NCBI GenBank assembly: GCA_947627955.1
Contig: CANQXZ010000001.1
Coordinates: 1-64,000 of the forward strand
From: an uncultured Clostridia bacterium
GTDB lineage: Bacteria; Bacillota; Clostridia; Christensenellales; Borkfalkiaceae
Direction of reading: 5' to 3'
Length of the DNA: 64,000 nucleotides
In this document: piece after piece, positions 1 to 64,000 of the stretch
How positions within the stretch are numbered: the first letter of the stretch is position 1
Layout of the letters: each line of letters begins with the position of its first letter
Made by a program: the position numbers and the translations under genes
Notes under the pieces: model-generated
What the model saw: the letters and a program-made list of their open reading frames with translations, nothing else
Told to the model about the DNA's origin: nothing
The model's database searches: none

Positions 1-996
1 CTGTTGGCAAATCCCGCAAGGGAGGCGAGGGGCATTGTCATAGAAGCCCGCCTTGACAAGGGCAAGGGACCCGTAGCCACCGTGCTCGTGCAGAACGGCA
101 CGCTCCACACTGGAGACAACCTCATTTCGGGGACCGTCACGGGCAGGGTGCGCGCGATGATAGACGACGCGGGCAAGACCGTCAAAGAGGCTGGTCCTTC
201 CATGGCGGTGAACGTGCTCGGGCTCGAAGAAGTTCCCAATTCGGGCGATCCGATATACGCCGTTTCGCAATCCCTCATGAAGCAGGTTATGGACGAGAGG
301 AAGAGAAAGGAGAGCGAGTCCATGATAAAGACCGCTTCCAAGGTTTCTCTCGACGACGTTTTCGGCAAGATAGCCGAGGGCAATATGAAGAGCCTCAACC
401 TCATAATAAAGGGCGACGTGCAGGGTTCGGTGGAGGCTGTAAAGCAGTCCGTGGTAAAACTTTCCAACGAGGAAGTGCAGGTAAAAGTTATCCACAGCGG
501 CGCGGGCGCGGTCACCGAGACCGACGTCATGCTCGCCGATTCCTCCAACGCGATAATCCTTGCGTTCAACGTCCGCCCGGACACCAAGGCAAAGGCGCTC
601 GCGGAAAGGAGCAAGGTGGATATCCGCACCTACCGCATAATATACGATTTGCTCGACGACATAGAGGCGGCGCTCAAAGGCATGCTTTCGCCCAAATATC
701 AGGAAGTGCTGCTCGGCAAGTGCGAAGTGCGCCAGACCTTCCATATCACGGGCGTGGGCAACGTGGCGGGGTGCTACGTGCTCGACGGCAAGATCGTCAG
801 GGGCGGCAAACTGCGCATATACCGCGACGACGTGCTCGTTGTGGAGGGCAACGTAAAACAGCTCAAACGCTTCAAGGACGACGTCAAAGAAGTGGCTCAG
901 GGCTTCGAGTGCGGCTGCGCGATAGAGGGTTTCAACGATATAAAAGTCGGAGATATAATCGAGTGCTATCTCATAGAGCAGGTGGCGGCGGTATAA
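1..996 (+). CDS. infB: Translation initiation factor IF-2, C-terminal part
   Basis: Cytoplasmic GTPase that places initiator tRNA on the 30S subunit. Only the last 331 codons are present; the frame is open to the left edge, so the G domain lies outside. What remains matches the region after the G domain: a beta-barrel domain (about residues 5-90), the IF-2 domain 3 segment with the [13 protein letters not shown] signature (near 131-143), and the final barrel with [10 protein letters not shown] (near 250-260). It is followed after 3 bases by rbfA, the usual infB-rbfA order. Identity is secure; the true start is outside the window. Confidence 0.97.
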
Positions 997-999
997 AAT

Positions 1000-1359
1000 A
1001 TGAAGAGCGTAAGAGGCGAGAGACTCGCGAGCGAATTCCGCAAGGAGATATATGCCGTTATCTCGGGGAAACTTAAAAGCAGATTCCCCGGACTTTCGGC
1101 AATAATAAGCGTGACTGCGGCGGACGTAGCTCCCGATCTCAAAAGCGCAAAAATATATCTCAGCATATACGACGCGGACAAGGAGAGGGCGGAGTATACC
1201 TATAAGACGATATGCGAAAACGCGGGGTATATCCGCAGCGACCTCTCTAAATCGATGCACATAAGAACAGTGCCCGAGCTCCGTTTCATAAAGGACGGCA
1301 GTATGGAGTACGGCGAAAAGATCGACAAAATATTGACGGATATTCACGGTAATGAATAA
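1000..1359 (+). CDS. rbfA: 30S ribosome-binding factor A
   Basis: Small KH-fold assembly factor that binds 16S rRNA late in 30S maturation. It has 119 residues, the normal size. The N-terminal R-GERLASEFRKEIYAVISGKL region and the central segment on progressive strand pairing (SAKIYLSIY) fit RbfA, as does the C-terminal PELRFIKDGSMEYGEKID. It starts 3 bases after infB and its end overlaps nrnA by 8 bases, so translation is probably coupled. No separate promoter is seen. Confidence 0.95.
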   Translation: MKSVRGERLASEFRKEIYAVISGKLKSRFPGLSAIISVTAADVAPDLKSAKIYLSIYDADKERAEYTYKTICENAGYIRSDLSKSMHIRTVPELRFIKDGSMEYGEKIDKILTDIHGNE

Positions 1360-2311
1360 TTCTTTTTCGGAAATTATCGACCAACTGAATAGAGCTGACA
1401 AAATAGCGGTGTTCTGCCACGCCCGTCCCGACGGCGACGCGCTCGGCAGCGGGCTCGCGCTCTGTCTCGCCCTCGAAAATTTGGGCAAAAAGGCAGTAAT
1501 GTGCTGCGAGGACGAGCCTCCCGCAAGATTCATGTTCATGCCCGAATTCGAAAAGGTGTCCACCGCGCTCCCCAACATGGACTATGACGTCTTTGTCACT
1601 GTAGACTGCGCCGACGATACCCGCATGGGCTGTTTTTCCAAGACGTGCAAGAAGTTCAAAAAGACGACGATAAATATCGACCACCACATTTCCAATGACG
1701 GCTACGCCAAGATGAACTACGTCAAAGTTTGTCCTGCTACATGCGAGATAATGACCGAACTTCTGTATACGGCGGGCTATGAGATAACCCCCGCCATCGC
1801 GAATCTGCTCATGATAGGTCTTGTGACGGACAGCGGCATGTTCATGCACAAGGACGTCACGGATACAACGTTTAAAGTTGCCGCACTGCTCAGGGAAAAG
1901 GGCGCCGACGTAGACTCGATCTACTACAACATGTTTGCACGCCAGCCGAAAGCGCGTGCGCTGCTGTACGGCAGGGTGATGAACGGATTGAGGTTTGCGC
2001 TCGAAGACAAGCTGGCTATCATAGTCATACACGAAAAGGATATGGCGGAGCTCGGCGCAGACAAGAGCCTTACGGAGGGCTTTGTCGATTTTCCTCTCAC
2101 CGTGGACGGCGTTGAGGTGGCGGCTTCGCTCATGGAATACAGGAAGAACCAATACAAGGTCTCGCTGCGCAGCAAGGGCAAAGTAAACGTCAACGCGGTC
2201 GCGACCTCTTTCGGCGGCGGCGGACATATCCTCGCGAGCGGCTGCATGCTGTTCGGGGAAGAGGAAGAAGTCGTCGAAAAGATTACATATGCCGTAAGCC
2301 TCAACTTATGA
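1352..2311 (+). CDS. nrnA: DHH-family oligoribonuclease / pAp phosphatase
   Basis: Bifunctional NrnA: degrades very short RNA oligonucleotides and hydrolyses 3'-phosphoadenosine 5'-phosphate. The 319 residues carry the DHH motif set: ARPDGDALGS (24-33), an aspartate-rich VDCADD stretch, DHH at 110-112, and the DHHA1 glycine motif GGGGH at 288-292. All expected metal ligands are visible. It overlaps rbfA by 8 bases and truB by 4, in the order rbfA-nrnA-truB-ribF common in Firmicutes. It is close to the family length. Confidence 0.93.
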   Translation: MNNSFSEIIDQLNRADKIAVFCHARPDGDALGSGLALCLALENLGKKAVMCCEDEPPARFMFMPEFEKVSTALPNMDYDVFVTVDCADDTRMGCFSKTCKKFKKTTINIDHHISNDGYAKMNYVKVCPATCEIMTELLYTAGYEITPAIANLLMIGLVTDSGMFMHKDVTDTTFKVAALLREKGADVDSIYYNMFARQPKARALLYGRVMNGLRFALEDKLAIIVIHEKDMAELGADKSLTEGFVDFPLTVDGVEVAASLMEYRKNQYKVSLRSKGKVNVNAVATSFGGGGHILASGCMLFGEEEEVVEKITYAVSLNL

Positions 2312-3153
2312 CGGGTTTTATCTGCGTAGACAAGGAAGAGGGCGTATCTTCGGCTGCCGAAGTGGGCAGGATAAGAAGGCTCACGGGCACGCCGTGCGGG
2401 CATATGGGCACGCTCGACCCGATGGCTTCGGGGGTCTTGCCCGTCGCCATAGGCAATGCGGCGCGGCTATTCGGCTATTTCAGCGGAAAGACAAAGGTAT
2501 ACGAAGCCGTATTCAGGTTCGGGGCAGACAGCGATACCCTCGACACTACGGGCGAGCTCCGCACGGGAATGCCCGTCCCGTCCGAGAGCGAAATTGCGGG
2601 AGTCCTTGGCGAATTCACGGGTAAAATCTGTCAGATACCCCCCAGATACAGCGCAAAAAACATTAACGGCAGGCGCGGGTATGAGCTTGCGCGGAAGGGC
2701 ATAGAGTTTTCGCTGCCACCCAAGGAAGTCGAAGTACATTCGATTTCGCTTGTCGGGCGCGTATCCTGCGACAGTTTCCGCTTTATTATAGAGTGCGGCG
2801 GCGGAACTTACATCCGCGCGCTTGCGCGCGACATTGCGGCGCGGCTCGGCACCGCGGCGGTAATGAGTTCGCTCGTGCGCACAAGAAGCGGAATATTTAC
2901 GATAGAAAATTCCGTAAAGAGCGCGGCGCTGACTGCGGAAAATTTCCGTTCTCATATAATAAAAACTCAGGACGTGTTGAGTTTTGACTGTATTTATCCG
3001 TCAAGGGAGCAGGCGTTTAAGCTCTTTAACGGGCTCGGCGTTCAAAGCGATCTCAAAGACGGCACATATAAAATTTTCGACGCCTCGGGCGAATTTTACG
3101 GACTTGCGGAAGTTAGCGACGGCGTTTTGAAGGTCAGGACAAAATTATGCTGA
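2308..3153 (+). CDS. truB: tRNA pseudouridine-55 synthase
   Basis: Makes pseudouridine 55 in the T-loop of tRNAs. The catalytic aspartate is D37 in GTLDPMASG; the following GVLPVAIGNA and the later GGGTYIRALARDIA segment are family signatures. Length 281 residues, slightly short of the forms with a full PUA domain but with a reduced C-terminal domain present. The ATG overlaps the nrnA stop by 4 bases (ATGA type), and the end overlaps ribF by 7. Confidence 0.95.
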   Translation: MTGFICVDKEEGVSSAAEVGRIRRLTGTPCGHMGTLDPMASGVLPVAIGNAARLFGYFSGKTKVYEAVFRFGADSDTLDTTGELRTGMPVPSESEIAGVLGEFTGKICQIPPRYSAKNINGRRGYELARKGIEFSLPPKEVEVHSISLVGRVSCDSFRFIIECGGGTYIRALARDIAARLGTAAVMSSLVRTRSGIFTIENSVKSAALTAENFRSHIIKTQDVLSFDCIYPSREQAFKLFNGLGVQSDLKDGTYKIFDASGEFYGLAEVSDGVLKVRTKLC

Positions 3154-4040
3154 AAATAATAAATTACAACGAGGATGAATACGATTTTCCCTGTCTGCTC
3201 GTGCTCGGGTGCTTCGACGCCCTGCACGCGGGACACTGCGAGTTGCTGAAAAAAGCCCGTCTGCAAGCCAAGATAAACGGGCTGGATCTGGGCGTCATGA
3301 TGTTCGAGGGCGGCAAGGGCGGCAAGCCCGTGTACACCTTTGAAGAGCGGCTCGCGCTGCTCGGCGCATTCAACGTGAAGTTCGTGCTGAAAATCGACTA
3401 CAACGAGGAATTCAGAAAGATCACCGCCGACGGGTTCTTGAAGACGCTCGAAGAAAAGCTCAACCTTAAAGGCTTGATGAGCGGTAAAGATTTCAGGTTC
3501 GGCGCAGGCGCCAAGGGCAAGGCTTCAACGCTTAAAGCCTATGCCGACGACGAGGAGAACGGCGTTTGGTATGCATCTGTCAAGGACGTCATGCACGACG
3601 GCGAGAAGATAAGCACCTCTATGATAAAATCCCTTCTCGACATCGGCGACGTAAAGACCGCAAACGAGCTTCTGACGAGAAATTACTCCGTCACGGGCAC
3701 GGTAGTGCAGGGCGCCGCGAGGGGCGGGGAGCTGCTCGGCTATCCCACAATGAACATAACATATCCCGATAACAAGGCGGAGGTAAAGCGCGGCGTATAC
3801 GCCGTGAAGTGCCGCGTACAGGGAAAAGAATATAACGGGATAGCGAATTTCGGTCCGAGACCCACTTTCGGCGAAGAGGAAACCGCGCTCGAAGTGCATC
3901 TTGACGGGTTCACGGGCAAAAACTACGGCGAGGAAGTTACCGTAGAGTTTATCGCATACATACGCGACATCAAAAAATTCGATTCTGCCGACGGGCTCAA
4001 AAAACAGCTCGGCGAAGACATGGAGAAGATAAAAAACTGA
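3147..4040 (+). CDS. ribF: Bifunctional riboflavin kinase / FAD synthetase
   Basis: Converts riboflavin to FMN and then FAD. The N-terminal nucleotidyltransferase half has a divergent but readable HxGH signature in GCFDALHAGH (about residues 22-31) where most members have GNFDGVHxGH. The C-terminal kinase domain is typical: GGELLGYPTMNI, GVYAV and NFGPRPTF, then a short ExHxDxF-like segment. Length 297 is normal. No FMN riboswitch precedes it; expression must come from the upstream operon. It ends 1 base before the endonuclease IV start. Confidence 0.94.
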   Translation: MLKIINYNEDEYDFPCLLVLGCFDALHAGHCELLKKARLQAKINGLDLGVMMFEGGKGGKPVYTFEERLALLGAFNVKFVLKIDYNEEFRKITADGFLKTLEEKLNLKGLMSGKDFRFGAGAKGKASTLKAYADDEENGVWYASVKDVMHDGEKISTSMIKSLLDIGDVKTANELLTRNYSVTGTVVQGAARGGELLGYPTMNITYPDNKAEVKRGVYAVKCRVQGKEYNGIANFGPRPTFGEEETALEVHLDGFTGKNYGEEVTVEFIAYIRDIKKFDSADGLKKQLGEDMEKIKN

Positions 4041-4041
4041 T

Positions 4042-4896
4042 ATGATAAAGTTCGGACCGAGCGGCAACGGCGAGGCGTTTTACGCGGCGGGACATAAGCA
4101 CACCGAAGAGGCTGCCGGATATTGCAGGGAACTCGGGCTCGGCTGTTACGAGTATTCTTTCGGCAGAGGGGTCAATCTTTCCGCCGAAAAAGCCGTAAAA
4201 ATCGGCAGGGCTTTCGGGGAATGCGGCGTTGAGATAAGCGTTCACGCGCCCTATTTTATCAACTTTGCCAATCCCGAGGACGAAGCCGCGGAAAAATCGT
4301 ATAACTATGTGCTCGACAGCGCGCGCTGTCTGAGGCTCTTGGGCGGAAACAGGGTGGTTTTTCACCCCGCGGCGCAGGGCAAAGCAACGAGGGAAGAGGC
4401 GGTCATGCGCACCGCCGACAGGCTCAAAATACTGCGTGACCGCGTCTATGAGAGCGGTCTTAATGATATAATGTTCTGCCCGGAGACCATGGGCAAGCTG
4501 GCGCAGATAGGCACTCTCGGCGAAATAGTGGAGTTCTGCAAGATAGACCCCTGTTTTACGCCCGCCGTGGATTTCGGGCATATCAACGCCCGCGAACAGG
4601 GCAGTTTAAAGACTGTCGGAGACTATAAAGAGCGCCTTATGTACATGATTGACGAGCTCGGCTTCGACAGGGTGAAGAACTTTCACGTGCACTTTTCAAA
4701 GATAATGTACGGCGGGAAAGGGGAGATAAAGCATCTCACATTCGAGGACCGCGAATACGGCCCCGAATTTGAGCCTCTTGCCGAGGCGATTGCGGAGCTT
4801 AGGCTCGAACCGTATATCATCTGCGAGTCCGCGGGCACGCAGGCGGAGGACGCCGCCGAAATGAAACGTATATACAATAGTATTGACACGCTGTAA
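4042..4896 (+). CDS. nfo: Endonuclease IV family AP endonuclease
   Basis: TIM-barrel zinc enzyme that cuts DNA at abasic sites. Zinc-ligand segments appear in order: SVHAPYFIN, VFHPAA, CPETMGK, DFGHINAR, NFHVHFSK and IICESAG. The length of 284 residues is usual. It starts 1 base after ribF and probably shares its transcript. Its last 14 bases contain the start of the promoter for the following peptidase gene. The subfamily can also include sugar-isomerase-like TIM barrels, but the order of the ligands favours the nuclease. Confidence 0.88.
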   Translation: MIKFGPSGNGEAFYAAGHKHTEEAAGYCRELGLGCYEYSFGRGVNLSAEKAVKIGRAFGECGVEISVHAPYFINFANPEDEAAEKSYNYVLDSARCLRLLGGNRVVFHPAAQGKATREEAVMRTADRLKILRDRVYESGLNDIMFCPETMGKLAQIGTLGEIVEFCKIDPCFTPAVDFGHINAREQGSLKTVGDYKERLMYMIDELGFDRVKNFHVHFSKIMYGGKGEIKHLTFEDREYGPEFEPLAEAIAELRLEPYIICESAGTQAEDAAEMKRIYNSIDTL

Positions 4897-4911
4897 AATT
4901 TTTGTTAAAAT
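4883..4911 (+). promoter_or_regulatory. Sigma-A promoter of the Xaa-Pro peptidase gene
   Basis: TTGACA at 4883-4888, exactly 17 bases, then TAAAAT at 4906-4911. The -35 element lies inside the end of the upstream nfo gene. Transcription would start near 4918, about 11 bases before the ATG at 4929, so the leader is very short and may include only part of the AGGGGAA ribosome-binding sequence at 4914-4920. Confidence 0.85.
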
Positions 4912-4928
4912 ATAGGGGAAATACGGCT

Positions 4929-5978
4929 ATGGCAATGGACAACACGTACAAAATTTTCAATGCGGTCAAGGCGCAGGCGACATTCACCCCGCAGGAGGAT
5001 CTGAGAAGATATCTCACGGGTTTTGCCTCCTCGTTCGGCTATGTGGTAACCGACAGGCATTCTTCGGTGTTTTACACCGACCCACGGTATGTGGAGGGGG
5101 CGAAAGAAGCCCTGAAAGATACCGCGATAGAGGTAAAGCTGTTCAACGGGACGCTGGAAAGCGTCTTGAAGCAGTATAAGGAGATCGCCGTTCCCCTTTC
5201 GGGAATGCTTTATCCCGACTATCTCCGCCTCGCGGCGCTGAACATTAAGATAGTGGACAGCTCGCAGGCTTTTACGGAAGCCATGGCGGTTAAGGAGAGC
5301 GAGGAGCTCGCCTGCATAAAAAAGGCGTGCGAGATCGCAGACAGCGCATACTTAGCCCTGTTGCCCCGCATAAAAGAGGGGATGAGCGAAAACGAAGTTG
5401 CGGCTGAGCTCGAATATCTCATGAGGCGTTTCGGCGCTTCGGGCACGAGTTTTGAAACGATAGTCGCGTTCGGCGAAAATTCGAGCGTTCCCCATCACGA
5501 GACGGGCGACAGAAAGCTCAGATTCGGCGACATAATCCTTATCGACTTCGGGTGCCGCTACAACGGATACTGTTCGGACTGCACGCGCACTTTCCTGTTC
5601 GGCGACGACGGGAAGCACGGGGAGTTCAAGGAGATTTACGGGCATGTGTTAAAAGCCCATATGCTTGCGAAAGAGCAGATAACTTCCGGGATAACGGGAA
5701 GGGAAGCCGACGGCTACGCGAGAGATCATCTCCGCGCGTTCGGTCTCGATAAGTATTTCACGCATTCGCTCGGGCACGGCATAGGCATCAACATTCACGA
5801 GTTTCCTGTACTGTCTTACAGGAGCCTCGACGTTTTAAAGGACAACATGGTATTTTCCGACGAGCCCGGCGTATACTTCGAGGGCAAATTCGGCATAAGG
5901 ATAGAAGATACGGTCACATTGGACAACGGAAACGTTGTAAGTCTGACCGATTCCGATAAAAATTTAACAGTAATTTAA
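4929..5978 (+). CDS. Xaa-Pro aminopeptidase (M24 family)
   Basis: Cytoplasmic metallopeptidase that removes an N-terminal residue preceding proline. Creatinase-like N-domain, then the pita-bread domain with dimetal ligands in [30 protein letters not shown] and GIRIEDTV. I chose ATG 4929 (349 residues) over the in-frame TTG at 4902, because the -10 element of a strong promoter lies at 4906-4911 and AGGGGAA precedes 4929; ATG 4935 is also possible. It is followed by efp, a very common Firmicute pairing and sensible because EF-P eases translation of proline runs. Confidence 0.92.
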
Positions 5979-6003
5979 GGTTTTATTTAAGGAGAATATA
6001 TTT

Positions 6004-6579
6004 ATGGCATCTATTTTAGCAGGCGACATAAGAAAGGGCACGACTTTCGAATACAACGGCAAGGGCGTTTACACCGTGACCGAGTTCCAGCACGTCAAGC
6101 CCGGCAAGGGCGCGGCGTTCGTGCGCGCCACCCTCAAAAACGTGGTGACAGGACAAGTCCTTTCGGATGTTACCTTCAACCCCACCATGAAACTCGAAAC
6201 CGCGCAGGTCGAGACGAGAAAGATGACCTATCTCTATACGGACGGCGAGTTCTATAACTTCATGGACCCCGACACGTACGAGCAGATAGCTCTCAATCAC
6301 GATCAGGTGGAAGAGGCGCTCAAATACATCAAGGAAAACGACGTTGTGACCGTCAAGTCCTTGAACGGCGCGGCGTTCTCCGTAGAGCCCGAAAACTTTG
6401 TCGAACTGAAAATAATAGAGTGCGAACCGGGCGTACGCGGCAACACCGCCACGAACGTCATGAAGAACGCGGTAGTCGAGACGGGCGCGACCATTCAGGT
6501 GCCCATGTTCGTGGAAGAGGGCGAAGTCATAAGGATAGATACGCGCACCGGCGAATATATGTCGAGGGTCGGTAAATAA
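6004..6579 (+). CDS. efp: Elongation factor P
   Basis: Binds stalled ribosomes and promotes peptide bond formation at polyproline stretches. Length 191 with a KOW-like N-domain and two OB folds. The KPGKG loop places the modifiable lysine at residue 35, equivalent to the B. subtilis K32 position. AAGGAG lies 9 bases before the ATG. It sits 25 bases after the Xaa-Pro peptidase and 3 bases before dtd, so the three form a likely operon. Confidence 0.97.
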
Positions 6580-6582
6580 GCT

Positions 6583-7020
6583 GTGATCGCGGTGATCCAG
6601 CGCGTAAAACGCACCTCGCTCTACGTCGACGGCTCGCTCATTTCCGAAATCGAGGGCGGGCTTGCCGTCTATTTGGGGATAAAGGCGGGCGATAACGAAG
6701 CTCAGGCGGAGGCGATGGCTAAAAAACTCTCCGCTCTGAGGATATTCGAGGATACCGAAGGCAAGATGAACCGCTCCGTCACGGACGTCGGCGGGCAGAT
6801 CTTGCTCATCTCGCAGTTCACTCTGCTCGGCGATCTGTCCCACGGGAACAGACCGAGTTTTTCCGACGCGGAGAGACCAGAAAGGGCGAAGATACTGTAC
6901 GATTTGGTGGGCGAACGCCTTGCCGCGCGCGGGATAATCGTAAAAAAGGGCGTTTTCGGCGCCGATATGAAGATACAACAATACAACGACGGACCTGTTT
7001 CCGTCATCTTCGAAATTTAG
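6583..7020 (+). CDS. dtd: D-aminoacyl-tRNA deacylase
   Basis: Hydrolyses D-amino acids, and glycine mischarged on tRNA-Ala, from tRNA. The 145 residues include the SQFTL catalytic motif (near 76-80) and a C-terminal NDGPVSV motif close to the usual NGPVT(I/V). The start is GTG at 6583, 3 bases after efp; there is no good Shine-Dalgarno sequence, so translation is probably coupled. A hairpin terminator follows directly. Confidence 0.94.
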   Translation: MIAVIQRVKRTSLYVDGSLISEIEGGLAVYLGIKAGDNEAQAEAMAKKLSALRIFEDTEGKMNRSVTDVGGQILLISQFTLLGDLSHGNRPSFSDAERPERAKILYDLVGERLAARGIIVKKGVFGADMKIQQYNDGPVSVIFEI

Positions 7021-7025
7021 ACTTA

Positions 7026-7047
7026 CAGGGCGCTTGCGCCCTGTTTT
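7026..7047 (+). terminator. Intrinsic terminator after dtd
   Basis: Inverted repeat CAGGGCGC / GCGCCCTG at 7026-7033 and 7036-7043, effectively a 7-bp stem with a CTTG loop, followed by TTTT and, after GGTG, a second TTTT. The T tract ends at the start codon of the next gene (ATG 7056). Confidence 0.8.
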
Positions 7048-7055
7048 GGTGTTTT

Positions 7056-7892
7056 ATGAAAATCCGTTATCTCGGTACAGGAGCCGCCGAAGGCGTGCCC
7101 GCTATGTTCTGCAACTGCGTCTTTTGTAAAAAAATACGAGAAGCGGGACCATACGAATTTCGCACCCGCACGCAGGTGCTCATAGACGATAAGATCTGCC
7201 TCGATTTTCCGCCCGAGGCGTACGTGCATTCCCTTGTATACGGCATAAATTATTCGTCGCTTGAATATCTCCTCGTGACCCATTCTCATATGGATCACTT
7301 TTATGCCCACGATTTTATCCTGCGCGGCTACAAATATGCCGCCGTTGCGGCGAAGACGCTGAATATCTACGGCAACGAAGAGGTGCGGAAGGTCTTTTCC
7401 GAATGCACGGCGCGGGAAATGAAGCCCGAAGTCACGCCCAACTTAAAGTTCACGCACGTAAAGGCGTTCAGTGAATTTTTCGTGGGGGATTACAGGGTGC
7501 TTGCCGTCCCCGCCCGCCACGGCACGGCGGAAGAGGCGCTTCTTTACTACGTGGAAAAGGATAAAAAGGGCTATCTGCACATGCACGATACGGGCAGGCT
7601 CGGCGACGATGTGTTTTTATATCTTGCCCAAAACGGCGCGAGAGCGGGCGCTGTGAGCCTCGACTGCACATTCCTCGACGGCGACGGCGGCGAAAACGCC
7701 CGCCATATGGGCTTGAATGACGACGAAGCCATGCGCGCCAAACTCCGCGAATTCGGCATTGCGGACGATAATACCCGCTTTATCCTGACGCATTTTTCGC
7801 ACAATTCAAATCCTTTGAGGGAGAGGACGGAAAGATTGGCTGCCCGTCACGGCATGACAGCCGCGTACGACGGCTTTGAAACGGACTTTTGA
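7056..7892 (+). CDS. PhnP-like metallo-beta-lactamase-fold hydrolase
   Basis: Predicted zinc phosphodiesterase of the metallo-beta-lactamase fold. The N-terminus has the PhnP pattern GTGAAEGVP followed by a CNCVFC cysteine cluster, and the HSHMDH metal motif lies at about residues 74-79; further histidines occur in ARHG, HMHDTG and THFSHN. Length 278. No C-P lyase genes are nearby, so the substrate is unknown. The ATG lies right behind the dtd terminator and has only GGTG as a weak ribosome-binding sequence. It ends 2 bases before the DUF5662 gene. Confidence 0.8.
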   Translation: MKIRYLGTGAAEGVPAMFCNCVFCKKIREAGPYEFRTRTQVLIDDKICLDFPPEAYVHSLVYGINYSSLEYLLVTHSHMDHFYAHDFILRGYKYAAVAAKTLNIYGNEEVRKVFSECTAREMKPEVTPNLKFTHVKAFSEFFVGDYRVLAVPARHGTAEEALLYYVEKDKKGYLHMHDTGRLGDDVFLYLAQNGARAGAVSLDCTFLDGDGGENARHMGLNDDEAMRAKLREFGIADDNTRFILTHFSHNSNPLRERTERLAARHGMTAAYDGFETDF

Positions 7893-7894
7893 CA

Positions 7895-8428
7895 ATGAAC
7901 TTTTTCAAGCATCTGCGCACAGTGGGAAGGCACAGAAGGGAAGTGAGAAAACTCTGCTTCAAGGCGGGGTTGGTATGGCAGGGGCTCACGCACGACCTGT
8001 CCAAGTATTCGCGCGCGGAATTTCTTCCCGGGGTGAAGTACTATCAGGGATACCGCAGCCCGCAGGCGCGGGAGAGGGAGGTTTTGGGCTATTCCGCCGC
8101 GTGGCTACACCATAAGGGCAGAAACAAGCACCATTTCGAGTATTGGACGGACTTTGCCGACGGCAAAAGGGTGTATGTCGACATGCCCGCAAAGTACTTC
8201 GCGGAGATGGTGTGCGACAGGATAGCCGCAAGCAAGATATACCTTAAAGACAAGTACGACGACGGCTGTCCTCTGGAATATTTCCATACGCGTACGGACA
8301 GGGACGGAATGAACGCCCTTACCGCCGAACGGCTCGAACATTTCCTCACGCTCTTAAAGGAAAAGGGCGAAAAGGAGATGTTCGCCCGCCTCAGACAATA
8401 TGTCAGGGAAAATAAAAAAGCGCGTTGA
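7895..8428 (+). CDS. DUF5662 family protein
   Basis: Function unknown. Recognised from the segments CFKAGLVWQGLTHDLSKYS, WLHHKGRNKHHFEYW and MPAKYFAEMVCDRIAAS, which are typical of this widespread Clostridia family. The clustered histidines and aspartates (HDLSK, HH, HH, D) resemble an HD-like metal site, but this is inference. ATG 7895 was chosen over the TTG at 7889, which would overlap the upstream stop. Length 177 residues. It shares a transcript with the PhnP-like gene. The stop codon lies in the loop of the terminator. Confidence 0.75.
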   Translation: MNFFKHLRTVGRHRREVRKLCFKAGLVWQGLTHDLSKYSRAEFLPGVKYYQGYRSPQAREREVLGYSAAWLHHKGRNKHHFEYWTDFADGKRVYVDMPAKYFAEMVCDRIAASKIYLKDKYDDGCPLEYFHTRTDRDGMNALTAERLEHFLTLLKEKGEKEMFARLRQYVRENKKAR

Positions 8429-8441
8429 CCGCGCTTTTTTT
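8414..8441. terminator. Bidirectional terminator
   Basis: A6-GCGCG stem (8414-8424) pairs with CGCGC-T6 (8430-8440) around the loop TTGAC, which contains the TGA stop of the DUF5662 gene. The A and T runs serve both the plus-strand gene and the convergent ferritin-like gene ending at 8445. Confidence 0.85.
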
Positions 8442-8444
8442 GTT

Positions 8445-9698
8445 TTACTTTGTCCTCGCTATTTTGATGTTGTCGTCCTTGCGGCTGCGCAGTTCCTTTA
8501 CGGGGTGCTCGCCGTCCTGATAGCGGTAGTCCTTCCCGAGCCGCTCTATCGCCTTTTCGATGACGAGGTGGGAGGCGTTCTTTTCGGGTTCACCTGACAT
8601 ATATTTCTGGTAGTCGAAATAGCGGTGGTCGTCGGGGATCTTCCTGATATCTTTGTAGTCCATCTTCTTCTGCGTATTGTCGGCGGTGAGGTTTATTGTC
8701 CCCGCAAGCACCTTTCTTATATATTCCTTGTTGCCGCCGAGCTTTAAAAGTTTCGGGAATTCGCCGCTGCCTATCACGTTCTCATAGCTCTTGTTTTCGT
8801 ACTTTTTGAGCAGTTTTGCGGCGGTTTTAAGGTGCGAGACTTCCATCTTGAAGTGTTCCGCCCATATCTTGGCTATCGCGGCGTCGCTCTCGTCCTGCAT
8901 GGCGGAGTAGTAGAGCCAGCACTCCGTGTATTCGTGCATGACCCACTGTTCGAGCCACGTCATTGTGGGGTCTTTGAGGCTCTCGTATTGCGTCACGTGC
9001 GCCTCCTCGATCATTGCGATTTCGGCGTACAGCTTTCTTCCCAAGTCGTTTTTATACCATTGGGCGATGTTCATATAGTAATTCATCGTCTGCTGTTCGG
9101 CGGCGGTTATGGTGCAAGCCACGAGCTTGCTGTAAAGGTCGGCTTTGTCGGCGTTCATGTGGGGCTTCACGTCGTCGGAAGGGTATCTGTGTTCGGCTAC
9201 CGTGGGTCTGCCGGGCATTATCTCGGTGTACTTGCCGACAAGCAGGTCGGAGTCGATATTCTTGTCCGTTTTCAGAAGATTCGCATAGCGGTAGAGGTGG
9301 TCGAAGTCCTCCAAAAGGGCAAAGTTCAGCGCCTTTATGTTGTTTTCGTCCTTTTCGTTTATTGCGAGCACCGCCGTGAGGTCTACCGCAAGCTGTTCGT
9401 ATGCTATGGTGGTTTCGAGAATGCTTTCGTTGATGGGTTTGAGGCAGCTTATGCGCTTTTGCTGTTGCTGTTCCTGACGGCGCACCACCGCAAGCGCGTC
9501 AACTATCTCGGGTTCGTCGCAGTGTCTTGCGAAGTTGTGCATGAACCACTGCGATTCGAATTCCGTGCCGTTCATAAGGATCACGCGCGTCTTTGTGTAC
9601 GGCGAAGTTTTTTCCTTGTTATAGCTCCTCGGGTACATCTTTTTCAGCGGTAAAAAGTTGTTTTCAAGCGATTTGCTCTTTTCTTTTATCGGATTCAT
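8445..9698 (-). CDS. Ferritin-like-fold protein of unknown function
   Basis: A 417-residue soluble protein with no signal peptide or membrane segment. A ferritin-type diiron pattern is visible: E201, E231-x-x-H234, E256 or E259, and E286-x-x-H289, spaced on helices as in rubrerythrin-like proteins. A second partial set lies before it (E101, then E130 with H134). The flanks (1-90, 320-417) are not recognised. GGAGGT stands 7 bases before the ATG. The diiron role in oxygen, peroxide or iron handling is inference. The gene is monocistronic, divergent from an operon that also encodes a diiron protein (FprA). Confidence 0.7.
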   Translation of the reverse strand: MNPIKEKSKSLENNFLPLKKMYPRSYNKEKTSPYTKTRVILMNGTEFESQWFMHNFARHCDEPEIVDALAVVRRQEQQQQKRISCLKPINESILETTIAYEQLAVDLTAVLAINEKDENNIKALNFALLEDFDHLYRYANLLKTDKNIDSDLLVGKYTEIMPGRPTVAEHRYPSDDVKPHMNADKADLYSKLVACTITAAEQQTMNYYMNIAQWYKNDLGRKLYAEIAMIEEAHVTQYESLKDPTMTWLEQWVMHEYTECWLYYSAMQDESDAAIAKIWAEHFKMEVSHLKTAAKLLKKYENKSYENVIGSGEFPKLLKLGGNKEYIRKVLAGTINLTADNTQKKMDYKDIRKIPDDHRYFDYQKYMSGEPEKNASHLVIEKAIERLGKDYRYQDGEHPVKELRSRKDDNIKIARTK

Positions 9699-9764
9699 TT
9701 ATTACCTCCGATAAAGTTTTTGTCAATTGCGCGGCTATTTAATCCCGAAACATATTTTTTTCGC

Positions 9765-9793
9765 TTGCTTTTTGGTGCCCGTTAAGGTAAAAT
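9765..9793 (+). promoter_or_regulatory. Promoter of the membrane protein-GT8-fprA operon
   Basis: TTGCTT (9765-9770), 17 bases, TAAAAT (9788-9793). The ATG follows only 8 bases after the -10 element, so the mRNA is probably leaderless; the only AAGG (9784-9787) is too far upstream of the start and inside the promoter. Confidence 0.65.
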
Positions 9794-9801
9794 TGTAGTG
9801 T

Positions 9802-11022
9802 ATGGCGGAACAGAAAAGAAACTACAAAAAAATAGCGCTGTTCGTCTTTTACGGCGCTTTGACGGTAGCTATTCTCGTAACGATATTGTCCTTTAACGAT
9901 ATCGGCGATATTTTTTCTGTAATAGGCACAGCCGACGTAAAATATATATGGATAGGGATAGCCTTTCTTGCTGCGTACGCCCTGTTGTATCCGCTGACGA
10001 CGTGTATACTCGCAAAAGCCCAGAAACTGCCCACGAGCTTTAAGACGACCTATACCATCGCAATGACCGAGCACTTTTTCAACGGCATAACGCCCTTTTC
10101 CACGGGCGGACAGCCCTTTCAGGTGTACGCGTTCAAAAAGGCGGGCGTGAAGCTGTCCGACAGCACGGGATTGCTCATGATGAACTTCATAATCTTTATG
10201 ATGGTCACCAATCTCTACGCCCTGTTGTCCCTGATATACGCTACGCGGTTTGTCACTACCGTGCCCATGACCGTCCTCGCGGTCGTCGGATTCACTATGA
10301 ATTTCGGCGTGCTGGTTTTTCTTATCGCCCTTGCGACAAGCAGGAGACTGAGGAACGGTCTTCTGGCGATAGTTGACCTTCTGTGCAGGGTCAAATTTTT
10401 AAAAAAATTTCTCGAACCGAGAAAAGAACAGATAAACAACTATTTCGAGCAGGTGCAGTCGGCGTTCAAAACGCTGCTGAAAAAGGTTTGGGTCTTTATA
10501 CTCTGCATACTGATCAAAATCGTGACTATGGCGTTTTACTATGCCATAACTTTTTATATTTTGCGCGCGCTGGGCGTTCCCGTCGGCTACGGCGACATGT
10601 TCTTTATAATCTGCGGAACGTCGTTTGCGATAACAATGGTAGTATTCGTGCCCACGCCGGGCTCGAGCGGCGGGATAGAATTTGCGTTCAATTCCGTGCT
10701 TGCCAACATTGGCGGAGGGCTTGCTTCCAGCGTCAGCTACGGCGGAATGCTCATATGGCGGCTTTTGAGCTATTATCTCATGATGGGCATAAGTCTCTTG
10801 TTCTATATCATTCTGGAAATTTCTTTCAGCGTCAGGGCAAAGAGGATCAAGGCTACGCAAACTCCATGCGGCGGCGCGCCTATCGCATTGGGTGCGGATA
10901 CCGCCTCGGAGGACGGGGAGGAGCCCGATTCGGCTTTGAGCGCCCCGCCCGCGGGGGAAGACGGCGCGGATACGGAAGAGGAGCCCGCAGATAGCGGCGA
11001 AGAGAAGATCCCGGAGAATTAA
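9802..11022 (+). CDS. LPG-synthase-type (UPF0104/YbhN) integral membrane protein
   Basis: Polytopic membrane protein of 406 residues with about eight hydrophobic helices, matching the transmembrane domain shared with MprF flippases. Family marks include NGITPFSTGGQPFQVYAF (about 93-110) and PTPGSSGGIE (about 287-296). There is no soluble lysyltransferase domain. The last 60 residues are an acidic, low-complexity cytoplasmic tail. The likely role is moving or handling a lipid or lipid-linked glycan. A GT8 glycosyltransferase starts 1 base later, which supports a cell-envelope job. Confidence 0.82.
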   Translation: MAEQKRNYKKIALFVFYGALTVAILVTILSFNDIGDIFSVIGTADVKYIWIGIAFLAAYALLYPLTTCILAKAQKLPTSFKTTYTIAMTEHFFNGITPFSTGGQPFQVYAFKKAGVKLSDSTGLLMMNFIIFMMVTNLYALLSLIYATRFVTTVPMTVLAVVGFTMNFGVLVFLIALATSRRLRNGLLAIVDLLCRVKFLKKFLEPRKEQINNYFEQVQSAFKTLLKKVWVFILCILIKIVTMAFYYAITFYILRALGVPVGYGDMFFIICGTSFAITMVVFVPTPGSSGGIEFAFNSVLANIGGGLASSVSYGGMLIWRLLSYYLMMGISLLFYIILEISFSVRAKRIKATQTPCGGAPIALGADTASEDGEEPDSALSAPPAGEDGADTEEEPADSGEEKIPEN

Positions 11023-11023
11023 A

Positions 11024-11872
11024 ATGGATATTTCGGAAGACAAGATCGTTCCAATAGTTTACAGCGCCAACAAAAAGGTTTCGGAGGGAGTGATCCTCTC
11101 CGCGCTTTCCGTAGCTTACAGGTGTTCCCGTCCCGTGAGAGTATATGTGCTTACTATGGATCTCCCCGACATGGACGCGCGCTATACGTCGATAACGGAA
11201 GAGACGGTAAAAAAGCTCGACGGCGCGTTAAAGACGGTGAACGGCTTGAACGAAGCGGTGAGGGTGGACGTGACCGAACTCTTTAAGCGGGAACTTTCTG
11301 ACAGTAAAAATCTGAAAAGCAAATTCACCCCCTACGCAATGCTGAGGTTGCTTGTGGATCTGTTGGATATGCCCGACAGAGCTATCTATCTCGACGTCGA
11401 CACAATGTGCTGTTCGGATATAAGCCTTCTCTACGATATAGACATAGAGGACTATGAGTTCGCGGCTGTTTTGGATAAGGTCGGGCACATATATGTCCGT
11501 CCGCGCTATTGCAACACGGGAGTGCTGTATTGCAATCTGAAAAAGGTGCGCGAAACCCGCCTTTTCGAGCGTGCGCGGCAGATGGTTCGGAAGAGAAAGC
11601 TGTTTATGCCCGACCAGTCTTCGCTGAATTTTCTCGTAAAGAAAAAGCTGATTTTGCCTTACAGATTCAACGAACAGCGACAGATAAAGGAAGATACCGT
11701 TATAAAGCATCTTTGCAGGTATTTCAAGTGGTACGGTCCCTTTTTCAGACTGAAAAACGTAAAACAATGGGAAAGGGACAAGGTGCACGAAGTGCTCGGC
11801 ATAACTGCGTTCGACGACATCTACGAGCTATACGACAAACTGGATAAAATTTATGATTTCGGAGTGGAATAA
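11024..11872 (+). CDS. Glycosyltransferase family 8 protein
   Basis: Cytoplasmic nucleotide-sugar transferase of the LgtC/glycogenin-type GT-A fold. The metal-binding DxD is D124-V-D126 in YLDVDTMC; the N-terminal IVYSANKKVSEGVILSALS and the later CNTGVLYCNL and MPDQSSLNFL are family landmarks. Length 282. Acceptor and sugar are unknown. It sits 1 base behind the UPF0104-type membrane protein and 2 bases before fprA, so it is translated from the same operon. Confidence 0.88.
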   Translation: MDISEDKIVPIVYSANKKVSEGVILSALSVAYRCSRPVRVYVLTMDLPDMDARYTSITEETVKKLDGALKTVNGLNEAVRVDVTELFKRELSDSKNLKSKFTPYAMLRLLVDLLDMPDRAIYLDVDTMCCSDISLLYDIDIEDYEFAAVLDKVGHIYVRPRYCNTGVLYCNLKKVRETRLFERARQMVRKRKLFMPDQSSLNFLVKKKLILPYRFNEQRQIKEDTVIKHLCRYFKWYGPFFRLKNVKQWERDKVHEVLGITAFDDIYELYDKLDKIYDFGVE

Positions 11873-11874
11873 AA

Positions 11875-13029
11875 ATGGAAATTTCTGAAGGTATTTACTA
11901 TGTAGGGGTCGACGACGAAAAAATCGACCTGTTCGAGGGCATTCTGCCCGTAAAACACGGAATGGCATACAATTCCTATGTCATAATGGATGAAAAATGC
12001 GCCGTTATGGACAGCGTGGACGGGCATTTCGGCGACGAATGGCTCAAAAACGTGGAAAAGGCGCTGGACGGGCGTGCGCCCGACTATATCGTGGTCTTAC
12101 ATATGGAGCCCGACCACTCCGCAAACGTATTCGCGTTCACCCAAAAGTATCCCGCCGCGCAGGTCGTGGGCAACGCAAAGACCTTTGTCATGCTGTCCGA
12201 ATTTTTCGGGACGGACTATGCGGAGCGCAGGATAGTCGTGAAGGACGGGGACAAGCTGTCTCTCGGCAGGCACGAGCTGACTTTCGTGTTCGCGCCGATG
12301 GTGCACTGGCCCGAGGTCATGACGGCATACGAGAGCCATACAAAGACCCTGTTTTCCGCCGACGCTTTCGGGAAATTCGGCGCAAACTCGCATGAGGAGG
12401 AATGGGAGGACGAGGCGAGGAGATATTACTTCGCCATCGTCGGCAAATACGGCGTTCAGGTACAGGCGCTCCTTAAAAAGCTGTCCGCCTATGATATCAG
12501 CACGATATGTTCCCTCCACGGACCCGTGTTGAAGAGCGATATAAGCCGCTACGTGCAGCTCTATTCGCGGTGGTCGTCATACGAGCCCGAAACGGACGGC
12601 GTGCTGATAGCTTACACGTCGGTTTACGGGCACACGCAGGCGGCAGTCGCCCTTTTAAAGGAGAAATTGCTGAAAAGGGGCGTAAAAGCCGAGGCGTACG
12701 ACATTGTCCGCACCGAGCGCACCTATCTTATAGCCGAGGCGTTCAGATATTCCAAGGCGGTATTCGCGACAACCACTTATAACGGCGACATCTTCCCCGC
12801 CATGCGCGAGTTCATAGCCTGCCTCACCGAGCGTAACTATCAAAACCGCACTGTGGCGTTTGTCGAAAACGGGAGCTGGGCGCCCGTTGCGGCGAAGGGA
12901 ATGCAGACCGAATTCGAAAAGTGCAAAAATCTCGTCTTTGCAGAAAACAATGTAAAAATACGTTCGGCTCTCAATGCGGAGAGCGCCGCGCAAATAGAGG
13001 CGCTTGCGGACGAACTCGCCCGCATCTGA
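11875..13029 (+). CDS. fprA: FprA-type flavodiiron protein
   Basis: Cytoplasmic diiron/FMN enzyme that reduces O2 to water and/or NO to N2O in anaerobes. The metallo-beta-lactamase-like domain has HMEPDHS, a histidine in VHWPEVM, aspartate in LFSADAFG and histidine in LHGPV, giving all diiron ligands. The flavodoxin domain begins near residue 243 with AYTSVYGHTQ. Length 384 is standard; there is no fused rubredoxin. Being the last gene of an envelope-type operon is unusual. A terminator follows. Confidence 0.93.
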   Translation: MEISEGIYYVGVDDEKIDLFEGILPVKHGMAYNSYVIMDEKCAVMDSVDGHFGDEWLKNVEKALDGRAPDYIVVLHMEPDHSANVFAFTQKYPAAQVVGNAKTFVMLSEFFGTDYAERRIVVKDGDKLSLGRHELTFVFAPMVHWPEVMTAYESHTKTLFSADAFGKFGANSHEEEWEDEARRYYFAIVGKYGVQVQALLKKLSAYDISTICSLHGPVLKSDISRYVQLYSRWSSYEPETDGVLIAYTSVYGHTQAAVALLKEKLLKRGVKAEAYDIVRTERTYLIAEAFRYSKAVFATTTYNGDIFPAMREFIACLTERNYQNRTVAFVENGSWAPVAAKGMQTEFEKCKNLVFAENNVKIRSALNAESAAQIEALADELARI

Positions 13030-13036
13030 CTGCGAT

Positions 13037-13072
13037 AAAACGGCTTGCGTAAAATTTCCGCAAGCCGTTTTT
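13037..13072 (+). terminator. Intrinsic terminator after fprA
   Basis: CGGCTTGCG (13041-13049) pairs with CGCAAGCCG (13059-13067), extended by AAAA/TTTT, with a 9-base loop and a T5 tail. Confidence 0.88.
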
Positions 13073-13096
13073 GCGTTATACTTGAAAAATAATTAT

Positions 13097-13125
13097 TTGA
13101 CATATAAATGTTTCGGCGTTATACT
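13097..13125 (+). promoter_or_regulatory. Sigma-A promoter of the alpha/beta hydrolase gene
   Basis: TTGACA (13097-13102), 17 bases, TATACT (13120-13125). A 5' leader of about 38 bases with AAGGAG leads to the ATG at 13170. Confidence 0.88.
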
Positions 13126-13169
13126 GAAAGCGCAACTCAGATAATAAAAACCGTCAAGGAGATATAGAT

Positions 13170-14159
13170 ATGCAGGAAAAATTGAAATTGACGAAAGAGT
13201 GGGACAAAGTATTCCCCAAGAGCGAAAAGGTAGACCATGAAAAGGCTACCTTCCATAACCGTTACGGGATCGCGCTCGCATGCGACGTGTACAGCCCGAA
13301 AGGAGCAAGCGGGAAACTCCCCGCAGTCGCGGTGTGCGGACCTTTCGGCGCGGTCAAGGAGCAGTCGTCGGGGCTTTACGCGCAGGAAATGGCAAAGCGC
13401 GGCTTTTTGGCTATCGCATTCGACCCCTCGTTTACGGGCGAGAGCGGAGGATATCCGAGATATGTCGCCTCACCCGATATAAACACGGAGGACTTTTCGG
13501 CGGCTGTGGACTATCTTTCCTGCCGTGACGACGTCGACCCCGACAGAATAGGCATCATAGGCATCTGCGGCTGGGGCGGGATGGCGATAAACGCCGCGGC
13601 TATGGACACAAGGATCAAGGTCACCGTTGCTTCTACTATGTACGACATGACGAGGGTGAACGCCAAGGGATATTTCGACGCGGCGGACAGCGAAGAGGCG
13701 CGCTTCGAAACGAAAAAAGCCCTCAACGCACAGCGTATCGTCGATTACAAAAACGGCAATTACGAGCTCGGTGGCGGTGTGGTCGATCCGCTTCCCGACG
13801 ACGCGCCCTTCTTCGTCAAGGACTATTACGACTACTACAAGACAAAGAGGGGGTATCACGCGCGTTCGCTCAATTCAAACGGCGGCTGGAACAAGACGTC
13901 CTCGCTCTCCTTTATGAATATGCCCATTCTCTCTTACAGCAACGAAATTCGCAGCGCCGTGCTCATAGTTCACGGGGATAAGGCGCATTCGTGCTATTTT
14001 TCGAAGGACGCCTACGCGGCAATGACAAAGGACAGCAAATATACGGGCAACAAGGAGCTTTTGCTTATCCCGGGCGCGGTGCATACCGACCTCTACGACA
14101 AGCTCGACGTGATCCCCTTCGATAAGATAGAGGCGTTCTTCAAGACGAATCTCCAATAG
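13170..14159 (+). CDS. Alpha/beta hydrolase (YcjY / dienelactone-hydrolase type)
   Basis: Soluble hydrolase of 329 residues. The nucleophile elbow reads GICGWGG, so the nucleophile is a cysteine, as in dienelactone hydrolase, not serine. An HGDKAHS segment (near 271-277) and a late GAVHTD motif offer the acid and histidine. The substrate is unknown. A strong promoter and AAGGAG Shine-Dalgarno precede it. A small lipoprotein gene follows 11 bases later on the same transcript. Confidence 0.82.
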   Translation: MQEKLKLTKEWDKVFPKSEKVDHEKATFHNRYGIALACDVYSPKGASGKLPAVAVCGPFGAVKEQSSGLYAQEMAKRGFLAIAFDPSFTGESGGYPRYVASPDINTEDFSAAVDYLSCRDDVDPDRIGIIGICGWGGMAINAAAMDTRIKVTVASTMYDMTRVNAKGYFDAADSEEARFETKKALNAQRIVDYKNGNYELGGGVVDPLPDDAPFFVKDYYDYYKTKRGYHARSLNSNGGWNKTSSLSFMNMPILSYSNEIRSAVLIVHGDKAHSCYFSKDAYAAMTKDSKYTGNKELLLIPGAVHTDLYDKLDVIPFDKIEAFFKTNLQ

Positions 14160-14170
14160 CGGCAAGAGCG

Positions 14171-14680
14171 ATGAGGAGATTATTCGTAACGGCGTTGGCT
14201 GTTATAGTGGCGCTTTTGGCTTTTTCGGCGTGCAATGTCGGCAGACAGTCCGCTTCAGACGACGGCACGTCGGCAGAAACGGAGGAAACGGACGGCAACG
14301 GAGAGGAGGACAAGGAAATGGCAGACGAGATATATATCACGGTAAACGGATACAAAATCACAGTAAAACTCGAAAAAAACGCAGCGGCAGAGGCGCTCGC
14401 CGGGAAGTTGAAAAACGGCGACATAACCTATACCGCGAGCAATTATGGCGGTTTTGAAAAGGTCGGGAGCCCGGGATTTTCGCTTCCGCAGAGCGATACG
14501 CCCATGACGACGGAGGCGGGCGACGTAGTCCTGTATTCGGGGGATCAGATAGTGCTGTTTTACGGCAGTAATTCGTGGTCCTATACCAAACTCGGGAAGA
14601 TGCAGGGCTATTCCGCGCAGGAATTGAAGGATATACTCACGGCGGCGGATCCCGCCGAGGTGAGGATGGGCTTGCGGTAA
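14171..14680 (+). CDS. Cyclophilin-like-fold lipoprotein
   Basis: Exported lipoprotein of 169 residues. A hydrophobic signal segment ends in the lipobox LAFSAC (cysteine 21), followed by an acidic Thr/Glu linker and, from about residue 56, a small domain beginning ITVNGYKITVKLEKN with GDVVLYSGDQIVLFYGSNSWSYTKLGK, the pattern of cyclophilin-like-2 proteins. Catalytic prolyl isomerase activity is not established for that family. The hydrolase and this protein are often neighbours, but a shared function is inference. Confidence 0.78.
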   Translation: MRRLFVTALAVIVALLAFSACNVGRQSASDDGTSAETEETDGNGEEDKEMADEIYITVNGYKITVKLEKNAAAEALAGKLKNGDITYTASNYGGFEKVGSPGFSLPQSDTPMTTEAGDVVLYSGDQIVLFYGSNSWSYTKLGKMQGYSAQELKDILTAADPAEVRMGLR

Positions 14681-14711
14681 AATTGCCGCATATTGAACCG
14701 AAATAAAAAAT

Positions 14712-14745
14712 AAAAAAATGCACAGGAGATCCTGTGCATTTTTTT
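14712..14745. terminator. Bidirectional terminator between lipoprotein gene and tRNA-Arg
   Basis: A7-TGCACAGGA / TCCTGTGCA-T7 perfect stem around a GA loop (14718-14739). It ends plus-strand transcription after the lipoprotein gene and, read the other way, starts immediately after the encoded CCA end of the tRNA. Confidence 0.88.
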
Positions 14746-14819
14746 GGTAGACCCGGCGGGAATCGAACCCACAACGGCCCCTTAGGAGGGGGCTGTTATA
14801 TCCATTTAACTACGGATCC
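14745..14819 (-). tRNA. tRNA-Arg (anticodon CCU)
   Basis: A complete cloverleaf can be drawn: acceptor GGATCCG/CGGGTCT (two G-U pairs, one at position 1-72), 4-bp D stem GTTA/TAAC, anticodon stem GCCCC/GGGGC with loop CTCCTAA, 5-bp T stem with TTCGATT loop, discriminator A and an encoded CCA. The anticodon CCT decodes AGG. Length 75 with CCA. Its first 10 bases are also the last 10 bases of the upstream membrane-protein gene. I see no promoter of its own, so it probably depends on RNase P processing of that mRNA. Confidence 0.93.
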
Positions 14820-15589
14820 GCAGTTTCACGCCTGTAAAGCGCGTTGTATATTTTGCAGAATACGAAAGTTATCAAGACGTACGCCGCGGCGATCGCAAGC
14901 AAGCAACCCGCCACGAGCATTACGGCGTAAACGGAGTTGAAATTTGATAAAGTCCCGAACAGTTTTATCCACAGATGCCTTGTGCCGAAGAATGGATAGG
15001 GATACCATTCGAAACTGAAACATGTCATGCCGACGATCTTGATTATCACCGCGTAAACGGCGGGGTAAAGCAAAAACAGCAGACATTTTACGAACCGCAC
15101 CGACGATTTAGGTCTCTTCGAAAAGAGGTAGATAACCGACGCGGTCGTTATAAAATAGTGTTTGAATAGGGAAGTTGCAAAATTATGTAAATTTCCCGGC
15201 GCGCGGTCGTAAGGGAAGCTCTCAAACCCGAATATCAGGGTGAAGAGGGTATATGCGATAAGAACGGTAAATTGGTTGACTGCCAGAAACAGTATGACGT
15301 ACGGATTTTCTGCGGCGCGGTGCGGCAAGCCGAGGTTTAATATGATAAACAGAAAGTCGGCTATCGCCCAAACGCAGAAAAGAAGGAGGGTCAGGTTCGT
15401 AAAATAGGTAAGATGCGTCCAGCGGCTCGCCACTTCGGCAAGCGTATACGGGTCGTTCGGCTCGTGGAGCAAATAATCTTCGTCGCCGCCCCAATCCGCA
15501 ATGTGCTTTACGATTATCGCAATACTCAAAACCGCAAGCAGGAAGAAGAACAGCGCCGCCCAAAATTCCCTTGTCTTAACTTTCCGCAT
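14810..15589 (-). CDS. Pr6Pr-like six-helix membrane protein
   Basis: Integral membrane protein of about 259 residues with six hydrophobic helices. RWTHLTYFTNLTLLLFCVWA and the late FEWYPYPFFG resemble the Pr6Pr (FAR-17a/AIG1-like) family, whose bacterial function is unknown. Start is uncertain: ATG 15589 is given, but GTG 15598 (three residues longer) lies just 2 bases from the predicted transcription start and could be a leaderless start. The TAG stop is inside tRNA-Arg. The family call is moderate; membrane topology is clear. Confidence 0.65.
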   Translation of the reverse strand: MRKVKTREFWAALFFFLLAVLSIAIIVKHIADWGGDEDYLLHEPNDPYTLAEVASRWTHLTYFTNLTLLLFCVWAIADFLFIILNLGLPHRAAENPYVILFLAVNQFTVLIAYTLFTLIFGFESFPYDRAPGNLHNFATSLFKHYFITTASVIYLFSKRPKSSVRFVKCLLFLLYPAVYAVIIKIVGMTCFSFEWYPYPFFGTRHLWIKLFGTLSNFNSVYAVMLVAGCLLAIAAAYVLITFVFCKIYNALYRRETADP

Positions 15590-15606
15590 CCCTGTCACTC
15601 ATGGAC

Positions 15607-15635
15607 ATTATAATAGATATTTTTGTATCCGTCAA
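15607..15635 (-). promoter_or_regulatory. Promoter of the Pr6Pr-like gene and tRNA-Arg
   Basis: Reading leftwards: TTGACG (15635-15630), 17 bases, TATAAT (15612-15607). Transcription would start near 15600, 2 bases from GTG 15598 and 11 from ATG 15589. Confidence 0.85.
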
Positions 15636-15687
15636 CTCCCGGAAGGCATTTCAGCCCAAAATAGCGGAATGGGAGGACGGACTCGGA

Positions 15688-15718
15688 CAAAGAAAATGCG
15701 GACGCAAAGCGCCCGCAT
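15688..15718 (-). terminator. Intrinsic terminator after rpsT
   Basis: On the minus strand ATGCGGGCGC (15718-15709) pairs with GCGTCCGCAT (15705-15696) with one mismatch around a 3-base loop, followed by TTTTCTTT. Confidence 0.8.
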
Positions 15719-15731
15719 GATTTTGCACCGA

Positions 15732-15995
15732 TCATTCCATTGCGTTGAGCTTTTTCGAAAGAGCCGATTTTTTATTTGCAGCGGTGTTCTTCTTTATAAC
15801 GCCCTTGGAAACTGCGCCGTCGATAACGGAGCAGGTGTGAGGGTAGAGCGCCGTCGCGGCGGCTTTATCTCCGCTTGCGACCAGAGCGAGAAGTTTTTTG
15901 ACTTCCGTTCTCATTTCGGATTTGATCGCCTTGTTTCTCTCCGTCTTCTTGTCTATAACGAGCACACGCTTCTTTGCAGACTTTATATTGGGCAT
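15732..15995 (-). CDS. rpsT: 30S ribosomal protein S20
   Basis: Small basic helical protein binding 16S rRNA. PNIKSAKKRVLVIDKKTERN at the N-terminus and the C-terminal KGVIKKNTAANKKSALSKKL are diagnostic. The start at 15995 (87 residues) is set by AAAGGAG 8 bases upstream; the frame is open further upstream, but that part covers the promoter. Own promoter and terminator; divergent from murI. Confidence 0.97.
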   Translation of the reverse strand: MPNIKSAKKRVLVIDKKTERNKAIKSEMRTEVKKLLALVASGDKAAATALYPHTCSVIDGAVSKGVIKKNTAANKKSALSKKLNAME

Positions 15996-16039
15996 CAGAT
16001 ATTCTCCTTTAATACCGTTTGATCTTGAATTCTTATGTG

Positions 16040-16068
16040 ATTTTATCATAAATCTGATTTGTTGTAAA
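16040..16068 (-). promoter_or_regulatory. Promoter of rpsT
   Basis: Minus strand TTTACA (16068-16063), 17 bases, TAAAAT (16045-16040), giving a leader of about 38 bases that ends with AAAGGAG. Confidence 0.8.
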
Positions 16069-16136
16069 CTGTTTTTAAACGCCTTTTAACATTTTTTTTA
16101 ATATATTTTGGCGCGGCGCAATATAAATAATACAGT

Positions 16137-16886
16137 ATGGAAAATGTCGACCCGTCCGCCGTCCGCATATGCTTTTTCGATAGCGGCATAGGCGGACTTA
16201 ACTTGCTTTCCAAATGCGCTTTTAAATACGGCTTTTGCGACTATGCCTATGTGGCGGACAACTACAACGTCCCCTACGGCGGGCTTCCGCACGAGAAGAT
16301 CTTCGCCCTTGCCGACGAAAAATTTTCCTTTATCGAAAAGCTGGACCCTACCGCCGCCGTGATAGCCTGCAACACGGTCACCGCCGAGTGCGTCGACCGC
16401 CTGAGGGAAAAATACGATTTCCCCATAATCGGCATACAGCCCGCCGTAAAGCCCGCAGCCGCCACGGGCGCGGAATGTCTCGTGCTCGCCACGCCCGCAA
16501 CGGCGCGCAGCGAAAAGCTCGCGGCTCTTGTTAAAGAATACGGTCGCGGGCGCGCACGCGTTGCCGCCTGTCCCGACCTCGCCGCCTATATCGAAAACAA
16601 CATATTTTCCCTCGACGAGAACAGGGTCGCCGCAATGCTTCCCGAGGCGGAGTGCGGCGCGGTCGTGCTCGGCTGCACCCACTACATATTTGTGTCGGAA
16701 GTCATTTTACGGCGTTATAACTGCCCCGTTTTCGACGGAACCGACGGTACGGTCGACAGGATCGCGAAAATTGCTGGGATTTTTGACCACCAAAGCGACA
16801 GGAGGGGAGAAGTGGCGTTTTACGGCGGAAATTGCCTGAAAAACATGCAAATCTACAATTTTTTGACTTCGCGAAAAGGCGGCTGA
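16137..16886 (+). CDS. murI: Glutamate racemase
   Basis: Makes D-glutamate for peptidoglycan. Catalytic cysteines are C78 in ACNTVTA and the cysteine of LGCTHY (near 181); the N-terminal FFDSGIGG and DNYNVPYG segments bind substrate. Length 249 is slightly short but complete. There is no Shine-Dalgarno sequence: the 20 bases before ATG are AT-rich, with a TATAAA at 16122-16127 only 9 bases upstream, suggesting a leaderless message. It lies just upstream of the dcw cluster but is separated from mraZ by that operon's promoter. Confidence 0.94.
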   Translation: MENVDPSAVRICFFDSGIGGLNLLSKCAFKYGFCDYAYVADNYNVPYGGLPHEKIFALADEKFSFIEKLDPTAAVIACNTVTAECVDRLREKYDFPIIGIQPAVKPAAATGAECLVLATPATARSEKLAALVKEYGRGRARVAACPDLAAYIENNIFSLDENRVAAMLPEAECGAVVLGCTHYIFVSEVILRRYNCPVFDGTDGTVDRIAKIAGIFDHQSDRRGEVAFYGGNCLKNMQIYNFLTSRKGG

Positions 16887-16895
16887 TGGCTTAGA

Positions 16896-16961
16896 GTGGT
16901 TTTAAATCACATAATTTTTAAATTTTTTTCTAAAAATTTGCCAAAGGTGGTTGACAGTGGT
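16896..16961 (+). promoter_or_regulatory. Candidate MraZ operator (GTGGT direct repeats)
   Basis: GTGGT occurs at 16947-16951 and again at 16957-16961, exactly 10 bases apart and bracketing the -35 element, with a third copy at 16896-16900, 51 bases (about five helical turns) upstream. MraZ proteins are known to bind short GTG/TGGG-type direct repeats with one-turn spacing in front of their own gene, so this is a likely autoregulatory site. Confidence 0.6.
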
Positions 16962-16979
16962 CAATTTATGTTGTATACT
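16951..16979 (+). promoter_or_regulatory. Sigma-A promoter of the dcw cluster
   Basis: Consensus TTGACA (16951-16956), 17 bases, TATACT (16974-16979); transcription start near 16986, leaving a leader of about 17 bases before mraZ. Confidence 0.88.
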
Positions 16980-17002
16980 TTGATTACTCAGCGGTTTTGG
17001 AA

Positions 17003-17488
17003 ATGAATACGAAATACCTTACCGGCTCGTACTATCATACGGTCGACGGAAAAAACAGAATAAGGATCCCCTCCAAGATCAAGTCGGATATGTTCCCCGA
17101 GGACAAGTCCGAAGAGTGCGGGGAGGAAAAGCAGGAAGGCGGCAAGTTTTGCGTTTATTTCCGTGCCGGCAAGGGCAAGTGCATTTCGGTGTACACCGAA
17201 GAGACCGTCAATGAACTGCTCGAAAAGATAGCCTATATAAAGGAGTCCGACGACGAGATGTATTGGGCGGCAAGCGTTTATGCGAGCTCTTTCAAACTTG
17301 TCGAGAGCGACCCGCAGGGCAGACTCGTAATACCCAACGACTACAAGGAATACGCCGAAATAGATAAGGACATCGTGATCTGCGGCAACATAAACCACGT
17401 GGACATCTGGTCGCAGAAAAACTACAGCGAACATCTCAAGACTCAGAACCTCGACCTTACGAGCGTAATAAAGAAATTGGGACTTTAA
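17003..17488 (+). CDS. mraZ: Transcriptional regulator MraZ
   Basis: AbrB-like-fold DNA-binding protein that represses the dcw operon and is its usual first gene. YYHTVDGKNRIRIPSK (10-25) and the second repeat SDPQGRLVIP are the two conserved cores. Length 161, a little long because of an acidic Glu/Lys/Gly-rich insert at about residues 30-46 after the first core. ATG 17003 is preferred over TTG 16997; the ribosome-binding sequence is weak (GGAA close to the start). rsmH follows after 1 base. Confidence 0.93.
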   Translation: MNTKYLTGSYYHTVDGKNRIRIPSKIKSDMFPEDKSEECGEEKQEGGKFCVYFRAGKGKCISVYTEETVNELLEKIAYIKESDDEMYWAASVYASSFKLVESDPQGRLVIPNDYKEYAEIDKDIVICGNINHVDIWSQKNYSEHLKTQNLDLTSVIKKLGL

Positions 17489-17489
17489 G

Positions 17490-18431
17490 ATGATTGCGTT
17501 CGGACACATTCCGGTCATGCTGGAAGAGTGCATGAGCGGGCTGGCTTTAAAGAGCGGCGGGACGTATTTCGACGGCACCGTAGGCGGCGCGGGACACTCC
17601 TTTGAGATTTTGAAGCGGACGTCGCCCGACGGAAAACTGATAGCATGCGATCTCGACGACGAGGCGATAGCGGCGGCGGACGAGAGATTGGCGCCCTTTA
17701 CGGGCAGATACAGGATATTCAAATCCAATTACAAAAATTACGGTGAAATTTTTGCCGAAGCGGGCATAGACGGACTTGACGGCATACTTCTCGATTTCGG
17801 CGTATCGAGTCACCAGCTCGACGACGCAAAGAGAGGGTTCAGCTATATGCAGCCGGACGCGCCGCTGGATATGCGGATGGACAAAACGCAGCCGCTTACG
17901 GCGGAACACATCGTAAACAACTATTCCCAACGCGACCTTGCAAGGATACTGAGGGAGTACGGAGAAGAGAAATTCGCAGCGGAAATCGCGGCAAACATAG
18001 TTAAGGCGCGCACCCGAAGCGCAATAACAAAGAGCGGCGAACTTGCTGATATAATAGAGGGCAGTATTCCTGCCAGATTCAAGCAGAACGGACCGGCGGC
18101 AAGAAAGACCTTTCAAGCCGTGAGGATAGCGGTGAACGGAGAACTCGACGGATTGTACGACTGCGTTTTAGGGCTTACCCGAAGCCTCAAAAAGGGCGGA
18201 CGTATCGCGATTTTGACCTTTCATTCGCTTGAAGACAGAATTGTAAAGCAGGCGTTCAGATTTCTTGAAACGGACTGCATTTGCGATAAAAGCCTTCCCG
18301 TCTGCGTCTGCGGCAAGAAGAGGGAGATAGAGATAATCACCCCCAAGCCCTTGACGGCGAGCGTAAAGGAGCTGGCAATGAACCCCCGCTCTAAAAGCGC
18401 AAAACTGCGGATAGCACAGAAAATAATATGA
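17490..18431 (+). CDS. rsmH: 16S rRNA (cytosine-1402-N4) methyltransferase
   Basis: SAM-dependent enzyme methylating C1402 of 16S rRNA, formerly MraW. GHIPVMLEE at the N-terminus, the SAM-binding DGTVGGAGHS, and LDFGVSSHQLDDAKRGFSY are diagnostic; RIAILTFHSLEDRIVK lies in the C-terminal half. Length 313 is normal. It starts 1 base after mraZ in the standard dcw order. Confidence 0.97.
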   Translation: MIAFGHIPVMLEECMSGLALKSGGTYFDGTVGGAGHSFEILKRTSPDGKLIACDLDDEAIAAADERLAPFTGRYRIFKSNYKNYGEIFAEAGIDGLDGILLDFGVSSHQLDDAKRGFSYMQPDAPLDMRMDKTQPLTAEHIVNNYSQRDLARILREYGEEKFAAEIAANIVKARTRSAITKSGELADIIEGSIPARFKQNGPAARKTFQAVRIAVNGELDGLYDCVLGLTRSLKKGGRIAILTFHSLEDRIVKQAFRFLETDCICDKSLPVCVCGKKREIEIITPKPLTASVKELAMNPRSKSAKLRIAQKII

Positions 18432-18452
18432 TAAGTGCGATAAGGAGAAAAT

Positions 18453-19157
18453 ATGTCAGTCGCAACACCCGTTTTGGAAAGAAGAACAGAGACAGAGGAA
18501 GAGACGCCCGTACGCAGGTATCCTACGAGAGAAGAGGACGCCTTGCACAATTCGCTTATCGGGGAGAGGTATGCCAAGCTCATAAATCCCGAGTTCACTA
18601 TGAGAGATCTGCGCGCGGAAGATGTGTCCGCAACGGTGCAGGAGCCCGTGCAGGAAGAGGCGCAGCCCAAAGTTGAACCCGCCAAGCCCGAGCTCATAAC
18701 CAACGCCCGCGCAGATTCGTATATCTTCCGTGCGGACAGCTTTGTAAACAATAATAAGACGCAGCCCGAAACGGCTGTGCAGAATAGCGAGGAAGAGGAA
18801 AACGAGGATCTTCGCCCCACTTCCACAACTATTCAATATAAGACGACAGACGTCAAAAAGACGGAAGAAGAGGGCAAGATATCAAACGTAAGCGCGGAAA
18901 AGCGCGTAGGTTTGTCAAAGCGCGACAAGATAATCGTCGCCGTCGTTGTCTCGGTCATCGTAGCCTTATTTGTGCTCATAATCGTAAACTCGGCTATAAT
19001 ATCGGGGTTAAACAGCGATTTGAGCTCTCTTCAATCGTCTTTGAACAACGCCCACATAGGGCTTGGCGCCATACAGGACGAGAGATCGGAATATCTTTTG
19101 ACGCTTGAAGAAAAGGTCAAGACGCTTGCCGAAAGTCTCGGAATGGTCAAAAACTAA
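18453..19157 (+). CDS. FtsL-like bitopic division protein
   Basis: Placed where ftsL normally stands, between rsmH and ftsI. The 234 residues comprise a long charged, Glu/Pro-rich cytoplasmic part (1-155), one transmembrane helix (about 160-180) and a short extracytoplasmic leucine-repeat coiled coil (about 186-230). That topology is FtsL-like; sequence similarity alone would not prove it. Ordinary FtsL has a short N-terminus, so the 155-residue tail is unusual. AAGGAG stands 6 bases before the ATG. Confidence 0.65.
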   Translation: MSVATPVLERRTETEEETPVRRYPTREEDALHNSLIGERYAKLINPEFTMRDLRAEDVSATVQEPVQEEAQPKVEPAKPELITNARADSYIFRADSFVNNNKTQPETAVQNSEEEENEDLRPTSTTIQYKTTDVKKTEEEGKISNVSAEKRVGLSKRDKIIVAVVVSVIVALFVLIIVNSAIISGLNSDLSSLQSSLNNAHIGLGAIQDERSEYLLTLEEKVKTLAESLGMVKN

Positions 19158-19172
19158 TAAAGGGGAGACCTT

Positions 19173-20939
19173 ATCATCAGAAAGATTGATAAATACGGTT
19201 TTTCAACCACAGTCATACAAAAGAGGTTATTGTCGATAGCATTGGCAATAACCTTTATTTTTTGTATTATCGTCGCGAGGCTTATATACGTACAGCTCGC
19301 ATGGAGCGCCGAACTGACACTGCGCGCCGCCGACCAATGGAACAGGGAAATACCCGTCATTGCAGGCAGGGGCACGATCACGGACAGGAACGGTGAAGTG
19401 CTCGCGGGCAACAGGACCACGTACAGCGTTTTTCTGAGACCGAACGCCGTGAAAAACGCCGAATATGCCGCGACCGTGCTCGGCGCGATCTTCGGCACAG
19501 ACGCGGCGGCGCTCCTTTCGAAGATAAACGGCGGCAAGGTATCGGAGATAACCGTGGCGAGGCAAGCCGATAAGAGCAAGATAGAAAAGATGTGCTCTTA
19601 CGGGCTCGACGGGGTGTACTATGCGCGCGATAATTCGAGGACGTACGCCTATAACGAGGCGCTCTGTCAGGTTCTGGGCTTCACCGCTTCGGACAGTTCG
19701 GGCGTGACGGGCATTGAAAAGTATTACGACGAATTTCTTCGCGGCACGGACGGCGAGATAGCCTATTCCACGGACATAGTCGGGGTGGAGACCGAGCCTC
19801 CAAAAATAGTTTACCGGGAAGCCGCCGACGGCAACGAAGTGCGGCTTACCATAGACATAGACATACAGCTCGCGGCGGAAAACGCCGTGCGCTCGGTTTA
19901 TTTATCTACCCAAGCCAAAGCCGCGTCGTGCGTGGTGCTTGACCCTGAAAACTTCGAGATACTCGCCATGGTGAACGTGCCGTCGTACGACCTCAACGAC
20001 GTGCCGAGGGATGACGCCGACAAGCTGAACGCGCTGTCGCGGAACGTGCTCGTGAGCGATATTTACGAGCCGGGGTCGACGTTCAAGGTGGTTACCGCCG
20101 CGGCGAACATAGAGGAATATCTCAGCGGCAACCCCAAGGCGTTCTCTAATTCGTACGTGTTTAACAGCAGCCGTACGAGGACGGTCGACGGCACAAAGAT
20201 CAAGTGCTGGTCGGACCACGCCAACGGCAAGCACTCCAACCAGACCCTTGCGACGGCGCTCAACAACAGCTGCAACCCCTGTTTTACGGATATCGCGCTC
20301 TCGCTCGGCAGCGAAACCTTTTACAGATATCTGGACAGATTCGGTTTCGGCAACGTCACGGGATTGGACTTTTCGGGCGAAGCGCTCGGAATGCTCGTGC
20401 CCGAAACGGCTGTCCGCGCATGCGATCTGGCGAGGATAGGTTTCGGGCAGACCGTCGCGGTGACTGGCATACAGCTCGCCTGCGCCGTCGCCGCCGCCGT
20501 AAACGGAGGGAATTATTATCTGCCGCATATTTTGAAGAGCGTCATCTCTCCCGACGGCAACAGCGTTTCGGAGAACGTCCCCGTCCTGAAAAACAGGGTC
20601 ATAAGCGAAGAGGCGTCTTCCATACTTGCGGAAATGCTCGAGGGCGTCGTGAAAGAGGGCAGCGGCAAGCACGCCTATATCGAAGGTTACAGGGTAGGCG
20701 GCAAGACGGGCACTGCGCAAAAATACGAAAACGGTCACGTCGCCCAGGGGAAGTATGTGTCCTCGTTCACGGGATTTTTCCCCGCCAACGACCCCCGATA
20801 TCTCGCCCTCGTCATAGTAGACGAGCCGCAGGGGGTCTATTACGGCAGTACCGTAGCCGCTCCCGTGGCGAAAGAGATCTTTGAGGACATAATCGAAATC
20901 AAAAAAATACAACCATACGAACAGGCGGTGAAAAAATGA
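19173..20939 (+). CDS. ftsI: Division-type transpeptidase PBP (FtsI/SpoVD class)
   Basis: Class B penicillin-binding protein that cross-links septal peptidoglycan. One N-terminal membrane helix, a dimerisation domain beginning RGTITDRNGEVLA, then the transpeptidase motifs STFK, SCN and KTG in order. No PASTA domains. No ATG, GTG or TTG fits the ribosome-binding sequence AGGGGAG at 19161-19167; the first suitable codon is ATC at 19173 (588 residues), giving a basic N-terminus IRKIDKYG. The alternative TTG at 19230 would remove these residues and start inside the membrane helix. murE overlaps by 4 bases. Confidence 0.88.
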   Translation: MIRKIDKYGFSTTVIQKRLLSIALAITFIFCIIVARLIYVQLAWSAELTLRAADQWNREIPVIAGRGTITDRNGEVLAGNRTTYSVFLRPNAVKNAEYAATVLGAIFGTDAAALLSKINGGKVSEITVARQADKSKIEKMCSYGLDGVYYARDNSRTYAYNEALCQVLGFTASDSSGVTGIEKYYDEFLRGTDGEIAYSTDIVGVETEPPKIVYREAADGNEVRLTIDIDIQLAAENAVRSVYLSTQAKAASCVVLDPENFEILAMVNVPSYDLNDVPRDDADKLNALSRNVLVSDIYEPGSTFKVVTAAANIEEYLSGNPKAFSNSYVFNSSRTRTVDGTKIKCWSDHANGKHSNQTLATALNNSCNPCFTDIALSLGSETFYRYLDRFGFGNVTGLDFSGEALGMLVPETAVRACDLARIGFGQTVAVTGIQLACAVAAAVNGGNYYLPHILKSVISPDGNSVSENVPVLKNRVISEEASSILAEMLEGVVKEGSGKHAYIEGYRVGGKTGTAQKYENGHVAQGKYVSSFTGFFPANDPRYLALVIVDEPQGVYYGSTVAAPVAKEIFEDIIEIKKIQPYEQAVKK

Positions 20940-22375
20940 AACTTTCCGAACTTCTCGCACAGGCGGGCATAGAGTACGCCCCCGGCGCGTCCGACGCGCA
21001 GATAAGCGGGATATGCACTGACAGCCGAATGATAAAAAAGGGCGATCTGTTTATCGCGTACAGGGGCTCGCGCTTCGATTCGCATACAAAAATACCCGAA
21101 GCCGTAAACGGTGGGTGCGCCGCCGTGATATGCGAGCGGAAAGAGAATATTTCCGTTCCGTGCATATGCGTGCCGTCGGCGAGGGGAGCCATCGCGCCTC
21201 TTGCACGCGCGTTTTACGGATTTTCGGACAAAAAGCTCAAACTCGTCGCGGTGACGGGCACAAACGGGAAAACCACTACCACTTATATGCTCGCCGAGAT
21301 ATTCAAGGCGGCAAAGAAGAAGGTAGGGGTCATGGGAACGCTCGGGATAAGCTATTCAAACAAGTTCGTGGCGCCCGAGCTGACTACGCCCGACCCCGTG
21401 TACATGCACTCGGTGTTCAAGGATATGGCGGATTGCGGCGTGGAATATGTGTTCATGGAGGTCTCGGCGCACGCGCTGTACTTCGACAAGATAGGGGGTC
21501 TCGTTTTCGATGCGGGCATATTCACCAACTGCACGCAGGACCACCTCGATTTTTTCGGGGATATGAAAAGCTATGCCGAATGCAAAAAATTGCTGTTCAA
21601 AGAGAGGAGATGCCGCTATGCCGTCGTCAATTCGGACGACAAACTCGGGATCGACCTCTCCGAAAAGCTGAAAAACTGCATTACATACGGGCTTGAAAAT
21701 CCCGCCGACGTATTCGCCGTGGACATAGAGGAAAGGATAAACGGCACTTCCTTCGTCATAAATCTCTTCGACGAACTGTACGAGATACGTCTCGGCATCC
21801 CCGCGCGGCACAATGTGTACAACGCCATGGCGGCTGCCGCATGCGCAAAGATGCTCGGGATAGGTACGTCCGCGATAGCGAGGGGGCTCGGAAATTTGAA
21901 AAGCGTCCGCGGAAGGCTCGAACATGTTGCCAAATTCAACGGGGCTGACATATTCGTCGACTTTGCGCATACGCCGGACGGGCTGGAAAAATCTCTCGCG
22001 TCCTTAAAGGGTCTGTGCAAGGGGAAGCTGATATGCCTTTTCGGCTGCGGCGGCAACCGCGACAGGGGCAAGAGACCGCTCATGGGGGAAGTCGCGGCAA
22101 AATACGCCGATTTTTGCGTTATCACGAGCGACAACCCGAGATATGAAGAGCCGTTCGACATAATTTCGGAGATAGTGGAGGGCGTGAAAGCGCATACCAA
22201 CAACTACGTCACGGTGACGGAGAGGGAATCCGCCACGGAGTACGCCGTGAGACTGCTCGAACCGGGAGATATCCTGCTCGTTGCGGGGAAAGGCGGAGAA
22301 CACTATCAGGAGATAATGGGTATAAAACACAGTTATGACGACAATACAGTAATCAAAAAGATAATCGGCGATTAA
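20936..22375 (+). CDS. murE: UDP-MurNAc-tripeptide synthetase (meso-DAP adding)
   Basis: Adds the third residue to the peptidoglycan stem peptide. ATP loop TGTNGKTTTT (near 104-113), a substrate-binding QDHLDFFGDM region and, decisively, DNPR (near 399-402), the signature of enzymes that use meso-diaminopimelate and not lysine. Length 479. It overlaps ftsI by 4 bases (ATGA) and abuts mraY, where many genomes carry murF between them; none is present here. Confidence 0.96.
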   Translation: MKLSELLAQAGIEYAPGASDAQISGICTDSRMIKKGDLFIAYRGSRFDSHTKIPEAVNGGCAAVICERKENISVPCICVPSARGAIAPLARAFYGFSDKKLKLVAVTGTNGKTTTTYMLAEIFKAAKKKVGVMGTLGISYSNKFVAPELTTPDPVYMHSVFKDMADCGVEYVFMEVSAHALYFDKIGGLVFDAGIFTNCTQDHLDFFGDMKSYAECKKLLFKERRCRYAVVNSDDKLGIDLSEKLKNCITYGLENPADVFAVDIEERINGTSFVINLFDELYEIRLGIPARHNVYNAMAAAACAKMLGIGTSAIARGLGNLKSVRGRLEHVAKFNGADIFVDFAHTPDGLEKSLASLKGLCKGKLICLFGCGGNRDRGKRPLMGEVAAKYADFCVITSDNPRYEEPFDIISEIVEGVKAHTNNYVTVTERESATEYAVRLLEPGDILLVAGKGGEHYQEIMGIKHSYDDNTVIKKIIGD

Positions 22376-23317
22376 ATGAAGATAATACTTGCCTGCATAC
22401 TCGGCGCATTCTGCCTTTCGTTTATATTCGTGCTCGTCGAGCTTCCCCTGCTGCGCAAATTGAAAGCGGGACAGTACATTCTCGGATACGTAAAGGAACA
22501 CAAGTCCAAAAACGGCACGCCCACGATGGGCGGGCTCGCATTCGTCGCCGCAATCGTGATAGTCGGGCTGATCGTGAGTGGAACGGGCAACGGCAGGGCA
22601 AATCTCACGCTCGCGATCACGGCGGGCTTTACGCTCGTCGGGTTTTTGGACGATTTTCTGAAAATTTATCGCAAGGAAAACGAGGGGCTGAGCCCCATGC
22701 AGAAGATATTCTTTCAGGCGGCGATCGCGGCGGTGGCGGCGGTATATTGCTATGTCAACGGCATAACGTACGTGAATATCCCTTTCACAAAGCTCTCGCT
22801 CGACATAGAGTGGGGGATAATCCCGCTCGTAGCCTTCATATTCGTCGCCACGGTAAACTGCGTCAATTTGACCGACGGGCTGGACGGGCTTGCGGGAGGG
22901 ACAAGCTGCGCATGCCTCTTTATTCTCGGGTTGATGCTGTCCTTTTTGGGCTCGGACTTGAATGGGCTCTGTTTCGTCGCCGTCGGGGCGGTAGCTGCGT
23001 TCCTTGTGTTCAACACCAACAGGGCTTCCGTATTTATGGGCGACACGGGTTCGCTTGCGCTCGGAGGCCTTATATCCTCTCTCTTCGTGTTTTCGGGCAA
23101 CTCGCTATATATTCCGTTCGTCGGCATAATGTTCGTGGTTTCAGGCATAACCGTCATAATACAGGTAATATATTATAAACGGACAAGGAAGAGAGTGTTT
23201 CTGATGGCGCCCGTGCATCACCATTTCCAGATGAAGGGCTATTCGGAGAGCAAGATCGCATTTGCGTATTTTACGATAACGCTCCTTGCGGGAACAATTC
23301 TTTTGCTTTTCATGTGA
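22376..23317 (+). CDS. mraY: Phospho-MurNAc-pentapeptide transferase
   Basis: Integral membrane enzyme that makes lipid I. Ten or so hydrophobic helices; the catalytic LDDFLK motif, the NLTDGLDGLA motif and the cytoplasmic PVHHHFQMKG loop are all present. Length 313 is typical. The ATG is the base after the murE stop. Confidence 0.97.
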   Translation: MKIILACILGAFCLSFIFVLVELPLLRKLKAGQYILGYVKEHKSKNGTPTMGGLAFVAAIVIVGLIVSGTGNGRANLTLAITAGFTLVGFLDDFLKIYRKENEGLSPMQKIFFQAAIAAVAAVYCYVNGITYVNIPFTKLSLDIEWGIIPLVAFIFVATVNCVNLTDGLDGLAGGTSCACLFILGLMLSFLGSDLNGLCFVAVGAVAAFLVFNTNRASVFMGDTGSLALGGLISSLFVFSGNSLYIPFVGIMFVVSGITVIIQVIYYKRTRKRVFLMAPVHHHFQMKGYSESKIAFAYFTITLLAGTILLLFM

Positions 23318-23323
23318 GGTAAA

Positions 23324-24682
23324 ATGTATTACGGCAATCAAAAATTTTTAGTGGCGGGTATGTCTAAATCGGGAGAGAGCAGCGCCCGCTTTTTGCTTGA
23401 AAGGGGCGCGGAGGTCTATATCTACGACGACGTGGTCAGCGAAAACGTCTCCGCAGTCTGCTTAAAACTCGAACAGCTCGGCGCGCACATGGTTTCTCCC
23501 GCCGAGATAGATACTTGCGCCTCTTTTTGCGACGTGCTCGTGCTCAGTCCGGGCATTCCGATAGACACGGCGCTTCCCGTGTCGTTCAGAAAACAGGGCA
23601 AGGCCATCATAGGCGAGGAGGAGCTCGCCGCGCTCTATCTTAGGGCAACGGCTATCGCCGTTACGGGCACCAACGGCAAAACGACTACCGTTACGATGCT
23701 CAACGACGTCTTGCAGGCGTGCGCAAAACACAGCGTTGCGTGCGGGAATATAGGCAATCCCTTGATAAAGGAGGTGGAAAACCTCTCGTTCGGGGACTTT
23801 GCGGTAATAGAGATCTCGTCTTTCCAGCTTGAGACCCTTTCGAGCCTCAGACCGCATATAGCCATAATAACCAACGTCGCGGAAGACCACCTGAACCGCC
23901 ACTACAACATGGAAAATTACATATTTCTCAAATCCAAGCTGCTGAAAAATTTGCGGGAAAGCGAGTACGCCGTCTTGAATTACGACGACCCTGTCGTGCG
24001 CGGGTTTGCGAAAAATTGCAAGGGCAAAACTGTATATTTTTCCATGCGCTCGCGTGTGGACGGCGCATATTTCGAGGACGGAAGTCTTTGGTTCATGGGC
24101 GAAAAATATCTCGACGCGTCCCAAATGACGGTCGGCGGAGAGCACAACATATACAACGCGCTTGCATGCGTTGCCGCCGCGGGGATACTCGGGCTCGACA
24201 AGGAGGCGGTCTCCCGCGCGCTGGCGGCGTTCAAAGGCGTAAGGCACCGCATCGAAAAGATACGCGAAGTCGGCGGGGTCACATACATAGACGACAGCAA
24301 GGGCACCAATTCCGACGCCACTGTAAAGGCGGCGCAGTCGATGAAGGAGCCCACGATCATTTTGCTCGGGGGCAAGGATAAGGGATACGACTATACGCCT
24401 CTTTTCGAAAGTCTCAAATCGACGCCCGTGGTCCATGCCGTGATATACGGCGAAAACCGCTTCAAAATGCTCAATGCGGCGTCGAACGCGGGTTTTTTCG
24501 GCTTTTCGCTCTGTTCGGAGTTTGCTACCGCCGTCAAACTCGCGCGCATAATCGCCAAGCCCGGGCAGTGCGTTCTTCTGAGCCCCGCAAGTTCGTCGTT
24601 CGACAGCTTTTCGAACTATGAAGAGCGGGGCGACGCTTTCAGGGCTTTGGTGGAGCGCATAGATGAAGACGGCGAAGAATAG
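23324..24682 (+). CDS. murD: UDP-MurNAc-L-alanine D-glutamate ligase
   Basis: Adds D-glutamate, the product of murI upstream. The ATP loop TGTNGKTTTV, the HLNRH segment and the C-terminal SPASSSFDSFSNYEERGD motif are characteristic. Length 452 is normal. GAGGT lies 5 bases before the ATG. Its last 20 bases overlap ftsW in another frame. Confidence 0.96.
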   Translation: MYYGNQKFLVAGMSKSGESSARFLLERGAEVYIYDDVVSENVSAVCLKLEQLGAHMVSPAEIDTCASFCDVLVLSPGIPIDTALPVSFRKQGKAIIGEEELAALYLRATAIAVTGTNGKTTTVTMLNDVLQACAKHSVACGNIGNPLIKEVENLSFGDFAVIEISSFQLETLSSLRPHIAIITNVAEDHLNRHYNMENYIFLKSKLLKNLRESEYAVLNYDDPVVRGFAKNCKGKTVYFSMRSRVDGAYFEDGSLWFMGEKYLDASQMTVGGEHNIYNALACVAAAGILGLDKEAVSRALAAFKGVRHRIEKIREVGGVTYIDDSKGTNSDATVKAAQSMKEPTIILLGGKDKGYDYTPLFESLKSTPVVHAVIYGENRFKMLNAASNAGFFGFSLCSEFATAVKLARIIAKPGQCVLLSPASSSFDSFSNYEERGDAFRALVERIDEDGEE

Positions 24683-25763
24683 GAAAAAGGCGGGAGATAT
24701 CCCGCTTTTGGTCTGCGTGGCGCTGATGGCGTGTTTCGGCTGCCTCATGATCTATTCGGCGAGCGCATATACGGCGCAGGTGCAGTACGGCGACAAGTTT
24801 TATTTCGTCAAAAAGCAGATCGTCGGGCTCATAGCGGGCGGCGCGGCAATGGCGGGAATGTGTTTTTTGCCATATAAAAAGCTCGAAAAACTGAAATATC
24901 CCGCCGTCATAATATCCGTTATCCTGCTTGCGCTCGTATTCGTGCCGGGGATAGGAGTGACAAATTACGGCGCGACGAGATGGATAGGCTTCGGCGCGTT
25001 CACCATCCAGCCGTCCGAGATAGCCAAATATGCCTTCGTGCTCTTTTCCGCCGCCTATTTTTCGAAAAATTACGAAAAGGTAAAGACGGTAGGCGGGATC
25101 CTGCCCGTGCTCGTCACGGGTCTCGTGTTCTGCGCCCTCATAATCGCGGAGCCAAATATGTCCATTACGATGTGTGTGGGGCTTCTGATGCTCGGGATAA
25201 TATTCCTCAGCGGCACAAATTTAAAGACCTTTGCGCTCATCCTGATCCCTTTCGTCTTTGCGGTGCCCCTTCTGATAATCCTCGAACCGTACAGATTGCA
25301 GAGGCTCTCCGCCTTCATAGACCCGTGGGCTTCGCCGAAGGAGGAGGGCTATCAGCTCATCCAATCCCTGTATGCCCTCGGCAACGGCGGCATGTTCGGC
25401 ACGGGGCTCTTCAATTCCGTCCAGAAATATCGCTTTTTGCCCTTTGCGGAGAGCGATTTTATTCTCGCCATCATGGGCGAAGAACTCGGCTTTATCGGAC
25501 TTCTGATATTTTTCGCCTTCTGCGGGTTCATAATCTGGCGCGGAATAAGGATAGCGGCTGGCTGCAAGGACAGGTTCGGCTTTTTGCTCGCAGCGGGAAT
25601 AACTTTGGTCTACGGCATACAGGTGGCGGTGAACGCGCTCGTCGTGAGCGGCGCGATCCCTCCCACGGGGCTGCCGTTGCCGCTGATTTCGAGCGGAAAT
25701 ACCTCGCTGATAATCACTATGGCTTCGATGGGGGTGCTGTACAACGTGTCCCGCGCCGATTAA
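24663..25763 (+). CDS. ftsW: SEDS septal peptidoglycan polymerase FtsW
   Basis: Polytopic membrane glycosyltransferase that polymerises lipid II with FtsI. About ten membrane helices; the SEDS signatures RWIGFGAFTIQPSEIAKYA and PPTGLPLPLISSGNTSLI are clear, as is the catalytic-loop aspartate in AESDFILAIMGEE. Length 366. It could equally be named spoVE if the organism sporulates. Unusually, murG does not follow. Confidence 0.95.
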   Translation: MKTAKNRKKAGDIPLLVCVALMACFGCLMIYSASAYTAQVQYGDKFYFVKKQIVGLIAGGAAMAGMCFLPYKKLEKLKYPAVIISVILLALVFVPGIGVTNYGATRWIGFGAFTIQPSEIAKYAFVLFSAAYFSKNYEKVKTVGGILPVLVTGLVFCALIIAEPNMSITMCVGLLMLGIIFLSGTNLKTFALILIPFVFAVPLLIILEPYRLQRLSAFIDPWASPKEEGYQLIQSLYALGNGGMFGTGLFNSVQKYRFLPFAESDFILAIMGEELGFIGLLIFFAFCGFIIWRGIRIAAGCKDRFGFLLAAGITLVYGIQVAVNALVVSGAIPPTGLPLPLISSGNTSLIITMASMGVLYNVSRAD

Positions 25764-25791
25764 CAAGCGGTCGCGGCTCCGCCATATAATA
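25761..25791 (+). promoter_or_regulatory. Possible promoter of murA-ftsQ
   Basis: TATAAT at 25786-25791 with TTAACA at 25761-25766, a 19-base spacing that is longer than ideal. This is the only 56-base gap between ftsW and murA, so an internal dcw promoter here is plausible. Confidence 0.45.
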
Positions 25792-25819
25792 GAGTATATT
25801 TTACTACTCGGAGTCAAAA

Positions 25820-27076
25820 ATGGAAAAATACGTGATAAACGGAGGAAACAAGCTGTACGGCAGCGTTAAGATACAATCGGCTAAAAATTCCGTGTTGCCC
25901 ATTCTCGCCGCGGCGGTTCTGACCGACGGCGAGGTCTGCATCAAAGACGTGCCCGATATAACGGACGTCGGGAATATGGTCAGGATACTTACGCGCCTCG
26001 GCTGCAAGGCGGCGTTCGAGGGGCGCGATCTCATAATAGACAGTTCCACCGCGGACTGTTTTGAAATTCCGGGCGGGCTGGCGCACGAACTGCGCTCGTC
26101 GGTCTTTTTGCTCGGTTCGCTGATCTCGCGTTTCAGAATGGCGAAAATAGCCTTTCCGGGAGGCTGCGACATAGGTCTGCGACCCGTCGACCTTCACCTG
26201 ACGGGGCTGAAAAGGCTCGGGGTCGAGATAGAGGAACAAAACGGCTACATATTGTGCAGTTGCCCCAAACTCAAAGGCAACGAGATAATGCTCGATTGCC
26301 CGAGCGTGGGAGCCACGGAAAACATAATGCTCGCCGCGGTCAAGGCGGAGGGGATCACCGTCATAAAAAACGCCGCGCGCGAACCCGAAATAGAGGACTT
26401 GCAGAAATTTCTCAACGCGATAGGCGCGCGCGTAAGCGGCGCTGGCAGCGGCACCGTGCGGGTAGAGGGCGTAAAAACGCTGAACGGCGCCGTGTTCAGC
26501 CCCATTCCCGACAGGATAGAGGCGGGGACGTTCCTCGTCGCGGCAGCCATGTGCGGCGGGGAAGTGGAGCTCGACGGCGTTATCGCAGAAAATATCAGCT
26601 CGCTTTTACATAAACTTCGGGAAAACGGTTGCAATATCGGCATAAAAAATGATAAAATATATTTGGAAAGTTCGAAACGGCTCACTGCTGTCAAGAGCAT
26701 AGAGACCCAGCCCTATCCCGGATTTCCCACCGATCTGCAGGCGCAGATAACCGCGCTGAACAGCATCTGTAAGGGGCAGTCCATAATAACGGAAAATCTG
26801 TTCGAAACGCGCTTCAAATATGTGCCCGAGCTCAGGAAGATGGGCGCGGACATAACGGTGGTAAACCGCAGCGCGTTCGTTCGCGGGGTGGAAGGCTTTA
26901 AGGGGGCGACCGTGGTCGCGCACGATCTTCGCGGCGGCGCGGCTCTCGTGCTCGCGGCTCTTGCCGCGGACGGCAGGAGCGAAGTTCTGGACATTTCCCA
27001 TATCGACAGGGGATACGGCGCGTTCGACGCCAAGTTGAGAAAACTCGGCGGGGACATAACAAGGGTCGCCGTGTGA
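25820..27076 (+). CDS. murA: UDP-GlcNAc 1-carboxyvinyltransferase
   Basis: First committed enzyme of peptidoglycan synthesis and target of fosfomycin. K22-N23 in SAKNSVLP and the active cysteine C116 in GGCDIGLRPVDLH are present, so fosfomycin binding is expected to be possible. Length 418. GGAG lies 9 bases upstream of the ATG. It occupies the murG position between ftsW and ftsQ. Confidence 0.96.
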   Translation: MEKYVINGGNKLYGSVKIQSAKNSVLPILAAAVLTDGEVCIKDVPDITDVGNMVRILTRLGCKAAFEGRDLIIDSSTADCFEIPGGLAHELRSSVFLLGSLISRFRMAKIAFPGGCDIGLRPVDLHLTGLKRLGVEIEEQNGYILCSCPKLKGNEIMLDCPSVGATENIMLAAVKAEGITVIKNAAREPEIEDLQKFLNAIGARVSGAGSGTVRVEGVKTLNGAVFSPIPDRIEAGTFLVAAAMCGGEVELDGVIAENISSLLHKLRENGCNIGIKNDKIYLESSKRLTAVKSIETQPYPGFPTDLQAQITALNSICKGQSIITENLFETRFKYVPELRKMGADITVVNRSAFVRGVEGFKGATVVAHDLRGGAALVLAALAADGRSEVLDISHIDRGYGAFDAKLRKLGGDITRVAV

Positions 27077-27082
27077 TTTACT

Positions 27083-27895
27083 ATGAAGTACATACGAAAA
27101 ATTTGCGGGCTCATAATCGCGGTGGTGTTTGTCGCCGCGCTGATAATCGGCTTGGGCGTGATATTCTCGGTGAAAAATGTCAACGTCACGCTCGAAAGTT
27201 ATACGTATAACGCCGAAACCATGACGGATGAGCAGAGGGAAGAGGTGGCGCAGGAGCTGGGCGGCGTAAAGGAAAAATTGCTCGGCAAGTATCGCGGCAC
27301 CATTATGGGCTTTGTGAAGGAAGAAGAGGCGGCTGACTGCCTCGACGGCAGCCGTTACGTATTCGTCGGCATGGAAAAGCATTATCCCTGCACCCTCGAA
27401 ATAACGATTAAGGAGCGGCGCGAAGTTTTTGCCGTCGCCTTGGGCGAGGGACTTTACGATACGTACGACGTGAGCGGCAAAAAACTGCGTTCGGGCGTAA
27501 TGGCGGAAGAGGCGGTAAATAACCTCGACGGCGAGCCCAACGTCTATGTTGTCAAAACGCCCTCCGCCGTACCGACTGACGGCGATATGCTCGAAGTGGC
27601 TTCCGTCGCGGCGGCTTTTTCCGAGGCTTTCGGCGGGCTCCGCCCCGTGGTCGAGAGCATTGCCGTTAACACGGTGTACGACATAAACGTTCCGAGAACG
27701 GATATGCAATTCACGTTGCGCTGCGGCATAGCTGTATACATAGAAGATTACCAAGTGCTTACGGGCGCAAAGATAGGCAAGGCGTTTACCGCATTTTCCG
27801 CCCTCGGCGGCGTGGAAAAAATGTCGGGGCGCATACACGTTCTCGAAAAAGACGGGCAGCTGATCGCGGAAAGGATACCCGATTTGCCCGAATAA
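27083..27895 (+). CDS. ftsQ: FtsQ/DivIB-type division protein
   Basis: Bitopic division protein linking FtsL/FtsB partners to the divisome. One N-terminal helix (about 9-31), then a POTRA-like segment starting VKNVNVTLESYTY and a beta domain around KHYPCTLEITIKERRE. Length 270. Sequence similarity is modest, as usual for this family; position after murA and before ftsA/ftsZ supports the call. A terminator follows. Confidence 0.8.
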   Translation: MKYIRKICGLIIAVVFVAALIIGLGVIFSVKNVNVTLESYTYNAETMTDEQREEVAQELGGVKEKLLGKYRGTIMGFVKEEEAADCLDGSRYVFVGMEKHYPCTLEITIKERREVFAVALGEGLYDTYDVSGKKLRSGVMAEEAVNNLDGEPNVYVVKTPSAVPTDGDMLEVASVAAAFSEAFGGLRPVVESIAVNTVYDINVPRTDMQFTLRCGIAVYIEDYQVLTGAKIGKAFTAFSALGGVEKMSGRIHVLEKDGQLIAERIPDLPE

Positions 27896-27940
27896 GTCCC
27901 GATATCGGTTAGTTGGCGCATAATGCGGGGGCAATTGCAA

Positions 27941-27969
27941 AAAAAGCGGCTTTTATAAGCCGCTTTTTG
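27941..27969 (+). terminator. Intrinsic terminator after ftsQ
   Basis: AAGCGGCTT (27944-27952) pairs with AAGCCGCTT (27957-27965), extended by flanking A and T runs, loop TTAT, T5 tail. It separates the murein part of the cluster from the ftsA-ftsZ part. Confidence 0.88.
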
Positions 27970-27980
27970 TATTCATTCTG

Positions 27981-28009
27981 TTGACTTTTCCGGGAGTATA
28001 TTATATAAT
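27981..28009 (+). promoter_or_regulatory. Promoter of the ftsA-like gene and ftsZ
   Basis: TTGACT (27981-27986), 17 bases, TATAAT (28004-28009). The -10 hexamer is part of the palindrome ATTATATAAT at 28000-28009, which is repeated exactly at 28012-28021. Confidence 0.88.
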
Positions 28010-28042
28010 TTATTATATAATAAATTTCCGAAGGTCAGAGTG

Positions 28043-29164
28043 ATGCGTTCCGGTTACGTAGCGGTGTTGGACATACGTTCTTCCTGTATGACGGCGGTCG
28101 TCGGAGAGCGCGGCGTCAACAACACGTTCATAATAAAAAGCAAATACGCACGTGATTACGACGGCTATTCCGAGGGCGAATTTTTAGACGTCCGTTCGTT
28201 TGAGTCGGCGGTCTCGGAAGTCGTTCGCAACACTCTTGCCTCAGCCGCGGGGATAAAGACTTTTTATGTGGGCGTGCCGGGCGAATTTTTAAAACTTTCG
28301 ACAACCGACGACGTGCTGACTTTCCCGTCCGCAAAAAAGATACACAAAAATGATACAGCCGCGCTTGCGAAAAGATGCGCCCCTCCCGAAGAGAAGGGCT
28401 GGCGCACGATAAGGCATTCCTGTCTCTATTACGTCTTGTCGGACAAGCGCAAGGTAATAGATCCCGTCGGCGCCGTGAGCGACAGTTTGCAGGGCAGGTT
28501 CTGTTATTTCAAGTGCGACGGCGCCTTCATCGAAGCGCTGTCCGGCGCTTTCAGAAACTTTTCGGATATCCGCAACATAAACCTCATTCCGCTGCCCTAT
28601 GCCGAAGCAATGTATCTCGTCCGCCCCGAAATGCGCGACGAGTGCGCCGTGCTCTTCGACCTCGGCTACATTTCCTCGACTTACAGCGTAATATGCGGCA
28701 ACGGGCTTTTGTACAGCGAATCGTTTTCGCTGGGGGTCGGGCACATAGCCTATTATCTCATGAACGAGCTCGATATTCCGTACGAAGTGGCTAAGAACTT
28801 CATTTCCACGGTCAACCTCAACGCGAAGGAGACTGCCAAGGGAATGGAAGAATGTATCTTCGACGGCACGACTTACAGCTTTTCCACAGAGACTCTCCGC
28901 GGCAAGATACGCGAAGGTATCGACGGGCTGTGCGAGACCATAGAAGAGTGCCGTATGAGCTTTGCGGGCAAGAATACGGAAAACAAACCCCTCCTCATTA
29001 CGGGCGACGGCGTGGGGATGATAAGGGGAGACGTCGACCACATATCGGGCAGACTCGTAAAGGGCGTGGAGGTGACTTCGCCGAAAGTGCCCTACTACGA
29101 TAAGCCGGGTTACGCGTCGCTTTTCAGCCTTTTGGATATGGCGCTGAAAGACGCGTCAAAATGA
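28043..29164 (+). CDS. ftsA: Divergent FtsA-like actin-family protein
   Basis: Actin-fold ATPase-like protein immediately upstream of ftsZ. Weak FtsA features: AVLDIRSSCMTAVVGE for phosphate 1, VLFDLGYISSTYSVI for phosphate 2 (usually DIGxGTT), and LLITGDGVGMIRG for the adenosine region. Length 373, shorter than ordinary FtsA (about 410-440). The C-terminus ends without the linker and amphipathic helix that tie FtsA to the membrane. ATG 28043 is preferred to GTG 28040 because of AAGG 8 bases upstream. Identity rests partly on position. Confidence 0.7.
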   Translation: MRSGYVAVLDIRSSCMTAVVGERGVNNTFIIKSKYARDYDGYSEGEFLDVRSFESAVSEVVRNTLASAAGIKTFYVGVPGEFLKLSTTDDVLTFPSAKKIHKNDTAALAKRCAPPEEKGWRTIRHSCLYYVLSDKRKVIDPVGAVSDSLQGRFCYFKCDGAFIEALSGAFRNFSDIRNINLIPLPYAEAMYLVRPEMRDECAVLFDLGYISSTYSVICGNGLLYSESFSLGVGHIAYYLMNELDIPYEVAKNFISTVNLNAKETAKGMEECIFDGTTYSFSTETLRGKIREGIDGLCETIEECRMSFAGKNTENKPLLITGDGVGMIRGDVDHISGRLVKGVEVTSPKVPYYDKPGYASLFSLLDMALKDASK

Positions 29165-29210
29165 TCACACTAAACTTTTAAATACATTTCAGTTACAACG
29201 GAGGTCACAC

Positions 29211-30524
29211 ATGTTTAACGATTACGGCGGGTACGATCCCAATCCCGCACCTTCAGAGCCCGCGCCCAATAATTCTCTCACGGGCAAAGCGCGGATAAAG
29301 GTAATAGGCGTAGGCGGCGCAGGCAACAACGCCGTAAACAGAATGCTCGAAGCGGGCATAACGGGCGCGGAATATTACGTGGTGAACACCGACAGTCAGG
29401 TGCTCACTCTTTCGCCTTGCGAAAATAAGATACAGATAGGCTCAAAACTCACAAAGGGTCTCGGCGCGGGCGCCGATCCCGACGTGGGCAGGGCGGCGGC
29501 GGAGGAGAGCAAGGAAGAGCTCACCAACGCGATCGCAGATACCGACCTTCTGTTTATAACCGCCGGCATGGGCGGCGGCACGGGCACGGGCGCCGCTCCC
29601 GTGATAGCAAAGATCGCGCGCGACATGAAGATACTCACCGTCGCCGTTGTCACCGAGCCCTTCGAATTCGAGGGCAAAAAGCGCTTCGAAAACACAGTAA
29701 AAGGTATCGATAATCTCAAAAAATACGTCGATACTCTTATAGTTATACCCAACGACAAGATAAAGACGGTCGTAGCGAAGAACACGCCCATAACCGAGGC
29801 GTTCCGCGTTGCCGACGAGATCTTGAAACAGGGCATAAAGGGCATAACCGAGCTCATAGTAAATCCTTCGCTCATAAACCTCGACTTCGCGGACGTGCGT
29901 ACTATACTCAAAGATAAGGGCATAGCGCACCTCGGCGTAGGCGTGGCGAAGGGCGACAACAGGATAATAGAGGCGGTGCGCGTTGCCGTGAACAGCCCTC
30001 TTCTCGAAACGACCATCGAGGGTGCGCGCGGCGTCATTTTGAACGTGTGCGGCGGACAAGACCTCACTTTCGACGAGGTCTCCGACGCGGCGGAACTTGT
30101 GAAGAGCGTCGTAGACGCCTCGGCGAATATTATCTTCGGCGCGAGGGTCGACCCCAACGCCCACGACGAGGTTGAGATAACCGTCATCGCGACGGGCTTC
30201 CCCGGGTTCGAAAACAGGTCGAGGGAGGAATCCAAGGCGTACAGAACGGGTTCGCTTTACGAGCCGCAGGACAGGTTCGGCGGTCCGAGAATGAGCGTTT
30301 CCGAACCGCCCTATCCCACAAGGATGACGCAACAGCCTTCTTATGTCCGCCCGCCGCAACCCGCTCCCGATTACCGGCAGCCCGTTGCGCCCGAAACGCC
30401 TAAGCAGGCTCCCGAAGCGTACAAGCCCGAAGAGCCCGAGCAGCCGTCCATTGAGCGCAAGCCCGAAAAGAAGATACCCAAATTCATAGAGATGCTCAAA
30501 AACGGCAAGAAAAACAACGATTGA
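29211..30524 (+). CDS. ftsZ: Cell division GTPase FtsZ
   Basis: Tubulin homologue forming the Z ring. VGGAGNNAVNRM at the N-terminus, the GTP signature GGGTGTGAAPV (near 121-131) and NLDFADV T7-loop region are standard. After the core (about residue 330) comes a Pro/Glu-rich linker and a conserved tail IPKFIEML, the site for partner binding. Length 437 reflects the longish linker. GGAGGT precedes the ATG by 6 bases. A long terminator follows. Confidence 0.98.
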   Translation: MFNDYGGYDPNPAPSEPAPNNSLTGKARIKVIGVGGAGNNAVNRMLEAGITGAEYYVVNTDSQVLTLSPCENKIQIGSKLTKGLGAGADPDVGRAAAEESKEELTNAIADTDLLFITAGMGGGTGTGAAPVIAKIARDMKILTVAVVTEPFEFEGKKRFENTVKGIDNLKKYVDTLIVIPNDKIKTVVAKNTPITEAFRVADEILKQGIKGITELIVNPSLINLDFADVRTILKDKGIAHLGVGVAKGDNRIIEAVRVAVNSPLLETTIEGARGVILNVCGGQDLTFDEVSDAAELVKSVVDASANIIFGARVDPNAHDEVEITVIATGFPGFENRSREESKAYRTGSLYEPQDRFGGPRMSVSEPPYPTRMTQQPSYVRPPQPAPDYRQPVAPETPKQAPEAYKPEEPEQPSIERKPEKKIPKFIEMLKNGKKNND

Positions 30525-30559
30525 CGGGCGGAGGGGGAGCGCCCCATAAGCCCGCGGAT

Positions 30560-30598
30560 AAAAGAAAAACGCATTCCTTGCGAATGCGTTTTTCTTTT
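30560..30598. terminator. Bidirectional terminator between ftsZ and spoVG
   Basis: A 17-bp stem (30560-30576 with 30582-30598), AAAAGAAAAACGCATTC against its complement, around the loop CTTGC. A and T runs on either side serve both directions. Confidence 0.92.
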
Positions 30599-30640
30599 AC
30601 AAATTCAGTATTATTTAACTGACGGAAAATCTAAAATGAC

Positions 30641-30904
30641 CTATTTATTAAGTTCATCATAGTAAGCCGAAAGGATTGCTTGTTTCAGTATTTCTCGGGT
30701 CTCGGTGTTCAGCGGATGTGCAATATCCTTATATTCGCCATCATTAGTTTTTCTGCTGGGCATCGCAATAAACGCGCCTTCGGCAGATTCTATCACTTTA
30801 ATGTCGTGAACAACGAAGCATTCGTCAATAGTGACAGACGCCACAGCTTTAAGTTTATTGTCCTCCTTGTTAACTAATCTGATTCGTACATCTGAGATTT
30901 TCAT
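30641..30904 (-). CDS. spoVG: SpoVG family regulator
   Basis: Small nucleic-acid-binding regulator, first known from sporulation septation in Bacillus but also present in non-sporulating Firmicutes. [27 protein letters not shown] and [19 protein letters not shown] are highly conserved. Length 87. AGGTG precedes the ATG. Two overlapping promoters stand upstream. It is convergent with ftsZ, and its presence alone does not show that this organism sporulates. Confidence 0.96.
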
Positions 30905-30918
30905 AATACACCTACCAG

Positions 30919-30967
30919 ATTATACTTTCATTGAGTACATTGTACAATAAAAATAATTCAATTTCAA
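30919..30967 (-). promoter_or_regulatory. Tandem overlapping promoters of spoVG
   Basis: Minus strand. Upstream promoter: TTGAAA (30967-30962), 17 bases, TACAAT (30944-30939). Downstream promoter: TTGTAC (30947-30942), 17 bases, TATAAT (30924-30919). The -10 of the first and the -35 of the second share bases, so only one can be used at a time. Confidence 0.7.
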
Positions 30968-31015
30968 TACTTTATGACAAAATTTTTTATTATTTTCACA
31001 AAAATCTTTAAAAAA

Positions 31016-31045
31016 GTGATAAATTTTGCGCAAAAATAATAAAAT
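31016..31045 (+). promoter_or_regulatory. Possible promoter of murC
   Basis: GTGATA (31016-31021), 18 bases, TAAAAT (31040-31045), ending 5 bases before the murC ATG. The -35 is poor; the case rests on the -10 and on the absence of a Shine-Dalgarno sequence, which together suggest a leaderless transcript. Confidence 0.45.
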
Positions 31046-31050
31046 TTAGT

Positions 31051-32373
31051 ATGTTAAAAGGCATATGCGGGATATTGGGCAGTTTTTATTTCATAGGCGT
31101 TGGCGGAGTGAGTATGAGCGCCCTTGCCAAATGGCTTCACGGCTGCGGGAAGAGGGTGGCAGGCAGCGATATGCGTGAAAGCGTATACACCGAAGAATTA
31201 CGTTCCGCGGGCATACACGTATGCACGTCGGGCGGCGAGAGCGTGCGCGGATACGAGGCGGTGGTGTACACCGACGCCGTCCCCGAAACCGACAGGCAGC
31301 TCGCAGAGGCTGCGGCGCTCGGGATAACCGTAATTTCGCGCGGGCAGTTGCTGTACGAAATGTCGAGGAATTTCGGCAATGTCATAGCCGTTTCGGGCTG
31401 CCACGGCAAGACCACCTGCACAGCCATGCTCGCGCATATCTTCAAGGCTGCCGGAAAGGGTTTTTGCGCGCATATCGGCGGCAGGGACGTGGAATTTTCC
31501 AATTACTTCAGGTCCGGCGACGAATTTTTCATAACCGAGGCGTGCGAATACAAAAAAAATTTTCTGCTCCTCAAACCCGACGTGGCGGTCATACTTAACA
31601 CCCGCCCCGACCATATGGAGTGTTACGGCGGCGAGGAAGAGCTTAAAGCCTGCTATGCGGGATTTGCCTCTTCCGCGGACGTGACGGTTAAGCTGTACGG
31701 CGAGAACTGTTGCGAGGGGCTGACGTTCGGGTTTGACAAAAACGCAGATTATCACGCAAGGTTTATTGACTGCGACATGGGGAATTATACATTTACGGCA
31801 TATGAGGGCGATCGCGAGCTCGGTCAGATAAAACTTCGGGTGTACGGCAAGCACAACGTGCTGAACGCGCTTGCGGCGATATCCGTTGCTCGGAGCTCGC
31901 ACATTTCCTTTCCCGATATCAAAAGGGGGTTGGAAGAATTCCGCGGCGTGGAGAGGAGGTTCGAAAAGCTCGGCACGGTCGGCGGCGCGGCGTGGATCGC
32001 CGACTACGCGCACCACCCCGACGAAATACGCGAAAGCATACGCACGGCAAAGAAGATCGCCGAAGGAAGGGTGTTTGTCGTCTTTCAGCCCCATACGTAT
32101 TCGCGCACAAAAAACCTCATGAAAAATTTCATACGCGTGCTTTCGCCGCAAAGCCACCTAATGATCTACAAGACGTATGCGGCGAGGGAGTACTTCGACG
32201 ACAAGGGGAGCGCCCTCACGCTGTCGCAGAAAGTAAAAAGATCCCGCTACGGTGAAGAGGAGCGGGATATCGCCGATTTTGCCGCGGGAGCGGGTAAAGG
32301 CGACGTGGTGCTCTTTCTCGGAGCGGGAGACATCTACGATATAGCTAAAAGGCTGTTTAAAACTGCGGTCTGA
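31051..32373 (+). CDS. murC: UDP-MurNAc L-alanine ligase
   Basis: Adds L-alanine to UDP-MurNAc, the first stem-peptide step. FIGVGGVSMSALA for UDP-MurNAc, the ATP loop SGCHGKTTCT, and ADYAHHPDEI in the C-terminal domain identify it. Length 440. It stands alone after spoVG, not between murG and ftsQ as in many dcw clusters. No ribosome-binding sequence is visible before the ATG. Its 3' end overlaps the convergent DUF815 gene by 17 bases. Confidence 0.95.
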   Translation: MLKGICGILGSFYFIGVGGVSMSALAKWLHGCGKRVAGSDMRESVYTEELRSAGIHVCTSGGESVRGYEAVVYTDAVPETDRQLAEAAALGITVISRGQLLYEMSRNFGNVIAVSGCHGKTTCTAMLAHIFKAAGKGFCAHIGGRDVEFSNYFRSGDEFFITEACEYKKNFLLLKPDVAVILNTRPDHMECYGGEEELKACYAGFASSADVTVKLYGENCCEGLTFGFDKNADYHARFIDCDMGNYTFTAYEGDRELGQIKLRVYGKHNVLNALAAISVARSSHISFPDIKRGLEEFRGVERRFEKLGTVGGAAWIADYAHHPDEIRESIRTAKKIAEGRVFVVFQPHTYSRTKNLMKNFIRVLSPQSHLMIYKTYAAREYFDDKGSALTLSQKVKRSRYGEEERDIADFAAGAGKGDVVLFLGAGDIYDIAKRLFKTAV

Positions 32374-33526
32374 TACCGAGCGCTTTGCATGCGGCAAGGC
32401 GGTCAATGAGGCGGCGGGCTGCTCGCGGCGAGCGTCCGCCGTTTAAGATTGCCCATTTTTCCGCAAGAGCGGCGAGCTCCGCTTCGGCGATGCCCAACTT
32501 TTCGTCGTCGGCGAGCTGGCGGACTATCGACAGATATTCCGCCTTGCCCGTAGCGGGGAAGAACACTTTGAGACCGAACCTGTCCGAAAGGGAGAGCTGT
32601 TCGTCCATGATATCGTCCGCATGTACGGCGTCCTCCCTGTCGGAAAATTTTTCGTTCACTATGTGCCTGCGGTTCGAGGTTGCGGCGATAAGAGTATTTG
32701 CGGCAATGTCCGCCGTGCCCTCGAGGCTGTATCTGAGCCGGGAGAGATCTCCGTCCGCGCTGTCTATGGAGATGTCATCGAAAAGGATCAGAAATTTAAG
32801 TGGGCTGTCCGCGACCGAGCGGCGCACTGCCGCGAGCTCGCCGCCGTCGTGTCCGGGCAACTCTATGAGCCTGAGCCCGTCTTTGAAGTGGCTGCGCGCT
32901 ATCGCGTGCACGGTGGAGGACTTGCCCGTGCCCCTCTCGCCGTACAACAGCATGTCCGGGCAGGGAAGTCCCTTTATAAAGGCGCAGACGTTGTCGTCTA
33001 TGGCTTGCTTTTCGGCGGCATAGTCTTTCAGACCCTCCAAAGAGGGCGCGTTTGCGCCGCCGCAGCTGAGAGGAAGCAGAGTCCCGCCCGAACGCGCAAA
33101 GGCGTACGACTGCGTGAATATCCCGTACCCGTTTTCCGCATGGTATTTTTTGAGAAAGGAATATATCCCGTCTTCGCTTCCGCCCCCGAACAGTCCGCCC
33201 GAAAAGACTACCCATTCGCCCTTTACCGCGGAGAGCATTCCGTTTATCGCGCGGATATCGGAGAAGAAAGCGCGCCTTATTATATCGTCGCAATCTCGCC
33301 CCGCGGCGAGCGCGCGGGACAGGGCGTTGTCGTCGCAAAGTATCAGCTTTTCGGTATACTTGCAGACGTCAAGCCCGGCTTCGGGGAATTTTTTTCTGTT
33401 GTAAAACAAGAAGAGAAGATCCGCCAAAGAATTTTCTCCGTCTTCGCCGCACCGCGAAAGCGCCGAAAACACCTCGTCGCCGAGGAGACCTCTCAACAGT
33501 TTGAGGCGGATGGGACGGTTATCCAT
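32357..33526 (-). CDS. DUF815 family AAA ATPase
   Basis: Cytoplasmic ATPase of unknown role. The Walker A motif is [12 protein letters not shown], Walker B is [11 protein letters not shown], followed by a sensor segment [10 protein letters not shown]; the N-terminal part [13 protein letters not shown] is family-typical. The start at 33526 (389 residues) follows AGGTG by 6 bases; the frame is open upstream but those codons overlap the promoter. It is divergent from ilvC across a repeat-rich control region. Confidence 0.85.
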
Positions 33527-33539
33527 AGAGAGCACCTGT

Positions 33540-33584
33540 CTGTATATATTTGCGGATATTATATACATTCCTGTATATATTTGC
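33540..33584. repeat. 14-bp direct repeat and palindrome in the DUF815 promoter
   Basis: CTGTATATATTTGC occurs exactly at 33540-33553 and 33571-33584, 31 bases apart (three helical turns). Between them, TATATACA and TGTATATA form a 20-base palindrome (33560-33579) overlapping the second copy. The copies flank the -10 element, suggesting an operator for an unknown regulator. Confidence 0.75.
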
Positions 33585-33586
33585 AA
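33558..33586 (-). promoter_or_regulatory. Promoter of the DUF815 gene
   Basis: Minus strand TTGCAA (33586-33581), 17 bases, TATAAT (33563-33558). The direct repeat covers the -35 side and the initial transcribed region. Confidence 0.75.
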
Positions 33587-33623
33587 TTTTTTTGACCTGT
33601 TTTTCAAAAAAATTTACAATTGC

Positions 33624-33652
33624 TTGACTTGCCTCTGCATAAACACTATAAT
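33624..33652 (+). promoter_or_regulatory. Sigma-A promoter of ilvC
   Basis: TTGACT (33624-33629), 17 bases, TATAAT (33647-33652). Transcription starts near 33659, giving a leader of about 31 bases with GGAGGA. That is too short for a T-box or leader peptide. Confidence 0.88.
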
Positions 33653-33689
33653 TTTCCATGAACAGATTTTTTCGGAGGACAGAGAACAT

Positions 33690-34721
33690 ATGGCTAAGAT
33701 CTATTATCAGAGCGATTGCGACATAAACGCTCTCAAAGGTAAAACCGTCGCCGTGATAGGTTACGGCAGTCAGGGACATGCGCATGCGCTGAACCTGCGC
33801 GACAGCGGCGTCCATGTGATTGTCGGCTTGCGCAAGGGCGGAAATTCCTGGGACAAGGCGGTCGCCGCGGGTTTTGAGGTGTATACCGTTGCGGAGGCTA
33901 CGGCAAAAGCCGACGTGGTGATGCTGCTGATCAATGACGAAAAACAGGCTCAGGTGTACAAAGAGAGCATAGAGGGCAATCTCAAAGAGGGCGCGGCTCT
34001 CGCGTTCGCGCACGGTTTCAACATACATTTCCGCCAGATAATCCCGCCCGCAAACGTGGACGTGTTCATGATAGCTCCCAAGGGACCCGGACACACGGTC
34101 CGCTCGGAATATCAGGACGGCAAAGGCGTTCCCTGTCTTGTCGCCGTACACAGCAACGCGACGGGCAAGGCGCTCGACATAGCCCTTGCCTATGCCGCGG
34201 GTATAGGCGGAGCGCGCGCGGGCGTGCTTGAAACGACTTTCAAGTGCGAGACTGAGACCGATCTCTTCGGCGAACAGGCGGTTCTGTGCGGCGGCGTCAC
34301 CGCTTTGATGAAGGCGGGTTTCGAAACTCTCGTCGAGGCGGGCTACGACCCCAAAAACGCATATTTCGAGTGCATTCACGAGATGAAACTCATAGTCGAC
34401 CTTATCTATAAGGGCGGATTCTCCATGATGAGGTATTCCATCTCCGACACCGCTGAGTTCGGCGACTACGAGACGGGTAAAAGGCTTATCACCGACGAGA
34501 CGAAAAAGGAGATGAAGAAGATCCTTACCGAAATACAGGACGGCACTTTCGCCTCCAAATGGATAGCCGAAAACAACAACGGCAGGGCGCATTTCAACGC
34601 CATGCGCAGGCTCGAAGCGAGCCATCAGCTCGAAGAAGTCGGCGCGGAAATACGCAAGATGTATTCGTGGAACGACGCGGACAGCATATACGAGTCCGAA
34701 AAGGGCAAGACAAAACTTTGA
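33690..34721 (+). CDS. ilvC: Ketol-acid reductoisomerase
   Basis: NADPH-dependent second step of valine and isoleucine synthesis. [19 protein letters not shown] is the dinucleotide loop (about 22-40); the C-terminal knotted domain has [14 protein letters not shown] and [13 protein letters not shown] with magnesium ligands. Class I length, 343 residues. ATG 33690 was chosen for the GGAGGA 10 bases upstream; the open frame further upstream crosses the promoter. It is a single-gene unit without other ilv genes nearby. Confidence 0.97.
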
Positions 34722-34734
34722 TATGGGCTTTATG

Positions 34735-34761
34735 GGGCGCGCTTTTAAGGCGCGCCCTTTT
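34735..34761 (+). terminator. Intrinsic terminator after ilvC
   Basis: GGGCGCGC (34735-34742) pairs with GCGCGCCC (34750-34757), 7-base loop, TTTT tail. Confidence 0.88.
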
Positions 34762-34821
34762 CATTTTCCGTGGTTTTTTATATATTTATATATAAAAATC
34801 TGTTTACGCCGCCTCATTTTG

Positions 34822-34850
34822 TTGTTATTTTTTTTGCGGAATGTTATAAT
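34822..34850 (+). promoter_or_regulatory. Promoter of the ftsK operon
   Basis: TTGTTA (34822-34827), 17 bases, TATAAT (34845-34850), inside an AT-rich 168-base gap. Start near 34857, 33 bases before the ftsK ATG. Confidence 0.75.
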
Positions 34851-34889
34851 ATTTATCGGACGATCACAATACAGAGAAATATCAGGTGA

Positions 34890-37800
34890 ATGGAAGTGGA
34901 AAAGAACAGAAAAAACAGTACGGGAAAAATTTCGTATATATTCACGCGTGAGACTTTCGGCATGACGTTATTGCTTTTCAGCGCAATTGTCATGATAATG
35001 CTCTTTACGCGCGGGACGGTATTTTCGTACATCGGCATAGAGATATGTAACTTTATGTACGGGACTTTCGGCTATGGCAGCATACTCATAGTCGCGCTCT
35101 GCGCATATTTAGGCGAGTGGCTGGTATTTGAAAGATCCGTAAAGGTAAAAGCGGCGCCCATGCTCGCCATGACCGGCGTATTTTTGCTGGCGTTCCTGCT
35201 CTTTCACGCCGTGTCGACGGGTAAATACGGGCTTGCAAGCTACGGCGGCTATATCTCGGAATGCTACTCCAACGCCGCGCGCGGCTGGGGCGGATATACC
35301 TTCGGCGGGGCGCTCTGCGCGCTTATCGTCTATCCCGTCGCCAAGTTCACCACCTTTACGGGGGCATACATAATTTTTGCCGTTCTGCTTGCGCTCTTTG
35401 GCTATGCGGCGTTTGTCGCCATAAAGCGCGCCATGCCCGTCAGACAGAAGATAGATAAGTCGCGCCTCGAAAAGCCGGTCGACGTAAGCGAGGAAGTGGT
35501 TGAAGCCGAGCCCGCGCCCGTCGCCGTCAACGACCATCTTTACACGGTGGAAGAAAATCAGGAGATAGTCGCCGCTCAGCCTGCGATGCAGACTGCGGCG
35601 ATAGAGCGGGAGACGAATCTTCCCGAGGACGACAAGTATTCGCGCAAGAATCTCGGGCGAAAGATACTGTTCGAAAGCGGAGAGGAATTCGCGGCGGAGA
35701 GTTACAGGCGCAATCTTATTTTCGGCAAGGATTCCTATTTCAACAACGCCGTCGTGACCGAACAGGACTATCTTAGCAATTTTTCGGCAAATCCCGCAGC
35801 CTCAAAGCCCGAGGAGAGCGGGCAGAGCTATACGGACAGCTATCAGGACGGCGTGCTCAACGAGCCCGCCGTGCAGACGCCTACCGCGTATGTCTACGGC
35901 GAGGATCCCGTCAGCCATCTGAACGACCCCGCCGTGCCCTACGTCGCGCCCGAAGAACAGGCTCCCGCGGAAGTTGAGGCTCCCGTTGAAGAGCCCGTAC
36001 GCGAAGATAAGCCCCAAGAGGCGGATTTCGGCGGGGAGAGCGCGGACGACGTTTACGAAGAGAGACCTTCGGATATAATACGCGAAGAGAGACCGCAGGA
36101 AAGCGTCGAACCTGCGGAAGAAAGCGCAGAGGATAAGCCCTCGCTTCTTTCGTCGCTTTTCGGCGACTCCCGCCGCGGTGACAGGAGAGGGGAAGATAAT
36201 AATGACGAAGATGCGCCCGCTCCCGGAAGCGAGAACCTCTTTGACGACGACAACAACGGGCTGTTCGGCGTTTCCGGCAGACGGGACCGCGGACAGGAGC
36301 CCGCCGAACCCGCGCAAAGAGACCCCATAGAGAGGCGCGAAGAGCCCGCAAGAAAGGAGGAAAATAACGCCGGTAGAGAAGAAAATATCTCCCGCGGCAC
36401 CGATCTGTCCTCCCGCCGCACTGCGGACGGCGGAATAGGCTTCGGCGCCGAATTGGGCAGAAGAAGCGCTCCCCAGCCCGAGCCTGCGCCCGTTCCCGAG
36501 GAGAAGCCCGCCGAAAAGCCGAAACACGTTTGGAAGAAATATGTCCGCCCGGGTTTGGATCTCCTTCAGGATTACCCCGAAAACAACAACGTCAACACCG
36601 CGGAGATAGAGGACAACAAGCAAGCTATCGTGGAAACGCTCAACAATATCAGGATAGCATGCGAGATCTCCAACGTCGTCGTCGGTCCCGCCATAACCCG
36701 TTATGACGTAATAATTGAGGACCAGCTCAATATAAAGCGCGCGCTCAACCACAAAGAGGCTATCGCCATGGCGTTAAAGCGCAAAAACGTAAACGCATAC
36801 CTTAACTATTCCAAGGGCGCGCTGTCAATCGAAGTTCCAAATCTCCGCCGCTCGGTCGTGGGATTGAAGAGCATGCTTGTCAGCCCCAAATTCATAAACA
36901 GCAAGCCCAATTCGCTTACATTCGGGCTGGGCAAGAACGTTGAGGGCGAGGTGATCTGCCCCGATATAACCAAGATGCCCCATCTTTTGGTCGCGGGTAC
37001 AACGGGTAGCGGTAAGAGTATCTGCCTCAGCACCCTGCTTGTAAGTCTTCTGTATAAATACGGACCCGAAGAGCTGAGGCTCATTCTGGTTGACCCGAAG
37101 CAGGTCGAATTCATTTCCTTCGATAAGCTGCCCCACCTCATGATAAACCAGATACTCGATGACGTAAGCCAGACCATAAAGGCGTTGAATTGGGCGATAA
37201 AGGAGATGGAGAGGAGATACAGCCTTTTCCGTGAAATGACCGAAAACGGCATTGCCACAAAAAATCTCGAAGAGTACAACGCTCATCTTCCCGAAGGCGA
37301 GGAGAAATTGCCCAAAGTGCTGATAATCCTCGACGAATTCGGCGACCTCATGATACAGGACAGAAAGAACGTAGAGCCCCGTATCATTAAGCTCGCACAG
37401 AAATCGCGCGCCTGCGGCATCCACCTTGTGCTTGCGACGCAGCGGCCTTCCGTCGACTGCATAACGGGTCTTATCAAATCCAATCTGCCCACGCGAATAG
37501 GTTTCAAGGTCAACTCTTTCGCCGATTCGAGCACGATATTCGATATCGGCGGCGCGGAAAAGCTCCTCGGCAGCGGCGATATGTACTTCCGCTCAACCGA
37601 AAATCCCGAACTTACGCGTATTCAGGGCTGCTATATCAGCTCCTCCGAGGTGCAGAATGTCACGGACTTCATAAAAGCCAACAACGAGACCTATTTCGAT
37701 CAGGAAGTCACCGACTTTATCAACAGGGTGGAGGAGCCCGAGCAAGCGCACGGGCCGGCTTCTTCCGACAGCGGCGACGGCGACAACGAAACCAAGATAG

Positions 37801-38024
37801 ACGACACATTCATAAAGGCGTTGCAGTACTGCGTTCTGACGAAGCAGGCTTCCGTTTCCATGATACAGCGGCGGCTCCCCGTCGGGTACATAAAGGCGTG
37901 CAAGATAATCGACTTGATGGCTAACATGAACTACATCACCCAATCGGAGGGCCCCAAGCCCCGTAAAGTATTACTCTCAAGGGAAGAATACGAAAATATC
38001 TACGGACCAATAGATGAACAATGA
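34890..38024 (+). CDS. ftsK: FtsK/SpoIIIE DNA translocase
   Basis: Septum-anchored DNA pump that clears chromosome ends from the closing septum. Several membrane helices lie in residues 25-190. A very long Pro/Glu/Arg-rich linker (about 190-560) follows, then the RecA-like motor with Walker A GTTGSGKS (703-710) and Walker B VLIILDEFGDLM, and a C-terminal winged-helix gamma domain around SVSMIQRRLPVGY. Length 1044 is large because of the linker. CAGGTG precedes the ATG very closely, so the start is the less certain part. rimO overlaps by 11 bases. Confidence 0.95.
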   Translation: MEVEKNRKNSTGKISYIFTRETFGMTLLLFSAIVMIMLFTRGTVFSYIGIEICNFMYGTFGYGSILIVALCAYLGEWLVFERSVKVKAAPMLAMTGVFLLAFLLFHAVSTGKYGLASYGGYISECYSNAARGWGGYTFGGALCALIVYPVAKFTTFTGAYIIFAVLLALFGYAAFVAIKRAMPVRQKIDKSRLEKPVDVSEEVVEAEPAPVAVNDHLYTVEENQEIVAAQPAMQTAAIERETNLPEDDKYSRKNLGRKILFESGEEFAAESYRRNLIFGKDSYFNNAVVTEQDYLSNFSANPAASKPEESGQSYTDSYQDGVLNEPAVQTPTAYVYGEDPVSHLNDPAVPYVAPEEQAPAEVEAPVEEPVREDKPQEADFGGESADDVYEERPSDIIREERPQESVEPAEESAEDKPSLLSSLFGDSRRGDRRGEDNNDEDAPAPGSENLFDDDNNGLFGVSGRRDRGQEPAEPAQRDPIERREEPARKEENNAGREENISRGTDLSSRRTADGGIGFGAELGRRSAPQPEPAPVPEEKPAEKPKHVWKKYVRPGLDLLQDYPENNNVNTAEIEDNKQAIVETLNNIRIACEISNVVVGPAITRYDVIIEDQLNIKRALNHKEAIAMALKRKNVNAYLNYSKGALSIEVPNLRRSVVGLKSMLVSPKFINSKPNSLTFGLGKNVEGEVICPDITKMPHLLVAGTTGSGKSICLSTLLVSLLYKYGPEELRLILVDPKQVEFISFDKLPHLMINQILDDVSQTIKALNWAIKEMERRYSLFREMTENGIATKNLEEYNAHLPEGEEKLPKVLIILDEFGDLMIQDRKNVEPRIIKLAQKSRACGIHLVLATQRPSVDCITGLIKSNLPTRIGFKVNSFADSSTIFDIGGAEKLLGSGDMYFRSTENPELTRIQGCYISSSEVQNVTDFIKANNETYFDQEVTDFINRVEEPEQAHGPASSDSGDGDNETKIDDTFIKALQYCVLTKQASVSMIQRRLPVGYIKACKIIDLMANMNYITQSEGPKPRKVLLSREEYENIYGPIDEQ

Positions 38025-39354
38025 CTTTAAAGACAAACTGTTCGGCGTGATATCCCTCGGCTGTGATAAGAACAGGGTCGACGCCGAAAAACTCCTGTCC
38101 ATGATCAAAGGGCACGGCTGCGCCGTGACCGACGATATCTCTTCCGCGAACGTGATAATCGTCAACACCTGCGCCTTTTTGAACGAGGCGAGAAAGGAAG
38201 CGGTGGAAACGGTGCTGGAATGCTCGGGATACAGGCAGGGAAACTTGGAAAAGCTCGTCGTCACGGGCTGTTTGCCCCAAAAGTATTCAAAAGAGATCTT
38301 CCCGGAACTCGTCGAAGCGGACGTATTTTTGGGCGTGGCCGACTACGACAGATTTTTCGAAGCGCTCGAAAAATCATATGAGGGCGACCGCGTAGACTAT
38401 GTGGGCAGAGGTTGCGGCGCCTATCGCGCCGAGCGCGTTCTGTCCACGCCTCAGCACTATGCATACCTCAAAATAGCCGATGGCTGCAACAACCGCTGTA
38501 CATACTGTCTGATACCTAAGATCCGCGGCGGATACAGAAGCTATCCCGAAGAGGACCTCTTAAAAGAGGCGGAATCTCTCGGCGATATCTCCGAGCTCAT
38601 ACTTGTGGCGCAGGACGTTACGAGATACGGCACAGATTTATACGGCGAAAAAAAATTAAAAGATTTTTTGCAAAAGCTGACAGCTCTTGACAACATTAAG
38701 AGCGTAAGATTACTTTACTGCTATCCCGACATGATAGACGGGGAGCTGATAGCCGAGATCCGCGACGATCCGAAGATAGTCAAGTATCTCGACATTCCCT
38801 TGCAGCACAGCGAGGACAGGATACTCAAACTCATGAACCGCCGCGGCAGCAGGAAGGAGTATACCGACTTGATCGCCCGTCTGCGCGAAGAGATCCCCGG
38901 GGTGGCGCTCAGGTCGACTTTTATAACGGGGTTCCCCACGGAAACGGAGGAAGAAGTTTCTCGCATGTGCGATTTTCTCAGGGAAGTCAGGCTGGATAAC
39001 TGCGGATTTTTCGCCTATTCGAGAGAGCCCGACACGCCAGCTTACGCGCTGAAAGGTCAGATAGGTTACCGCGAAAAAAATGCGCGCGTGAAGAGGTTAT
39101 ACGCCGTGCAAAAGGAGATAAGTTACGGGCGCGCCCAAGCCCTCGTCGGCAAAAAGATACGCGTCCTTTGCGACGGCATCGACTACGACAAGAACTGTTT
39201 TTGCGGGAGGGCGTATTTTCAGGCTCCAGATATAGACGGAAAGGTGTTCTTCAACGCCGCTTCTGCGGTGCAGGGCGAATATTACGACGTCGTAGTCTGC
39301 GGCACGGACGGATACGACCTGTTCGGAAAGACGGAGGATTACGAAAATGAGTGA
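38014..39354 (+). CDS. rimO: Ribosomal protein S12 methylthiotransferase
   Basis: Radical-SAM enzyme that methylthiolates an aspartate of ribosomal protein S12. UPF0004 domain with cysteines in SLGCDKN, NTCAF and TGCLPQ for one cluster; the radical-SAM cluster motif CNNRCTYC (near 158-165); a C-terminal TRAM-like domain. Length 446. The GCDKNRVD start is typical of RimO and distinguishes it from MiaB. It overlaps ftsK by 11 bases and pgsA by 8. Confidence 0.95.
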   Translation: MNNDFKDKLFGVISLGCDKNRVDAEKLLSMIKGHGCAVTDDISSANVIIVNTCAFLNEARKEAVETVLECSGYRQGNLEKLVVTGCLPQKYSKEIFPELVEADVFLGVADYDRFFEALEKSYEGDRVDYVGRGCGAYRAERVLSTPQHYAYLKIADGCNNRCTYCLIPKIRGGYRSYPEEDLLKEAESLGDISELILVAQDVTRYGTDLYGEKKLKDFLQKLTALDNIKSVRLLYCYPDMIDGELIAEIRDDPKIVKYLDIPLQHSEDRILKLMNRRGSRKEYTDLIARLREEIPGVALRSTFITGFPTETEEEVSRMCDFLREVRLDNCGFFAYSREPDTPAYALKGQIGYREKNARVKRLYAVQKEISYGRAQALVGKKIRVLCDGIDYDKNCFCGRAYFQAPDIDGKVFFNAASAVQGEYYDVVVCGTDGYDLFGKTEDYENE

Positions 39355-39997
39355 AACAGATAAGGAGAGCCGCGCCTATAAATTTGCGGCGGGAAAGGGG
39401 GTTATGAACCTCCCCAACAAGCTCACGATTTTGAGGATGATTTTGATCCCCGTGTTCATAGCTTTCTTCTATGTGCCGTTCACGGGTCACTATTTCGTGG
39501 CGTTGGGCGTGTTCGCCATAGCGAGCCTTACTGATCTTTTGGACGGCAAAATCGCGAGAAAATATTCCCTCGTTACAAATTTGGGCAAGTTTCTCGACCC
39601 CATCGCCGACAAAGTACTCGTCCTTTCCGCGCTCGCGGTGCTGTTGACCGTGCCGGGAACGCTCTGCGCGGGGCTCGGCTATTGGGTAATGATAGCATGC
39701 GGGTGCGGCGTCGCCGTGATTCTGGCAAGGGAGATAATAGTCAGCGGTTTCAGAATGGTCGCGGCAAGCGCGGGAAAAGTTATCGCCGCGGATATGTTCG
39801 GCAAATACAAGACTGTCACGCAGGATATCGCGCTCGTGGTCCTGCTGTTCGGGGCGGGGCTCTGCGAACTGACGGGCGCTCTGTATGCAAAAATCGTCAT
39901 GTACGTCGGTTTGGCGTTTTTGGCTCTCGCGGTAGTGCTGACGGTAATTTCGGGGATAAACTACCTTGTCCGCAATAGAGAAGTTCTCAAATCATGA
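39347..39997 (+). CDS. pgsA: CDP-diacylglycerol-glycerol-3-phosphate 3-phosphatidyltransferase
   Basis: Integral membrane enzyme making phosphatidylglycerol phosphate. The CDP-alcohol phosphotransferase motif D-G-x2-A-R-x8-G-x3-D-x3-D is complete in DGKIARKYSLVTNLGKFLD followed by PIAD. Several hydrophobic helices. Length 216 from ATG 39347; a later ATG at 39404 (MNLPNKLTILR) gives the usual family N-terminus and cannot be excluded. cinA overlaps its stop by 4 bases. Confidence 0.92.
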   Translation: MSETDKESRAYKFAAGKGVMNLPNKLTILRMILIPVFIAFFYVPFTGHYFVALGVFAIASLTDLLDGKIARKYSLVTNLGKFLDPIADKVLVLSALAVLLTVPGTLCAGLGYWVMIACGCGVAVILAREIIVSGFRMVAASAGKVIAADMFGKYKTVTQDIALVVLLFGAGLCELTGALYAKIVMYVGLAFLALAVVLTVISGINYLVRNREVLKS

Positions 39998-41070
39998 ACA
40001 GTAAATGTTGTTTGCTCTGCTTCGGCAATAAAAAAATAAATAATCTGCCCGTCGCCGAACCCCTCGTCAAGTCCTTTTCGGCAAACGGGATATATTTCGA
40101 CAGGGTGCAGTTCTGCGCGTACGACGATCCCGAAGAGATAGCGAGGAGCATATCGGAGTGCAAGGGGGTATATTCCCATCTCGTGCTGTGGTGCCCTTCG
40201 GCAATGGAAGAGGCGCTGAAAGGCTATGCGGAAAAGCTGTTTTCGGGTACGTTCGACAATTTCGGAGTGCTCAGCGCCGGCGGCGTGAAGGTATTTATCA
40301 TTCTTTCGGACGCTGTCTGCAAGCTCGACGCCGCCGAAGCGTCAAAGATCATATCTGCCGATTGCGGCAAGGCGGTAGGCAGGGCGTATGTCAAGACGGT
40401 GGGCGCGCCGCCCGCCGCGATCGGCGGCGCGGTTTCAAAAGCCAAGGAGATATGCGCCGACTGCGATTTCAACGTTTCTGACAGCTATTCAGACGTCTGT
40501 ATAGAGATAGTCTATCCGCTCACACTGCCGAAAGCTACTTTCGACGAAGTCGTCCGCGTTCTCGTTTCGCGGCTCAACGACTATGTTTACGCGCTTGAAG
40601 ATACTGCGCTCGAGAGGCGGCTTTTCGAACTTCTGAAACTCAGAAGAATGAAAATTTCGGTTGCGGAGTCCTTTACGGGCGGCGGATTGGCGAAAAGGCT
40701 CGTCAGCGTTCCGGGGATAAGCGAGGTCTATTTCGAGGGGCTCAACACTTACAGCAACGAGTCCAAGATGAAGCGGCTCAACGTTGGCGAAATGACGTTG
40801 AAGCAGTTCGGAGCAGTGTCCGAAAATACGGCTTCCGAGATGGCGGAGGGGCTCATTGCTACGGGCGACTGTGATATAGCTGTATCCACGACGGGAATAG
40901 CGGGACCCGATTCCGACATGACAATGAAGCCCGTAGGGCTTTTGTACATCGGCGTGAGTACGCGCGAATTGACCTCGGTTTACAAATACGAGCTTAAAGG
41001 TTCGCGTATGTCGGTTACCGAGACGGCGATAAACCTTGCGCTTTTCCACGTATTCAAAACTTTAAAATAA
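39994..41070 (+). CDS. cinA: CinA-like protein with reduced N-terminal domain
   Basis: The C-terminal half (from about residue 212) is a CinA amidase domain that deamidates nicotinamide mononucleotide: VAESFTGGGLAKRLV, GLNTYSNESKMKRL, and STTGIAGPD. The N-terminal half sits where CinA has a molybdopterin-binding-like pyrophosphatase domain, but the GGLGPTxDD signature is missing and the sequence is hard to match. Length 358 is shorter than normal (about 410). It lies between pgsA and recA, the standard Firmicute cinA-recA pairing. Confidence 0.82.
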   Translation: MNSKCCLLCFGNKKINNLPVAEPLVKSFSANGIYFDRVQFCAYDDPEEIARSISECKGVYSHLVLWCPSAMEEALKGYAEKLFSGTFDNFGVLSAGGVKVFIILSDAVCKLDAAEASKIISADCGKAVGRAYVKTVGAPPAAIGGAVSKAKEICADCDFNVSDSYSDVCIEIVYPLTLPKATFDEVVRVLVSRLNDYVYALEDTALERRLFELLKLRRMKISVAESFTGGGLAKRLVSVPGISEVYFEGLNTYSNESKMKRLNVGEMTLKQFGAVSENTASEMAEGLIATGDCDIAVSTTGIAGPDSDMTMKPVGLLYIGVSTRELTSVYKYELKGSRMSVTETAINLALFHVFKTLK

Positions 41071-41084
41071 TTTAGGAGAAATAT

Positions 41085-42092
41085 ATGAACGAAGAAAAAC
41101 TCAAAGCGCTGAATTCTACCATAGCCATGATAGAAAAGCAGTACGGAAAGGGAGCGATAATGAGGCTCGGCGATACGAGCGTCAATACCGAGCTCGAAGT
41201 TATCCCTACGGGTTGCCTGTCCCTCGACCTTGCCCTTGGTGTTGGCGGAGTTCCCCGCGGCAGGATCGTCGAAATTTTCGGACCCGAGTCGTCGGGCAAG
41301 ACCACGGTGGCTCTCCACATAATCGCGGAAACGCAAAAGGCGGGCGGCGTTGCGGCGTTCATAGACGCGGAGCACGCGCTCGACGCCCAATATGCGCACG
41401 CTCTGGGTGTCAACACCAACGAGCTGTACTTGTCCCAGCCCGATACGGGCGAGCAGGCGCTCGATATCTGTGAATCTCTTGTCCGTTCGAGCGCGGTCGA
41501 CGTTATCGTCGTAGACTCCGTCGCGGCGCTCACTCCCAAAGCCGAAATAGAGGGAGATATGGGAGATACGCACGTCGGGCTTCTCGCAAGACTCATGTCG
41601 CAGGCGCTGAGAAAGCTCACGGCAATTACAAACCGCTCCAAAACGTGCGTGATTTTTATCAACCAGCTGCGCGAAAAGGTGGGGATCATGTTCGGAAATC
41701 CCGAAACCACCCCCGGCGGCAAGGCGCTTAAATACTTTGCCTCGCTGCGCCTCGACATAAGAAAAGCCGACGCCCTTAAAGCCGAAGGCGAAATAGTCGG
41801 CAACAGGGCGAAGTGCAAGATCGTTAAAAACAAGGTCGCGCCTCCCTTTAAGGTGGCTGAATTCGACATAATCTACGGCGAGGGCATTTCGCAGGAGGGA
41901 TGTCTTATAGACCTCGGTCTCGAGTACGGCATATTCACGAAGAGCGGCTCATGGTTCAACTACAAGGACGAAAAACTTGCGCAGGGACGTGAAAAACTGC
42001 GCGAGCTCCTCAAAGGCAACCCCGAGCTCAAAGCCGAAGTGGAATCGAAAATAAGAGAGGCGCATAAAGCTGCGCTTCAAAAGAAGGACTAA
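41085..42092 (+). CDS. recA: Recombinase RecA
   Basis: DNA strand-exchange ATPase and SOS coprotease. Walker [10 protein letters not shown] at 66-74, Walker [12 protein letters not shown]2 loop region [24 protein letters not shown] split across conserved blocks. Length 335. GGAG is 8 bases before the ATG. No SOS box is evident in the 14-base gap to cinA, so transcription probably comes from the ftsK operon. nadE begins at the next base after the stop. Confidence 0.98.
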
Positions 42093-44009
42093 ATGCGTTA
42101 CGGATTTGTCAAAGTTTGCGCCGCAACTCCACGGATAAAGGTCGCGGACGTCGGCTATAACGCCGAAAAAATCATCGAGGCGGCGAGGGAGAGCTGTAAA
42201 AACGGCAGCCAGCTCACTGTCTTTCCCGAGCTCTGTATTTGCGGCTATACCTGCGGCGATCTTTTCGGGCAGAACGCCTTGCTTGAAGCCGTTAAAGGGG
42301 CGATAGGCGATATTTGCGCCGCCCTTTCCGACGTCGGAACTCTCGTGTTTGTGGGCGCGCCCCTGATGGCGGGCGGCAAACTCTACAATTGCGCCGTCGC
42401 GATCTGCGGCGGGCAGATCCTCGGCGTTATTCCCAAGACCTATATCCCCAATTACGGCGAATTTTACGAGCGCAGGCATTTTTCGGGCGCCGACAACAAT
42501 TTGAGCGAGATAGAAATAGCGGGCAAATCCGTTCCGTTCGGCACGGATATAATTTTCAAAGCCGACAATATGCCCGATTTTACCGTGGCATGCGAGATCT
42601 GCGAAGACCTTTGGGCGCCCTGCTCGCCGTCCGTCGCCTATGCGACTGCGGGAGCCAAGATAATAGCTAACCTCTCTTGCAGCGACGAAACTGTCGGCAA
42701 GGCGGAGTACAGAAAAAATCTCGTCAAAATGCAGTCGGGGAAACTTGTCGCAGGGTATGTGTACTGCGATTCCGGGGACGGGGAGAGCACAACCGACATG
42801 GCGTTTGCGGGACACAACATTATTTCCGAAAACGGCAACGTGCTTGCGGAGAGCAAACTGTTCGAAAACGGGCTCCTTTATTCGGAAATCGACGTTGAAC
42901 TTCTCTCTTCGGAAAGGCGCAGGATATTTTCAGGATATTATCCCGCCGCAGTCGGCGCGTTCAGGACGGTGCATTTTTCAACGTTCGACAGCGGCAGTGA
43001 ACTTTTGAGAAGCTATCCGCAAACGCCCTTTGTGCCCGCAGACAACGACAGCCTAAGCGAGAGGACGGAGCTCATACTGTCGATACAGGCAAAGGGGCTC
43101 GAAAAGCGGCTCATACACACTGCCGCAAAGACGGCGGTCATCGGCGTTTCGGGAGGGCTCGATTCGGCGCTTGCGCTGCTTGTCACGCTCAGGGCTTTTA
43201 AGGCGGCGGGCAAGGACAGCAGGGATATAATCGCCGTTACCATGCCCGGATTCGGCACAAGCGATAAAACGCGCGGCAACTCCGTTGAGCTTGTCGAAGC
43301 CGTAGGCGCAACTCTCAAGACCGTTCCCATTTCCGAGACCGTTCTGAAACATTTTTCGGATATCGGGCACGACCCCGAGGTAAAAAACGTCACATATGAA
43401 AACGCGCAGGCGAGAATGCGCACCATGATACTCATGGATATCGCAAACGAAACGGGCGGACTTGTTATCGGCACGGGCGATTTGAGCGAACTCGCGCTGG
43501 GCTGGGCAACTTACAACGGGGACCACATGTCCATGTACGGCGTAAACGCCTCCGTTCCCAAAACGCTGGTAAAGCACCTCGTCGCGTACGAGGCAAAAAA
43601 GCTCGGCGGCAAGACGGAAGAGGTGCTCTGCAGCATTCTCGGAACGGCGATAAGCCCCGAATTGCTTCCTCCCGACAAAAAGGGCAATATTTCCCAAAAG
43701 ACGGAAGATCTTGTCGGTCCTTACGAATTGCACGACTTCTTTTTGTACTACTCCGTCAGATGGGGTTTTTCTCCCGAAAAAGTGCTTTATCTTGCGGAGC
43801 GCGCGTTTAAAGGCGTGTATCCCGCAAAAACGGTGGGAAAATGGCTCAAAACCTTCTATAAGAGATTTTTTGCAAACCAATTCAAGCGCTCGTGCATGCC
43901 TGACGGCGTAAAAGTCGGTTCCGTCACCTTATCCCCGAGGGGAGATTGGCGTATGCCTTCCGACGCCTCGGCGGCGGTTTGGCTCGGCGGCATCGACGAT
44001 AATAGATAA
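42093..44009 (+). CDS. nadE: Glutamine-dependent NAD+ synthetase
   Basis: Two-domain enzyme: an N-terminal nitrilase-like glutaminase with the Glu-Lys-Cys triad in FPELCICGY, PKTYIPNYGEFYE and CEICEDLW, and a C-terminal ATP-pyrophosphatase domain with GVSGGLDSALALL. It finishes NAD synthesis from nicotinate adenine dinucleotide. Length 638 is normal. It directly abuts recA; cinA two genes upstream recycles nicotinamide mononucleotide, a metabolic link. A terminator follows. Confidence 0.96.
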   Translation: MRYGFVKVCAATPRIKVADVGYNAEKIIEAARESCKNGSQLTVFPELCICGYTCGDLFGQNALLEAVKGAIGDICAALSDVGTLVFVGAPLMAGGKLYNCAVAICGGQILGVIPKTYIPNYGEFYERRHFSGADNNLSEIEIAGKSVPFGTDIIFKADNMPDFTVACEICEDLWAPCSPSVAYATAGAKIIANLSCSDETVGKAEYRKNLVKMQSGKLVAGYVYCDSGDGESTTDMAFAGHNIISENGNVLAESKLFENGLLYSEIDVELLSSERRRIFSGYYPAAVGAFRTVHFSTFDSGSELLRSYPQTPFVPADNDSLSERTELILSIQAKGLEKRLIHTAAKTAVIGVSGGLDSALALLVTLRAFKAAGKDSRDIIAVTMPGFGTSDKTRGNSVELVEAVGATLKTVPISETVLKHFSDIGHDPEVKNVTYENAQARMRTMILMDIANETGGLVIGTGDLSELALGWATYNGDHMSMYGVNASVPKTLVKHLVAYEAKKLGGKTEEVLCSILGTAISPELLPPDKKGNISQKTEDLVGPYELHDFFLYYSVRWGFSPEKVLYLAERAFKGVYPAKTVGKWLKTFYKRFFANQFKRSCMPDGVKVGSVTLSPRGDWRMPSDASAAVWLGGIDDNR

Positions 44010-44016
44010 CTTACCC

Positions 44017-44040
44017 AAAGGCGGCGTTGCCGCCTTTTTT
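44017..44040 (+). terminator. Intrinsic terminator after nadE
   Basis: AAAGGCGGC (44017-44025) pairs with GCCGCCTTT (44029-44037), loop GTT, T6 tail. Confidence 0.88.
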
Positions 44041-44070
44041 CGGTGAAACAAAAAACATATATCTTTTAAA

Positions 44071-44099
44071 TTGACATTTGTTCAATACAGGTGTAAAAT
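44071..44099 (+). promoter_or_regulatory. Sigma-A promoter of rny
   Basis: TTGACA (44071-44076), 17 bases, TAAAAT (44094-44099). The leader of about 66 bases contains a 7-bp hairpin at 44119-44135 (CTCTTCG / CGGAGAG, loop TAT). Confidence 0.88.
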
Positions 44100-44172
44100 A
44101 TAGGTAAGATATAAACTGCTCTTCGTATCGGAGAGTTACGTATATATTAAACTTTATTCTCAGGAGGCTTAA

Positions 44173-45792
44173 ATGAACTATTCGGCATTAAGCAGCCTGT
44201 TTCTTGCTGTCGACAACGGCGTGTTTATTGGGGTCACCGTAGCGCTCTGCGTAGCGGTGGTCGCAGCGGTTGCCGCAGGTTTTTTTGCCGGTTCGCTGTT
44301 CAGAAAGAGGAGCACCGACAAGAGATTGGGCGAAGTGGAGCAGAGAGCTTCAAAGATGATCGAAGACGCTTCGCTTGAATGTAAGGCTTTGAAAAAAGAG
44401 GCGTTATTAGAGGCAAAGGAACAGGGGCTTCAACTCAGAAACGAATTCGAAAAGGAAAGCAGGGAAAAGAAAGCTGAACTGCAAAAACAGGAGCAGAGGC
44501 TTGTACAGAAAGAGGATATTCTGGACAAAAAGGAAGAGTCGCTCTTGAAACAGACCAACGCTATCGAGCAGCAAAAGCGCGAACTTGCCAACCGTGAAAA
44601 CGAAATCAAAAAGACGCAGGAAAAAGTAAACCATCAGCATCAATTGATGGTCGAAGAACTCGAAAAAGTTGCCCAGCTTACGAAAGACGAGGCAAAGAAG
44701 CTGTTGACCGAGGAGATCCTCGACGAAGCAAGGCATGACGTGGCTTTGCAGGTCAGAAACATCGAGCAGACGGCAAAGGACGAGGCGACGACCGAGGCAA
44801 AGAAGATAATCTCGCTCGCAATACAGCGTTGTGCCGCGGACCACGCTTCGGAGATAACCGTTTCGGTAGTACCTCTCCCGAGCGACGACATGAAAGCCCG
44901 CCTTATAGGCAGAGAGGGCAGAAACATCCGCGCGATAGAAAACGCGACGGGCATAGAGCTGATAATCGACGATACGCCCGAAGTCGTGATCCTCTCGGGA
45001 TTCGACCCCGTAAGGCGCGAGATCGCACGACTTTCCCTTGAAAAGCTCATTTCGGACGGCAGGATACATCCCGCCCGCATCGAAGAGACGGTTGAAAAGG
45101 TGAAGAAGGAGATGGATAACGAGATCAAACAGGCGGGCGAAAGCGCGATGTTTGAGGTCGGGATTTTCGGGCTCCACCCCGAGATCATCAAGTTGCTTGG
45201 CAGGCTGAAATACAGGACAAGTTACGGTCAGAACGTATACAAACACTCCATCGAGGTCGCACAGCTTGCGGGGCTCATGGCGCAGGAATTGGGGCTGGAT
45301 GTAAATCTTGCCAAACGCGCGGGTCTTTTGCATGATATAGGTAAGGCGGTGGACCACGAACAGGAAGGCACGCATATCCAGCTCGGCGCGGATATCGCAA
45401 AGAAATATCACGAGAGCAATAACGTTATCAACGCGATAGCCGCCCACCACGGCGACGTGGAACCCAAGACTGTAGAGGCTGTGCTCGTTGCGGCGGCGGA
45501 CGCCATTTCGGGCGCAAGACCGGGCGCAAGAAGGGAAACGGGCACCAACTATGTGAAGAGGCTTGAAAAGCTGGAATCGCTTGCAGGCAGTTTCAACGGC
45601 GTAGACAAGTGCTATGCTATACAGGCGGGCAGAGAAGTGAGGGTCATAGTCAAACCCGAACAGATCGACGACGCGCAGGCGACCTTCCTCGCAAAGGACA
45701 TAGCGAAGAAGATAGAGAGCGAGCTGGAATATCCCGGACAGATAAAAGTGAACGTCATAAGGGAATTCCGCGCGAGCGAATTCGCAAAGTAA
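44173..45792 (+). CDS. rny: Ribonuclease Y
   Basis: Membrane-tethered endoribonuclease that starts mRNA decay. An N-terminal transmembrane helix (about 15-38), a long coiled coil rich in Lys/Glu/Gln (about 45-200), a KH domain with [17 protein letters not shown], and an HD domain with HDIGKAVDH and AHHGDVE. Length 539 is standard. AGGAGG precedes the ATG. Own promoter and terminator. Confidence 0.97.
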
Positions 45793-45808
45793 TTAAAGAG
45801 ACAAATAT

Positions 45809-45842
45809 AAAAAGGAACCTTTTCAAAAAGGTTCCTTTTTTT
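45809..45842. terminator. Bidirectional terminator between rny and the flavodoxin gene
   Basis: AAAAAGGAACCTTTT (45809-45823) pairs with AAAAGGTTCCTTTTT after a very small loop, with T7 on the plus strand and A/T runs usable from the minus strand. Confidence 0.85.
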
Positions 45843-45871
45843 ATGCCCGCCGTGGTAAATGCCGCAGCTTT

Positions 45872-46348
45872 TTAAGTATTTTCGAGAGCCTCGTATTTTT
45901 GCGCGACTTCGGCAATGAAAGCCTGCGCGGCGTCGAAATCTTCTTCGGAGGGGTGACCCTTCGCCATGCCGCCGCCGATAGCAAATATGAACCATTTGCA
46001 AAGCCCCTTGCAGCCGAAGTTCCCGAGTACGACTTTGTTTTTGCTCTCGAGCAGTCTGACCATCTGTTTGTTGTATTTTTCGTAATTTCCCGTGCCGCTC
46101 GTGGAGAACACGAAGACGCACTTCTTATCGTTGTCGAGACCCTTTGCAAATTCAATTAGTTTGCCGTCGAATTTTCCCGCATACACGCCGCTGCCGAATC
46201 CGATCACGTCGTAATCGGCGGGTTTGTAGTACTTAATATCGCCGATCTCGGCGATAGTGGCGGGAGCGGCTTCTGCCATAGCTTCGGCTAACTGCAAGGT
46301 GTTTTGGCGGTGTTTGGAACTGACTACTATCAGAATTTTCATGGTCAT
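45872..46348 (-). CDS. Flavodoxin-like protein
   Basis: FMN-binding electron carrier fold of 158 residues. The phosphate loop is SSKHRQNT (near 10-17), followed by DVIGFGSGVYAGKF and FSTSGTGN in the flavin-contact positions. The late insert with GCKGLCKW resembles the flavodoxin family found beside regulators in Clostridia. ATG 46348 overlaps the stop of the PadR gene upstream by 4 bases; a second ATG at 46342 is possible. The partner is unknown; translational coupling links it to the membrane regulator. Confidence 0.82.
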   Translation of the reverse strand: MTMKILIVVSSKHRQNTLQLAEAMAEAAPATIAEIGDIKYYKPADYDVIGFGSGVYAGKFDGKLIEFAKGLDNDKKCVFVFSTSGTGNYEKYNKQMVRLLESKNKVVLGNFGCKGLCKWFIFAIGGGMAKGHPSEEDFDAAQAFIAEVAQKYEALENT

Positions 46349-47823
46349 TTACTCAGCAAATAGAAGATTATCGCAAAGATAGGGATATTCAGCGCAATGA
46401 AGCAGGGAATTACTATCTTTGCCATTATGTCGCCCGCCGACGTGAAGTTGACGCCGATCAGAATCGATACGAGGAAGATTATGAGTATCGAAATAACGCA
46501 GACTATCGTGCATGCCGACAGATACAGAAGGGAAGTCGGCTTGCGCGTGCTCTTACATACGCCCGTAAAATTCAGCGCGCCGAATATGAGTACCTCAGCC
46601 ACGGCAAGTGCGAGTATCACGAACGGATAGGCGACGGAAGCATGCAGTTCCTTTCTGAATATGAGCGTGAGCGCGAATTCAAGCAACATCAGCACGCCGA
46701 CTATCAGCGAACATTTGAAGAGCACTTCGCCGCGGTTATATTTTTTGCGCCTCGGACCGACCGAATAGTCGGATGTTTCCACCACGAGCCCGTCGTTGCG
46801 CTTTTTGCTCTCCGCCTCGACCGCCTTGACGTTCTCTACCGTAACGGCTACGGGACGGGGCGACGTGCGTTCGCTTATCTGCACGGGCTGTGGCGCAGGT
46901 TGCGGCGCAGGCTGTCTGACCGTATTCATGAACAGGTTGTTCACGAGGTTTCTGTAATCCCGCTCCGTCTCGGGGCGGCTGTTATAGATAAGCCTCTCCG
47001 TGTCTATCTCGTCGGCGTACGGCGCATATTGCTCGGTCGGCTGCTCCTCGACGGGCTCGGATATGAGCCTGAGATAGTTCTCGTGCACGGCATTACGCTG
47101 TTCGTCGCTCATTTGGGGCTGCTGCGGCTCGCCCGATTCGGCTACCGCCTCACCGAAAAGCGTTTCGGATTCACTGCGGCGTATTGTTTCGGGCTCTTCG
47201 GGCTCAGCAGTCTGCGGCTCCGCGGCTTCCGTCACGGTCTCTTCCGTAACGTCCTCGTGCTTTATCTCGACGACCTGCCCGCTATCGGGTTCGTCGTACT
47301 TGACCTCGCGCGCGGCTTCTTCGTCCTCGTCATCTTTCTGGACGGGCACACGGGAGGTAGAGCTTTTGAGAATTTTGAAATCGACGGCGGAGGGAGGAGG
47401 CTGGGTAAAATCGAAATTCCTGTCGGAGATAAGGCTGTCTATGACCGTCCTTGAATATTCCCATTCGGCTTGATTTTTTTCGGCTATTTCCCTGCCGCTG
47501 TCGGTAAGGGTATAGTACTTTCTCCTGCCGCCCTGCGAAACTTCGTCGTTCTTCCAATATGCGTTGATATAGCCCTGACTTTCGAGCCGTTTCAGCGCGC
47601 TGTATAAGGTGGGCTGTTTTAATGTGTATTGCCCGTGGCTCTTCGATTCTATTTCTTCGATTATCTCGTAACCGTATTTATCGCGCTCGTAAAGCGTGCG
47701 AAGGATAATAGTGTTGATATGGCCGCGGATGAGGTCTGCGCTTATGGCGCTCTTTGTCTCGGAGTCGGCTGCGCGGCTTGTTTCTTCGTCGTCGCGTTCG
47801 GGCTCGTTGAGTTCGTCTTCCAT
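46345..47823 (-). CDS. PadR-family regulator fused to a membrane domain
   Basis: A 492-residue protein with three parts. Residues about 32-120 form a PadR winged helix: TIILRTLYERDKYGYEIIEEI, TLKQPTLYSALKRLESQGYI and GGRRKYYTLTDSGRE. Residues about 120-365 are an acidic, Glu/Pro-rich linker. Residues about 370-490 hold four hydrophobic helices. PadR proteins are normally soluble and about 110-180 residues long, so this is a predicted membrane-anchored regulator. GGAGGA precedes the ATG. A near-palindrome covers its -10 element. The flavodoxin gene is coupled downstream. Confidence 0.82.
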   Translation of the reverse strand: MEDELNEPERDDEETSRAADSETKSAISADLIRGHINTIILRTLYERDKYGYEIIEEIESKSHGQYTLKQPTLYSALKRLESQGYINAYWKNDEVSQGGRRKYYTLTDSGREIAEKNQAEWEYSRTVIDSLISDRNFDFTQPPPSAVDFKILKSSTSRVPVQKDDEDEEAAREVKYDEPDSGQVVEIKHEDVTEETVTEAAEPQTAEPEEPETIRRSESETLFGEAVAESGEPQQPQMSDEQRNAVHENYLRLISEPVEEQPTEQYAPYADEIDTERLIYNSRPETERDYRNLVNNLFMNTVRQPAPQPAPQPVQISERTSPRPVAVTVENVKAVEAESKKRNDGLVVETSDYSVGPRRKKYNRGEVLFKCSLIVGVLMLLEFALTLIFRKELHASVAYPFVILALAVAEVLIFGALNFTGVCKSTRKPTSLLYLSACTIVCVISILIIFLVSILIGVNFTSAGDIMAKIVIPCFIALNIPIFAIIFYLLSK

Positions 47824-47843
47824 AATGAATTTCCTCCGTAATT

Positions 47844-47863
47844 TGTGTCTATTATATCACACA
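47844..47863. promoter_or_regulatory. Candidate operator over the PadR-gene -10 element
   Basis: TGTGT (47844-47848) and ACACA (47859-47863) form an inverted repeat with a 10-base centre that contains most of the -10 hexamer (47851-47856). Autorepression by the PadR domain is plausible, but the known PadR pattern is ATGT-N8-ACAT, which this does not match. Confidence 0.4.
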
Positions 47864-47879
47864 CCGCAATATATGTCAA
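47851..47879 (-). promoter_or_regulatory. Sigma-A promoter of the PadR-flavodoxin operon
   Basis: Minus strand TTGACA (47879-47874), 17 bases, TATAAT (47856-47851); a consensus-quality promoter. Confidence 0.88.
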
Positions 47880-47940
47880 TATATTGGAGTTATAAAAAGT
47901 ACTATGTCACACATAATTTAATATTTTACGGCTCGATTGA

Positions 47941-47969
47941 TGGACAATTTACATATAAAGTGTTAAAAT
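47941..47969 (+). promoter_or_regulatory. Promoter of the thioesterase gene
   Basis: TGGACA (47941-47946), 17 bases, TAAAAT (47964-47969). The predicted start near 47976 gives a leader of about 23 bases containing GGTGGAG close to the ATG at 47999. Confidence 0.6.
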
Positions 47970-47998
47970 ATTTTATATACGTAAATTGTGGGTGGAGT

Positions 47999-48727
47999 AT
48001 GTACAGAAATATTTGCGAATACGGGATAAAATATACAGACGTCGACGCGTACGACAATCTCAAACCCTCCGCGCTGCTTTCGTTTTTGGAGGAGTCGGCA
48101 TGCCGCTCGGCGGACGAATTGGGATTCGGCTACGACGTCATCTCTCCGCGCGGTCTTGGGTTCATAATCGTGAACAACTATATCGAATTGTATCGCCCCA
48201 TAAAGCTCGGCGAAAAGCTCTCGGTCCACACGTGGCCGTTAAAGCCCCGCCACATGATTTTTCTGAGGGACTACGAGCTGTTCAGCGGGAGCGAGAAGGT
48301 GGGAGTTTCCACAACGCGCTGGTGTATGATAGACACGCGTTCGTTTACCATGACGCCCGCGTCGTCATTTTTCCCGGAAGGCTTTTTCGACGGCTACAAT
48401 ACAGAACGGAGCGTGGATTTTAAAAATTGGAAAATACCGTCCGCCTCGGGCGACGCGGTCTATACCAAGCTGATAACCTATTCGGATTACGATCACTATT
48501 TCCATGTAAACAACGCCAAATACGCCGATTTTTTGCTCGACGTGTTTTCCGCGGAGGATTTCAAGGATAAGTACATTTCGAAATTGCAGGTGACATACTC
48601 CAAGCAATGCAAAATGGGCGAGCGGCTCGACATGTACAAGTCGCCCGACGGCGACGGCTTATTGGTCGAGGGGCGCGTCGGCGACGAGCCGCGGGTGCTG
48701 TTCAGGGTGGAATTCAATGGAATATAA
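47999..48727 (+). CDS. Acyl-ACP thioesterase-like double-hotdog protein
   Basis: Predicted to release fatty acids from acyl carrier protein. Residues are consistent with two hotdog domains: IKYTDVDAYDNLKPSALLSFLEE begins the first, with IELYRPIKLGEKLSVHTWP, and the second includes TYSDYDHYFHVNNAKYADFLLD, where the Asn-His pair is typical of the active site. Length 242. The start at 47999 lies directly behind the leader; codons open further upstream belong to the opposite-strand gene region. A metallopeptidase gene overlaps the end by 11 bases. Confidence 0.85.
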   Translation: MYRNICEYGIKYTDVDAYDNLKPSALLSFLEESACRSADELGFGYDVISPRGLGFIIVNNYIELYRPIKLGEKLSVHTWPLKPRHMIFLRDYELFSGSEKVGVSTTRWCMIDTRSFTMTPASSFFPEGFFDGYNTERSVDFKNWKIPSASGDAVYTKLITYSDYDHYFHVNNAKYADFLLDVFSAEDFKDKYISKLQVTYSKQCKMGERLDMYKSPDGDGLLVEGRVGDEPRVLFRVEFNGI

Positions 48728-49355
48728 GTACGAATTGATACGCTCCCCGAGAAAGAGCATGTCTATTACGATATCCAACGACAACAAGATCACGGTACGT
48801 TGCCCGTGGACCGTTTCCCGCGCGGCGATAGATAAGTTTCTCGACAGCAAAGAGGCGTGGATACACAGGGTAGTCGCCAGAAACGCCGAGAGGCTTGCGC
48901 GCAACGATGACGTGATCGAGTACAGAAGCGTGTATTTTTGCGGCGAGAGGATGAAACTCGTCATAGGCGACAGGACGGGCGTTTCGGACGGTTGCGTGTA
49001 CGTTACAAAAATCGAGGACATCGAAAAACTCTTTACGGGGCTGTGTTCGGAAGAATTTTTCAAAGAAGTGGACGAGATTGCCGCCGTCGCGCGGCTTACG
49101 CCCCACAGCGTTTCAATAAAGGGCTATAAGGGCAGATGGGGCTGTTGCGACGCAAAAAACAACCTCATATTCAATTATATTCTGTTCATGCTGCCGAAGA
49201 GGATACAGCGCTATGTCATCGTCCATGAGCTCTGCCATACGCTGTGTCACGACCACTCGCCCGCGTTCTGGAAACTCGTGTCCGATTACGAGCCGAGGTA
49301 CAAGGCGCTGAAAAAGGAGTTGGCTGAGTACGATTTTCTGACTTCGCTGTATTGA
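48717..49355 (+). CDS. YgjP-like (DUF45) zinc metallopeptidase
   Basis: Predicted cytoplasmic metalloprotease of 212 residues. The zinc site is HELCH at 170-174 with a third histidine at 180 (HDHSP), and GRWGCC in the preceding strand is the usual substrate-cleft motif of this family. The substrate is unknown. It overlaps the thioesterase gene by 11 bases, so the two are coupled, although a functional link is not obvious. Confidence 0.87.
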   Translation: MEYKYELIRSPRKSMSITISNDNKITVRCPWTVSRAAIDKFLDSKEAWIHRVVARNAERLARNDDVIEYRSVYFCGERMKLVIGDRTGVSDGCVYVTKIEDIEKLFTGLCSEEFFKEVDEIAAVARLTPHSVSIKGYKGRWGCCDAKNNLIFNYILFMLPKRIQRYVIVHELCHTLCHDHSPAFWKLVSDYEPRYKALKKELAEYDFLTSLY

Positions 49356-49421
49356 GGTATTTCGATAAATATCCAAAATGTGGCAAAATCATTATATTTT
49401 TATTCGCTATTTTTAAAATAG

Positions 49422-49435
49422 TGAAAAATTATTCA
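49422..49435. promoter_or_regulatory. Candidate ArgR operator (ARG box)
   Basis: TGAAAAATTATTCA differs at one position from the palindromic consensus TGAATAATTATTCA bound by arginine repressors. A weaker match (10 of 14) lies at 49451-49464, toward the argG promoter. Paired boxes are usual for ArgR hexamers. No argR gene is in the window. Confidence 0.6.
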
Positions 49436-49477
49436 AAGCCAAATTATTTAAAAATTATTTTTCAACCCCGTAATCGC

Positions 49478-49506
49478 TTGACTTGAAATTATATTTTATA
49501 TATAAT
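49478..49506 (+). promoter_or_regulatory. Sigma-A promoter of the arg-car operon
   Basis: TTGACT (49478-49483), 17 bases, TATAAT (49501-49506). It is the only clear promoter ahead of the 14-kb run of genes ending with thiI. Transcription would start near 49513, 54 bases before argG. Confidence 0.88.
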
Positions 49507-49566
49507 TGCATAAGGTTTGAAAACGGCATATCGGTTTTTGAAAAAATATATTACAGCAGGTTGATT

Positions 49567-50787
49567 ATGGATAAGAAAATCAAAAAAGTAGTGCTCGCCT
49601 ATTCCGGCGGGCTCGACACCTCGATCATCATTCCTTGGCTGAAGGAAAACTACGGCGATCCCGAAGTCGTGGCGGTGTCGGGAGACGTGGGGCAGACCAC
49701 CGAGCTCGACGGGCTCGAGGAAAAAGCCAAAAAAACGGGAGCTTCCAAGCTCTATGTCCTCGATTTGAAAAAGGAGTTCATCGAGGACTACATCTATCCC
49801 ACAATGAAGGCGGGTGCGGTCTACGAAAACAAATACCTTTTGGGAACGTCTTTTGCGCGCCCCGTCATTGCAAAGAGGATAGTCGAAATAGCCAAAAAAG
49901 AGGGCGCCGACGCGATCGTGCACGGCTGCACGGGCAAGGGCAACGATCAGGTGCGCTTTGAGCTGGCGATAAAGGCGTTTGCGCCCGAAATGAAGATAAT
50001 AGCCCCTTGGAGAATATGGGATATAAAGAGCCGCGACGAGGAGATAGACTACGCCGAAGCACATAATATCCCCCTTAAGATCAACAGGGAGACAAACTAT
50101 TCAAAGGATAAAAACCTGTGGCACCTGTCGCACGAGGGCTTGGATCTTGAGGATCCCGCCAACGAACCCGACTATGACAAGATACTCGAGTTGGGCGTGT
50201 CGCCGTGGAAGGCTCCCGATAAAGCCGAATATGTCACAATACACTTCGAAAAGGGAATACCCGTTGCCATTGACGGCAAAGAGCTCGGCAGCGTCGAGCT
50301 CATGGACAAGCTCAACGAAATAGGCGGCAGAAACGGCGTCGGGCTCGTCGACATGGTCGAAAACAGGCTTGTCGGAATGAAGAGCCGCGGAGTTTATGAA
50401 ACGCCGGGCGGCACGATACTCTATTTTGCGCACGAATTGCTCGAATCCATCTGTCTTGACAAAGCAACTCAGCACTACAAGCAACTCATTGGCATAAAGT
50501 ACGGCGAAATGGTGTACGACGGACAGTGGTTCACGCCTTTGCGCGAGGCGCTCGATGCGTTTGTGGACAAGACGCAGGAGACCGTAACGGGCGACGTAAA
50601 GCTCAAGATATACAAGGGCAACATACTCAATGCGGGCATAACTTCGCCCCATTCGCTGTACAGCGAGGAGATAGCCACTTTCGGCGAGGACGACTGCTAC
50701 GACCAGACCGACTCGCAGGGGTTCATTAACCTATTCGGGTTGCCCATCAAGGTCAAGGCTCTGCTCGACAGCAAAAAGTTAAAGTAA
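49567..50787 (+). CDS. argG: Argininosuccinate synthase
   Basis: Joins citrulline and aspartate using ATP. The P-loop is AYSGGLDTS (10-18), followed by [30 protein letters not shown] and ETPGGTIL, all conserved. Length 406. The start at 49567 was chosen from homology; the upstream ribosome-binding sequence is only AGG at 49560-49562. First gene of the operon; argH, its usual partner, is not in the window. The stop shares a base with the argC start (TAATG). Confidence 0.96.
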
Positions 50788-51719
50788 TGCACAGCGTTTT
50801 TATAGACGGAAAATCGGGAACGTGCGGTCTCCAGATATACGAGCGGCTTTCCAAGCGGCAGGATATCGAAATAATTTCTCTCTCGGAAGAGAGGAGAAGG
50901 GATGAAAAGGCGCGCGCGGAGTGCCTCAATTCCGCCGAAATAAGTTTTTTATGTCTACCAGACGACGCCGCTGTGCGTGCGGCAGAACTCATAAAAAATC
51001 CGAACGCAAGGGTAATCGACGCCTCGACGGCGCACAGAACGGCTCCCGGGTGGGTTTACGGATTTCCCGAACTCTCGGCAAAAAGGCGGGCGGAAATAGC
51101 CGCGGCAAAGAGGGTAGCCAATCCCGGTTGCTATGCCACGGGCTTTATCGCCATAGCGGCGCCCCTTGTCAAAGGCGGCTTTGTGGCGGCGGACTATCCG
51201 TTTACCGTTTTCGGGCTCTCGGGCTATTCGGGCGGAGGAAAAAGGGCGATCGCCGAATACGAGAGCGAAAAGAGAAGCCGCTTTCTTGAAGCTCCGAGGC
51301 ACTACGCCCTCGCGCTTGCGCACAAGCACATACCCGAAATGGTGGCGGAGTGCGGACTTACGCGAAAGCCGCTGTTCAATCCCGTCATATGCGATTTCTA
51401 CTGCGGCATGAGCGTGAGCGTACCCATTCATGTAAGTATGATGGAAAAAAAAGCCTCTCCGGACGCCATTAGAGAGTATTTTGCAGAGTACTATGCGAGA
51501 CAGAACTTTGTAAAAGTGCCGCCCGCGTCGGAAATTCCCGACTATTTGCCCGCCAATCTGCTTGCGGGCACAAACGAATTGCATATATTCGTCGGCGGCA
51601 ATGGTGAGCAGATATTCATATCGAGCGTGCTCGACAATCTCGGCAAGGGTGCATCAGGCGCCGCCGTCCAGAACATGAATATCATGCTGGGGCTTGACGA
51701 AAGAATTTCTTTGGTTTAA
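50787..51719 (+). CDS. argC: N-acetyl-gamma-glutamyl-phosphate reductase (short type)
   Basis: NADPH-dependent third step of arginine synthesis. VFIDGKSGTCGLQI at the N-terminus and the active cysteine in ANPGCYATG (near 115-118) fit the shorter ArgC type 2 lineage of about 310 residues, which differs from the roughly 345-residue form of Bacillus. Also present are GLSGYSGGGK and HKHIPEM. Shares one base with argG. Confidence 0.93.
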   Translation: MHSVFIDGKSGTCGLQIYERLSKRQDIEIISLSEERRRDEKARAECLNSAEISFLCLPDDAAVRAAELIKNPNARVIDASTAHRTAPGWVYGFPELSAKRRAEIAAAKRVANPGCYATGFIAIAAPLVKGGFVAADYPFTVFGLSGYSGGGKRAIAEYESEKRSRFLEAPRHYALALAHKHIPEMVAECGLTRKPLFNPVICDFYCGMSVSVPIHVSMMEKKASPDAIREYFAEYYARQNFVKVPPASEIPDYLPANLLAGTNELHIFVGGNGEQIFISSVLDNLGKGASGAAVQNMNIMLGLDERISLV

Positions 51720-51720
51720 A

Positions 51721-52938
51721 ATGATCGTGAAAGAAGTTGAAGGCGGCGTATGCGCACCTAAAGGATTCAAGGCGGCGGGCATACACTGCGGGATAAGAAA
51801 AAATAAGAGCAAGAAGGACTTTGCGCTGATAGTCAGCGAAGTCCGCGCGGCTGCGGCGGGCGTTTACACGACCAATCTTGTGAAAGGCGCGCCCGTTACC
51901 GTCACGTGCAGGCACCTTGCGGACGGCTATGCGAGCGCGATAGTCTGCAACAGCGGAAACGCCAATACGTGCAACGCCGACGGCATCGAAGTGGCGGAAG
52001 GCATGTGCGCTTTGGTGGAAAGCGTTTCGGGCATTCCCGCGGACGACGTCATAGTCGCTTCGACGGGGGTAATTGGTCAAACGCTCGACATAACCCCCAT
52101 GGCGGAAAATATCGGCGCGCTCTATGCGGCGCTCGGCGATAACAGCGCGGCTGCGAACGAGGCGATTATGACTACGGACACCGTGCCCAAATCCGTTGCG
52201 GTGCGGTTTGAAATAGGCGGCAAGGTCTGCACGATCGGGGCGATCGCAAAGGGGATAGGCATGGTTTGTCCCAATATGGCAACAAACCTCATTTTCCTCA
52301 CGAGCGACGTCAATATTTCACCCGCGCTCCTTCAAAAGGCGCTTTCTGAGGACGTCAAAAACTCTTTTAACATGGTCAGCGTGGACGGAGACCAATCCAC
52401 AAACGACACCTGTTGCATCCTTGCCAACGGACTCGCAGGTAATCGGGAGATCGAAGAGGGCAGCAGGGAATACCGCATATTCAGAAGGGCGCTCGCCCAT
52501 TGCACCGTCAAACTTTCAAAGATGATAGCAAAGGACGGAGAGGGCGCGACAAAACTTATAGAATGCAGGGTAAACGGTGCAAAAAGCGTAAAAATGGCTA
52601 AAAATGTGGCAAGATCGGTGATAAAGTCCTCCCTTGTCAAAGCCGCCATGTTCGGCGCGGACGCCAATTGGGGAAGAGTTCTGTGCGCCGTGGGCTATGC
52701 AGGCGAAGCTATCGATCCACTTAAAGTGGACGTCGATTTCCTCTCGCGGAAGGGCGCTCTTGAAGTGTGCCGCAACGGCTACGGCATAGAATTTTCCGAA
52801 AATCATGCCAAGGAAGTCCTTTCGGAAGACGAAATTACCATCGAAATAGATCTGAACCTCGGCGCCTGCAAGGCAGTGGCGTGGGGGTGTGACCTCACAT
52901 ATGATTACGTAAAAATAAACGGAGATTACAGGACCTGA
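51721..52938 (+). CDS. argJ: Glutamate N-acetyltransferase / amino-acid acetyltransferase
   Basis: Recycles the acetyl group from N-acetylornithine to glutamate and may also use acetyl-CoA. The precursor cleaves itself before the nucleophile threonine in GEGATKLIE (near 182-190). Other conserved parts are NSGNANTC and GDQSTNDT. Length 405. ATG 51721, 1 base after argC, is chosen over an upstream in-frame start inside argC. argB follows with no gap. Confidence 0.96.
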   Translation: MIVKEVEGGVCAPKGFKAAGIHCGIRKNKSKKDFALIVSEVRAAAAGVYTTNLVKGAPVTVTCRHLADGYASAIVCNSGNANTCNADGIEVAEGMCALVESVSGIPADDVIVASTGVIGQTLDITPMAENIGALYAALGDNSAAANEAIMTTDTVPKSVAVRFEIGGKVCTIGAIAKGIGMVCPNMATNLIFLTSDVNISPALLQKALSEDVKNSFNMVSVDGDQSTNDTCCILANGLAGNREIEEGSREYRIFRRALAHCTVKLSKMIAKDGEGATKLIECRVNGAKSVKMAKNVARSVIKSSLVKAAMFGADANWGRVLCAVGYAGEAIDPLKVDVDFLSRKGALEVCRNGYGIEFSENHAKEVLSEDEITIEIDLNLGACKAVAWGCDLTYDYVKINGDYRT

Positions 52939-53787
52939 ATGGATAAGCGCGAGCAGGCTGCCTTTTTGATAGAGGCTATGCCGTACATAAAAAAGTATTT
53001 CAATAAGGTTCTTGTCGTCAAATACGGCGGCAATGCGATGACGGACGACGGCTTGAAATCGTCCGTTATGCGCGATCTCGTCGTTTTGAATCTTCTCGGG
53101 ATAAAGGTCGTGCTCGTTCACGGCGGCGGTCCCGAAATATCCTCCGTAATACGCAAAATGGGAATGGAGCCCAAGTTCGTCAACGGTTTAAGGTATACCG
53201 ATAAGGAGACTGCCGAAGTTGTCAGAATGGTGCTCGCGGGCAAGATAAACAAATCCCTCGTCGACCTTCTCGAACAAAACGGCGGCAAAGCCGTCGGGCT
53301 ATGCGGGCAGGACGGGCACATGTTGAAGTGCGAGAGGCAGAGCGAAGAACTCGGATATGTGGGCAACGTCGTTTCTATAGACACGACGCTGCTGACCGAC
53401 CTTTTGGATCTCGGCTACATTCCCGTGCTCTCCACTGTCGGCTATGACGACGAGGGCAATATATATAATGTAAATGCGGACACTGCCGCGGCGGCGGTGG
53501 CGGGCGCGCTCGGCGCAGAGAGCCTGATCCTCATGACGGATATCAAGGGCTTGCTCGCCTGCAAGGACGACCCCGACAGCCTGATAAAAAAAGTTTACGT
53601 CTCGGATATACCCGCGCTTGTCAAGCAGGGAATCATATCGGGAGGCATGATACCGAAAATAGAATGTTGCAAAGAGGCGATCCGCCGCGGTGTTAACAGA
53701 GTGTTCATCACAGACGGACGGGTGGAGCATTCCATTTTGGTCGAAATATTGTCCGAAGAGGGGAGCGGAACGATGTTCCTCAATTGA
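52939..53787 (+). CDS. argB: Acetylglutamate kinase
   Basis: Phosphorylates N-acetylglutamate, the usual control point for arginine feedback. VVKYGGNAM near residue 27 and LVHGGGPEIS near 60 bind phosphate, NVNADTAAAAVAGAL and SGGMIPKIE lie further on. Length 282. An N-terminal helix resembling the one in arginine-sensitive hexameric enzymes (AAFLIEAMPYIKKYFNK) is present, so feedback inhibition is possible. The stop codon is at the base of a hairpin. Confidence 0.96.
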   Translation: MDKREQAAFLIEAMPYIKKYFNKVLVVKYGGNAMTDDGLKSSVMRDLVVLNLLGIKVVLVHGGGPEISSVIRKMGMEPKFVNGLRYTDKETAEVVRMVLAGKINKSLVDLLEQNGGKAVGLCGQDGHMLKCERQSEELGYVGNVVSIDTTLLTDLLDLGYIPVLSTVGYDDEGNIYNVNADTAAAAVAGALGAESLILMTDIKGLLACKDDPDSLIKKVYVSDIPALVKQGIISGGMIPKIECCKEAIRRGVNRVFITDGRVEHSILVEILSEEGSGTMFLN

Positions 53788-53818
53788 CTGATTTATTCAT
53801 TAAATCAGTCTTTATTTT
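53786..53818 (+). terminator. Intercistronic hairpin between argB and argD
   Basis: GACTGATTTA (53786-53795) and TAAATCAGTC (53801-53810) form a perfect 10-bp stem around TTCAT, followed by TTTATTTT. Form is that of a modest terminator or attenuator inside the operon; it could instead set mRNA processing or stability. Confidence 0.55.
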
Positions 53819-53837
53819 AGCAAAAAGGAGACAGATC

Positions 53838-55000
53838 TTGGATAAAGCGCAGATAATGAGCGACGACGAAAAATATATAGCCAATACCTATGCGCGTTTC
53901 GGGCTTGTCGCCGAACGCGGCGAGGGCGGCGCTATCTATGACGCCGACGGTAAGGAATATCTTGATTTTTCCACGGGTATAGGCGTAAATATTTTCGGGC
54001 TGTGCGACAGAAAGTGGCAGGAAGCCGTGATAGGTCAGATAGGGCGCATTCAGCACGTGTGCAATCTCTATTATTCCGAGCCGCAGACAAAACTCGCAAA
54101 GGCGCTGTGCCGCAAGACGGGCGCGGCAAAGGTGTTTTTCGGCAACAGCGGGGCTGAGGCGAACGAATGCGCCATAAAGGTCGCAAGAAAGTATTCCCAC
54201 GACAAATACGGCGGCGGGAGATATGAGATAATAACCCTGAATAATTCCTTCCACGGCAGAACGCTGGCAACTTTGGCGGCTACGGGGCAGGACGCCTTCC
54301 ACAGATATTTCGGACCTTTTCCCGAGGGGTTCAGATACGCCGAACCTACCATGAAGGGGATTTTGGAACAGTATACCGATAAGACCTGCGCCGTGATGGT
54401 GGAGGTCGTTCAGGGGGAAAGCGGAGTGAACGCCCTCGACGGAGGGTTTTTAAAAGAGCTTCAGACCTTTTTGAAGGAGAGGGATATATTGCTTATCTGC
54501 GACGAGGTGCAGTGCGGCAACGGCAGAACGGGGTATATGTACGCATACGAGGCGTTCGGGCTCGAACCCGATATCGTCACCACGGCGAAAGGGCTAGGCG
54601 GCGGTTTGCCGATAGGGGCTTGCATGCTGTTCGATAAGTGCAAAAACACCCTTGGCGCAGGGGATCACGGCACGACTTTCGGAGGCAATCCAATAGCCTG
54701 CGCGGGCGCGCTCAGCATAGTTGAGAGACTCAGCGACGACCTCTTGGCGGAGGTGCGCGGCAAGGGCGCCTACCTTAAAGAGCATATATCGCGCATAAGG
54801 AACGTGCTGAGCGTGAGCGGTATGGGGCTTATGATTGGGATAGAGACAAAAAAATCCGCCCGCGACGTCGCGGAAAAGTGTCTCAAAAAAGGACTGATAG
54901 TGCTCACGGCGCACGGCAAAGTAAGGCTGTTGCCGCCTTTGAACGTAAGCAAAGCCGAAATGGACGAAGCGATCGCAATATTAAACGAGGTGATAGCGGA

Positions 55001-55004
<4 letters not shown>
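53838..55004 (+). CDS. argD: Acetylornithine aminotransferase
   Basis: PLP enzyme of arginine synthesis, also able to act on succinyl-diaminopimelate in some species. YLDFSTGIGVN, FFGNSGAEANECAIK, the PLP lysine in TTAKGLGGGLPIGA and TTFGGNPIACA are conserved. The likely start is TTG at 53838 (388 residues) because AAGGAG is 7 bases upstream; ATG 53856 is the next choice. The frame is open to 53784 but that would read through the hairpin. argF overlaps by 4 bases. Confidence 0.94.
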
Positions 55005-55903
<899 letters not shown>

Positions 55904-55918
55904 ACCTAAGGGAGCTGT

Positions 55919-56992
55919 ATGAAAAACATAAAAGCATATCTTACGCTGCAAAACGGAAAACAATTCACGGGTTACCGCTTCGGCGCCTACGGCGAAATAA
56001 CGGGCGAACTCGTGTTCACGACGGGAATGACGGGCTATATCGAGACGTTGACCGACCCGAGTTATTACGGGCAGATCGTAACACAGACCTTCCCGCTTAT
56101 CGGAAATTACGGTGCGATAACTCCCGATTGCGAGAGCAAACGCCCGTGGGTGTCGGCTTACATCGTCCGCGAGAAGTGCGACGCGCCCTCCAATTTCAGA
56201 AGCGAGGGCACTATCGACGACTATCTCAAAGAGCATAACGTGATAGGGCTTTACGGCATCGACACGCGCGAGCTCACAAAAATAGTGAGGGAGGCGGGCG
56301 TAATGAACGCCACGATAAGCGATAAGCCCCTCGCCGACCTGTCCGAAGCGGAAAATTACGTCATAAAAAACGCCGTGGACGCCGTTTCTTGTAAGCAGCC
56401 CGAAGAGTACGGCGAGCAGAACGGATACAGAGTCGCCGTCTGGGATTTCGGCGCAAAGGACAACATTGTCAGGGAACTCGTCAAGAGGGGGTGCCACTGC
56501 TTTAAAGTGCCCTCGTATTACACTGCCGAGCAGATACTCGCTCTCCGCCCCGACGGACTGATGCTGACGAACGGACCCGGCGACCCCGCCGAGAACGTCG
56601 GAATAATAGAAAATATAGCCCGCCTCGCGGGTAAGTTGCCCATATTCGGCATATGCCTCGGACACCAGCTCTTTGCGCTCGCCATGGGCGGCAAGACCAA
56701 AAAAATGAAATACGGACACAGGGGCGCCAACCAGCCCGTCAAAAATCTCGAAACGGGCAGGGTGTATATCTCGAGCCAGAACCACGGCTATGAAGTCATT
56801 TCGTCGAGCGTCAAGGGCGGCATATTGAGCTATGTGAACGCCAACGACGGCACCTGCGAGGGCTTCGAATACCCCGAGCTCAACGCGTATACGGTACAGT
56901 TCCATCCCGAAGCGTGCGGCGGTCCGCAGGATACGGCTTTTCTCTTTGATAAATTCATAAATAAAATGCAGGAGTTTAAACGCAATGCCTAA
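55919..56992 (+). CDS. carA: Carbamoyl-phosphate synthase small subunit
   Basis: Glutamine amidotransferase subunit. N-terminal domain, then a class I amidotransferase domain with the nucleophile cysteine in GICLGHQLFALA and the His-Glu pair in FHPEACGG. Length 357. AAGGGAG precedes the ATG. It overlaps the carB start by 8 bases. Confidence 0.96.
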   Translation: MKNIKAYLTLQNGKQFTGYRFGAYGEITGELVFTTGMTGYIETLTDPSYYGQIVTQTFPLIGNYGAITPDCESKRPWVSAYIVREKCDAPSNFRSEGTIDDYLKEHNVIGLYGIDTRELTKIVREAGVMNATISDKPLADLSEAENYVIKNAVDAVSCKQPEEYGEQNGYRVAVWDFGAKDNIVRELVKRGCHCFKVPSYYTAEQILALRPDGLMLTNGPGDPAENVGIIENIARLAGKLPIFGICLGHQLFALAMGGKTKKMKYGHRGANQPVKNLETGRVYISSQNHGYEVISSSVKGGILSYVNANDGTCEGFEYPELNAYTVQFHPEACGGPQDTAFLFDKFINKMQEFKRNA

Positions 56993-59900
56993 GAAAGAAA
57001 GTATCAAAAAAGTACTCGTCATAGGTTCCGGTCCCATTGTCATAGGGCAGGCGGCAGAATTCGATTACGCGGGCGCGCAGGCGTGCAGAGTGCTTAAAGA
57101 CGCGGGTATAAACGTCGTTTTGTGTAACTCCAACCCCGCTACCATAATGACCGACAGGGCGCTTGCGGACGAAATATATCTCGAACCGCTTACGGTAGAC
57201 ACCCTAAAGAGGATAATCATAAAGGAAAAACCCGACAGCCTGCTTGCGTCGCTCGGCGGGCAGACGGGGCTCACGCTCGGCTGCCAGCTCGCGAAATCGG
57301 GCTTTCTCGCCGAGCACGGCGTAGAGCTTATAGGCGTTAATCTCGAATCCATAGACAGAGCGGAGGACAGGGAACTCTTCAAGGAGACGATGCAGAAGAT
57401 AAATCAGCCCGTCGTGCCCTCGGATATAGCCTATTCGGTGGATGAATGCGTAAAGATCGCCGAAAAGATCGGCTACCCTGTAATCGTGCGCCCCGCATAT
57501 ACGCTGGGCGGCGCGGGCGGCGGCGTGGCAAAGGACGAAAAGGAGTTGAGGCTCATTGCCCACAACGGGTTGATGCTGTCGCCCATAACGCAGGTGCTCA
57601 TTGAAAAGTACATAGGCGGATGGAAGGAGATAGAATTCGAAGTTCTGCGCGACGGCGCGGGGAACGTGCTCACCGTCTGCTCAATGGAAAATTTCGACCC
57701 CGTCGGCATACACACGGGCGATTCGATAGTAATAGCCCCCGCAGTCACCCTGTCCGATAAGGAATACCAGATGCTGCGCACGGCTTCCTTGAATATTATA
57801 AGCGAACTCAAGATCGAGGGCGGCTGCAACTGCCAGTTTGCCCTGAATCCCGATTCCTTTGAGTATTCCGTAATAGAAGTGAATCCGAGGGTCTCGCGTT
57901 CTTCGGCGCTGGCTTCCAAAGCAACGGGCTATCCCATTGCGAAAGTCGCCACAAAAATAGCGCTCGGCTACACCCTCGACGAGATAAAAAACGACGTCAC
58001 GGGCAAGACGTACGCCTGCTTCGAGCCCACTCTCGACTATGTAGTAGTAAAACTCCCCAAGTGGCCCTTCGATAAGTTCCTCTATGCGAAGAGAAATCTC
58101 GGCACGAGGATGAAGGCGACGGGTGAAGTCATGGCGATAGGCACGAGCTTCGAAATGGCGATAATGAAAGCCGTGCGCGGCGCCGAAATTTCGGTGGGCA
58201 CTCTCAATATGCCCAAAATCGCGGAATATTCCGACGAGGAGATACGCGAAAAACTTTACGAACTCACCGACGAAAGGCTGTTCGTGGTCTATCAGGCGAT
58301 AAAGCGGGGCGTTCCCATAAGCGAGATATACAGGATCACAAAGATCGACGAGTGGTTTTTGTGCAAGCTGAAAAATCTCGCCGACTTCGAGAAGGAGATC
58401 GGGGGCAAAAGGCTCACGAGGGAACAGTATCTCCGCGGCAAAAAACTCGGCTACCCCGACAGGGAACTCGAAAAACTTTCGGGCAGTCCTCTGCCGACGC
58501 ACAGGAACGCCGTGTTCAAAATGGTCGATACCTGCGGCGCGGAATTCTCCGCCCAAACGCCCTATTTCTATTCGACATATGACGAAAAGGAGCACGACGA
58601 GGCAAAGCCCTTCGTCGAAAAGAGCACGAAGCGGAGGATAATAGTCATAGGTTCGGGTCCCATACGTATAGGTCAGGGCATAGAATTCGACTATTCGTCC
58701 GTTCACTGCGTGTGGGCTTTAAAAAGGCTCGGCTATGAGGTCATAATAATCAACAACAACCCCGAAACCGTCTCCACTGACTTCGACACGGCGGACAGGC
58801 TCTACTTCGAGGCGCTCACTCCCGAGGACGTGCAGAACGTCATAGACATGGAAAAGCCGTACGGCGTGGTCATAACTTTCGGCGGACAGACGGCGATAAA
58901 GCTGTGCGGTTATCTCGATAAAAAGGGCGTGCGCATACTCGGCACTCCCGCCGACAGCGTGGATCTTGCCGAGGACAGGGAGAGGTTCGACGAACTGTTG
59001 GAGCAGTTTGAAATAGCTCGCCCCAAGGGGCTTACCGTCATGAGCAAGGACGAGGCGGTAAAGGCGGCTGAAACGCTCGGCTATCCCGTGCTGCTCAGAC
59101 CTTCATACGTCATAGGCGGTCAGAATATGACCATTGCGTTCACACAGAACGATATCGAGAGGTATATGGACGTTATCCTCTCGCAAAAGATAGAAAACCC
59201 CGTGCTCTGCGACAAATATCTTATGGGCACGGAGCTCGAAGTGGACGCAATTTCAGACGGCGCCGACGTGCTCATTCCCGGCATAATGCAGCATATAGAG
59301 CGCGCGGGAGTGCACAGCGGCGACTCGATAGCGGTTTATCCCCCCTATAATCTCAGCGACGCCATGCTGAGAAAGGTGGTGGATATCTCTGTTGAGCTCG
59401 CAAAAGCCCTCAAAACCAAGGGGCTCATAAATATCCAATACCTGATCTACCAGAACCAGCTCTATGTCATAGAGGTAAATCCGCGCGCCTCGCGCACTAT
59501 CCCGTATATCTCAAAAGTTACGGGCGTGCCGATGGTGGATCTGGCGACTAAAATACTCATGGGCGCCAAGCTCAAAAAGCTCGGTTACGGCACGGGATTA
59601 TATCCCACGTCGCCCTATGTGGCGGTCAAAGTTCCCGTCTTTTCCTTTGAAAAGCTGAACGACGTCAACTCCCAACTCGGTCCCGAAATGAAATCGACGG
59701 GAGAGGTGCTCGGCATAGGCAAGACAATAGAGGAGGCTCTCTTCAAGGGGCTTGTTTCGGCGGGCTTCAATATGAAGCACCCCGACAAACAGCACCCGTC
59801 CGGCATTTACTTCACGATAAACGATCAGGATAAATTCGAGATAGTGAACATAGTGAAGAAGTTCGCCGACCTCGGGCTCACGCTATACGCCACCAAGGGC

Positions 59901-60998
59901 ACCGCGAAAGTTATAAGAAGCGTTGGGCTCGAATGTACGGACGTGGCAAGGCTTTCCACCAACGACGAGATTTTCAAGCTGATGGACGAGGGCAAGATAG
60001 ACTATGTTGTATACACGGGTAAGACGGATATAGAATCCATAACCAACTATATCAGCCTGCATCACCATGCGATCCTTCTCGGAATAACGGTGCTCACATC
60101 CCTCGACACCACAAACGCGCTCGCGGACGTCATAGCGGGCAGATATAACCAATTCAATACCGAACTTGTCGATATAAACAATCTGAGAAAGGAAAAACTC
60201 AAGCTCAGATTCAGCAAGATGCACAGTTGCGGCAACGACTATATATTCTTCAACAATATGGACAACGCCATAACCTGCCCCGAATCTCTCGCCATAAACT
60301 TCTCCGACAGACACTATGCGATTGGTTCCGACGGTATCGTCATGATAGAAAAATCGGGTTGCGCCGACGCGAAAGTGAGGGTTTTCAACCGCGACGGAAG
60401 CGACGGGGGAATGGCTGCAAATCCCGTGAGATGCGTTGCCAAATACTTATATGACAACAAGATGGTCGCCTCGGACGAGATAAAAATTGAGACCTGTTGC
60501 GGCGTAAACACCTTGAAAGTCAACTCGTTCGGCGGCAAGGCAAGTTCTGTTTCGGAAGAGCTTGCGCTTCCCGCCTGCCCCGAGGAGATCAAAATCGTCT
60601 ACCGCGGCGAGACCTTTAAAGCCTATTACGTAAACGTTGGCAATCCGCACTGCGTTTTCTTCTTCGATAAGGTAGAGGACGTGGATATGGAAGCGCTCGG
60701 TCAGGCGGTAGCCGACAGCGGGCTTCTGCCGGCGGATTCGTACGTCGAGTGCGTAAGGGTGATCAACAACCTCACCATAAAAGTGCGCGTATGGGAAAAG
60801 CGGAACGGTGAAACGCTTTCCTGCGGGACTGCGGCTGCCGCTTCTACGGTCGCCGCAAAAAATCTCGGGCTCTGCCTCGGCGGAAGCGCCGTGACAGTAA
60901 AACTCGCCGGCGGCGATCTGTTTGTCACCTGCAAAGAGGACTGCGTCGAGCTCGACGGTCCCGTAAAACTTTCATTTGAAGGGTCGATCGAGATCTGA
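56985..60998 (+). CDS. carB: Carbamoyl-phosphate synthase large subunit fused to a DapF-like domain
   Basis: Residues 1 to about 1068 form a complete CarB: two ATP-grasp halves (VIGSGPIVIGQAAEFDY at the start, VIGSGPIRIGQGIEFDY near 555) and a C-terminal regulatory MGS domain. From about 1072 to 1337 the same frame continues as a diaminopimelate-epimerase-type domain starting KLRFSKMHSCGNDY. In that domain the first catalytic cysteine is replaced: MAANPVRC (1143-1150) stands where DapF has MCGNGIRC. The second, C1280 in SCGTAAA, is kept. The NVEF asparagine is Tyr and ER is EK. No stop or start codon with ribosome-binding sequence separates the parts. CarB function is secure; the epimerase role is doubtful. 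Confidence 0.92.
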   Translation: MPKKESIKKVLVIGSGPIVIGQAAEFDYAGAQACRVLKDAGINVVLCNSNPATIMTDRALADEIYLEPLTVDTLKRIIIKEKPDSLLASLGGQTGLTLGCQLAKSGFLAEHGVELIGVNLESIDRAEDRELFKETMQKINQPVVPSDIAYSVDECVKIAEKIGYPVIVRPAYTLGGAGGGVAKDEKELRLIAHNGLMLSPITQVLIEKYIGGWKEIEFEVLRDGAGNVLTVCSMENFDPVGIHTGDSIVIAPAVTLSDKEYQMLRTASLNIISELKIEGGCNCQFALNPDSFEYSVIEVNPRVSRSSALASKATGYPIAKVATKIALGYTLDEIKNDVTGKTYACFEPTLDYVVVKLPKWPFDKFLYAKRNLGTRMKATGEVMAIGTSFEMAIMKAVRGAEISVGTLNMPKIAEYSDEEIREKLYELTDERLFVVYQAIKRGVPISEIYRITKIDEWFLCKLKNLADFEKEIGGKRLTREQYLRGKKLGYPDRELEKLSGSPLPTHRNAVFKMVDTCGAEFSAQTPYFYSTYDEKEHDEAKPFVEKSTKRRIIVIGSGPIRIGQGIEFDYSSVHCVWALKRLGYEVIIINNNPETVSTDFDTADRLYFEALTPEDVQNVIDMEKPYGVVITFGGQTAIKLCGYLDKKGVRILGTPADSVDLAEDRERFDELLEQFEIARPKGLTVMSKDEAVKAAETLGYPVLLRPSYVIGGQNMTIAFTQNDIERYMDVILSQKIENPVLCDKYLMGTELEVDAISDGADVLIPGIMQHIERAGVHSGDSIAVYPPYNLSDAMLRKVVDISVELAKALKTKGLINIQYLIYQNQLYVIEVNPRASRTIPYISKVTGVPMVDLATKILMGAKLKKLGYGTGLYPTSPYVAVKVPVFSFEKLNDVNSQLGPEMKSTGEVLGIGKTIEEALFKGLVSAGFNMKHPDKQHPSGIYFTINDQDKFEIVNIVKKFADLGLTLYATKGTAKVIRSVGLECTDVARLSTNDEIFKLMDEGKIDYVVYTGKTDIESITNYISLHHHAILLGITVLTSLDTTNALADVIAGRYNQFNTELVDINNLRKEKLKLRFSKMHSCGNDYIFFNNMDNAITCPESLAINFSDRHYAIGSDGIVMIEKSGCADAKVRVFNRDGSDGGMAANPVRCVAKYLYDNKMVASDEIKIETCCGVNTLKVNSFGGKASSVSEELALPACPEEIKIVYRGETFKAYYVNVGNPHCVFFFDKVEDVDMEALGQAVADSGLLPADSYVECVRVINNLTIKVRVWEKRNGETLSCGTAAAASTVAAKNLGLCLGGSAVTVKLAGGDLFVTCKEDCVELDGPVKLSFEGSIEI

Positions 60999-62125
60999 TG
61001 ATATATTTTGATAACGCTGCGACGTCAAAACCCGACGCCGACTGCCTTAAAAGGGCGCTTGAATATCTCGAGAGCGATTTTTATAATCCTTCCGCACTGT
61101 ATGCGGAAGGTTATAAAATACAGCTCGCGCTTCGCGAGGCGAGGAAAAATCTGCTCTCGCTCATTGCGCCGTGCAACGATTTCGACCTTATTTTCACGTC
61201 CTGCGGGACCGAAGCCGACAATCACGCGCTGTTTTCTGGAATTAAAAGGGGCAATCTCGTCACCACGCTCGGCGAGCATTCGGCTGTGTTCAACGCAGCA
61301 AACGAGCTCCGCCAGCGCGGTGCCGACGTCCGCTTTGCCGCGCTGAACTCCGACGGGAGCGTGAACGCGGAGAGCCTTTTGGATCTCGTCGACGAAAACA
61401 CTTCGCTCGTCTCCGTTATCCACGTCGGGAACGAGACGGGCGCGGTAAACGACATTTCGGCGCTTTCCGCCGCCGTAAAAAAGAAGAACAGGTCGGCGCT
61501 CTTTCATTCGGACGGCGTTCAGGCGTTCGGAAAGCTCCCTTTCAGCTTGCCGCGGACGGTGGACATGTACTCCGTCAGCGCGCATAAAATAGGCGGCGTA
61601 AAGGGGTGCGGCGCGCTGTTCAAGCGTAAAAATATAGCCGTCAAGCCCATAATTTTCGGCGGTGGACAGGAAAACGGGTTGCGAAGCGGCACGGAAAACG
61701 TGTTCGGGATAAAGGATTTCGAATTCGCGGCAATGAAGAGATACTTCGGCTTGGAGGCGAATTTTTCGCGCATGCGCAAACTGAACGAACTGATGTGGCA
61801 GTCTTTGGATAAGTCGCTGTTCAAGAGGATTTCCCCCGAAGAAAATTCGCCGTATATCCTCACTGTGGCAGCGGAGGGGCTCCGCGGCGAGACAATAATG
61901 CACGAGGCGGACGACATGGGGTTGGTAATAGGCACGGGCTCCGCATGCGCCTCAAACGACAAAAAGCGGTATTCGCGGATAATCCTTGCCTGCGGAATGG
62001 GCGAAACGCTTGCAGACGGCGTTTTAAGGCTGAGTTTTTCGCCCGAAAACACCGAGGAAGAGGTCTTAAACGGTGCGAAGATATTAAACGGAGTTGTTGC
62101 GAACAGAAAACGTATAATGGAATAA
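60998..62125 (+). CDS. Cysteine desulfurase (NifS/IscS type)
   Basis: PLP enzyme passing sulfur from cysteine. YFDNAATSKPD at the N-terminus, TEADNHALF, the PLP lysine in SAHKIGGVKG, RSGTENV and the active cysteine in GTGSACAS are all present. Length 375. It overlaps carB by one base and ends 1 base before thiI, matching the Bacillus nifZ-thiI pair dedicated to tRNA 4-thiouridine, so that is its likely job. Confidence 0.94.
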   Translation: MIYFDNAATSKPDADCLKRALEYLESDFYNPSALYAEGYKIQLALREARKNLLSLIAPCNDFDLIFTSCGTEADNHALFSGIKRGNLVTTLGEHSAVFNAANELRQRGADVRFAALNSDGSVNAESLLDLVDENTSLVSVIHVGNETGAVNDISALSAAVKKKNRSALFHSDGVQAFGKLPFSLPRTVDMYSVSAHKIGGVKGCGALFKRKNIAVKPIIFGGGQENGLRSGTENVFGIKDFEFAAMKRYFGLEANFSRMRKLNELMWQSLDKSLFKRISPEENSPYILTVAAEGLRGETIMHEADDMGLVIGTGSACASNDKKRYSRIILACGMGETLADGVLRLSFSPENTEEEVLNGAKILNGVVANRKRIME

Positions 62126-62126
62126 A

Positions 62127-63281
62127 ATGGAAAAAGTAATCATAATCAGATATTCCGAAATACACTTAAAGGGCAAAAACAGGGGCTACTTCGAGCGCGT
62201 GTTCGGAATAAATATCGAAAAATCTTTAAGAGGCGTGCGCCACGAGCTGAGGAGACAGAGCGGAAGATATCTTCTTGAAAATTTCGAAGAGAAGGACACA
62301 GAGCTTATCCTCGCCAAACTCGATAAGGTATTCGGGATACATTCTCTGAGCGTAGGCATCAAGGCGCCCACAGCTATGGACGAGATCTTCCGCGCCGCGA
62401 GTGCGGTGGCTTGCCGCGAGGGCACTTTCAAAGTGGATACCCACAGGGCGGACAAGACATTTCCGCTCAACTCGATGGAGATAAGCGCGGAGATAGGCGG
62501 AAGGCTTCTTGCTGCAAATCCCGCCTTGAAAGTAGACGTGCACGAGCCGCAGTCGGTAATAAATATCGACGTCCGCGAAAACGGCACGACGCTTGTGTTC
62601 AATGAATTCGTAAAGGGCGCGGGCGGAATGCCCGTCGGCACTTCGGGCAAGGGATTGCTGCTTCTTTCGGGTGGCATCGACAGCCCTGTAGCGGGGCATA
62701 TGATCGCAAAGAGGGGCATGAGTTTAGACTGTCTGCATTTCCACAGCTATCCTTACACAAATCTGCAAGCCCGCGACAAGGTGATAGAACTTGCCAAAGT
62801 GCTATCCGAATATACGTGCGGCACTTCACTTCATATCGTTTCTGTGACGCACATTCAGGAAGAGATACACAAAAAGTGCAACGGCGAATATATGGTGACG
62901 TTGCTGAGGCGGTTCATGATGAGGATCGCCGAAAAAGTTGCCGAAAAGACCCGCGCGCAGTGCATAATCACGGGTGAGAGCCTCGGGCAGGTGGCAAGCC
63001 AGACTATTGAGGGCATAACGTCTTCAAACAGCGCAATCAAAAATCTGCCGGTCCTGCGCCCATTATGCGGCTTTGACAAGGACGAAATTATCGAGCGGAG
63101 CAAAAATATAGGCGCGTTCGGAATATCCATACAGCCCTACGAGGATTGCTGCACGGTATTTTTGCCGAAGCATCCCGTAATAAAGCCGTCGTTGCAGACT
63201 GTGGAAGAAGAGGAGAGCAAGCTCGACGTGCCCGCCCTCGTGGATGAGGCGTTGAAAACTCTCGAAACAATGAAATTATAG
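62127..63281 (+). CDS. thiI: tRNA 4-thiouridine synthase
   Basis: Adenylates and thiolates uridine 8 of tRNA with sulfur from the desulfurase. N-terminal ferredoxin-like/THUMP region (IRYSEIHLKGKNRGYFE onward), the PP-loop LLSGGIDSPVAGH (near 177-189) and a C-terminal DCCTVFLPKHP segment. No rhodanese domain, as in Bacillus ThiI. Length 384. Last gene of the operon. Confidence 0.95.
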   Translation: MEKVIIIRYSEIHLKGKNRGYFERVFGINIEKSLRGVRHELRRQSGRYLLENFEEKDTELILAKLDKVFGIHSLSVGIKAPTAMDEIFRAASAVACREGTFKVDTHRADKTFPLNSMEISAEIGGRLLAANPALKVDVHEPQSVINIDVRENGTTLVFNEFVKGAGGMPVGTSGKGLLLLSGGIDSPVAGHMIAKRGMSLDCLHFHSYPYTNLQARDKVIELAKVLSEYTCGTSLHIVSVTHIQEEIHKKCNGEYMVTLLRRFMMRIAEKVAEKTRAQCIITGESLGQVASQTIEGITSSNSAIKNLPVLRPLCGFDKDEIIERSKNIGAFGISIQPYEDCCTVFLPKHPVIKPSLQTVEEEESKLDVPALVDEALKTLETMKL

Positions 63282-63282
63282 T

Positions 63283-63310
63283 AAATGCGGGTTTAAATAA
63301 ACCCGCATTT
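63283..63310. terminator. Hairpin between thiI and the convergent PBP gene
   Basis: AAATGCGGGTTT (63283-63294) pairs with AAACCCGCATTT (63299-63310), 4-base loop. T-rich but without a long uninterrupted T run, so termination strength is uncertain. Confidence 0.65.
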
Positions 63311-64000
63311 ATCTGTTATACCAATCTTCGTTGATTATGTCGGGTATCTTTACCTGCGGAGCCTTTCCGCCATCGCCGATCTTTACCGCGGGGAGGCATA
63401 TCTTTTCGCCGTAATACCTCTTTCCGTCGCATGAGTAGTATGGCGTGACGGAGTACAGGTATGTTCCCTCTTCGGGCTCGTCTTTAAAATTCTTTATCCA
63501 TTTTCCGTCGTATATGAGCTCATTTTTGCCGTTTTTAGCCCTATTTATCAAATATGAATAGTACTTTGTCTGACATAATTGGATATTTACGGCATTGTTT
63601 TCAAGAAATATTTCGGGTTCGGTAATTTCCGGACGGGAAAATTTTGTCGAGTGTTCTTTTGGCAGATTGTTTTCGAGCACCTTGATCTTCAGCTTGTTTA
63701 TCTGAGGAGAAAGCGGGTCGGCAATGACGATTTTGTTCTTTGAGTTATAGTCGTCGGCGTCGATTTCTACCGTCTTTGTGCCCTTTTCGGTCTCGAGCGG
63801 GGCGGGAATATGCGAGGAGTAGAGCTCTGAAAGTATTTCGGCGGATATTTTGCAGCAGTCTTTGCCGCCGCTTATGTCCGCACGCTTGTTGTTTTTGTCT
63901 CCAAGCCATACGGCGACGCAGTTTTCCGAAGTGTAGTTTACGCTGTATGCGTCGGTGTTTCCATCCTTGTTGCCGCATGTGCCCGTCTTTGAAGCGACGT
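63309..64000 (-). CDS. Class A penicillin-binding protein, C-terminal part
   Basis: Only the last 230 codons are inside the window; the frame runs in from the right edge. Reading from the edge, the transpeptidase motif VASKTGT is followed by YTSENCVAVWLGD, the usual strand after KTG in PBP1A/1B-type enzymes. After that comes a non-catalytic tail of about 170 residues ending EDWYNR, with a fibronectin-like feel (EGTYLYSVTPYYSCDGK). The start, glycosyltransferase domain and most of the transpeptidase domain lie outside. A start at GTG 63680 would cover only the tail and is not credible. Confidence 0.82.
   Translation of the reverse strand, partial: VASKTGTCGNKDGNTDAYSVNYTSENCVAVWLGDKNNKRADISGGKDCCKISAEILSELYSSHIPAPLETEKGTKTVEIDADDYNSKNKIVIADPLSPQINKLKIKVLENNLPKEHSTKFSRPEITEPEIFLENNAVNIQLCQTKYYSYLINRAKNGKNELIYDGKWIKNFKDEPEEGTYLYSVTPYYSCDGKRYYGEKICLPAVKIGDGGKAPQVKIPDIINEDWYNR

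Follow-up and report, generated by a model that had tools for sequence, protein, structure and literature searches.

A PadR-type protein with four predicted membrane helices and a polar motif clustered near the chromosome terminus in Clostridia

Architecture of the padR-4TM gene and protein

The window, i.e., the whole 64,000-nucleotide stretch of DNA that was analyzed, carries a gene (padR-4TM) encoding a 492-residue protein that combines a PadR winged helix with four predicted membrane helices. The gene, as read from the ORFs of the window, starts with an ATG and has a ribosome-binding site. Its parts, its promoter, its neighbors, and three copies of a sequence described below are as follows.

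45872–46348, minus strand: flavodoxin gene, an optional neighbor (Pfam Flavodoxin_3, 2.3e-11; present in 22 of 67 loci)
46345–47823, minus strand: padR-4TM gene, 492 residues, consisting of PadR winged helix, disordered linker, and four-helix membrane domain (ORF, Pfam, hydropathy, relatives)
46360–46713, minus strand: four predicted transmembrane helices, residues 371–488 (hydropathy, AlphaFold2, relatives)
46729–47403, minus strand: variable linker, residues ~141–365, acidic and proline-rich (composition, linkers of relatives)
47419–47745, minus strand: PadR winged-helix DNA-binding and dimerization part, residues 27–135 (Pfam PF03551, PDB PadR matches, AlphaFold2 model)
47851–47879, minus strand: putative padR promoter, TTGACA (47874–47879), 17 bp, TATAAT (47851–47856) (sequence reading; relatives have a similar layout)
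47891–47917, minus strand: first copy of the terminus-type site, near the padR promoter, ATTATGTGTGACATAGTACT followed by a tail (matches the 20-mer perfectly and precedes the -35 box by about 12 bp)
47999–48727, plus strand: divergent acyl-ACP thioesterase-like gene (neighbor in 64 of 71 loci)
51480–51506, minus strand: second site copy, with three mismatches, within the argC reading frame (comparable places in genomes G025, G061, and G013)
63553–63579, minus strand: third site copy, with one mismatch, ATTATGTCAGACAAAGTACT, within a penicillin-binding-protein-like reading frame (relatives carry this variant as well)

The Pfam PadR model (PF03551) matches residues 40–113 with an E-value of 1.1e-19 and 70.6 bits, the curated cut-off being 27, and the closest PDB sequences are PadR regulators, all of which bears out the canonical PadR winged helix of the preliminary description. 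An AlphaFold2 model of the PadR part aligns to PadR structures with Z scores of up to 13. The linker had been described as acidic, proline-rich, and ~245 residues long; the composition was confirmed (charged, acidic, Pro/Gln-rich, low hydrophobicity), and the length was corrected to about 225 residues. Hydropathy places four hydrophobic helices at residues 371–389, 401–419, 440–458, and 470–488, and AlphaFold2 models the C-terminal 147 residues as four long helices (mean pLDDT 85.9), in agreement with the membrane domain proposed earlier. A known fold was rejected for this domain: Foldseek returned no match with an E-value below 1, VIA matches did not exceed the level of common helical bundles, and no solved structure was a convincing relative. 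The distribution of charges, judged by eye, fits a location of both the DNA-binding domain and the C terminus inside the cell, and the protein is predicted to be localized in the membrane. The usual PadR protein is a short soluble cytoplasmic repressor, whereas this chain of 492 residues joins a DNA-binding domain to predicted membrane helices and has the architecture of a transmembrane transcription regulator.

The fusion is not the product of a sequencing or frame error, in line with the preliminary description: all 78 complete homologous ORFs from other genomes are intact, the frame is open in relatives without internal stops, and exactly four helices are predicted in each of the 78, with linkers of 169 to 602 residues. 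The genomes surveyed are nearly all metagenome assemblies. PadR-TM is present throughout the genus wherever the locus is assembled, and relatives occur in several further families of the order; the seeming absence in four genomes (G005, G016, G019, and G031) was dismissed because the rny neighborhood is missing there or lies at a contig end. The closest named records belong to Candidatus Coproplasma and uncultured Clostridia.

Membrane-coupled DNA-binding proteins of other types have been described. ToxR, CadC, and BcrR also join a DNA-binding domain to membrane helices, four of them in BcrR, and control few promoters, whereas for padR-4TM one site lies at its own promoter, the majority are in other parts of the terminus domain, and the main putative targets are terminus sites (see below). 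HAAS–PadR signaling pairs likewise couple a PadR winged helix to a membrane component, but PadR is there a separate protein paired with the HAAS membrane protein (PMC11237479), whereas here the two parts are fused; the HAAS–PadR Pfam models gave no match in the padR-4TM protein. A survey of transmembrane regulators (PMC10269533) makes no mention of PadR in its main text.

The motif and its distribution around the terminus

Nearly all relatives have a conserved sequence of 20 to 27 bp, ATTATGYNNGRCATAGTACT(WTGYAWA), ahead of the padR promoter. It was found in about 75 of the 78 loci with enough upstream sequence and is also kept in genera whose divergent neighbor differs. The region 47844–47914, earlier proposed to be bound by the protein, indeed holds this deeply conserved candidate site. 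Forty-two copies from three genomes define an asymmetric motif of ~27 bp, ATTATGT[CG][AT][GC]RCATAGTACTWTGYAWA, in which two inverted repeats overlap (TATGY-NNN-RCATA and RCATA-GTAC-TATGY). The PadR operator is ATGT-N8-ACAT, and the spacing of the inverted repeats in the motif differs from this. A perfect 20-bp palindrome over the padR -35 box (CAATATATGTCAATATATTG, 47867–47886) was the first operator candidate and was discarded because it is not kept in relatives. By analogy, the site beside its own promoter suggests that padR may be autoregulated; the genes of Tus and RTP, two proteins of fork traps, are autoregulated via a ter site in their promoters (PMC10331603).

Allowing at most two mismatches in a 17-mer core, the window's own genome (G000) has 14 copies of the site, compared with none for the reversed control. 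Relatives mostly have 10 to 33 copies per genome, and the reversed control gives 0 to 2 in most genomes. Markov simulations of terminus contigs yielded 0 to 1 copies, as against the 10 to 23 observed, and in three genomes the motif was recovered from over-represented words of the padR upstream region. Some copies lie between genes, and others fall within several genes, where both strand and reading frame vary; intergenic positions are favored in some genomes (in G029, 14 of 23 copies lie outside ORFs).

On contig C1 of the window's genome, copies are spread over 47.9–157.8 kb. The GC-skew flip (about 100 kb), a dif-like inverted repeat (102.76 kb), and the gene of a XerS-like recombinase (102.9–104.0 kb) all fall in this stretch; dnaA is on another contig. 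Six of the 14 copies are on other contigs that are not placed on the chromosome. G025 and G029 share this arrangement with G000: in all three, the GC skew flips inside the site cluster, where one dif-like inverted repeat and a XerS-like recombinase are located. Dispersed sites are concentrated in the terminus domain, as in MatP/matS-type systems. The single dif-like repeat beside the recombinase (AACTATTCGTAAAAGCTGCCTTTTACGAATAGTT, G000:C1:102757–102790 and xerS loci L270–L281) is a candidate for the single-recombinase dif of these Clostridia.

In most genomes the sites point one way on one arm and the opposite way on the other. Counted about xerS in 13 related genomes, the orientations are 57 minus and 16 plus on one side and 69 plus and 10 minus on the other; the pooled Fisher p value of 7e-17 overstates the certainty, as these genomes share ancestry. 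Polarity is also seen in single genomes (p = 0.0062 in G029 and 0.0047 in G061), in another genus (G167, p = 0.0045), and in another family (G137, p = 0.0014). A fork trap likewise has asymmetric sites that form two oppositely oriented sets about dif; in the window's own genome the polarity is weak (four minus and two plus on one side, two plus and two minus on the other).

Families f3, f6, and f24 have PadR-TM beside xerS, yet motif counts showed no enrichment there, and a de novo motif search in f3 and f6 contigs found nothing. The motif is therefore not universal, and in these families PadR-TM may recognize a different sequence or be active only close to dif. As a separate observation, contig C2 of G038 (family f3) carries short tandem repeats, made of TTAATAGCTTCATAGC and TTTGCA units, at about 98.4–98.6 kb and 92.05–92.09 kb.

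Co-occurrence of protein and site

The presence of the site goes together with that of the protein. G091, a genome of the same family that is 98% complete, lacks PadR-TM and has no sites, and so resembles a natural knockout. The site follows padR and not its divergent neighbor, as seen at seven loci in which the thioesterase is replaced. In family f29 the padR promoter carries a variant, GCATAGTACTATGCAAA, which is the right-hand part of the motif; perfect copies of it number 16 in G078 (control 0) and 0 to 1 in G091, G038, and G041. In family f19 the protein is only 27 to 28% identical, and padR (54 kb) and xerS (60 kb) lie 6 kb apart at a skew flip, with polar sites. PadR-TM directly adjoins xerS in families f3, f6, f10, and f24.

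On contigs C3, C12, C14, and C19 of G078, sites come in pairs about 25 bp apart (GCATAGTACTATGCAAA ... CAGAGTACTATGC); these pairs look like a doubled form of the terminus site.

Another protein, e.g., the XerS recombinase, could bind the repeated sites; padR-4TM would then be just one of the targets regulated near the terminus. In many genomes xerS, too, is flanked by sites, and in B. subtilis XerD is active at additional sites of the terminus (PMC8669397, PMC10945525). We nevertheless consider such a binder quite unlikely: the motif tracks padR through changes of neighbor and covaries with it in f29, and f3, f6, and f24 have xerS without enrichment of the motif. The sequence of the dif-like repeat next to xerS (TTCGTAAA...TTTACGAA) is not that of the motif, for which reason we also rejected the sites as XerS core sites.

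The preliminary description saw in padR-4TM a regulator that senses a membrane or redox signal and forms a redox-linked pair with the flavodoxin. Membrane-bound DNA-binding regulators are common (PMC10269533), one site sits between divergent promoters, and the padR stop codon does overlap the flavodoxin ATG (ATGA), as had been reported. However, only 22 of the 67 loci with enough sequence have the flavodoxin directly downstream, and the other 45 lack it there; redox pairing therefore does not characterize the padR-TM system, and the flavodoxin probably stands outside it. The thioesterase is replaced in 7 of 71 loci, all of which retain the upstream motif, and many sites are intragenic. An ordinary transmembrane transcription regulator controlling the flavodoxin and the thioesterase would leave terminus clustering and polarity unexplained, and we regard it as very unlikely. 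The clustering of site copies at the terminus and the XerS neighborhood point to chromosome-terminus biology rather than redox gene regulation.

Possible roles at the terminus

The explanation that we consider likely is that padR-4TM encodes an autoregulated, membrane-anchored terminus-site protein that works in a way similar to MatP or RTP/Tus and is homologous to neither. It takes as its starting point what was computed, i.e., architecture, motif, clustering, polarity in most genomes, skew-flip location, co-occurrence, and xerS linkage; we infer from these the binding of the motif by PadR, the membrane location of the bound protein, and the effect of binding. In such a mechanism, a PadR dimer would bind the ~27-bp asymmetric site with its two overlapping inverted repeats. 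About 10 to 30 such sites, mostly in a domain of 100 to 250 kb around dif/xerS and mostly opposed on the two arms, would be occupied, and the long disordered linker and the four-helix domain would tether the terminus domain to the membrane. The tethered domain would meet DNA travelers (replisome, DNA translocase, or SMC) in a direction-dependent manner, before chromosome dimers are resolved at dif, and the site at the gene's own promoter would provide autoregulation, as for tus and rtp.

The closest parallel is RTP/ter of Bacillus subtilis, in which nine 32-bp ter sites, each with two imperfect inverted repeats, fall into two oppositely oriented sets near dif that span ~10% of the chromosome (PMC13220808). 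Like padR-4TM, RTP is a winged-helix protein with asymmetric sites of ~30 bp, one of them at its own promoter (PMC10331603), and here too the gene lies in the terminus domain and roughly a tenth of the chromosome is covered. The site-bound protein could thus be a polar replication fork trap of the RTP or Tus kind, arresting forks that arrive from one side, with membrane anchoring being secondary or holding the arrested fork. This is possible but doubtful, because some sites on each arm point the opposite way and up to 33 sites are many for a trap. RTP is, moreover, small and soluble, whereas the present protein is of the PadR family, with a long linker and four predicted membrane helices; the RTP model (PF02334) is not among its Pfam matches at E-values up to 0.1. 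RTP does not appear among the structural neighbors listed for the PadR domain model, which by itself speaks neither for nor against a shared fold. Tus/Ter of Escherichia coli shares the polar site groups and the site in the gene's own promoter, but Tus is a soluble monomer of another fold, with about 10 sites over ~43% of the chromosome (PMC13220808).

MatP/matS of E. coli resembles the present system in that one protein has tens of dispersed sites that define the terminus domain, and in the proposed link to the segregation machinery. Terminus sites are where MatP and XerD exert their action on SMC complexes (PMC8669397; PMC10945525), nine matS over 253 kb having maximal effect (PMC10945525). 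Bound sites might accordingly unload SMC, as MatP does for MukBEF or XerD for Smc–ScpAB, or orient FtsK/SpoIIIE near dif. The number of sites, their spacing of ~10 kb, and the size of the domain are similar to those of matS arrays, and the linkage to xerS fits as well; matS is, however, palindromic and without polarity, and we judge SMC unloading or translocase guidance to be unlikely. MatP also differs in being soluble and of another family, whereas here the sites are polar and the protein is predicted to be membrane-integral; no MatP model was among the Pfam matches at E-values up to 0.1.

We favor the membrane-tethered terminus marker, and the polarity suggests that the protein also meets a moving machine. 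A more far-reaching version, to which we give slightly less than an even chance, is that one order of gut Clostridia has an independent, hitherto undescribed terminus system. In it, an integral membrane protein derived from PadR would hold the replication-terminus domain directly at the membrane by means of polar sites, would serve both as anchor and as gate for forks or translocases, and would have evolved together with XerS/dif.

To our knowledge, few proteins mark the bacterial terminus (Tus, RTP, MatP, and XerD at its sites), all of them soluble, and the fork traps that we know of are limited to a small group of bacteria. Terminus-site proteins are thus a known functional class; as far as could be tested, the type of protein, its membrane integration, and the motif have not been described, and the literature searched contained no PadR protein in terminus biology. 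If our reading is true, a common regulator family has given rise to a widespread membrane-integral terminus marker, one more solution reached independently, which would connect the terminus to the membrane physically and directly, and the annotation "PadR regulator" can hide a chromosome-structure protein. Polar sites, natural loss, and covarying motifs would make this a clean comparative system for the purpose of terminus organization.

In family f9, an ORF near lexA, hflX, and xerS (L058:7313–8416) encodes the linker and the four-helix domain without PadR; this PadR-less protein may represent either a loss or the ancestral form of the membrane part.
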